A stretch of DNA of 28,050 bases from a virus: positions 1 to 28,050 of the IMG/VR virus record IMGVR_UViG_3300024520_000400; one strand, given 5' to 3'. Within the stretch, counting starts at the first letter, position 1. Each line of letters begins with the position of its first letter. Positions 1 to 28,050 of the stretch are shown here, piece by piece. A program made the translations under genes and the position numbers. The notes under the pieces were generated by a model. It ran no database searches. It had not been told where the DNA came from and saw only the letters and a program-made list of their open reading frames with translations.

Positions 1-708
1 TTTTCCCGTAAGAACATGTAGCGCCGCAGAAGACAAAATGTACAGCCTGTCTCTGTAAACCCTGAGTCCTTGTATTTTTAAAGACTGAGCGTTTGTTCCT
101 CCACCGGGGGTACGCAGCGGAATATTGCCACTATTGCTCCCGGTCCAATCGTCGTCGTCGCCCGTCTGACTGTAATAAAGGCGGTCAGGAAAACCGGAAA
201 CACCCCCTACCCAGAGTTTGTCAAGGAAGTATTCTACGGAATTGCCGAGAGTAAAAGTCCCACTGCCTATTACAAGGTTCGTACCGTTGGTATCGAACCG
301 TATCACTCCCGGCGTACTGTTGGCAAAATAAACCGCAGGGTTCCCCGCTGCGGTAATGCCCCACGCTATCCTGTATGGATAGGTGTCTGCATTAGTTACC
401 GCAGATCCAAATTTAGCCCAGGAGTTGGAAATGGTCGTCACTGCCCACGTTTCATCGTCGGCAATAGCAACAAGTGTCGCAGCACTTCCACCCAGCCTCC
501 CCTTTTTGTATAGGGGGGTAATCGCATTGACTTTTGTTTTAGTTATGTCATTGCCAGAAGTGTAGTCTTCCAAGCCCCTGCGCTTACGAAAAGACCCCGC
601 CCTCGACACATCAGCATTTTTTACCTCTACAAACGATGCCTTATCGTTAGCAAGAGTCGTGTTCATGCCCAGATTCGAGAAATCTATAACAAACGGTATC
701 AATGCCAT
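1..708 (-). CDS. Tail/structural protein, beta-propeller-like (3' end outside window)
   Basis: An open frame of 236 codons reads leftward from an ATG at 708 to the window edge with no stop, so the C-terminus is missing. The start lies 2 nt after the adaptor gene's TGA. The protein begins MALIPFVIDFSNLGMNTT and holds repeated tryptophan and aromatic strands, including ETWAV, LDKLWVGG and a PDRLYYS followed by an acidic DDDDW stretch. The pattern of 'W-V-G ... DRLYYS ... DW' is seen in propeller-like phage tail and tubular proteins that follow the head-tail adaptor. The position right after the adaptor supports a tail-assembly role. The exact family is not certain. Confidence 0.7.
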   Translation of the reverse strand, partial: MALIPFVIDFSNLGMNTTLANDKASFVEVKNADVSRAGSFRKRRGLEDYTSGNDITKTKVNAITPLYKKGRLGGSAATLVAIADDETWAVTTISNSWAKFGSAVTNADTYPYRIAWGITAAGNPAVYFANSTPGVIRFDTNGTNLVIGSGTFTLGNSVEYFLDKLWVGGVSGFPDRLYYSQTGDDDDWTGSNSGNIPLRTPGGGTNAQSLKIQGLRVYRDRLYILSSAALHVLTGK

Positions 709-710
709 TA

Positions 711-2003
711 TCACGCCGGGGTTATGGGTAAGACGATATTCTGCTGACGGACATCACGACGCCACCCGCCACCAAGAACAATGGAAGAACTTGACTCTGG
801 GCGAGATCCCCTCCGAGCCTCTAAAACAGCCCGGTCGAACTCAGGGTTGTTCTGCAAAGTCCTGATGCCCCTGGTGAAGTCACCGTGCCACCCGCGTACA
901 ACCTTCTCAGACCACTCCGCAACCATCTGGTGGTACAGCTCCGGAAGGGCAGGCTCGTCGTCATTATGTGCCATCTTAACGACCTGCGGTACGTATCTAT
1001 ACAAAATGCTCTTGCCGTCAGGGACATTGAAAAACCTGGCCTGCTGGTATGTGATACTCCTGCGGTCCGGTCCTATCTCAGCCACTATGGTGGCATTCGG
1101 ATCTGTGCCCACTATCAGAGTGTTGGTGCTGTCCCACGACTTCTGTATAGAAAGCACCTCGCTGAACTTGTTAGTAGATTTGACTACATCGGTAGAATCG
1201 GCGCCCGTAGCCAGTGTCTCCCTGACGAAGAGCCGGTCCCGCACGTTGGTGGTGTCTACTGTGTACCCCTCTATGCGGACATCTTTGCTCTGATCTGCCG
1301 CCGTATCCACACCGGTCATGTTAAGACGTATATGTCCCGCCGGTCCTATGGTGTTCGTGGATTTGGTAGCCGCTATTGCCACCGTCCCCACGGTAAAATC
1401 ACCCGCCGCAGCGACTGTCGGGAGTGTCGTATCAGAACTGGAAGCGTTGGCAGTGAACGTCACAGTGCCCACCGCCGCCGATGCAAGTTCGATCCTATGC
1501 ACCCACGTAAATTCTTTGGTCGTCAGTACACCGGTAGCCCCCGCCAGCGTTATGGTCTCGCTCGTGACGATGCCGTATGTCTCGCCGTAGATCGTAGCCT
1601 TTTGAGTGTCGGAGGCACTATCAGAGACCCCACGCACCTTCGTCGCCGGCTGCTGCCGAACAGGGAACGTCTCAGGAAGCATAGCCACCTTAGGGATCTG
1701 CGCCCCCGCATCCGGATTCGGTATGTAATGGTTGAACTCATCGGTAGACATTGTTTCAAGACGCTGCGTGTCCTCCTCAATGAAGAACTTTCCCTGGAGA
1801 CTGTGAAAATCTGGCTCCAGAGCATATTGCATCCTGCCCGAGGTGGTCCTTATAAAACCATCCCGTATGTTGGCCGCCCACTCCATGCGCGACGACAACT
1901 CTCGTATCACTATGTTAATGGCCGTCAATATCTGAGTGACGGTATTGGTGTTGGTGTCGTTCATGTTGAGCGTTATCTGGTCCTGGATCTCTTTTCTGGT
2001 GAT
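711..2003 (-). CDS. Head-tail adaptor protein (SU10-adaptor-like), apparent ATC start
   Basis: The first ATG in frame is at 1964, but it has no good ribosome site. A perfect AGGAGGT lies 5 nt before an ATC codon at 2003-2001. Starting there gives 430 residues beginning (M)TRKEIQDQITLNMNDTN, a typical adaptor N-terminus. The N-terminal helices (about 1-95) and the C-terminal helix pair with ALPELYHQMVAEWSEKVVRG resemble podovirus adaptor proteins that bind the portal and receive the tail. Between them (about 110-250) sits an Ala/Thr/Val-rich beta-sandwich-like insert. The downstream tail gene starts 2 nt after the stop. The role is inferred from sequence pattern and place; the start codon choice is an inference. 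Confidence 0.7.
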   Translation of the reverse strand: MTRKEIQDQITLNMNDTNTNTVTQILTAINIVIRELSSRMEWAANIRDGFIRTTSGRMQYALEPDFHSLQGKFFIEEDTQRLETMSTDEFNHYIPNPDAGAQIPKVAMLPETFPVRQQPATKVRGVSDSASDTQKATIYGETYGIVTSETITLAGATGVLTTKEFTWVHRIELASAAVGTVTFTANASSSDTTLPTVAAAGDFTVGTVAIAATKSTNTIGPAGHIRLNMTGVDTAADQSKDVRIEGYTVDTTNVRDRLFVRETLATGADSTDVVKSTNKFSEVLSIQKSWDSTNTLIVGTDPNATIVAEIGPDRRSITYQQARFFNVPDGKSILYRYVPQVVKMAHNDDEPALPELYHQMVAEWSEKVVRGWHGDFTRGIRTLQNNPEFDRAVLEARRGSRPESSSSIVLGGGWRRDVRQQNIVLPITPA

Positions 2004-2022
2004 GGTACACCTCCTGACAACC

Positions 2023-2688
2023 TCAAATAGTGTGGTATTCGTGAGAGTGCTTGAGCTTGCCCTTCTTGCACATCTGTACTATCTCTGTTCCACTCAGCGT
2101 AGGAAATGAGAGATGGGGATAGGTCTCGTAAGCGTCGAACAGTCTTTCTATTTCAGGCCACCCACCGTCTCTGGCGTTATCTACAAAAACAAGACACTCA
2201 TCGGCTCTATGGGCATCTACATATTCCAAGTCCCTCGATAGCCCCTCTCCGTCGTGTGCCCCATCTAAGAAAGCCATCTCGATACCCTGCAAGTCAATAA
2301 GCGGCTCTTCGCCAAACACATCCGGAGTAGATCCTATCACCTGTGTCACAAACTCCTTTTCCTCTTCACGGATAGCCCCTGACGACATAAGTCCATAATC
2401 TTTGGGGTCTACTGTCCATAGATGGCCGAACTTATTAGCCACCAAACCTTCTGCTATAGCCCTCGTAGACCTGCCCCTGTGCGTCCCTGTCTCAAAGACA
2501 ATTTGAGGTTTCAAAGCCCTGACCAATCCTGTGAGAAGGTGTGCCATCCCTTCGTCGATTCCCCAGGTGTCCACCGTCCCCTCCAGTACTTTAGGAAACA
2601 ATATGTCTACCTCAAACAGTTGACCGTTCGTACTACCGGGGCGGGCGATCATTGCCTTGATTTCAGTGTCGTCGCCGTGCTTTGCCAT
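2023..2688 (-). CDS. Class I SAM-dependent methyltransferase (Methyltransf_24 type)
   Basis: This is a 221-residue protein. The start at 2688 is chosen because the ATG overlaps the upstream TAA (TAATG) and follows a GAGGGGG ribosome site; a longer in-frame extension overlaps the zinc-ribbon gene. Motif I is VFETGTHRGRST, a glycine-rich SAM loop, followed by TVDPKDYG (motif II-like acidic residue) and an acidic AFLDGAHDGEG segment, as in small-molecule or sugar O-methyltransferases of the class I Rossmann fold. It is the last gene of a coupled cassette with two glycosyltransferases and an epimerase. The likely substrate is therefore a sugar on a glycan (inference). Confidence 0.8.
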   Translation of the reverse strand: MAKHGDDTEIKAMIARPGSTNGQLFEVDILFPKVLEGTVDTWGIDEGMAHLLTGLVRALKPQIVFETGTHRGRSTRAIAEGLVANKFGHLWTVDPKDYGLMSSGAIREEEKEFVTQVIGSTPDVFGEEPLIDLQGIEMAFLDGAHDGEGLSRDLEYVDAHRADECLVFVDNARDGGWPEIERLFDAYETYPHLSFPTLSGTEIVQMCKKGKLKHSHEYHTI

Positions 2689-2891
2689 TAAAGCCCCCTC
2701 ATAGTTATGCGTCGGTCTTTCGGCCCCTTGGGATTCAATATCCATACTCGCGTCTTGTAGAACACTACCACTCGTTCCCATATGCTCAACCTGTTAGCCG
2801 GTATCCACTGCCTGCTCCCACACTTGCAACGCAGCGTAACCTCCCCATTGGTATCGAGCCGCAAACACATATTGCACCGAAACAGTTTCAA
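2688..2891 (-). CDS. Small zinc-ribbon protein in the glycan cassette
   Basis: This 67-residue protein begins with TTG overlapping the TGA of the epimerase gene (TTGA), with AGGGG 9 nt upstream. A downstream ATG would remove the first cysteine of the metal site, and a CTG two codons later is another option. Residues CNMC and CKC about 14 residues apart form a zinc ribbon at the N-terminus, followed by a basic region. Its stop overlaps the methyltransferase start. Function is unknown. Co-translation with glycan enzymes suggests an accessory or folding role. Confidence 0.6.
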   Translation of the reverse strand: MKLFRCNMCLRLDTNGEVTLRCKCGSRQWIPANRLSIWERVVVFYKTRVWILNPKGPKDRRITMRGL

Positions 2892-3946
2892 ACCTCTATT
2901 CCCCTCTTTACCAATTCCGCTCTCGCCGTATCGAACCTGTCTACCGCCGGTTGTTCAGACGCCCAGGCTACCAACTCTTCAATACCTGAGAACAGAGAAA
3001 CTTCAGGAACAAAACCAAGTTCTTCCATTTTGGTTGTGCCAGCATAACAGTGACGGACATCTCCATGCCTGAAAGATCCTATTTCCACTTCGTTGTCGGA
3101 ACCAAGCACCCTGGCGAGCAACTGTGCCACCTCTCCAATCGGGGTAGCATTGCCGGTTCCTACGTTGTACGTCCCCTTCTCTCCCATAGTCATAAGGCAG
3201 GCTGTAACGACATCGTGAACAGAAATGAAGTCCCTTGTCTGCTTGCCATCCTCATATATCACAGGTTTATTGCCATTCTTCAATCTGCTCATGAAGATTG
3301 CCATGACTCCACTGTAAGGATTGCTCAGGGACTGCCGGGGGCCGTATACGTTAAAAAAGCGTAAAGAAGTTACCGGGAATCCGTATACCCCTCCGACATG
3401 AACACACATCTCTTCCTGCTGCCTCTTGTTAAAAGCATAGATGCTATTGCAGTTTTGCTCCGCATCCTCATGGGTGGGCATAGGGTCTGCCTGGTTGCCA
3501 CATTTCGGGCATGATGGCTCACAGAAATATGACCGAAGTGCAGGTCTCACCATCCCGCAATCGACGCACCAATACACTCCTTCTCCGTAGGAAGACATGC
3601 TCGCTGCCACCGTCAGGGGAATCGGGTCCTCAGAAAGAATCTGCAAGAGGTTCGCCGTCCCCATCACATTCACCTCTGTATATCTTGCTATCTCATATTG
3701 CGACTGCCCGACTCCCACCGCTGATGCGAAATGGAAGATGTGGTCCTGGCCTGATACGACTTTTCTCAGCTCCCTGTTGTCTCTCACATCCCCATAAACA
3801 AACCGACCCCGCAAATAGGCAGGCAGTTCGGTGTGGACCTGTGTGTCCAAGTTGTCAAAGACAGTTACCTCGTGTCCCAGTTCAACGAGAGTATCTACAA
3901 GATGGGAACCTATGAACCCGGCTCCTCCGGTAACAAGGATATTCAT
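2888..3946 (-). CDS. NAD-dependent nucleotide-sugar epimerase/dehydratase (extended SDR)
   Basis: The protein has 352 residues. The ATG at 3946 overlaps the upstream TGA (ATGA) and is preferred over an in-frame ATG 8 codons earlier. The N-terminus holds TGGAGFIGSH (residues 6-15), the Rossmann dinucleotide loop. Catalytic SSY (118-120) and YAFNK (Y170, K174) are present, so it should be active. An inserted metal-binding segment has CVDC (127-130) and CPKC (146-149). Similar Cys inserts occur in some dTDP-rhamnose or UDP-hexose 4-epimerase-like SDRs, as I recall. It probably supplies an activated sugar to the two neighbouring glycosyltransferases. Confidence 0.88.
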   Translation of the reverse strand: MNILVTGGAGFIGSHLVDTLVELGHEVTVFDNLDTQVHTELPAYLRGRFVYGDVRDNRELRKVVSGQDHIFHFASAVGVGQSQYEIARYTEVNVMGTANLLQILSEDPIPLTVAASMSSYGEGVYWCVDCGMVRPALRSYFCEPSCPKCGNQADPMPTHEDAEQNCNSIYAFNKRQQEEMCVHVGGVYGFPVTSLRFFNVYGPRQSLSNPYSGVMAIFMSRLKNGNKPVIYEDGKQTRDFISVHDVVTACLMTMGEKGTYNVGTGNATPIGEVAQLLARVLGSDNEVEIGSFRHGDVRHCYAGTTKMEELGFVPEVSLFSGIEELVAWASEQPAVDRFDTARAELVKRGIEV

Positions 3947-4734
3947 GCTGGAACCCCGACCTCTCCCCATTTCTCGTTAGGCCCTGTCACCCCTTTACTC
4001 AGGGTCTCATCGAGAAACTCTTTGTTCTTCCACCCTTCTTCCCGCATCCGGCCAAGGTCCCGGGGGTGCCACAGATGGTAATGGGACACCCGGTTACCTG
4101 ACTCCTGCGTAGCCGCGAAACCCAGAGTATGGATGCTTTTACCCGCGAGGATAGCCCTGCACTCCAAGTCTGTGTCAAGGCCTCCCCATCCTATAAAGTT
4201 TTCATTGTAACCCGTCAACTCTTCCCAGTCACTGCGCCGCATCGCCTGGCAATCCCCTACCGCCCTCGTGAGAGCGGGGATGGCTATATTGGGATCTATA
4301 ACGATATTCATCATGCCTGTTTCAGGGACATTCATTTTGATATTGCCCCCCTCTACTATTGCGGTGGTCCCTTCCGGGGTATCAAAACGGGTGGCCTCTA
4401 CCAACGTGTCAGGGCGGCAATTGTTCTCTACTTCAGCAAAGAACTCTTCAGTGTATAATATATCGATGTTCGTACAGCATATGACATCTCCAGTAGATGC
4501 CTTTATGCCGATATTTTTGAGCCATGCTTCGGGGTACGGCCCTTCCGGCCCTTCGACATGAACAACCTTGAACTTGAATGGATGCTGTTGCACTCCGTTG
4601 TCTGACTGCATACCAAGAGGAACAAAGTCATTGTAGACAACCAAGACGACCTCTATGTCCGCCGTCTGCATTTCAAGCGTCTTGAGCCAGAGATCTGTGT
4701 CCCTTTTGTGCATGGACGAGACTATTGAGATCAT
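3943..4734 (-). CDS. GT-A glycosyltransferase (family 2/7-like)
   Basis: This 263-residue protein starts MISIVSSMHKRD, typical of GT-A enzymes. It has an NID acidic motif (89-91) in the place of DxD and a GWGGLDTDL motif at 182-190 that matches the acceptor-side GWGGEDxDL motif of galactosyltransferase-type family 7/2 enzymes. Its start overlaps the previous stop (ATGA) and its stop overlaps the epimerase start. It likely transfers a sugar from a nucleotide donor. The acceptor is unknown: virion protein, modified DNA base or host glycan are all possible. Confidence 0.82.
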   Translation of the reverse strand: MISIVSSMHKRDTDLWLKTLEMQTADIEVVLVVYNDFVPLGMQSDNGVQQHPFKFKVVHVEGPEGPYPEAWLKNIGIKASTGDVICCTNIDILYTEEFFAEVENNCRPDTLVEATRFDTPEGTTAIVEGGNIKMNVPETGMMNIVIDPNIAIPALTRAVGDCQAMRRSDWEELTGYNENFIGWGGLDTDLECRAILAGKSIHTLGFAATQESGNRVSHYHLWHPRDLGRMREEGWKNKEFLDETLSKGVTGPNEKWGEVGVPA

Positions 4735-5687
4735 ATCAGGTTCGTTGCCTTTTTAGAGTCGATCACGTTCTGGCGCATAGTCTGAACCTCTGCTTCCAGA
4801 TCCTGCTGGTGGGGCTTTCTGTCTGTCTGTATACGAGGAACGCCGGAATTTAAAAACTCTTTGCCTTCCTTCTGTTCCTGCTCGGCCCGCGCCCGGTAGA
4901 TTTTGGTAATTACGGGATTGAACCCGACATGGCCGCAATCTACGTCTGTGTCACACCAGATCTCAATGCCCTTCTTTTTCGCCCGGTAGCACCAAAGCAT
5001 GTCTTCCGTTCCTACTTTCGGCATAATAAAATATGGCTTGCCGAGATCGTTCTCTTCAACCATCGTCATAGACTCGTCAGGAAGTTCTCCCACATAATGA
5101 TCTATGATGTCTTTCTCTTCAGGAGTCAGGCTTTTCAGTACCTCAAGCAGTTTCGGAGGATAGGGGGTGTGGTAGGTCGTTTCCTCTCCCCGGCGTGTGA
5201 GGCAGTCCGTTCGGCAGAGCATGGCATGTGTTCCACCTCCGTCTACCTCAATAAGTCCCTGGTCCATATCCTTGAGCGTGAGATTAACATAGGAACCGTG
5301 ATCGTGAAAATCACCAACGGTAGACTTCAGGATGCCGATCTCATAGGGACTGCGCCGCATATAATAGGGGGTAATCATGACATCTTTGTCGTGTTCCAGG
5401 TAGCGGGGCAGCAGCTCAGGCCGGATCGTAGCATCGTCGTCGAGCCAGAAAATATGGGTAAACTCTCCATCGAGAGCAGCCTGACAGAGCATGGTGCGGG
5501 CGAAATGTACGAACGTCCTTCCCACTATAGACCATGAGAAATTCAGTCCCCACCTTGTCCATGCTGTGGTGCACTCCATGTGGGAGGTGTGAGCTTCGGA
5601 AGAGAACATATTCGTATAGTTCGGCGTAGCGATAAGGACCTTCGCGTCCATACTTTTCTTCGTGAGATCTACTCCATAGTCAGTCAT
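4731..5687 (-). CDS. Glycosyltransferase-like protein with DDD motif
   Basis: This 318-residue protein begins at an ATG preceded by AAGGAG at 6 nt. The N-terminal region reads KVLIATPNYTNMF, and a WLDDDATI motif (DDD at 83-85) follows a GEFTHIF strand, the usual donor-metal site of GT-A transferases. Later, EDMLWCYRAKKKGIEIW resembles the 'ED-x-fc-r-a...G' segment of phage-borne transferases. It is the first gene of the five-gene glycan cassette and is separated from the decoration gene by a stem-loop. The substrate cannot be inferred. Confidence 0.75.
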   Translation of the reverse strand: MTDYGVDLTKKSMDAKVLIATPNYTNMFSSEAHTSHMECTTAWTRWGLNFSWSIVGRTFVHFARTMLCQAALDGEFTHIFWLDDDATIRPELLPRYLEHDKDVMITPYYMRRSPYEIGILKSTVGDFHDHGSYVNLTLKDMDQGLIEVDGGGTHAMLCRTDCLTRRGEETTYHTPYPPKLLEVLKSLTPEEKDIIDHYVGELPDESMTMVEENDLGKPYFIMPKVGTEDMLWCYRAKKKGIEIWCDTDVDCGHVGFNPVITKIYRARAEQEQKEGKEFLNSGVPRIQTDRKPHQQDLEAEVQTMRQNVIDSKKATNLI

Positions 5688-5705
5688 GCAGACTCCTTGT
5701 GAAAT

Positions 5706-5730
5706 AGGGGGCAGGCAAATCCTGCCCCCT
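5706..5730 (-). terminator. Stem-loop between decoration gene and glycan cassette
   Basis: A perfect 10-bp stem, AGGGGGCAGG paired with CCTGCCCCCT, encloses a 5-nt loop 14 nt after the stop of the 153-residue gene. On the leftward transcript it is followed only by ATTTC, so it is a weak intrinsic terminator or an RNA-stability element. It would lower expression of the glycan cassette relative to capsid genes. Confidence 0.6.
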
Positions 5731-5744
5731 AATTGAACAAACGA

Positions 5745-6206
5745 CTAGAAACAGGACAGGAACACGGTTGCATTCGTGGCGTTCGTGCTGTCATCTACCG
5801 TCCATCCCACCGCCGCCCCATTATATTCAGGGCTGGTAAGCGTGGACTGGGTGGCTTCTGTCACGACTGAGGTAGGGGCAACACCTTCAGAACTTGCCAC
5901 CACCAGACGTGAAGAAGCGATAGATGCCGAAGCGCGTACCGTATCCACTCCGTAAATCTGCAACCTGCCGACCGCGCCTGTCGCAATGGTAGAATCTACC
6001 ACTCCCGCGACTTTGCCAGCAATTCCGGTAGTCACGTTTACCGCCACGTCCACCACATTAACATAGATACCCGCATTTGCTGCGGTAGTGGTGGCGGTCC
6101 ATGCTACAGGGACACCCGGCAAAAGTTGGTCTGCGGCTACCGGATCGTTGGTGACGGTAACAAAGACCGTCTCCGCGTCCGTCCTTAGAAGACTCTGTAA
6201 CTCCAT
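5745..6206 (-). CDS. Ala/Thr/Val-rich virion protein, probable head decoration
   Basis: This 153-residue protein has an ATG preceded by AAGGAG. It is rich in Ala, Val, Thr and Ser with alternating hydrophobic strands, few charges and almost no Lys, as in beta-rich capsid decoration or head-fibre proteins. It lies two genes downstream of the capsid gene. No specific family is recognised. It ends in SCF and is followed by a strong stem-loop. Confidence 0.55.
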   Translation of the reverse strand: MELQSLLRTDAETVFVTVTNDPVAADQLLPGVPVAWTATTTAANAGIYVNVVDVAVNVTTGIAGKVAGVVDSTIATGAVGRLQIYGVDTVRASASIASSRLVVASSEGVAPTSVVTEATQSTLTSPEYNGAAVGWTVDDSTNATNATVFLSCF

Positions 6207-6219
6207 CGTGAAACTCCTT

Positions 6220-6534
6220 TTAATTTACCTTCTGGACGCCCCTGCCAACAACGATCAACTCGCCATCAACATTGTCACCGGTCTCGATGGTAACAGTGGG
6301 CCCCTTGCGGTCCGTGTTTGCCGTGCCGTCTGCATCCTTAATAAGGATCTTGGCGGTGGGAGAATCGACATGCGACTCTACCTCCCACGCTACACTGGCG
6401 ATATAAGCGAAACCGGTATCTATATCACCACCAGTGTCACCTGCCGCATTGGTGCAGCGCCACGACCTCGTGACGAATCCCCCGACACTGCGGGGGTTAT
6501 TGGGAAGAGCTCTTGCCGTTGCTGCGAAAGCCAT
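6220..6534 (-). CDS. Small virion-associated protein, probable decoration/stabilising protein
   Basis: This 104-residue protein starts MAFAATARALPNN. Of two adjacent ATG codons, the second (6534) is best spaced from AGGAGGT. The frame continues upstream into the capsid gene but without a ribosome site. The sequence has beta-strand-like segments and the polar ending GELIVVGRGVQKVN. It lies between the capsid gene and the 153-residue virion protein, the usual place of a decoration or cement protein. No family is recognised. Confidence 0.6.
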   Translation of the reverse strand: MAFAATARALPNNPRSVGGFVTRSWRCTNAAGDTGGDIDTGFAYIASVAWEVESHVDSPTAKILIKDADGTANTDRKGPTVTIETGDNVDGELIVVGRGVQKVN

Positions 6535-6544
6535 CATGCACCTC

Positions 6545-7603
6545 CTATGCCACGATACCGGAATACACGAAATTCCACCGTGGGTTCTCACAGACAAAGT
6601 TAGTCTGCAAAAGCGTCAGGGCGGTGCGAGCATCCTGGTTCCACGGCGTCTGGAAAGAACGCGGGGTGAAGTTAGCGTCCGGATGGACACCAACCCACCA
6701 CGTATCCGTGGTCAGGCCATACACACGACCGGCAGGGCAATGCTTCGTAAAAATGACCGGGCGACCGTGGATCTTGATCGAGCCGAACATAACATCTGCG
6801 TTGTCCGTCTGGGTGTATACGATGGCATTCGACATGCGCTTGAAGATGTAGCCCATAACGGTCTCAGAGCAGAAGAACACATCTACCCCTTCACCCTCAC
6901 CCGGACTTGCTTCCAGCATCATATCGAACAGATCTTCCACGCCTCGCTGGGCGAAGGAAGGAGCCGTTTCCGTTACGGCCTGTGAAGCACCGTTATACCG
7001 GTTGCGCCAGAAAGCGTTTCCTGCATCGCTTCTGTCGAGACCGGCACAGGTTCCCGTTGTCGGGGTCGTACCCACGTAATACGGAATACCGTTTACAATG
7101 AGCGAATCCGCAACCACCGAGTTGTTCTGCTTCCACAGATCGACAGCGATGGTCTTCTTGAAAGATTTCAGCGTCTGGTTCGTCTTCGACTGGAGAATCC
7201 GGAACAGAGACTCCTCACCGGAACCGTTCACACGTTCCGAGAATCCATCGATGGTCGTGGAGGCGGCGTACTGCTTCCAGTCCACGAAGGCTCTCGTGAA
7301 ACCTTCCTGTGGAGTTGTCTGTATCGACCCGTAGCGGCTATAAGCCCCCACGGTGTCGTTTTCCAGGTACTCGACTTCTACGTCGAGTGAGCTACCGGTC
7401 GAAATCTCTTTCATGCGTCCAGAGGCCAGTACTTTCGACTGGTTGAATCCTTCCTGTCCTACCCCGTAAAAGACTTTCAGTTCGGGAAGGGCAGTATGGA
7501 TCTGGTCCGCAATATTCTTCGACAGCAGCCTCTCATGGACGAAACTCAAAATCATGTTGTCTTTGTAGGTTTCGCCGGTAAGTCCCAATCCACTTGCTGG
7601 CAT
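6545..7603 (-). CDS. Major capsid protein (HK97-fold type)
   Basis: This 352-residue protein starts ATGCCAGC after GAGGACAAC. It contains segments typical of phage major capsid proteins: TPQEGFTRAFVDWKQYAAS, an E-loop-like region, LIVNGIPYYVG, GLDRSDAGNAFWRNRY, a P-domain helix FAQRGVEDLFDMML, and ETVMGYIFKRMSNAIVY. It follows the scaffold gene by 11 nt, which fits the order portal-scaffold-capsid. No protease gene or long delta domain is seen, so assembly probably relies on the separate scaffold. Confidence 0.9.
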   Translation of the reverse strand: MPASGLGLTGETYKDNMILSFVHERLLSKNIADQIHTALPELKVFYGVGQEGFNQSKVLASGRMKEISTGSSLDVEVEYLENDTVGAYSRYGSIQTTPQEGFTRAFVDWKQYAASTTIDGFSERVNGSGEESLFRILQSKTNQTLKSFKKTIAVDLWKQNNSVVADSLIVNGIPYYVGTTPTTGTCAGLDRSDAGNAFWRNRYNGASQAVTETAPSFAQRGVEDLFDMMLEASPGEGEGVDVFFCSETVMGYIFKRMSNAIVYTQTDNADVMFGSIKIHGRPVIFTKHCPAGRVYGLTTDTWWVGVHPDANFTPRSFQTPWNQDARTALTLLQTNFVCENPRWNFVYSGIVA

Positions 7604-7614
7604 GTTGTCCTCGT

Positions 7615-8430
7615 TTACAGCGTTTTGCCGTACTCAGCGGCGGCTTTCGCCATAGAAGCAGGCGTGATGTTGCCATCAGCATCCTCTATGTCGATCTCCC
7701 CGGTACGTCTCGATGACGCCCGTGGCCTCTCTGTCGAGGCACCCACCCTGCGCTTAGCATTGCTGCGTGTCTGCTGCTCCTGCTCTATCTTACCCGACTT
7801 GTTCGAGGATACCTCGGCGTTCATCTCCTGCGCCAGTTCCTGGCACTCTTCTACCACATCTGGGTCAGAGAGATTCCACCCCGCCTTCTTAATGATACGA
7901 AGGGCGCGGCGCTGCCTGGCATCCGTGAACGCAGCTCCGTACTGCTGCTTGACGGCCTGAAATGTCTGGGCCACCTGCGTCTGTCGGACCTGCCATTCGG
8001 TGTTCACCGCCGCCTGTTTCTCCTGCTGGCGCGATGGCACCTTATCGAATATCTTCCCCAACTCCTCGTACTGAGAAGCGGTAAGACCGTGCTCGTCGGG
8101 TTCGTCGGTTGAAGCAGTGTTGTCTGGTTGCGTTAGTCTCCCCCGAAGCTCTGCGGCTTCAAGTTCGGCCTGCTGCAACTTCCGGTAGGCTTCCCCGTGA
8201 CTACCATCGATGTGGCGGCGCTGTGTCTGTAACACCTCCACCGCTTTATCGGGGTTTTCACGCAGGTAGTCTGCCACGGCTTGCGTGTCGCTGTAATCGA
8301 GTGCGACTTCCTCGGCGGGAGATTCAGCGGGAGAGGACGCCTGCGGACTTGCGTCGGGAGGCGCCTCTGCGGCATCGTCTGCGGCAAAACGGTCGGAAAC
8401 TTCTCCGGCCATCTCTTCAAAATCACTCAT
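7615..8430 (-). CDS. Capsid scaffolding protein
   Basis: This 271-residue protein starts ATGAGTGA after GGAG. The N-terminus is acidic and rich in Pro, Ala and Ser, followed by long helical, Gln/Glu/Arg-rich, coiled-coil-like stretches and a basic segment AKRRVGASTERPRASSRR before a short C-terminal helix. This layout, directly upstream of the capsid gene, is typical of internal scaffolds, in which the basic C-terminal part binds capsid subunits. The assignment rests on composition and position. Confidence 0.8.
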   Translation of the reverse strand: MSDFEEMAGEVSDRFAADDAAEAPPDASPQASSPAESPAEEVALDYSDTQAVADYLRENPDKAVEVLQTQRRHIDGSHGEAYRKLQQAELEAAELRGRLTQPDNTASTDEPDEHGLTASQYEELGKIFDKVPSRQQEKQAAVNTEWQVRQTQVAQTFQAVKQQYGAAFTDARQRRALRIIKKAGWNLSDPDVVEECQELAQEMNAEVSSNKSGKIEQEQQTRSNAKRRVGASTERPRASSRRTGEIDIEDADGNITPASMAKAAAEYGKTL

Positions 8431-8433
8431 TAA

Positions 8434-9054
8434 TTACTCCAGGGTTAGAACCAATTGGTTGTTTATCATCTGAAATCCTGTCACCGTATACCGTCCTTCT
8501 AAAAGTATCTGTATCTGCTGCATATGCCCCATCAGATTTACGGGAGCACCCGGCTGTGCGGGGGGCTGCACCGTGGGAGCATCCTGTGGAGCACCCATCT
8601 GAAAGGCGGGAGCACGCTGCTGCTGTGCCTGCACATTGGCCTCTATCTGCTGCTTCTGTGCTTCCAACGCTTTCTCTGCCCTTACTATCGCCGCTGCCCT
8701 ATCCTCAGGGGACACATAGTCCGGGTTGGGCCGTGATACGGTCTTATAGTACTGGTTCCCCTGCTTGGCGGCGGTGCCATTCATAGGCTGTGAGGCATCG
8801 ACGGGGATATGCTCTATTATCTCAGGGGCAAGCTCAGGCGTCACCTGTGGTATCTCTATTCCGGCTACTACTTCAGCGGGAGCAGGCCCTTCTCTGATGG
8901 GAGCACGGTTCTCCACCTTGGCTTCATATTGCTCTATAGCCTCCTTTTTAAGGGATTCCCCGGCGCGTTCACGGGCCTCTTCAAAGGCAATGAGCCGTTC
9001 TCCTTCGTCAAACTCTTCAAGGGGAGCATTCGGGTCTCTCACGGGAGCATTCAT
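8434..9054 (-). CDS. Unknown Gln/Pro-rich head-region protein
   Basis: This 206-residue protein has an ATG overlapping the upstream TGA (ATGA) and ends 3 nt before the scaffold start. The N-terminus is acidic and helical, the middle has a Tyr pair in NQYYKTVSRPNPDYVSPEDR, then a coiled-coil-like KALEAQKQQIEAN, a Gln/Pro-rich linker and a beta-like C-terminus FQMINNQLVLTLE. The NQYY segment also occurs in the 149-residue protein at 9527-9976, so the two may share a binding partner. It may be a minor head or assembly protein. Confidence 0.6.
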   Translation of the reverse strand: MNAPVRDPNAPLEEFDEGERLIAFEEARERAGESLKKEAIEQYEAKVENRAPIREGPAPAEVVAGIEIPQVTPELAPEIIEHIPVDASQPMNGTAAKQGNQYYKTVSRPNPDYVSPEDRAAAIVRAEKALEAQKQQIEANVQAQQQRAPAFQMGAPQDAPTVQPPAQPGAPVNLMGHMQQIQILLEGRYTVTGFQMINNQLVLTLE

Positions 9055-9527
9055 GCTACTACCTCTTGTTTCTTGCCTTTGGCCTCACGCATAGCCGCCA
9101 TCCTCTCAGCGGTGGCTTCCTTCTTTAAAGTCTCCTGCTCCTCTTCCCAGTTCTCGTTCACCTCCAGCTCTATCTTCCGATCCCTCGGGCGTCTCTGTGA
9201 GTTCTTGGCCTGCACCGTTCTCTCTTCGATCCACAGCTCCCCGCAGTCCATACACTGGAAGTCGTATATCTGTATGTACTCGTAACCCTGTATCCGCTGC
9301 TGAGTCCCTAAGAGAAGCATCCTTCCGGAATCGCCCTCCTCAAGGCACCCCGGACACATCAGGTGAGAAATAAGCCCCGGTATGTCCTTTAGCCCATCTA
9401 CGTGCTCTGTCGTCTCTCCGTCGCAGGAAAGGCATTTGAAGGTTACTGTCTCCTCTTTCCTGTCTACCGACACTGGTTGCAGGTTCTCATTGGGCGAACA
9501 TCCTTTGTTCTCACACTGTAGGCGCAT
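9051..9527 (-). CDS. Zinc-ribbon protein in the portal-scaffold interval
   Basis: This 158-residue protein starts MRLQCENKGC at 9527, where the ATG overlaps the upstream stop (TAATG) after GGGAG. Three cysteine pairs are visible: CENKGC with CLSC, CPGC, and CMDC, so it binds one or two zinc ions. The C-terminal third is charged and coiled-coil-like, ending KGKKQEVVA. The role is unknown; position suggests head assembly or packaging help. Confidence 0.65.
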   Translation of the reverse strand: MRLQCENKGCSPNENLQPVSVDRKEETVTFKCLSCDGETTEHVDGLKDIPGLISHLMCPGCLEEGDSGRMLLLGTQQRIQGYEYIQIYDFQCMDCGELWIEERTVQAKNSQRRPRDRKIELEVNENWEEEQETLKKEATAERMAAMREAKGKKQEVVA

Positions 9528-9976
9528 TATATCTCCCTCGGTACGAGTTCCGGGTTGGGGTTGGGTGTGTCTTCCCACCGCTCACCGTTCTTTACCCTGG
9601 CAGAGGATTCTGCAAAGGCATCCTTAACTTCTTCCATTGTGGCTTCCTGTGGTTCCTTCTCCTCAGTAACTTTCTGCATGAAGTCGTCCTGGCTACCACG
9701 GAACTCCGTGACACCCTTCTGCTCCATCACTTGCTTATGGTGCTCCCGTGAATAGATAGTCTCTCCGAGGCCGGGGTCATATTTGCCATGTCCGTTGTTA
9801 TAGTACTGGTTCGATACCGCCGGGAGCATCACGTTAGGGGCTGTGGACCTGTTAAGGACGGGCCTTAGCTCGTCGGGAGCATGGCACGAGGGGCAGGAAT
9901 CTAATATATGCTCCCCGACCACTCTCCGGAGCATCTCCTTATATCCACAGCTATGTTCGAACAGGTAGAATGGCAT
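9527..9976 (-). CDS. FmdB-like zinc-ribbon protein
   Basis: This 149-residue protein starts MPFYLFEHSCGYKEML, very like the N-terminal FmdB/putative regulatory zinc ribbon (MPxYxYxC...C..C), with the second knuckle CPSC. The ATG overlaps the portal stop (TGATG) after AGGGG. After the ribbon comes SNQYYNNGHGKYDP and an acidic, helical C-terminus. Such proteins often follow portal genes in environmental phages. The molecular function is unknown. Confidence 0.65.
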   Translation of the reverse strand: MPFYLFEHSCGYKEMLRRVVGEHILDSCPSCHAPDELRPVLNRSTAPNVMLPAVSNQYYNNGHGKYDPGLGETIYSREHHKQVMEQKGVTEFRGSQDDFMQKVTEEKEPQEATMEEVKDAFAESSARVKNGERWEDTPNPNPELVPREI

Positions 9977-12108
9977 CACGACCCCTGGATTTCGTTTGAC
10001 TGTATCGACTCAGGCGTTCCCGGATTTTCACTCGGGAACAGAAGTGCATTCCTGCGTCGCCCCTGAGCTACATTAGGCTGCATCTGCTGTGTCTGCTGTA
10101 TGTGCTCCCCGACGAATTGCATCTGCTGCTGCAATATCTGTGCCTGCTGCTGCGCCAGAGGTGCTATCTGAGGATCTTGTATCGCAGACAAGGTCATCAG
10201 TTGCCGTTCCAGCTCCCCGGCAAGATCGTTATGTTGATCGAGATGGTATTTGGAGTCCTCGCCCGGGAGAGGCTGTACAGGCTGTCCCTGCATCAAAGCC
10301 TTATGCTCAAGCTCCACACGCCCCTGTGTGTCCACTGCCGCCTCTGTGAAGTACACTTCGGGCTGAAGGCCTAATCTACGCAGCATCAGCTTCTCAAGGC
10401 GTGCCATGCCCTCTCCCTGGACGTTCGGGGAGGATCGCATCTCATGAACAGCGTTAATGGAGTTGTTGAGGTCGTTCTGCTTGTCTCCCGGCAGGGGCAA
10501 TTCAATAGCTATCTGCCACTGGCCTACCAAATCGGACCTCTTGAACTCTTCCCACTGGTTTCGGGTGCCGAATACGGGAACAATGAGTCTGTCAGGCCCA
10601 AATTCCCGCACAACAGCCAAAATCTTCGTCATGCACTTCGTTATGCCCTTACGGACCTTCTTGGCGGTGTCGTTTAACAGTATCTGTGTCGAGGAGGAGG
10701 CTTCACGGACCTCTGTGGCCGTTGCGCCCGTTATATTGCCCCTGGCGGGATCGTTGAGCCCTACAGCCTCCTGCACCGTCTCCTTCATAATCGCCCGCAT
10801 CTGGAAGAAAGAGTTGTCTATGGGGTTAGAAGGAACCGGTACAAGGGCATTCTCTGCCTGCACTTCTATGATGGCGTCCATATCAGGATTCTGAAGGTCC
10901 ATCTTCGTCTGGGCCGTATTTTCAGGATTCTTGAGCCTGTCAGGGAAAAGCATCCATTTCGTTGAGGCGTTTTTAACGTGTATCCCCATGCGATGGGCTA
11001 TATCCATCTCCATGCGCTGCGGATGGTCCAGGTAAGACACTGTCCCCGGCCCATGAACATGCTCCGGAACCACCTGATGGCGCAGCATCTCAAGAGGATA
11101 CCCCTTCATAAACCGGTATGGTTGCCCCTGGAAGGGTCTCACAGGGTCTAACTCCGCCTCTATCCATGCTGAAAAGTCTCCCTCGGCCTTATCGTAGTGC
11201 TCCCAGATATCAATAATGCCCATACCCCTGTCGGCTTTGGTTCTATCGAGCTCTTCCTCATCGAAAGTAAGCCTGGCTTCGTCGGTAATATCTGTCGGCT
11301 GCACACCCTTCGGATGGCGGTACGTCATATCCTCTTTCCACTCATCGAAATTCCTTCGGGATCTCACTAAAACATATCTCGAATCCTCGAAAGTGTTACC
11401 ACCACCACCCCAGAAGACGTCCCTTCCTGATACGCGATATAAAAAGGGCATGTCAGGGTCATCGCCCTCGGTATCAGCCGAAGTAGTGGCCTCCGTGACT
11501 ACAAGGTCATCACCGTGCTCGTCGATATGCCTGGTGGCAAATGCCAAAATGGTATCCCTGAATGGCGACTCCTGCACATCCGGTGACTCTAAAAACATCT
11601 GGTGGGACGGTATATGGGTGGCATGGCGCTGATCTTCCTCCACCGGGGTGTCAAAGTCCCCCTGTAGCCACAACTCGTGCTCTTCATTGGCTAAATCCTC
11701 GGCGGCCTCCAGCTTTGCGAGGGCCTTTTCGCTCTGATAAGCCCTTCCCATGCCTATTTTCCACATTCCGAACGGGTATACCAGCGAATCCGTTATTACG
11801 AGTTCTGTCTGTTCGGCGCCCTTAATAGCATCCCACAGATAGTTCATATAGGCCGTAACACCGTTAGATCGGTCCTGATACCTACTCTGGAGAGCCCGGG
11901 CGAAGAACTCAGGGTCATCGAATATCACGGTGGCTACCAACTGGCGTATCGTACTATGGACGATGTTAGGTCCGAGCTTCATAGTATCGACGTCGCCACC
12001 TGCCCAGTCGTTCGTGAGGAGACGTATGTATTCGTCCCACTGGCGAGACCGATGCTCGGACTGCCTTTTAGCTATTGCTATACGTGCCTGCACTATTTCA
12101 GGCGTCAT
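9976..12108 (-). CDS. Portal protein
   Basis: This 710-residue protein has an ATG after AAGGA. The N-terminus reads MTPEIVQARIAIAKRQSEHRSRQWDEYIRLL. Portal-type segments include KLGPNIVHSTIRQLVATVIFDDPEF, DSLVYPFGMWKIG, the wing/stem-like VSGRDVFWG region, and a long Gln/Met-rich C-terminal coiled coil with QQQAQILQQQMQF. The length is that of large podovirus-type portals. It forms the dodecameric ring through which DNA is packaged, with the terminase gene upstream and the scaffold downstream. Confidence 0.88.
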   Translation of the reverse strand: MTPEIVQARIAIAKRQSEHRSRQWDEYIRLLTNDWAGGDVDTMKLGPNIVHSTIRQLVATVIFDDPEFFARALQSRYQDRSNGVTAYMNYLWDAIKGAEQTELVITDSLVYPFGMWKIGMGRAYQSEKALAKLEAAEDLANEEHELWLQGDFDTPVEEDQRHATHIPSHQMFLESPDVQESPFRDTILAFATRHIDEHGDDLVVTEATTSADTEGDDPDMPFLYRVSGRDVFWGGGGNTFEDSRYVLVRSRRNFDEWKEDMTYRHPKGVQPTDITDEARLTFDEEELDRTKADRGMGIIDIWEHYDKAEGDFSAWIEAELDPVRPFQGQPYRFMKGYPLEMLRHQVVPEHVHGPGTVSYLDHPQRMEMDIAHRMGIHVKNASTKWMLFPDRLKNPENTAQTKMDLQNPDMDAIIEVQAENALVPVPSNPIDNSFFQMRAIMKETVQEAVGLNDPARGNITGATATEVREASSSTQILLNDTAKKVRKGITKCMTKILAVVREFGPDRLIVPVFGTRNQWEEFKRSDLVGQWQIAIELPLPGDKQNDLNNSINAVHEMRSSPNVQGEGMARLEKLMLRRLGLQPEVYFTEAAVDTQGRVELEHKALMQGQPVQPLPGEDSKYHLDQHNDLAGELERQLMTLSAIQDPQIAPLAQQQAQILQQQMQFVGEHIQQTQQMQPNVAQGRRRNALLFPSENPGTPESIQSNEIQGS

Positions 12109-12279
12109 ATTTGATGTCCTTGATTAGGGAAGACAAGGTGCTTTAATCTGTGTGCCAGCGATTTATAACGGTATAGGGTTTCCCACCAGAGCCGTTGGAG
12201 TCGAACCATGCAAACTAAGCACCAAACTCAAAACCGTTGAGTTATCCTTAACGCACACAGCCTCCCGTCCATCTTCCCG
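12109..12279 (-). other. Structured leader upstream of portal
   Basis: The 171 nt between the Acb2-like gene and portal hold no gene that I can support. A perfect 8-bp inverted repeat (CTGTGTGC at 12148-12155, GCACACAG at 12253-12260) closes a 113-nt domain. Inside are a hairpin ACTC...GAGT with a GG-containing loop, TGC-7nt-GCA, and a tRNA-like T-arm string GGTTCGACTCC on the minus strand. The spacing is wrong for a working tRNA. It may be a tRNA remnant or a regulatory leader. Confidence 0.4.
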
Positions 12280-12585
12280 CTACTCATTTCTCGCAATGGA
12301 AGCATTTGCCCACATCACACAATCTTCCAACGCCGTAAGAGCCACAGACAATTCCCTGCTCGGAGGACATTGCCTCGAAAGCAGATAGGCGTAGTTACGT
12401 CCTTCGTCACGAATCTCTACATACCGTTCGGCCTGTCCATCTTTCGGAGTATGGTAACAAAAATTATTGTCCAGTTTTTTTACTACATCTTCCTTCGGTT
12501 CATATTTCATTTTCCCCATCCTTTGGGTAAACCCTTCTTGTGGGGTAATAAGCAGCTCTCCATACCTGTCACTATGACCTCTCAT
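12280..12585 (-). CDS. Acb2/Tad1-hairpin-like anti-CBASS/anti-Thoeris protein
   Basis: This 101-residue protein has an ATG overlapping the terminase stop (ATGA). From residue about 40 it matches the Acb2 (Tad1-type hairpin) family as I know it: NNFCYHTPKDGQAERYVEIR, then CPPSRELSVALTALEDCVMW and the ending ANASIARNE. Family members form oligomers that sequester cyclic nucleotide signals (such as cGAMP) and so block CBASS or Thoeris immunity. The first ~30 residues are not part of that core and resemble a capsid segment (TPQEGFT). Its place between terminase and portal means late or constitutive co-expression with structural genes. Confidence 0.8.
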   Translation of the reverse strand: MRGHSDRYGELLITPQEGFTQRMGKMKYEPKEDVVKKLDNNFCYHTPKDGQAERYVEIRDEGRNYAYLLSRQCPPSRELSVALTALEDCVMWANASIARNE

Positions 12586-14048
12586 GCCGCATTCCCTCTC
12601 GCATACTTCCGCTCGTCGTCTTTCCTGTCGTAGTCCTCAAACGCCGCATTCCAAGAGTTCATATCCACTTCCTTGACCTTCTCAGGCATATAAGCGTTAT
12701 TCAAATACATCAGCATATATCTCAGGCAATCTATCGCGTGATCGGGAGAGGAGTCGTCCATATCCTCGATATCACTGTCATTGGTGACGGCGCGGACCAT
12801 CTCGTTAATAAGGTTGTTGCAGGACTCAAAGACATGAAGACGCGGCTGCACCACCCCATCGGTATATAGATGATCGTGTATCAGGTTGAACCCCTGCTTA
12901 CGACTTCCCCGCCGAGAGTCGGAAGGCATAGCCGAGATGCCTCTTTTTCTTAGCTCAGCGCCAATCGTCTGGTGCGTCTCGATAACAGCGGAGGGGCCGG
13001 CATCAAATATCGACCTATCTGCCACAGTCTTAAAAGGTACCGTCGGATGGTTGCTGTCCTCCCACCCCATCCTTCTCCTCTTAGCGTGTATCTTCTCCGC
13101 GTGCCAATCGATCCTCTTGCCGGTGGCGTAATGCTCGTCGGTAATGTAAACATCCCCGTCAGGCGTTCTACAACCCCACAGAGTGCAGAACGGGTTCCGG
13201 AATCCCCAATCTATACCCTCTATGCGAGCCAAAGGCATGGAGGCTAACTTCGCCCTCATTTCCCGCTCTTCACCACGGGGGACTACGTGTGTTATGTTAG
13301 AAAACTGACCAAAGAACGAGCCAACAACAATGTTCCACGCAGCGACCACATCCGCATTGATAAGCGCATCGCGCACCATCGGGTTAGGCATCCTTAAAAG
13401 CCGTCCCACATACCCGTCATCGATATGGGGGTTCTCTCTAAACGAAGAGGGTATAAACTGTATCGTATCGTTATATTCCTTACCCTCGAACTCATGCTTT
13501 ATATAATGCAGCGCATAGGGGGTGCATCTCATGATAAACCTATCCCGGACCCACGGGACACCAGGGCCGATGGGGTTGCCTGTACATCTCAGATATGCCG
13601 TTAGTGACTTATCTCCAGGCCTCACCCAGGGCATAATGCCTCCATATTGGTCTAAGGAGAACTGAGGCACCTCATCGAATGCCACGTATGTGAGGTTATG
13701 ACCCTGCCACAGCATATAGTCGTCTTCGTTGTGCATATGAGAGAAGGTTATTACCTCCCGGTCCCCATCTTTCCACACCTTACCACCATCCAACGGCTTT
13801 AACCCAAAAGAGGGGTATATCTCACGTGCGTACCTTATTAACTGGGAAAGCTGACGCTCCTCCTTACGAAAAAGCACCGCCTGGTACGCAGGATGGGTGA
13901 ACTGAGCAGGCTTATGTCCCAGACCCAAAGCATCTATTATAAGGCCGTGACTCTTCCCACCTCCCGGCAGACCTCCGTACAGGAGCTCATATGCAGGAGA
14001 CTGTAAGAACCAAAGTTGAGGTCCTGGATTTGGAGTAAAACCTTCCAT
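12582..14048 (-). CDS. Terminase large subunit (packaging ATPase/nuclease)
   Basis: This 488-residue protein is counted from the ATG at 14048, which has GGAGGT at ideal spacing. An upstream in-frame ATG at 14147 with a weaker AGGA would add 33 residues. FTPNPGPQLWFL starts the ATPase domain. Walker A is GLPGGGKS (26-33) and Walker B YVAFDE (121-126). The RNase H-like nuclease domain shows IEGIDWGFRNP, an acidic TVADRSIFDAG and a final SSPDHAIDCLRY, the three aspartate sites. It moves DNA into the prohead through the portal and cuts concatemers. Confidence 0.93.
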   Translation of the reverse strand: MEGFTPNPGPQLWFLQSPAYELLYGGLPGGGKSHGLIIDALGLGHKPAQFTHPAYQAVLFRKEERQLSQLIRYAREIYPSFGLKPLDGGKVWKDGDREVITFSHMHNEDDYMLWQGHNLTYVAFDEVPQFSLDQYGGIMPWVRPGDKSLTAYLRCTGNPIGPGVPWVRDRFIMRCTPYALHYIKHEFEGKEYNDTIQFIPSSFRENPHIDDGYVGRLLRMPNPMVRDALINADVVAAWNIVVGSFFGQFSNITHVVPRGEEREMRAKLASMPLARIEGIDWGFRNPFCTLWGCRTPDGDVYITDEHYATGKRIDWHAEKIHAKRRRMGWEDSNHPTVPFKTVADRSIFDAGPSAVIETHQTIGAELRKRGISAMPSDSRRGSRKQGFNLIHDHLYTDGVVQPRLHVFESCNNLINEMVRAVTNDSDIEDMDDSSPDHAIDCLRYMLMYLNNAYMPEKVKEVDMNSWNAAFEDYDRKDDERKYARGNAA

Positions 14049-14202
14049 ACTACCTCCGGGGGTCATGGCGAGTGTGACGCTTCGTTCACAATTACAGGGA
14101 AGACCATCCTTACTCCAAAGAACATCTGGTGTTGCTGCTTCCGGCATTGCGTCCTAAGCTGGCCCAGGGACTCGCTCACCCCGTTATGTGCCGTTAAGCA
14201 CA

Positions 14203-14246
14203 AAAAACCGGCCATAGAGAGGGGATAGCCTCTATCCAGGCCGGTA
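14203..14246 (-). terminator. Strong intrinsic terminator before terminase
   Basis: ACCGGCC (14207-14213) pairs with GGCCGGT (14239-14245), and inside it ATAGAG pairs with CTCTAT. On the leftward RNA the stem is followed by six T residues (14207-14202). It ends the transcript carrying the small genes and the three structured RNAs before the large terminase, so the terminase operon needs read-through or its own promoter. No clear sigma70 promoter is visible between 14049 and 14200. Confidence 0.85.
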
Positions 14247-14270
14247 AAAATCTTCCATTAGTTGTTGTGC

Positions 14271-14315
14271 CCTGAGGGGTTTCTACCGGTCGCAGTAGCT
14301 CCTTCCCCCCTCAGG
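14271..14315 (-). repeat. Inverted repeat between RNA element A and terminator
   Basis: CCTGAGGGG (14271-14279) and CCCCTCAGG (14307-14315) form a perfect 9-bp stem with a 27-nt loop. It lies between structured element A and the terminator on the leftward transcript and holds no open frame. Confidence 0.6.
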
Positions 14316-14334
14316 GGCCTGAAGTACCAAGATT

Positions 14335-14429
14335 GGGCTTTTCGTAGACGGAGCAACCCTGACTCCGAGGGAGCAGCAAATGCAAATGGCATAGCCACCG
14401 GGCGGGACCGCTTCCCCGATCACCCACCC
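14335..14429 (-). ncRNA. Pseudoknotted RNA element, copy A
   Basis: On the minus strand: stem P1 GGGTGGG/CCCGCCC (14423-14429 with 14400-14406; one T-G pair), whose loop holds GGGGAAGCGG; hairpin P2 TGGC-TAT-GCCA; a loop-to-tail pairing GCGG (14408-14411) with CTGC; then CCCT-GGAG-AGGG-CTCC, an interleaved pseudoknot; and a conserved end GAAAAGCCC. Two more copies lie at 14842-14938 and 14944-15040. It starts 18 nt after the stop of the 89-residue gene. No known RNA family is recognised. Confidence 0.65.
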
Positions 14430-14446
14430 TCTATTTATTATCGGCC

Positions 14447-14716
14447 TCAGACACCCGGCAATATCTCCTCCATGTCCACCTTCTCAAAAGAAAGCGAAAT
14501 GGCATTGGGAGTCAAGTCCAGGGGGTTGGAATGGGGGTCTTCATCGGAACAGTTAGAAATGATCTCAAATGTAACCTCGACAGGAGGAGGAGTATCTAAC
14601 GCCTCCAACGGCACTATGGTCCCATTGGTTCCGTGGCACTTATGACCTATGTACATCACCCACCCAAGTAACGAACGTACCGCATCTTCTGACAATTCAC
14701 TAAGATCTTCTTTCAT
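14447..14716 (-). CDS. Unknown small acidic protein
   Basis: This 89-residue protein has an ATG preceded by AAAGGAAA. It begins with the helical MKEDLSELSEDAVRSLLGWVMYIGHKC, followed by beta-like segments VEVTFEIISNC and AISLSFEKVDMEEILPGV. The net charge is acidic. It is flanked on both sides by copies of the pseudoknotted RNA element (B and C upstream, A downstream), so its expression may depend on them. No family is recognised. Confidence 0.6.
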   Translation of the reverse strand: MKEDLSELSEDAVRSLLGWVMYIGHKCHGTNGTIVPLEALDTPPPVEVTFEIISNCSDEDPHSNPLDLTPNAISLSFEKVDMEEILPGV

Positions 14717-14841
14717 GCTATTTCCTTTACTCTGTCAATCACGATGTGCGTAAAGTATTTAATTTGCCTCATGATTTCTCCTGCCGATGCTCCCACGTCT
14801 TTGGCGTGAGATGGGAGCATCGGCGGTAAATCGTCGCGGAC
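14717..14841 (-). other. Leader between RNA copy B and the 89-residue gene
   Basis: This non-coding stretch continues the B/C leader. It contains a 14-bp near-perfect inverted repeat, GCCGATGCTCCCA at 14783-14795 with TGGGAGCATCGGC at 14812-14824, around a 16-nt loop. That is a strong hairpin in the leader just downstream of copy B on the leftward transcript. No T-run follows it, and the ribosome site of the 89-residue gene comes about 50 nt later. Confidence 0.5.
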
Positions 14842-14938
14842 AGGCTTTTTTTCAATAGAGCAGCCCTGGCTCCGTAGGGACGGCATTGAAAGTGGCTACC
14901 CAACCACCGGACGGAACCGCTACCCCCTAACTCCGTCC
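14842..14938 (-). ncRNA. Pseudoknotted RNA element, copy B
   Basis: The architecture is that of copy A with different bases. P1 is GGACGGA/TCCGTCC (14932-14938 with 14909-14915), a wholly different but perfect 7-bp stem. The loop holds GGGGGTAGCGG. P2 is GTGG...CCAC. The loop GCGG pairs with CCGT (one G-U). The CCCT-GGAG-AGGG-CTCT pseudoknot is conserved, and an extra TTTCAAT/ATTGAAA stem encloses it. It lies in tandem with copy C, 3 nt from the conserved end of that copy. Confidence 0.65.
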
Positions 14939-14943
14939 ACTTT

Positions 14944-15040
14944 GGGCTTTTCAAGGTAGAGCAGCCCTGACTCCATAGGGTGCGGACATGTTAATCGGCA
15001 TGAGCCGACGGGTGGGCCGCATACCCCAATATACCCACCC
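14944..15040 (-). ncRNA. Pseudoknotted RNA element, copy C
   Basis: P1 is GGGTGGG/CCCACCC (15034-15040 with 15010-15016), with loop GGGGTATGCGG. P2 is TCGGC/GCCGA (5 bp, differing from A and B). The loop GCGG (15017-15020) pairs with CCGC (14982-14985). The final CCCT-GGAG-AGGG-CTCT pseudoknot and GAAAAGCCC end are conserved. It begins about 9 nt after the stop of the 71-residue gene, like copy A after its gene; both share AATAGA just before P1. Confidence 0.65.
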
Positions 15041-15048
15041 CGATCTAT

Positions 15049-15264
15049 TTATCGCGTATCTCCTGCGTATACCTGCACGGTCACCCAGCCATCAACAGGT
15101 GACTCCAATGCCACTCCCGCCATATTAGTGCCACCGATATAACTTCCCTGTTTGACTGTCTTTACCGACACCCCCTCAACAAACTCCACAGGGTCGCCAG
15201 CAACTATGGGGCCAAAAGCCTGATACCTTTCCTTGACTACGCCAGACTCCCACGTCTCAAGCAT
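15049..15264 (-). CDS. Small beta-rich protein, possible decoration-type fold
   Basis: This 71-residue protein starts MLETWESGVVKERYQAF after GGAGATACGCG. The body reads AGDPVEFVEGVSVKTVKQG and ends AGVALESPVDGWVTVQVYAG. This spacing of Gly and Val strands resembles small capsid-cement or DUF2190-like proteins ('aGd.V......iGvA......g..v.V...G'), but it lies far from the capsid gene and the match is weak. It overlaps the upstream gene by 8 nt. Confidence 0.55.
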   Translation of the reverse strand: MLETWESGVVKERYQAFGPIVAGDPVEFVEGVSVKTVKQGSYIGGTNMAGVALESPVDGWVTVQVYAGDTR

Positions 15265-15523
15265 CGCGTATCTCCATAGCCTCTGCCTTCGACAGCTTCC
15301 GCACACGCTCGTCACCGTCCATCAGATACCAACCACGCTCTCCAGAACGCTCGTAGGCAACAACCAAATCTTCCATTGGGGGAGGGGACTCAGCCTCGAC
15401 TGCCATCTTGGGAATCTCCACGAAAGATGGAAGAACTGCCGTACTATGCCCGCACCCGCACAAAGCCATACCTCCACCCGTAACCTGCATCACAACGCCG
15501 CAACCCGAACACGTCAGCTTCAT
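15257..15523 (-). CDS. Small zinc-ribbon protein
   Basis: This 88-residue protein has an ATG after GGAGGAAGTC. The metal site is CSGC near the N-terminus with CGC(G)H about 15 residues later. The C-terminal half, GERGWYLMDGDERVRKLSKAEAM, is polar. It overlaps both neighbours by a few bases, so the genes are translationally coupled. Function is unknown. Confidence 0.6.
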   Translation of the reverse strand: MKLTCSGCGVVMQVTGGGMALCGCGHSTAVLPSFVEIPKMAVEAESPPPMEDLVVAYERSGERGWYLMDGDERVRKLSKAEAMEIRDA

Positions 15524-15705
15524 GACTTCCTCCGCTTTACCGCTGCCGAAAGAAAAAAAGCCCGGAGACCCTCTCGAGACAATGAGTCAGTAAAATTCAT
15601 TGAGTCAGCAAAATCCATGAGGTCAGTGATATAAAACTCCACCCTAGTACAAAACGAACGGTCCCCTATCTTCCACAATACAGGCCGAGACCACGGCTTC
15701 TTCAT
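15520..15705 (-). CDS. Unknown small protein
   Basis: This 61-residue protein starts MKKPWSRPVLWKIGD after the same GGAGGAAGTC leader as the next gene, and its ATG overlaps the upstream TGA (ATGA). It has a basic N-terminus, then EFYITDLMDFADSMNFTDS. The repeated MDFADS/MNFTDS segment comes from a short DNA duplication (15588-15618). No family is recognised. Confidence 0.55.
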   Translation of the reverse strand: MKKPWSRPVLWKIGDRSFCTRVEFYITDLMDFADSMNFTDSLSREGLRAFFLSAAVKRRKS

Positions 15706-15812
15706 GACTTCCTCCACGGAGCATGGATAGCCCACAACGCCATCAGAACACGACCGCCAACAGCCTTGAGCATGACGCCACGCCAATCGTATGACTCGGT
15801 GCGATCACTCAT
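15702..15812 (-). CDS. Small hydrophobic protein, possible single membrane span
   Basis: This is a 36-residue frame with an excellent GGAGGG ribosome site 5 nt before the ATG and an ATGA overlap with the next gene, so it is probably translated. Residues 13-30 (VMLKAVGGRVLMALWAIH) are hydrophobic or amphipathic and could insert in a membrane. Function is unknown. Confidence 0.45.
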   Translation of the reverse strand: MSDRTESYDWRGVMLKAVGGRVLMALWAIHAPWRKS

Positions 15813-15838
15813 AAAAACCCTCCTGACTTAATATCCAA

Positions 15839-15912
15839 GGGAACACCCCCGACACCTGACAGTGCCAGGGAGCCAAACACCGTGTCAGCAGCCTAAGACC
15901 GCGTGTGTTCCC
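15839..15912. other. tRNA-sized structured element
   Basis: GGGAACAC (15839-15846) and GTGTTCCC (15905-15912) form a perfect 8-bp outer stem. Inside, CTGACA (15856-15861) pairs with TGTCAG (15883-15888). The total is 74 nt, the size of a tRNA, just 12 nt from the tRNA-Gly gene, but no TTCRA T-loop or anticodon arm can be drawn on either strand. It may be a decayed tRNA or a processing signal. Confidence 0.4.
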
Positions 15913-15924
15913 GAATCCCAAAAA

Positions 15925-15997
15925 GGCGGGAACAGGGACTCGAACCCTGAACGCCCTGCTTGGAAGGCAGGCACTCTGCCAATTGAGCTATTCCCGC
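15925..15997 (-). tRNA. tRNA-Gly (anticodon TCC)
   Basis: A full cloverleaf is seen on the minus strand: acceptor GCGGGAA/TTCCCGC, D-arm GCTC-AATTGGCA-GAGT, anticodon stem CCTGC/GCAGG with loop CTTCCAA (anticodon TCC, reading GGA), and T-arm CAGGG-TTCGAGT-CCCTG. The discriminator is C, CCA is not encoded, and a T-run follows. It lies inside the leftward late operon, so it should be cut from a longer transcript. It may supplement GGA decoding in late proteins. Confidence 0.95.
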
Positions 15998-16030
15998 ATG
16001 AAAACTCTCCTGGCTAACCGAACAACAAAT

Positions 16031-16288
16031 TCAATGGGGGACAGGGCGTACAAAGTAGTCAACGCCCACACGCTTCGGACCAGCAGGAGCATAAAGAGCC
16101 TTCAGACCAGCACAGCTCTTCCTGTGACCCGGAACCTCCTTTGAGAAACAAAAATAACAATACCCCTTACCCAACAAATTTACTATCCTCTCCCGCTCAG
16201 CAGGCAGCAAAACCTCAAGCATCTCACGCAAAACCTTCATGAGAGCAAACGCAGGCTTGTATACCGGACGTACCTTGAATTGTGCCAC
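16031..16288 (-). CDS. Small CCHC-type zinc protein
   Basis: This 85-residue protein begins at a GTG. The N-terminus is basic and helical (KPAFALMKVLREMLEVLLP), followed by a compact metal site GYCYFCFSKEVPGHRKSC (C-x2-C-x8-H-x3-C) and a basic C-terminus. The upstream AGGCGGTG is a modest ribosome site. It may bind nucleic acid (inference from the metal site and charge). Confidence 0.55.
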   Translation of the reverse strand: MAQFKVRPVYKPAFALMKVLREMLEVLLPAERERIVNLLGKGYCYFCFSKEVPGHRKSCAGLKALYAPAGPKRVGVDYFVRPVPH

Positions 16289-16565
16289 AAATACACCGCC
16301 TAACCGAACGTAAGTGAAAATAAATGCAAAAGGCTAAACACGGGGTTTCCTCAGCTAACTTGTTGAAAATAAACAACCGCAATTTGAGACACCAGAGAAC
16401 ACTTACGTACCGAAATGCCCCTCAGGATAGTGAAATGCGCGGGGGGAGAAGGGAGAAACCCTTTTCTTATTAGCTTCGGTGTCGAACGATCTGCGTACAA
16501 ACAGGTGCCTAATTGTACAGGCCTTACTTCGCATAATGGCCATTATGTAAACCTGGCTAATCGCC
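16289..16565. other. Intergenic region with long inverted repeats
   Basis: No supported gene lies here. It holds a 9-bp inverted repeat ACGTAAGTG (16308-16316) / CACTTACGT (16400-16408), a purine-rich GGGGGGAGAAGGGAGAAACCCTT stretch around 16441 and TGTAC-type strings near 16517 and 16495 like those in the operator at 17122-17147. A leftward frame overlapping the end of the small-terminase-like gene looks like a shadow. Confidence 0.4.
16532..16547. promoter_or_regulatory. 16-bp perfect palindrome
   Basis: CATAATGGCCATTATG is perfectly palindromic. It lies 19 bp after the stop of the small-terminase-like gene on the leftward strand. The form suits a dimeric DNA-binding protein or a terminase recognition site; which one is unknown. 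Confidence 0.45.
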
Positions 16566-17102
16566 CTATTCATCGGCGTCTTCGCCCACGTCGTAGGATT
16601 CTGTGAGTTGTTCGTTGACACCTTCGACGGTCTGGAATGCGGCCGTATCTTTCTCCGGGACCGCGAACACCCTGACGTTATGGGTATGCTCGGCCGTGGT
16701 GTTCTGTTGGGTCCGACTGGTTACGTCACCGGACACCAGAGCAACCGTCTTGACTGACACATCCTGTGCTTGGGCAAGGTGCCGGAGATCACGCGCATCA
16801 TATTCCATGTCTTCCGACGACATACGCATCCGTTGAGCCATATTGCGAGCCGTGGCGTCAAGGTCTGCATAGACTTCACGCTTGGTTTCTCTCCAGTTAT
16901 CACCCAATTCTTTATCTATGTCTTGTTGTGGTGGAGTTGTCAGCGGGTGATCTGGAGTCTGTAGTATTCTTTTTGCGCTTGTCCAGGATGTTCCGGCACG
17001 CTTGGCTATTTCGGTAATATTGGGATTGCCGTTCATCTTAACCAGGATAGAGCCTAAGGCTTTTACTTTGCGTACTACCTTAGTAGGTACAGGAACAGGC
17101 AT
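16566..17102 (-). CDS. Terminase small-subunit-like helix-turn-helix protein
   Basis: This 178-residue protein has an ATG after AGGACA. Residues about 25-50 (NPNITEIAKRAGTSWTSAKRILQ) form a helix-turn-helix. A helical middle follows, then QAQDVSVKTVALVSGDVTSRTQQ, which resembles the oligomerisation helix and 'GeaT' turn of TerS-like proteins, and a polar C-terminal tail. It is the first gene of the leftward late unit. A transcription regulator is the alternative, because large terminase is 2.5 kb away past a terminator. Confidence 0.5.
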   Translation of the reverse strand: MPVPVPTKVVRKVKALGSILVKMNGNPNITEIAKRAGTSWTSAKRILQTPDHPLTTPPQQDIDKELGDNWRETKREVYADLDATARNMAQRMRMSSEDMEYDARDLRHLAQAQDVSVKTVALVSGDVTSRTQQNTTAEHTHNVRVFAVPEKDTAAFQTVEGVNEQLTESYDVGEDADE

Positions 17103-17121
17103 GTTGTGTCCTATGTGTGTG

Positions 17122-17147
17122 TGTACAGATAGGCTTCTATTTGTACA
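17122..17147. promoter_or_regulatory. Operator-like inverted repeat in the late-gene leader
   Basis: TGTACAGATAG (17122-17132) and CTATTTGTACA (17137-17147) are 11-bp arms with one mismatch and a 4-bp spacer. The repeat abuts the -10 box of the leftward promoter and covers its expected start point, so a bound repressor would block late transcription. Confidence 0.55.
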
Positions 17148-17174
17148 GTATACTTATATGTGAAGGTAGGTCAA
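17147..17174 (-). promoter_or_regulatory. Leftward sigma70-like promoter of the late unit
   Basis: On the minus strand, TTGACC (17174-17169) is followed by a 16-bp spacer and TATACT (17152-17147). The start point would be near 17140, about 38 nt before the first ATG. A copy of the dispersed ATGGAAGAACTT motif (17180-17191) sits just upstream. Confidence 0.6.
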
Positions 17175-17225
17175 GTACAAAGTTCTTCCATTGTGGACTA
17201 TCTGAACATTTATTGTAGAAAGGTG

Positions 17226-17253
17226 TTGACATACGTGTTGCCATGTGTATATT
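17226..17253 (+). promoter_or_regulatory. Rightward sigma70-like promoter
   Basis: TTGACA (17226-17231), a 16-bp spacer and TATATT (17248-17253). It is back to back with the leftward promoter. The context GTGTTGACAT is shared with the rightward promoter at 25877. A second TTGACA at 17435-17440 has only a weak -10. Confidence 0.6.
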
Positions 17254-17265
17254 AATAGGTATAAC

Positions 17266-17376
17266 ATGAGTCGAGACGGTGAATACAGTCCATCGCCTGA
17301 AAACGGACATCTTGACTTCCTTACGGCTACCAGTAACACGCCCACCATGTGGCCACTGTTGCTTTGTAGTCCATAG
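17266..17376 (+). CDS. Possible 36-residue leader ORF
   Basis: An ATG about 6 nt after the predicted rightward start point opens a frame of 36 codons (MSRDGEYSPSPENGHLDFL...). There is no ribosome site, so it would be translated as a near-leaderless message if at all. The rest of 17260-17521 contains an imperfect repeat of TGACA-type strings (17422-17440) and nothing else that I can support. Confidence 0.2.
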   Translation: MSRDGEYSPSPENGHLDFLTATSNTPTMWPLLLCSP

Positions 17377-17521
17377 GATAGACATTCAAACCATGACGGC
17401 ACAAACCCCGTTGTGTGAGTCTGTGACACCACAATTGACACGTTGTAGTGTGGTCAATCGATAGTTCGCGGCTATAGTGGTGTATCTCTACATAGTGTGG
17501 AGTATAACAAGGGGAAATAAA

Positions 17522-17767
17522 ATGCATCCATTAATGACACAGATTCACGGTATGTCATCGGGAACCTTTGCCGGCTACATATCGGACGCATGGGGTGACG
17601 TGGAAGATTACGAAACAATCGACGCCATTTACAATAACTTTGTATCATGGGCGTATCTCAACTCTGATATGTACCTGACAAGACAGAAGGCATGGGAAGT
17701 TTTCTCGACGTCTTTCTCTTTTCAGAATGTCACCGGAAACCATCCTGAACTATTTGGGTCGATCTAA
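17522..17767 (+). CDS. Unknown small protein
   Basis: This 81-residue protein starts MHPLMTQIHGMSSGTFAGY after AAGGGGAAAT. It is acidic and rich in aromatic residues. Its C-terminus, ETIDAIYNNFVSWAYLNSDMYL..., looks helical. It is the first clear gene of the short rightward unit. No family is recognised. Confidence 0.6.
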   Translation: MHPLMTQIHGMSSGTFAGYISDAWGDVEDYETIDAIYNNFVSWAYLNSDMYLTRQKAWEVFSTSFSFQNVTGNHPELFGSI

Positions 17768-17780
17768 CAAGGGGTTTATT

Positions 17781-17969
17781 ATGTATACAATTACCGTGTA
17801 TCACGCAGACGGAGCGCTTGAGGTGGGAAAAGTGGAGACTTTGAGTTGTGCTCATGATTTTGTCACAGCCAAGGCAACTGATTGGAGAAAAAAAAACTGG
17901 TTGCCTGCTATGTTCACAATCCGCACCAGTGACAGGTTAGTATCTACCCGGACGTTTTATGCAACCTAA
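17781..17969 (+). CDS. Unknown small protein
   Basis: This 62-residue protein starts MYTITVYHADGALEVGKVETL after ACAAGGGG, 13 nt downstream of the previous stop. It has alternating beta-like segments and a basic turn (DWRKKNW). Its stop codon lies 2 nt before a hammerhead ribozyme, so its message would end in a ribozyme-made 3' end. Confidence 0.6.
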   Translation: MYTITVYHADGALEVGKVETLSCAHDFVTAKATDWRKKNWLPAMFTIRTSDRLVSTRTFYAT

Positions 17970-17971
17970 CC

Positions 17972-18021
17972 GACGAAACCGCCTTCGGGCGGTCGGTGTC
18001 TAGCTAACATCCTGACGAGTC
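17972..18021 (+). ncRNA. Type II hammerhead ribozyme
   Basis: All core strings are present in type II order: GAC (stem II), GAAA (17975-17978), stem III CCGCC-TTCG-GGCGG, cleavage triplet GTC (17992-17994), stem I GGTGT (17995-17999) with ACATC (18007-18011), CTGACGA (18012-18018), and GTC closing stem II. A15.1-U16.1 and C15.2-G16.2 pair correctly. Cleavage is expected between 17994 and 17995. Stem II is only 3 bp. It separates two genes of one rightward message, followed by a GCCGG/CCGGC hairpin at 18024-18040. Confidence 0.85.
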
Positions 18022-18060
18022 ATGCCGGATCGCTACCGGCTAATAACAAGGGGATTTATC

Positions 18061-18303
18061 ATGGATACGTATATGCCGACAATCGAAACAAAGCTTTTAC
18101 CGGCCACAGGCACGCGCGGTTACAGAGTAAAAGCACAGATCATTGACGGCCAGTCGGTAACAATCGACCACAATCACGGGTTGACCACAGAGCAAAACCA
18201 TAGGGCAGCAGCAGAGAATCTCGTTAAGAAGTTGTCATGGAGTCCAGTCCTTGAGGCCGGCGGACATACCAAAACCGGCATGGTCTTTATACTGGACGTC
18301 TAA
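18061..18303 (+). CDS. Unknown small phage protein
   Basis: This 80-residue protein starts MDTYMPTIETKLLPATGTRGYRV after ACAAGGGG. Strands TGTRGYRVKAQIID and SVTIDHNHGL precede a helix NHRAAAENLVKKLSW and the ending GGHTKTGMVFILDV. This arrangement is familiar from small uncharacterised phage proteins. It is the first gene of the 3' ribozyme product, whose message would begin with a 5'-hydroxyl end. Confidence 0.65.
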   Translation: MDTYMPTIETKLLPATGTRGYRVKAQIIDGQSVTIDHNHGLTTEQNHRAAAENLVKKLSWSPVLEAGGHTKTGMVFILDV

Positions 18304-18345
18304 CCACACGGGTTTCCGGTCAACCCTGAAACCGGAGGGGATATT

Positions 18346-18918
18346 ATGAACGTTCTAATAGCTTGTGAATATTCAGGTACAGTGAGAGATGCCTTTATCA
18401 GTAAAGGACACGACGCCGTATCTTGTGACCTGATAGACACGGAGTCTATCGGTCCTCACTTTATACTGGACGCCTTGACACTCATAGAACATCCGGAATA
18501 TAACGATTGCACACATTGGGATATGTTGATTGCTTTTCCGCCATGCACAGATTTAGCGGTCAGTGGTGCAAGATGGTTTCCGGAAAAGAGAAAAGACGGA
18601 AGGCAACAGGCATCCATTTCGTTCTTTATGGCACTGGCTACCGCTGACATCCCAAAGATCGCTATAGAGAATCCGATAGGCATCATGTCAACGCAATACC
18701 GAAAGCCTGACCAGATCGTCCAGCCTTGGCAATATGGTCACGGGGAAACAAAAGCCACATGCCTATGGCTCAAAGGGCTTCCAAAGTTGCAACCTACCGA
18801 TATCGTCGAAGGCCGAGAACAGAGAGTATGGAAAATGCCACCGTCAGAGCACAGAGCCAAAGAAAGAGCACGTTCATTTCAAGGTATCGCCATTGCGATG
18901 GCGAACCAGTGGGGTTAA
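18346..18918 (+). CDS. Cytosine-C5 DNA methyltransferase-like protein
   Basis: This 190-residue protein starts MNVLIACEYSGTVRDAF after GGAGGGG. It has the motif I-like LIACEYSG, the FPPCTDLAVSGARWF segment with the PPC catalytic motif, and IENPIG in place of the ENV motif, ending with helices. It is shorter than typical Dcm enzymes and lacks an obvious target-recognition domain. It may methylate phage DNA to avoid restriction, or be a divergent member with another role. Confidence 0.75.
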   Translation: MNVLIACEYSGTVRDAFISKGHDAVSCDLIDTESIGPHFILDALTLIEHPEYNDCTHWDMLIAFPPCTDLAVSGARWFPEKRKDGRQQASISFFMALATADIPKIAIENPIGIMSTQYRKPDQIVQPWQYGHGETKATCLWLKGLPKLQPTDIVEGREQRVWKMPPSEHRAKERARSFQGIAIAMANQWG

Positions 18919-18920
18919 TT

Positions 18921-19244
18921 ATGAGACTCAAAAGCATTATGCGGCATCCCGGCTTTATGTCAAAAGAAAGGGCACAGTGGCTGATTGACAACCGGCTTTT
19001 GGGCGGCTGGTATCCAATGGCGTTTGTAGAGAAGTGCGCGCTGTCGCTGAAAACCACCCCGGAAGGCATGACGGAAAAGGAAATGAAGGATATAAAAGCC
19101 GTTTGGTCATGCCTTCCGGGATATTCCACGTTTCACTCCGCGCTTGTAACTATTCGTGACGGAGACTACAAAGCAAAGGGAAAAGATGAAAACCGAATAC
19201 CTACACATCAAAATAGCTCCCGGCCTCAAGGACTGGACGCTTAA
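18921..19244 (+). CDS. Unknown protein
   Basis: This 107-residue protein starts MRLKSIMRHPGFMSKERAQW, 3 nt after the methylase stop with GGGG upstream. It is helical and basic, with TTPEGMTEKEMKDIKAVWSCLPGYSTFHSAL. The last 20 codons overlap the ribbon-helix-helix gene in another frame. No family is recognised. Confidence 0.6.
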   Translation: MRLKSIMRHPGFMSKERAQWLIDNRLLGGWYPMAFVEKCALSLKTTPEGMTEKEMKDIKAVWSCLPGYSTFHSALVTIRDGDYKAKGKDENRIPTHQNSSRPQGLDA

Positions 19245-19320
19245 AGAGGCTGCAAAGCAGGAGAAGACAATGTCGGAGTATGTACGTTATCTACTGGAAA
19301 AAGAAAGGGACAAACCATAG
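19186..19320 (+). CDS. Ribbon-helix-helix (Arc/CopG-like) regulator
   Basis: This 44-residue protein starts MKTEYLHIKIAPGLKDWTL after AAGGGA. The order of one beta strand (EYLHIKI), helix (LKDWTLKEAAKQEK) and a second helix beginning TMSEYVRYLLEKE is the ribbon-helix-helix fold, which binds DNA as a dimer. It is the last gene before the terminator and overlaps the preceding gene by 59 nt. The target is unknown. Confidence 0.65.
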   Translation: MKTEYLHIKIAPGLKDWTLKEAAKQEKTMSEYVRYLLEKERDKP

Positions 19321-19326
19321 ACAACC

Positions 19327-19357
19327 AGCCCCGCCTACCCGGCGGGGCTTTTTTTAT
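19327..19357 (+). terminator. Intrinsic terminator between convergent units
   Basis: AGCCCCGCC (19327-19335), loop TACCC, GGCGGGGCT (19341-19349), followed by a T-run. It ends the rightward unit 7 nt after its last gene. On the other strand the same hairpin lacks a good T-run. Confidence 0.92.
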
Positions 19358-19412
19358 GCCTATAGCGTTTTACATACCTCAGTATCGCACCGCAAGCCTT
19401 CATTGCATACCC

Positions 19413-19559
19413 CTATCTTGTCAGCATCCTGCAACGTGGGCAGCATGCCCTTATCTCTATCCGCTTTGACAGTCCTTTAGGGTCGAGATGGTGCGCCATC
19501 ATGCACTCAATGAACCTGTACGACTGGCGACCGCCAAACCCACAATAAATACACTTCAT
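19413..19559 (-). CDS. Small four-cysteine zinc protein
   Basis: This 48-residue protein has an ATG overlapping the upstream TGA (ATGA). MKCIYCGFGG near the start and CCPRC near the end make a C-x2-C / C-x2-C metal site; a CMMAHH segment lies between and is reminiscent of a degenerate HNH or treble-clef core. It is the last gene of the leftward unit. Confidence 0.6.
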   Translation of the reverse strand: MKCIYCGFGGRQSYRFIECMMAHHLDPKGLSKRIEIRACCPRCRMLTR

Positions 19560-20356
19560 TGCATACCCTCGAATATCTGTGACCACAGACAGGCCGTCAT
19601 GATCTGGAGATGTAAAACGACTTCCTTCTTATCATGGTCTGTCCAGTTGCCGTCATGGTATATCGTGTGCTCTTCAGTCGTTACCGGTATCACATGCGCT
19701 TCACTCTTACAATACCGCACCGTATCCGGGTAGTGATGCAATACCACGTCTGGGGAACCTGATATATACGATCCCGAAGCCCGGAGAAATGCGTGATAGG
19801 CGCCCATCTTACCTTTGGTCCACGTTTTAGGGTGGTGGTCTATCGGTACTCCGGTGATATGGTCGGTTATGGATACTCGCTCGCGCACGACTTCCGGATC
19901 TAACCGTTTCGCTGTCTCCATGAGGCTGTCCGCAGAGGCTACCGCAGCCGATGCCAGTTCTAACCGCTCACCGGGTTCCATCGGCCCTGGTTCAACTTCT
20001 TCCATTTCCTGCGCGGCCTGCTCGAGGTTAGATGCCGTTTCATGACCGTTTCTTTTCGGCAACGCATTTACGCATATCTGCCTCCACGACCCCAATCGCT
20101 CTATGACTTCCTTTGCTTTCTCGTAGTCCGGGAACCGCTCCGCAAACTGAACGCAGCGCCACAGGACAGACGCCGAACGCCCTATGGCTTGTGACAACTC
20201 AGGGACCACTGGCTTGCCCTGTATCTCTTCATGTCCCTTTATGCCCACACCGATGTACCACCTGCACCATGCGATCTCCTGTAGCTTCGTGCGCTCATGC
20301 GAAAGATATTCCCGGATCTCATCGCAAAAGGATTGCCAGGTCGTCAGTTCACTCAT
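19556..20356 (-). CDS. Unknown two-domain protein, DUF1016-like N-terminus and His-rich C-terminus
   Basis: This 266-residue protein has an ATG overlapping the upstream TAA (TAATG). Residues 1-100 (VVPELSQAIGRSASVLWRCVQFAERFPDY) look like a helix-turn-helix domain related to DUF1016_N. A Glu/Pro linker follows. The C-terminal part has a His-rich pattern DVVLHHYPD, EAHVIPV and HTIYHDGNW that could be a metal-dependent nuclease site. It may be a host-take-over or recombination nuclease. This is a cautious inference. Confidence 0.5.
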   Translation of the reverse strand: MSELTTWQSFCDEIREYLSHERTKLQEIAWCRWYIGVGIKGHEEIQGKPVVPELSQAIGRSASVLWRCVQFAERFPDYEKAKEVIERLGSWRQICVNALPKRNGHETASNLEQAAQEMEEVEPGPMEPGERLELASAAVASADSLMETAKRLDPEVVRERVSITDHITGVPIDHHPKTWTKGKMGAYHAFLRASGSYISGSPDVVLHHYPDTVRYCKSEAHVIPVTTEEHTIYHDGNWTDHDKKEVVLHLQIMTACLWSQIFEGMQ

Positions 20357-20622
20357 TATAAACCCTCCGACAGGAATTCTCTCAGTTGCTCTCTCTCATC
20401 TTTGTCGAGTTCCCATGCTCTGGATTCAGCCTCCACAGTTACTTTCCCATCTCCAAACACGCAAAAATCCAGGCCGCCCACCTCTATCTCCCGCAGTATA
20501 ACCGGTCCTCTATTGCGATATGGCTGCACTAAGTTTTTCATGTGCCACTGTACCGTCTGCCCGTGGTCATCGATAAAGATGCCACACACCGAAAGCGGTC
20601 CTATTGTGTCAAAGTTGCTCAT
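20356..20622 (-). CDS. Unknown small beta-rich protein
   Basis: This 88-residue protein starts MSNFDTIGPLSVCGIFIDD, with an ATG overlapping the TGA of the 27-residue peptide gene. An upstream in-frame ATG (20691) lacks a ribosome site. It has repeated beta strands and an acidic helical end DKDEREQLREFLSEGL. No family is recognised. Confidence 0.55.
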   Translation of the reverse strand: MSNFDTIGPLSVCGIFIDDHGQTVQWHMKNLVQPYRNRGPVILREIEVGGLDFCVFGDGKVTVEAESRAWELDKDEREQLREFLSEGL

Positions 20623-20702
20623 CGCCGCCACCCTATCTTTAAGAAAGATCTTCGTGAGAACCGGCACACACGACCCCAAAACGATCCCCATAACTCACTC
20701 AT
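20619..20702 (-). CDS. 27-residue Trp/Arg-rich cationic peptide
   Basis: GGGAG lies 3 nt before the ATG and the stop overlaps the next start (ATGA), so translation is likely. The peptide begins MSELWGSFWGRVCRFSRR and ends with a basic IGWRR. It has three Trp, three Phe and seven Arg in 27 residues. This is the composition of membrane-active cationic peptides. It lies two genes downstream of a holin-like gene. A role in lysis is a guess from composition and place. Confidence 0.45.
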   Translation of the reverse strand: MSELWGSFWGRVCRFSRRSFLKIGWRR

Positions 20703-20715
20703 GACTCCCGTCGGC

Positions 20716-20925
20716 CTATTCATAAACAGCCTCCATAAAGTCCTCCGCTTTCATTTGGGTTACATACATAACCCAGTTGCAACACTCGCAATCTCCGTAA
20801 CAGTCGAGACAGTCCCCGCAGCTCTCGCAGAAATCCTCACCACATTCCGGTTCCAGGTCCAGCACCGCGACAACGCTCCACTTCTTATAGTCTCTGTCGG
20901 TGTCGTCCCAGACTTCACACCTCAT
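20716..20925 (-). CDS. Cys-rich acidic small protein
   Basis: This 69-residue protein starts MRCEVWDDTDRDYKKW. Eight cysteines fall in residues about 28-50 (ECGEDFCESCGDCLDCYGDCECC), suggesting two clustered metal sites. The start lies within the end of the membrane-protein gene (11-nt overlap). No family is recognised. Confidence 0.55.
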   Translation of the reverse strand: MRCEVWDDTDRDYKKWSVVAVLDLEPECGEDFCESCGDCLDCYGDCECCNWVMYVTQMKAEDFMEAVYE

Positions 20926-21100
20926 TTTCTTTTCTCCAGATCCGCACCACGTTCATGATCGCCAATATCAACCCGCCTATCGCCATAGTGAGCGGGTCGA
21001 AGTCGGGCGCCTGCGCTATCTCTGCCACCCCGGCACCTGCTATCGGAAGTCCTATCACGCTGCCTGCTATCTTACCGATGTTCTTTTTGAGGAAGTTCAT
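20915..21100 (-). CDS. Small membrane protein, holin-like
   Basis: This 61-residue protein starts MNFLKKNIGKIAG after GGAGGCAAC. It has a basic N-terminus, a hydrophobic glycine-rich span (about 11-30), a short polar loop APDFDP and a second span LTMAIGGLILAIMNVVRIW, then the charged tail RKENEV. This two-span layout fits a small holin. No endolysin is seen in the window, so the call is tentative. Confidence 0.5.
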   Translation of the reverse strand: MNFLKKNIGKIAGSVIGLPIAGAGVAEIAQAPDFDPLTMAIGGLILAIMNVVRIWRKENEV

Positions 21101-21302
21101 GTTGCCTCCTGTATCTCTCATCGAAGTTAGTTGCCGACCATATATTCTGAGTACCACAAGAGGGGCAAATAGCAGAACTGGGCTCTCTTATTGGCACTTT
21201 CTCTTTCCACGTATGGCGACACCCCCCACAAGTAATAGTCCATTTTTTCTTTCCCGTAAAATGGTTCCAAAACCCGTTGGCCTCTATAAAGGCAGCGTTC
21301 AT
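21072..21302 (-). CDS. Small zinc-ribbon protein
   Basis: This 76-residue protein starts MNAAFIEANGFWNHFTG after AGGAGGCAAC, the same leader as the holin-like gene. A classic ribbon is seen: TCGGCRHTW and ICPSCG, about 18 residues apart, then a basic tail. It overlaps the holin-like gene start by 29 nt. Function is unknown. Confidence 0.6.
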   Translation of the reverse strand: MNAAFIEANGFWNHFTGKKKWTITCGGCRHTWKEKVPIREPSSAICPSCGTQNIWSATNFDERYRRQHELPQKEHR

Positions 21303-21374
21303 GTTGCCTCCTATGTGACAATTCTCGTGACATAAAGCATGGTCCGGCATACACCGGGACCGGACCACACAGTT

Positions 21375-21611
21375 CTATCCCGGCTTTGCTCTTGTGTCAA
21401 CCAGTGCCTGCGCTCTCGCCCTCATAGCTACCGTATTGTCCTGCATAAGAGCGTTGATATGCGTTCTCCTGGTTCCCTGGATCTGACTGTCGGTAAAACC
21501 TTTAAAATCTTCCATTGCCTTGTTGTACTCTACTTCCCAGGTGCTGTAGTACTTGGGGCACCATACGTCTTTACTCTTCTGCCGGGGCGGGTGCTTGCTC
21601 TTCGGTCTCAC
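21375..21611 (-). CDS. Repeat-module small protein, GTG start
   Basis: This 78-residue protein begins with GTG, 5 nt after GGAGGT. Residues 1-30 are the third copy of a module RPKSKHPPRQK...KYYSTWEVEYNK that is found twice in the upstream protein. The rest, AMEDFKGFTDSQIQ...RAQALVDTRAKPG, is helical. The start lies inside the end of the upstream gene in another frame. Function is unknown. Confidence 0.55.
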   Translation of the reverse strand: MRPKSKHPPRQKSKDVWCPKYYSTWEVEYNKAMEDFKGFTDSQIQGTRRTHINALMQDNTVAMRARAQALVDTRAKPG

Positions 21612-21822
21612 CGATTACCTCCTTCATTGTCTTGTTGTACTCTACTTCCCAGGTACTGTAGTACTTGGGCAGCCATACGTCTTTACTCTTCTGCCGGGGA
21701 GGGTGCTTGCTATTCGGTCTCACCGTCGCCTTGTGATACTCTACTTCCCAGGTACTGTAGTACTTGGGAAGCCATACGTCTTTACTCTTCTGCTTGGGCG
21801 GGTGCTTGCTCTTCGGTCTCAT
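21519..21822 (-). repeat. Three degenerate ~93-bp coding repeats
   Basis: Three near-identical units lie at about 21822-21730, 21729-21637 and 21611-21519 (minus strand), each starting TGAGACCGAA and ending in a GAGTACAACAAG-like string. Units one and two are in frame within one gene; unit three starts the next gene in a different frame with its own ribosome site. Confidence 0.8.
21571..21822 (-). CDS. Two-module repeat protein
   Basis: This 83-residue protein has an ATG after GGAGGTGATCG, a full anti-16S match. It is made of two copies of a ~30-residue module (basic RPKSKHPPxQKSKDVW then LPKYYSTWEVEYNK) and an acidic tail GETEEQAPAPAEE. The basic, Pro-rich half and aromatic half suggest binding of a protein or nucleic acid partner. 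No family is recognised. Confidence 0.55.
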   Translation of the reverse strand: MRPKSKHPPKQKSKDVWLPKYYSTWEVEYHKATVRPNSKHPPRQKSKDVWLPKYYSTWEVEYNKTMKEVIGETEEQAPAPAEE

Positions 21823-21916
21823 CGATCACCTCCAGTGTCGATACTATGCAGCAGGAATACAGTATCGATAGTAAAATGGCCGGTCCGTTGAATTTCATGA
21901 TTGCCCCCCCTCTCTC

Positions 21917-22087
21917 TTAATGCCACCAGATCCTTCCCTTGTAAAAAGTCGAAACAGAGGTACAGGTGTCAGGAATGTTCTCAATGGCCTTCTTCAGTTT
22001 CTCGTATTGCTCCGGGGTGAACTCCAAAACCTCGTCACGAGTATCTACGAACTCTGTCCACCACCCCAATGTCGGAATCTTCTTCAT
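21917..22087 (-). CDS. Unknown 56-residue protein
   Basis: The ATG follows AAGGAGGTAGAAA, an ideal ribosome site. The protein begins MKKIPTLGWWTEFVDTRDEV and continues with a helical EQYEKLKKAIENI and an aromatic ending KGRIWWH. No family is recognised. Confidence 0.6.
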   Translation of the reverse strand: MKKIPTLGWWTEFVDTRDEVLEFTPEQYEKLKKAIENIPDTCTSVSTFYKGRIWWH

Positions 22088-22136
22088 TTTCTACCTCCTT
22101 AAAAACCTGCCACCAAAAAGATCTCATTAATTACCG

Positions 22137-22364
22137 TTACGATTCCGACACGGCAAGTTCTTCCATTTGGTCTGTCCACGGTTCCAACAGTCGCTCTATT
22201 ACCTCCGGGCTTCCCACGATCTCGTGACTCGCTTTCCACACCACGACAGAATCCCCTTTAATGCCAAGGTAGATAGACCCCTCGTTATACCTGATCGAGT
22301 GTATCTGGCTATCGCTTATCACCAGAATCGATCCGTCGTCCATCCTAAAACACCGGTCTCTCAT
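22137..22364 (-). CDS. Unknown small beta-rich protein
   Basis: This 75-residue protein has an ATG after GAGGGGGC. Beta strands SILVISDSQIHSIRY, GSIYLGIKG and SVVVWKASH are followed by an acidic helix EVIERLLEPWTDQMEEL. No family is recognised. Confidence 0.6.
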   Translation of the reverse strand: MRDRCFRMDDGSILVISDSQIHSIRYNEGSIYLGIKGDSVVVWKASHEIVGSPEVIERLLEPWTDQMEELAVSES

Positions 22365-22412
22365 TTTTGCCCCCTCTAGTCTTATAGCACCTATGGAAGA
22401 TTTTGCCTTACT

Positions 22413-22437
22413 AGTACTTGGTAGTACTCTTAGTACT
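22413..22437. promoter_or_regulatory. Three phased AGTACT palindromes
   Basis: AGTACT occurs at 22413-22418, 22423-22428 and 22432-22437, spaced 10 and 9 bp, one helical turn apart, in the gap between two leftward genes. A dispersed-motif copy (22393-22404) lies next to it. It may be an operator cluster. Confidence 0.4.
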
Positions 22438-22461
22438 TAGTAGGTGTAGATTTCCCGACGC

Positions 22462-22734
22462 TCAGGAAACATGCGCGTTGGACTGTTTACGGGCATCTTG
22501 AGGGTTTTCCTCGCATACCCCAACGAGCACCTTGCCAGCCTCTACAAACACAACCTCCATACCCATAAAATACACTCCTTCGTCATTATCGAGATCCTCC
22601 TTTGTTACCGTTGGAAAACCGTCCCATAAAATCTTCCATTGGGCTTTGGGCATAAACCAGTGTGTCGGCTCCTGTCCATACTTGGCGATGTACTCCACCC
22701 ACATTACGTAAAGCACCTCCTTCTCAATAGCCAT
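22462..22734 (-). CDS. Unknown small protein
   Basis: This protein has about 90 residues from the ATG at 22734 (MAIEKEVLYVMWVEYIAKYG). The ATG at 22704 has AAGGAGG 11 nt upstream and is an equal candidate. A longer frame runs through a polypyrimidine tract into Pro-rich nonsense and is unlikely. The pattern YGQEPTHWFMPKAQWKILWDGFP and later strands GVYFMGMEVVFVEAGKVLVG are not matched to a family. Confidence 0.55.
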   Translation of the reverse strand: MAIEKEVLYVMWVEYIAKYGQEPTHWFMPKAQWKILWDGFPTVTKEDLDNDEGVYFMGMEVVFVEAGKVLVGVCEENPQDARKQSNAHVS

Positions 22735-22754
22735 ATGCACCACCATGGAAGAAC

Positions 22755-22815
22755 TTGGGTGGAAGGGAGGGGTGGTAGTAGGTGGGGAGGGGAGGGGTGG
22801 GGGGAAGGGTGGTAG
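22755..22815 (+). repeat. Purine/G-rich tract with G-quadruplex motif
   Basis: About 60 nt of almost pure G/A/T with many G runs. The core at 22784-22804 is G4-A-G4-A-G4-T-G6, a perfect four-run quadruplex motif on the plus strand. It lies between the primase gene and the next leftward gene. Confidence 0.75.
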
Positions 22816-22905
22816 GGTAAGACTCAATACTCTTATTAGTCTTATATACGTATGCGCGTGCGCCCGGGGGAGAGTTACGCCGTTTTTCTGTGGTCTGGAT
22901 TGACA

Positions 22906-23649
22906 TTAACCTGCCGCCTCTCTCACCTCTACACCACGCTCAGTAACCATCTTCAAAAGCTGTACCACAGTACCAGAGTAACCACAACCCAGACAAGAAA
23001 ACACGCCCCGATCAAAATTCACAGAGAAAGAAGGCTCCCGCTCCTCATGAACAGGGCACCGGCACCACCACTCGCTTTTCCTCTGCCGCAGGTCCAGCAT
23101 ATCGACAAGCCACGCCTGCCGCTCGTCAGCAGGGACAGCGAGATTCGTAGACACCGGCACCACATCCCGCAGGTCTAACAGCCACTCAGGGCATTTCTGT
23201 GCTTTAAGGGTTTTGATATGGCATTGCTTGACGAACTCGTATTTGCCTCCGTCCGGATGGACAGAGGGCGGGGCCACCACATATTTGTTGCCGTATTGTA
23301 TATCGACTCCCGGTCCCAACGTCTTGGGCCATCTGACACCCGGGTCTTGGAAATGAAGATGCGTACCACCCGATCCGGTCCTCACCTCCGTAGTAGCGTA
23401 CCCCTTTTGTATTGCCATCCAGGTGTCATTACCGCCATTCCTCGGGTCTATGTCCACGAACATCTTGCCCGATGCTCCCGCTGCTAACCCGATATTAGCT
23501 TCTGGAAATTCGGTCCACCAATGGAGGATTTGGTCCTTGTCTTTGCTGGCATCTTTAACACCGTGCGCTGTTATGGGGGTCTTGCCGGTCAGGGGAAGTA
23601 CTGCGTAGTCCATTGTAGCGTAAAGCAGTGCGGCGTAATATTTAGACAT
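22906..23649 (-). CDS. Prim-pol primase with C-terminal CHC2-type zinc finger
   Basis: This 247-residue protein opens with the bifunctional primase/polymerase fold: FVDIDPRNGG (catalytic DID at 66-68), TGSGGTHLHF (92-101) and YVVAPPSVHPDGG(K)Y (123-137) are the usual AEP motifs. Residues 196-222 hold CRCPVH ... CLGC, a CHC2 primase zinc finger, placed after the catalytic domain rather than before it. No helicase domain is present, so it is a minimal stand-alone primase. It likely starts phage DNA synthesis with a host or separately encoded helicase. Confidence 0.88.
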   Translation of the reverse strand: MSKYYAALLYATMDYAVLPLTGKTPITAHGVKDASKDKDQILHWWTEFPEANIGLAAGASGKMFVDIDPRNGGNDTWMAIQKGYATTEVRTGSGGTHLHFQDPGVRWPKTLGPGVDIQYGNKYVVAPPSVHPDGGKYEFVKQCHIKTLKAQKCPEWLLDLRDVVPVSTNLAVPADERQAWLVDMLDLRQRKSEWWCRCPVHEEREPSFSVNFDRGVFSCLGCGYSGTVVQLLKMVTERGVEVREAAG

Positions 23650-23676
23650 TACACACTCCCATTAGGTGTAGGGTCA

Positions 23677-23740
23677 CTCCGGTGAATGGGCACCGGAGAT
23701 CGCCATTTTGTGGTCTTGACATAGCAGGGAGCTACCCTGC
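23677..23740. other. Paired hairpins upstream of primase
   Basis: CTCCGGTG/CACCGGAG (23677-23684, 23691-23698) and GCAGGG/CCCTGC (23724-23729, 23735-23740) form two stable hairpins between the nuclease and primase genes. Neither is followed by a T-run on the leftward strand, so they are more likely processing or leader structures than terminators. Confidence 0.45.
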
Positions 23741-23763
23741 CGAGGTCCAGTTAATATAATAAG

Positions 23764-24264
23764 TTATGGTTCCGAAGTCAAGCCGTCGATCCAGTCCTTG
23801 AGGCGTATCACCGAATATGTCTCACTCAGCCGGTATACCCAGTTCACACGTTTTGTCGTCACATCGCCAACCTTCACTTCCATCAGTTTCCAATGTCCCC
23901 GCATCAGAATCGCAACCTTCGACACCCACCCTATGAACCGGACGGTCTCGCCATCGAACGTACACTGGAGGTAGATGTCGGCAGGAGCTTTCCGCTCGTT
24001 CAAAATTAGATAGTGGGGGTGGTCGTACTTCGTAGTCTTCACATCGATGGTGATATCTCCAACCTCAAAGTCCCACCCTGGGTCAGGACCCTCTCTACGC
24101 ATAGGGAGGCCGGTCCACTCTTCAAAAGCCATCTCCCCCACATACCCGAGGTAGTTGTCTTCTTTCCGATCCCCACCGGTGTTATGGTCGTTCCTGCCGG
24201 GATCTCTTTTGGCTCCGAGGACTTTGCACTCTTCCAGTTGTTCGGCTGTGAGTCTGACCTTCAT
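23764..24264 (-). CDS. Predicted PD-(D/E)XK nuclease
   Basis: This 166-residue protein has an ATG after GAAGGGAAA. The helix YLGYVGEMAFEEW (39-51) with Glu44 and Glu48, WDFEVGD with Asp65, and IDVKTTKY (73-80, catalytic D-x-K) form the core of the PD-(D/E)XK fold, followed by strands YLILNE and ADIYLQC. It may process recombination or replication intermediates, or attack host DNA. It is next to HNH and primase genes. Confidence 0.7.
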   Translation of the reverse strand: MKVRLTAEQLEECKVLGAKRDPGRNDHNTGGDRKEDNYLGYVGEMAFEEWTGLPMRREGPDPGWDFEVGDITIDVKTTKYDHPHYLILNERKAPADIYLQCTFDGETVRFIGWVSKVAILMRGHWKLMEVKVGDVTTKRVNWVYRLSETYSVIRLKDWIDGLTSEP

Positions 24265-24300
24265 TTTCCCTTCTCCCCCCGGCAGAAGGCTGCGGAATAG

Positions 24301-24714
24301 TTAGACATGCTTCCCCCATTTAGTTTTAAGCCCCGCATCTTTTAACGTCTGATGCCATCGGGTGTGATGCTTTTTACATAGTGGCAGGCACGGCCAATGT
24401 TCGGAATCGATAAAAAACTCTTGTGGGGCAAAATGGTGGTACTCTACATCAATAGATGAGCACTGGCCATAACTACAAGGGATATCGTGTTCCTGTTTTG
24501 CCCAGGGAAGGTCCTGGATGGTCTTGGCACCTTCAAAGATCGGATGGGAAAGAGCCCCCTCCACCATTTTCTTTGATATCCACGTTCCCGCCCAATGATC
24601 GCCACATCTCCAGCCTATATGCTCGCTGCCTGACCGCATGATTAACCGGCATAGCTCAACTCGTTTTTTCGTATCGCATACCCTGCAATGCCTGATTGTT
24701 TGTGCTGGCGACAT
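24301..24714 (-). CDS. HNH/treble-clef nuclease-like protein
   Basis: This 137-residue protein starts MSPAQTIRHCRVC after GGAGGGG. It has CRVC-like C10/C13, a C37/H40 pair, then C80 and C85, DVEYHHFAPQEFF with the HH of the HNH site (93-94), and CLPLCKKHHTRWHQ. That suggests two zinc sites, one treble clef carrying the HNH core. It may be a homing-like or DNA-processing nuclease. Confidence 0.65.
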   Translation of the reverse strand: MSPAQTIRHCRVCDTKKRVELCRLIMRSGSEHIGWRCGDHWAGTWISKKMVEGALSHPIFEGAKTIQDLPWAKQEHDIPCSYGQCSSIDVEYHHFAPQEFFIDSEHWPCLPLCKKHHTRWHQTLKDAGLKTKWGKHV

Positions 24715-24776
24715 TTCCCCTCCTCCCCCCGGCAGGTCGCCACCCACCGGGGTTCAGATATCATAACAGGTAGTTA

Positions 24777-24810
24777 ATGTGACTACGAACAAAATGTGAC
24801 TACGAACAAG
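24777..24810 (-). repeat. Two 17-bp tandem repeats (iteron-like)
   Basis: ATGTGACTACGAACAA plus one base is repeated directly at 24777-24793 and 24794-24810. An extended -10 (TGTTATGAT on the minus strand, near 24761-24769) lies just downstream. They may be operator or iteron sites controlling the nuclease-primase genes. Confidence 0.5.
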
Positions 24811-24876
24811 TAGGTCTAACCAGGGTCCATAGTGCCTCCTTTCTTCGGTGAAACGCTTGACAATTTCTTCTGCTCC

Positions 24877-25110
24877 TCACGGTATATCCGGGAACGCCAA
24901 TCCACATGGGTCATTTTTCACCTTCTCGGTCTCCTGCACCACTACTGAGAGATATTCAGAATCGACATATCCCTGGTCGGCCAGTTCAATTACAATGGTC
25001 TTGCCGAAGCTCTCATCGATCTCCACCCTTCGCTCTCCCACCCTGAGCTCAAGGATCGTGCCTCCCCACTGGTCGTATGGGTTGATGTCGCCGCCGACGT
25101 AGTGCTTCAC
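24877..25110 (-). CDS. Unknown small protein, GTG start
   Basis: This 77-residue protein starts at GTG overlapping the upstream TGA (GTGA) after GGGAGG. MKHYVGGDINPYDQWG is followed by strands GTILELRVGERRVEI and KTIVIELADQGYV. An acidic, beta-rich protein. No family is recognised. Confidence 0.55.
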   Translation of the reverse strand: MKHYVGGDINPYDQWGGTILELRVGERRVEIDESFGKTIVIELADQGYVDSEYLSVVVQETEKVKNDPCGLAFPDIP

Positions 25111-25295
25111 TCTGCCTCCCACGAACTTTCTCCAAGTCTCACGATCTCGACACCATCACCAATGGAAGCATTTAACAGTTTGTCGAACGCCTTCTCCGTA
25201 TCGGACGCCGACCTCTTCTGTAATCTGGCTATTAAGGACGTTTCCTTGCCTTCTAACGCACTTTCGTTATTTCCATGACTCTGTAGGTGTTTCAC
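25107..25295 (-). CDS. Unknown small helical protein, GTG start
   Basis: This 62-residue protein starts at GTG, 7 nt after GGAGGAGG; an earlier in-frame GTG at 25316 lies before that site. MKHLQSHGNNESALEGKE is followed by a helix SLIARLQKRSASDTEKAFDKLL and a strand DGVEIVRLG. No family is recognised. Confidence 0.5.
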   Translation of the reverse strand: MKHLQSHGNNESALEGKETSLIARLQKRSASDTEKAFDKLLNASIGDGVEIVRLGESSWEAE

Positions 25296-25310
25296 GCCAG
25301 TGCCTCCTCC

Positions 25311-25330
25311 AGACACGTCTTAACGTGTCT
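25311..25330. promoter_or_regulatory. Inverted repeat at the 5' edge of the small-gene cluster
   Basis: AGACACGT, CTTA, ACGTGTCT: a perfect 8-bp inverted repeat just upstream of the GGAGGAGG ribosome site. It can form an RNA hairpin near that site or act as an operator. Confidence 0.45.
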
Positions 25331-25423
25331 AGTGTCCATTCACGCTCACTAACCTCGTGAGCACATTTTCCAATCAGAATATAGTATTTCATAAGTTAGG
25401 AGCCAGGTACTTTATCACGTTAA

Positions 25424-25599
25424 GGCGCAGTCTTGACCAGCTTGCAAAACTAATCTGCCTCAGTAACCGGTTGCGCACCTCCGGGTTTCGGGCAACTGCG
25501 CCGGGGCGATCAATTTCCCCGGCTTAAGTTAGGGGCCGGGAGTTGCCGCCGTAGCGACGAAAAGCTAACAAGGGGGAAAGCCTTCCAGGGAGTCCCGGC
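25424..25599. ncRNA. Highly structured non-coding region
   Basis: There is no gene from 25317 to 25614. Long-range pairs are GGCGCAGT/ACTGCGCC (25424-25431, 25495-25502), hairpin GCCGGGG/CCCCGGC (25500-25506, 25517-25523), GCCGGGA/TCCCGGC (25535-25541, 25593-25599), and GGCAACT/AGTTGCC (25491-25497, 25541-25547), which competes with the others. The plus strand carries a ribosome-site-like ACAAGGGGGAAA with no start codon after it. Strand and function are not known. Confidence 0.5.
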
Positions 25600-25614
25600 G
25601 CTCCTGTTATCTCC

Positions 25615-25821
25615 CTACTTGAAATCGTCTAAGGTGGATACCACCCCGCCAGACGCATCGCGGATCTTCAGGGCTGTGCTTACCTTCATATCCCGATCCC
25701 CTCTTAATATGCGCCACTCTAACCTGCGTAGTGAAGATTGCTCCAGGCCAGCCCTTTTCGAGAAGGCACTCAGAGCACCTCGGGTCTTCCTCAATTTTGC
25801 AATGTATTTGAGTAATGTCAT
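25615..25821 (-). CDS. Cro/CI-like helix-turn-helix repressor
   Basis: This 68-residue protein starts MTLLKYIAKLRKTRG at the ATG at 25821. A helix-turn-helix, GALSAFSKRAGLEQSSLRRLEW, is clear. The -10 box ends at 25828, so transcription should start at or next to this ATG and the message would be leaderless, as for lambda cI from PRM. An ATG at 25827 lies too near the promoter. It controls the divergent switch through the TGACA operators. Confidence 0.75.
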   Translation of the reverse strand: MTLLKYIAKLRKTRGALSAFSKRAGLEQSSLRRLEWRILRGDRDMKVSTALKIRDASGGVVSTLDDFK

Positions 25822-25827
25822 GACCAT

Positions 25828-25856
25828 AGTATACTAAGCCCGTGACAGCGTGTCAA
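25828..25856 (-). promoter_or_regulatory. Leftward repressor promoter
   Basis: TTGACA (25856-25851), a 17-bp spacer and TATACT (25833-25828) on the minus strand make a near-consensus sigma70 promoter. The operator palindrome covers the -35 region. Confidence 0.8.
25843..25855. promoter_or_regulatory. Operator palindrome TGACA-GCG-TGTCA
   Basis: A perfect 5+3+5 palindrome overlaps the leftward -35 box. A related imperfect site, TGACAGTGTGTAT (25890-25902), covers the -10 of the rightward promoter. Together they fit two operators read by one regulator. Confidence 0.65.
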
Positions 25857-25876
25857 TATATTTCTTCAGAAAAGTG

Positions 25877-25905
25877 TTGACATTTTGCGTGACAGTGTGT
25901 ATCAT
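25877..25905 (+). promoter_or_regulatory. Rightward early promoter
   Basis: TTGACA (25877-25882), a 17-bp spacer and TATCAT (25900-25905), with a start point near 25912 and AAGGGGG just before the first ATG at 25932. An operator half-site repeat lies inside it. Confidence 0.82.
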
Positions 25906-25931
25906 AGTAGTAAACTCACAAAGGGGGAAAC

Positions 25932-26120
25932 ATGAAGGACCATTCGGACGCCATTCGCTTTGCCATCAACCACCCCGAAGTATCGCTCGGCGAGTTCACG
26001 GAGATGTTCGGGCTCGACAAGCAGGAAGCCGAAGAGCTGTACGACCTCGGCCAGGGAGTAGCGGTAGAACGTGAGATGCTCATAGCCAAAGCACTGGAGG
26101 GTAAAGATGTATCTCATTAA
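25932..26120 (+). CDS. Small helix-turn-helix-like protein
   Basis: This 62-residue protein has an ATG after AAAGGGGGAAAC. A possible helix-turn-helix lies in NHPEVSLGEFTEMFGLDKQEAEEL. It is the first gene from the rightward promoter, the position of a Cro- or CII-type regulator. The assignment is tentative. Confidence 0.55.
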   Translation: MKDHSDAIRFAINHPEVSLGEFTEMFGLDKQEAEELYDLGQGVAVEREMLIAKALEGKDVSH

Positions 26121-26307
26121 AGTCATGAGAAGCAAATACGGAGGCCAGTGTGACTGCACCACAAAGATCAAGCAGGGCGAAGAGATGGGGTACTCAGGGG
26201 GGCGTAAGCCCGTGACAAGGTGCATGGACTGCGTAGACAAGCTCGTTCGCAAGCACTCCCCCGTCCGGATCCGGCAATTCCTGAAGTTTGACCAGAGGAT
26301 AGACTGA
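26107..26307 (+). CDS. Small zinc-binding protein
   Basis: This 66-residue protein overlaps the previous gene by 14 nt. QCDCTTKIKQGEEMGY...TRCMDC gives a C-x-C / C-x2-C metal site, with a basic helix RKHSPVRIRQFLKF at the end. Function is unknown. Confidence 0.55.
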   Translation: MYLIKVMRSKYGGQCDCTTKIKQGEEMGYSGGRKPVTRCMDCVDKLVRKHSPVRIRQFLKFDQRID

Positions 26308-26507
26308 TGCAACCTAACATGAAAGACAAAATCTTCCATTTGTTTAGTCTGGCACAGATGGTAGGCGACAAAGATACCGAGCAGGTGCTGTTCGTCCTCG
26401 TAGACGCCATAGAAAGAGGCTACGGAGACAAGCTCGCCGCCGTGGTCCGGAGGGAGTACGAGCGCCAGACATCCAGTAGGGAAAACATGGAAGAACTTGG
26501 GTTATGA
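26307..26507 (+). CDS. Unknown small helical protein
   Basis: This 66-residue protein starts at an ATG that overlaps the preceding TGA (TGATG). It is mainly helical (KIFHLFSLAQMVGDKDTEQ...VVRREYERQ). It contains two copies of the dispersed 12-bp motif, in opposite orientations, at 26328-26339 and 26487-26498. Confidence 0.55.
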   Translation: MQPNMKDKIFHLFSLAQMVGDKDTEQVLFVLVDAIERGYGDKLAAVVRREYERQTSSRENMEELGL

Positions 26508-26701
26508 CCATCCTCTCCCAGAAACCCGTCAAGCTCGTCGATGATGCCTACATTGTCACAGAGCTTTCCAACGGCAACTACGTGTTCACCAGTGACCACT
26601 CGACGAAGTATCTCACCACAGTAACAGACTGCACATGCCCCGGTTTTCAGTTCCGGAAAAGGTGCAGGCATTTAGAGTACACACAAAACTGGAAAAACTA
26701 A
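26504..26701 (+). CDS. SWIM-type zinc-finger protein
   Basis: This 65-residue protein starts at an ATG overlapping the upstream TGA. The metal site CTCPGFQFRKRCRHLEY is a C-x-C-x(n)-C-x-H SWIM finger, preceded by a beta hairpin AYIVTELSNGNYVFTS. SWIM domains bind DNA or proteins. It probably assists the annealing protein encoded next. Confidence 0.7.
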   Translation: MTILSQKPVKLVDDAYIVTELSNGNYVFTSDHSTKYLTTVTDCTCPGFQFRKRCRHLEYTQNWKN

Positions 26702-26712
26702 GGGGGAAGCAA

Positions 26713-27258
26713 ATGTCTGTATGGGAAACGCTATCCAAGATCGACGTAAGCGAGCACATCGAGAAGAAGGGTAACCTGTCCTATTTGTCATGGGCATGGG
26801 CATGGGGAACGCTCATGGAGCACTACCCGGATGCAGACTGGACCGTGATTCCTGATGTCAAGCACGAAGACGGGACGGTGATGGTCAACAGCCTCGTGCG
26901 CATAGAGTGCACGGCTCGAACAATGTTCCTCCCGGTCATGGACAACCGCAACAACGCAATACAGAACCCGGACACACGACAGATATCAGATGCACGTATG
27001 CGCTGCCTGGTGAAGAACCTCGCCATTTTTGGACTGGGCCATTACATCTATGCCGGGGAAGACCTGCCCCCCTCCGAACCAGAAAATCCCGCCACAGAAG
27101 ATCAAGTCGAAGAGATAAAGCGCCTGCTCGACACAAGGCAGGTGCCGGAGCCCATGCACAAAAAAGCATCCATGTTGCTGGGTAGTAATATCTCAGAGGG
27201 CAAAGCCGTGAGCATCATCAATGCCCTGTCCGAATGCCCGAAAAGAGAGGGAGCATGA
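26713..27258 (+). CDS. DUF1071 single-strand annealing protein (Sak type)
   Basis: This 181-residue protein starts MSVWETLSKIDVSEHIEKKG after AAGGGGGAAG. The opening SYLSWAWAWGTLMEHYPDADW and the later QISDARMRCLVKNLAIFGLGHYIY match the DUF1071/Sak annealing family. The C-terminal 60 residues are a flexible acidic linker and a small helical domain. It anneals complementary single strands in phage recombination and probably works with the nuclease genes of the divergent unit. Confidence 0.85.
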   Translation: MSVWETLSKIDVSEHIEKKGNLSYLSWAWAWGTLMEHYPDADWTVIPDVKHEDGTVMVNSLVRIECTARTMFLPVMDNRNNAIQNPDTRQISDARMRCLVKNLAIFGLGHYIYAGEDLPPSEPENPATEDQVEEIKRLLDTRQVPEPMHKKASMLLGSNISEGKAVSIINALSECPKREGA

Positions 27259-27404
27259 CCCTTTACTCACGTAACAAGATACGCCGATCCCTCCCACGCG
27301 CTGACACACTGGCGTGGGTAGCCATAACCGCCGCCGCCGCATACTTCATGGGCCATGTGTGGTGGTGGCATACGATGACCATAATGGAGTATTGGGGGTA
27401 CTAA
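27255..27404 (+). CDS. Small single-span membrane protein
   Basis: This 49-residue protein has an ATG overlapping the upstream TGA (ATGA). It has a basic N-terminus MTLYSRNKIRRSLPR, one hydrophobic span TLAWVAITAAAAYFMGHVW, then a Trp/His-rich tail. The next gene starts at its stop (TAATG). Function is unknown. Confidence 0.5.
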   Translation: MTLYSRNKIRRSLPRADTLAWVAITAAAAYFMGHVWWWHTMTIMEYWGY

Positions 27405-27607
27405 TGACAGTTCACGTTAGCACAGAAATGGAAGATTTTGTCCTACAGAGATCCCAAGGTCTCAAGCAAACGCCAGACCAGTACGCTCACATGCTCATAG
27501 CCAGAGACTACTGCCGCCTCCATCCACCGGCTGTCAATGAGGGCAGGAACCTGGACGGCAGGCCCATAGACGTACTTGCAAAAGGAGAAAGATATGAACA
27601 TCGATGA
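27404..27607 (+). CDS. Small ribbon-helix-helix-like protein
   Basis: This 67-residue protein begins MTVHVSTEMEDFVLQRSQG, then KQTPDQYAHMLIARDYCR. A strand followed by two helices fits a ribbon-helix-helix DNA-binding fold. Its 3' end overlaps the next gene. It contains a copy of the dispersed motif at 27428-27439. Confidence 0.55.
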   Translation: MTVHVSTEMEDFVLQRSQGLKQTPDQYAHMLIARDYCRLHPPAVNEGRNLDGRPIDVLAKGERYEHR

Positions 27608-27929
27608 TCTCAAGATAGGGGAACTGAAAAGCCTATTGCAGTTGCTACAGCCACAAACAAATGCCTCAATGCACGAAGATGAAATGAAGGTAATAGTCGT
27701 TTTACAGCGAGGATGGTGCGCCGTTGGGAGATGGCATCAGACCGGAGATTATGTCTCATTGAGCGAAGCAGATATCGTCCGTCGATGGGGAACCACTGGG
27801 GGGTTGGGGGAACTCGCAGACAAAGGGCCAATGAGTGAGACAATATTGGACGCCGTTCCTCAAGGTCTGAGATTCCACATTCTGTCGGTAGTCGCAACTT
27901 TTCCATGTTCAGACGGATGGTCAAAATGA
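27594..27929 (+). CDS. Unknown 111-residue protein
   Basis: It starts MNIDDLKIGELKSLLQLL after AAAGGAG. KVIVVLQRGWCAVGRW is a beta strand pair, and SLSEADIVRRWGTTGGLGELADKG follows. The first half is a short helical region like small phage hypothetical proteins with a DLKIGE/KI(K)xLL opening. No family is recognised. Confidence 0.55.
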   Translation: MNIDDLKIGELKSLLQLLQPQTNASMHEDEMKVIVVLQRGWCAVGRWHQTGDYVSLSEADIVRRWGTTGGLGELADKGPMSETILDAVPQGLRFHILSVVATFPCSDGWSK

Positions 27930-28050
27930 ATGGTTTAGAATCTTACGGTGACGGTTCCGGTTACGGTGACGGTTCCGGTGACGGTTCCGGTGACGGTTCC
28001 GGTGACGGTTACGGTTACGGTTACGGTGACGGTGACGGTTACGGTGACGG
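27926..28050 (+). CDS. Glycine-rich repeat protein (3' end outside window)
   Basis: The ATG overlaps the previous TGA (ATGA). After MNGLESYG the protein is made of GDGSG, GYGDG and similar units. Such Gly/Asp/Ser/Tyr repeat regions occur at the start of some phage proteins ahead of a folded domain. The remainder lies beyond the window, so function cannot be given. Confidence 0.65.
   Translation, partial: MNGLESYGDGSGYGDGSGDGSGDGSGDGYGYGYGDGDGYGD
27936..28050 (+). repeat. Hexanucleotide tandem repeat
   Basis: GGTGAC, GGTTCC and GGTTAC units (6 bp each) alternate without interruption from 27936 to the window end, all in frame. They should be prone to length change by slippage. Confidence 0.9.

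Follow-up and report, generated by a model that had tools for sequence, protein, structure and literature searches.

Natural type II hammerhead ribozymes, some with only one or two base pairs in stem II, were described by Perreault et al. (2011; PMC3088659) in clusters that flank prophage genes. Cleavage was demonstrated in vitro for three of these clusters and in E. coli for one, and their proposed role was to divide transcripts into messages the length of an operon or a single gene (PMC3088659). Moreover, enrichment of bacterial hammerheads in the vicinity of Mu-like phage genes and of other ribozymes has been noted (PMC10085705). HDV-like theta ribozymes are likewise self-cleaving ribozymes in phage genomes, those of gut phages, but they belong to a different ribozyme class and occur with suppressor tRNAs (PMC10879173). 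The stretch analyzed here (the window, a 28,050-base IMG/VR record) has the gene set of a tailed phage; among its products are a large terminase subunit and a Prim-Pol type primase. Within a gene run of the order A-B-hammerhead-C-D on its + strand, starting at 17522, lies an element that shares with the published type II hammerheads (PMC3088659; RF02276) the core, the permutation, the short stem II and the intergenic site in phage gene runs, and that differs from them in its score below the Rfam gathering threshold, its weak stem I, its occurrence as a single copy and the separate hairpin that follows it (Table 1).

Table 1. Coordinates of the genes, the hammerhead and its parts in the window.
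Feature	Position	Strand	Remarks
ORF A, 81 aa	17522..17767	+	First gene of the run; RBS AACAAGGGG at 17506-17514
ORF B, 62 aa	17781..17969	+	TAA stop at 17967-17969, 2 nt 5' of the ribozyme
Type II hammerhead ribozyme, complete	17972..18021	+	Core and stems read directly; Rfam; R1
Stem II 5' strand GAC	17972..17974	+	Pairs with GUC 18019-18021; flanking C-A mismatch 17971/18022
Core GAA (G12 A13 A14)	17975..17977	+	Next base A17978 is A15.1
Stem III hairpin ACCGCC-UUCG-GGCGGU	17978..17993	+	A17978-C17983 with G17988-U17993; includes A15.1-U16.1
C17, cleavage-site nucleotide	17994	+	Predicted cut on 3' side, from motif position
Stem I hairpin	17995..18011	+	GGUGU 17995-17999 with ACAUC 18007-18011; 5 bp, one G-U
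Catalytic core CUGACGA, N7 = C	18012..18018	+	
Stem II 3' strand GUC	18019..18021	+	
Separate hairpin GCCGG-AUCGCUA-CCGGC	18024..18040	+	Between ribozyme and RBS; predicted folds
ORF C RBS AACAAGGGG	18045..18053	+	Same motif as upstream of ORFs A and B
ORF C, 80 aa, phrog_3199, function unknown	18061..18303	+	First gene of the predicted downstream cleavage product
ORF D, 190 aa, phrog_757 DNA methyltransferase-like	18346..18918	+	Second gene of the predicted downstream product

The 91 bases between ORFs B and C contain the hammerhead and, after it, the GCCGG/CCGGC hairpin. PHROG and Pfam searches with ORF A gave no match, and neither a PHROG search nor a search for relatives returned anything for ORF B. 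The motif AACAAGGGG recurs on the + strand at 17506, 17766, 18045 and 25567, four copies as compared to 0.2 expected. An in-frame AUG immediately 3' of stem II would lengthen ORF C by 13 codons (18022-18060), across the hairpin; the start at 18061 is favoured over it by the ribosome-binding motif.

The full element reads, in type II order, GAC-GAA-ACCGCC-UUCG-GGCGGU-C-GGUGU-CUAGCUA-ACAUC-CUGACGA-GUC. All features of the hammerhead core are present, namely CUGANGA, GAA, the A15.1-U16.1 pair, an H at position 17 and the C11.1-G10.1 pair; helices of 3, 6 and 5 bp (stems II, III and I) surround the core, and the type II permutation is evident in stems I and III being closed by loops and stem II being open. 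The UUCG-capped stem III and 5-bp stem I of the original prediction can be read directly from the sequence, as can the start of the element 2 nt past a stop codon. Stem I has a C-A mismatch at the place of the sixth pair of the relatives described below, and its loop begins with a U that is nearly invariant among them. A loop I/tail pseudoknot of at least 4 bp is a majority feature of the published set (PMC3088659), whereas a pseudoknot of that kind was not seen in the window copy: by eye, only UAGC and GCUA could pair, a chance-sized match with a loop about 11 nt downstream, and nothing adjoining stem II was found. A kissing contact between this loop I (UAGC) and the hairpin loop (GCUA) at 18024-18040 was rejected, its 4 bp being expected by chance. 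Among the viral relatives, longer loops I and possible loop I/tail pseudoknots of the published type (PMC3088659) were noted in L126, L127, L153, L157, L168 and L327, for example GCCGC with GCGGC in L327.

The motif is far from what chance would supply. A strict finder demanding all core bases and at least 2, 4 and 4 bp in stems II, III and I gave two matches, neither as good as the element, when run on 30 Mb generated by a first-order Markov chain from the dinucleotide statistics of the window, corresponding to 0.004 such motifs expected per window on both strands, and none in the 733 kb of other viral sequence from 80 loci with methylase relatives. A covariance model, R1, built from 78 other viral hammerheads with the window excluded, gave 17972-18021 a score of 44.9 bits (E 1.7e-14), as compared to 10 bits for the runner-up in the window; under this model, chance pattern matches fell at about 20-29 bits, and most true members exceeded 40. 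The thermodynamic z-score of the element (-0.82) is not informative, since the ribozyme core is unpaired. It could be argued that the element is a protective hairpin whose core was matched by chance, since the best predicted fold of 17966-18026 is stem III extended by ACCGA/UCGGU. This reading is very improbable given the chance expectation, the R1 score and a position that fits the family rule set out below; a terminator version of such a hairpin would moreover have to do without a U-run. The identity of 17972-18021 as a complete hammerhead and its assignment to type II are thus confirmed, and the element adds one member, ordinary in kind, to a published class.

The search with the Rfam type II model that had been suggested as a check went less well: Hammerhead_II (RF02276) gave 19.8 bits, under the gathering threshold of 37, with an E value of 0.0024 for the record. 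The same model also misses most viral copies, finding at gathering two hammerheads as compared to about 44 by R1 in five loci (L220, L216, L230, L199 and L084). Judged from its printed alignment, the Rfam structure seems to place stem II off by one position.

Relatives were sought in viral contigs with a pattern specifying the core and a GAC/GUC stem II and leaving stem I unconstrained. At least 119 stretches were found, as compared to four with a control in which two core bases were swapped. Nearly all of 159 inspected pattern matches had at least 5 bp in stem I and at least 5 bp in stem III; because the pattern did not ask for stem I, these matches can be taken as real hammerheads. In a 78-row alignment, 98% of stem cells were paired and 13 of 16 pairs showed changes on both sides, but these figures lean to the structure since the rows were picked for having stems, so that the 159 inspected matches are the unbiased test. 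Altogether, viral contigs hold hundreds of type II hammerheads, up to 12 of them in one 7.5-kb locus. A similar but stricter pattern found 39 stretches in 257 Gb of bacterial genomes, about 28 of which score as true members, so that the class is mainly viral. The viral set modelled by R1 (L083-L248) shares with the window copy the GAC/GUC stem II, GAAAC...GUC, a stem I loop starting with U, a site just past a stop codon and a next RBS a few tens of nucleotides downstream. Unlike the window copy, its members mostly have a 4-bp stem II and a stem I of 6-8 bp, and many of its loci are multi-copy.

Placement was analyzed in 285 distinct viral copies with random positions for comparison. A start between -2 and +3 nt from the stop codon of the upstream ORF was observed for 61% of the copies and 4.5% of random positions, and one between -4 and +10 nt for 80% and 11%, respectively. 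The position of the window copy, which had been called unusual, is in fact the rule, since most family members start near stop codons, and its site at +2 nt from a stop on the same strand fits the placement of the family. UAG is a frequent stop in the relatives, its G serving as the first base of stem II, and the next RBS-bearing start codon lies at a median of 23 nt downstream of family hammerheads. Copies lie on one strand in 57 of 58 multi-copy loci; the 7.5-kb locus L220 has 12 R1 matches, 10 of which start between -1 and +3 nt from an ORF end. At least seven hammerheads on one strand, often after nearly every gene, were noted in L220, L212, L216, L230, L233, L199, L164 and L248.

In viroids and retrozymes, hammerheads serve a circular-RNA or ligation function. 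A retrozyme-like element of this kind is, for the window, the least credible of the readings considered: a scan for any hammerhead type found no other copy, type I and type III being absent, so that there is no flanking pair to release a circle. Furthermore, spliced or circular products of phage-type clusters have been sought and none were found (PMC3088659).

When a common function of the genes downstream of family hammerheads was sought among 89 proteins, no PHROG matched more than three, and the genes were diverse. The original prediction placed the cut between two genes and assigned the new 5' end to the message of the methylase-like gene. A cut after 17994, between two genes on the same strand, agrees with the position of the motif and is retained as a prediction, while the message would open with ORF C (phrog_3199) and the methylase-like ORF D would come second. 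A link to the methylase was rejected because only one of 80 loci with relatives of ORF D has a hammerhead, about 5.5 kb away. A link to phrog_3199 was likewise rejected, as no hammerhead was present in the region examined of three phages that carry an ORF C relative; in one phage with a near methylase, a hammerhead was also absent in the region examined.

Despite its sound core, the window copy is a weak representative of its family. By R1 score it ranks at about the 15th percentile among 337 viral matches, it has C-A at the relatives' fourth stem II pair as well as at their sixth stem I pair, and the gap between its hammerhead fold and its best predicted fold exceeds that of 95-98% of 290 relatives. 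In longer context, a rival fold, with stem I and core bases paired to the RBS and start region of ORF C, is favoured by about 9 kcal/mol. Cotranscriptional folding could avoid this rival fold, as the whole ribozyme is transcribed before the RBS. This weak scaffold makes the speed of cleavage uncertain, and the copy may be slow or decaying, derived from a working ancestor and with little or no cleavage left in the cell. The C-A-flanked 3-bp stem II, the C-A and G-U in stem I, a folding gap in the worst 2-4% of the relatives and the Rfam score under gathering are in line with such decay. Every core base is intact, however, Rfam likewise misses most viral copies in the five loci above, and a 3-bp stem II, described as unusual in the original prediction, lies between the 4 bp of the viral majority and the 1-2 bp of published active hammerheads (PMC3088659). 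On balance, we regard decay as unlikely, though deserving of serious consideration. Close relatives of the phage region, in which the fate of the element could be compared, were sought by terminase, ORF B, ORF C and DNA, and none were found.

The rival fold and the stop codon also bear on a switch linked to translation, in which ribosomes at the TAA would cover stem II and make cleavage depend on translation of ORF B, or in which the cut would alter access to the RBS of ORF C. In its favour, the stop codon of most relatives lies within a few nucleotides of stem II, and the rival fold ties up stem I and core bases with the RBS and start region of ORF C. Close gene packing alone would yield the same spacing, however, and sequestration of the RBS by the cut leader was rejected since its pairing is no stronger than in shuffled leaders, 54% of which were as low or lower. 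This explanation is rather improbable.

Taken together, the element is probably a genuine type II hammerhead in a short phage operon transcript that cuts itself after C17994 and splits the A-B message from the C-D message. Cleavage by this copy, and message processing and end protection as its purpose, are deduced from the motif and its setting. Following this, we propose that the RNA element folds as it is made and self-cleaves after C17994, parting the A-B message from the C-D message. The stem III hairpin, bearing a 2',3'-cyclic phosphate, would then terminate the upstream message about 25 nt past its stop codon, and the stem I hairpin, bearing a 5'-hydroxyl, would open the downstream message. 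Stem II, the sole link between the two halves and only 3-4 bp long, would come apart after the cut. Neither 3' exonucleases nor 5'-phosphate-dependent RNase E act well on hairpin ends that carry a cyclic phosphate or a 5'-hydroxyl, and the hairpin ends proposed here should slow both kinds of enzyme. Both new ends would be hairpins because the stems I and III of the type II layout, which lie beside the cut, are closed; with both ends capped in this way, the layout appears suited to separating messages, and with protected ends the two messages could decay independently.

A further feature was observed in a subset of the relatives. In 30 distinct copies, stem II is followed directly by the tail CNUCAG, a sequence able to pair with the core CUGANG. 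The variable tail base was A in 23 of 23 copies with U at N7 and G in 7 of 7 copies with C at N7 (Fisher p 5e-7, with kinship ignored). Copies with N7 = C occur in L174, L214, L216, L219, L226 and L233 and those with N7 = U in about 20 other loci, and both forms occur inside L174 and inside L216. Outside the CNTCAG subset, no covariation of N7 with the tail was detected (p 0.86). Because N7 is the free position of the core, the pattern points to refolding of the used core into a hairpin following cleavage; alternatively, the CRUCAG tail could turn the ribozyme off. The window copy has no CRUCAG tail. A literature search found no report of this covariation, which is not proof of novelty.

Phage type II hammerheads might then act as gene-by-gene punctuation, each gene having one joined to its stop codon and the messages being capped by hairpins at both ends, with the covarying CRUCAG tail of the subset refolding the spent core as a second hairpin, which would make release irreversible; the window copy would be a minimal, weak and tail-less example. 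We advance this broader view tentatively and consider it somewhat doubtful. Estimates of how common the class is in phages are too low, given that the Rfam model misses nearly all type II copies in the loci tested. Moreover, the link to stop codons, together with up to a dozen copies per locus, makes the role of bacterial hammerheads testable by RNA-seq of infected cells.
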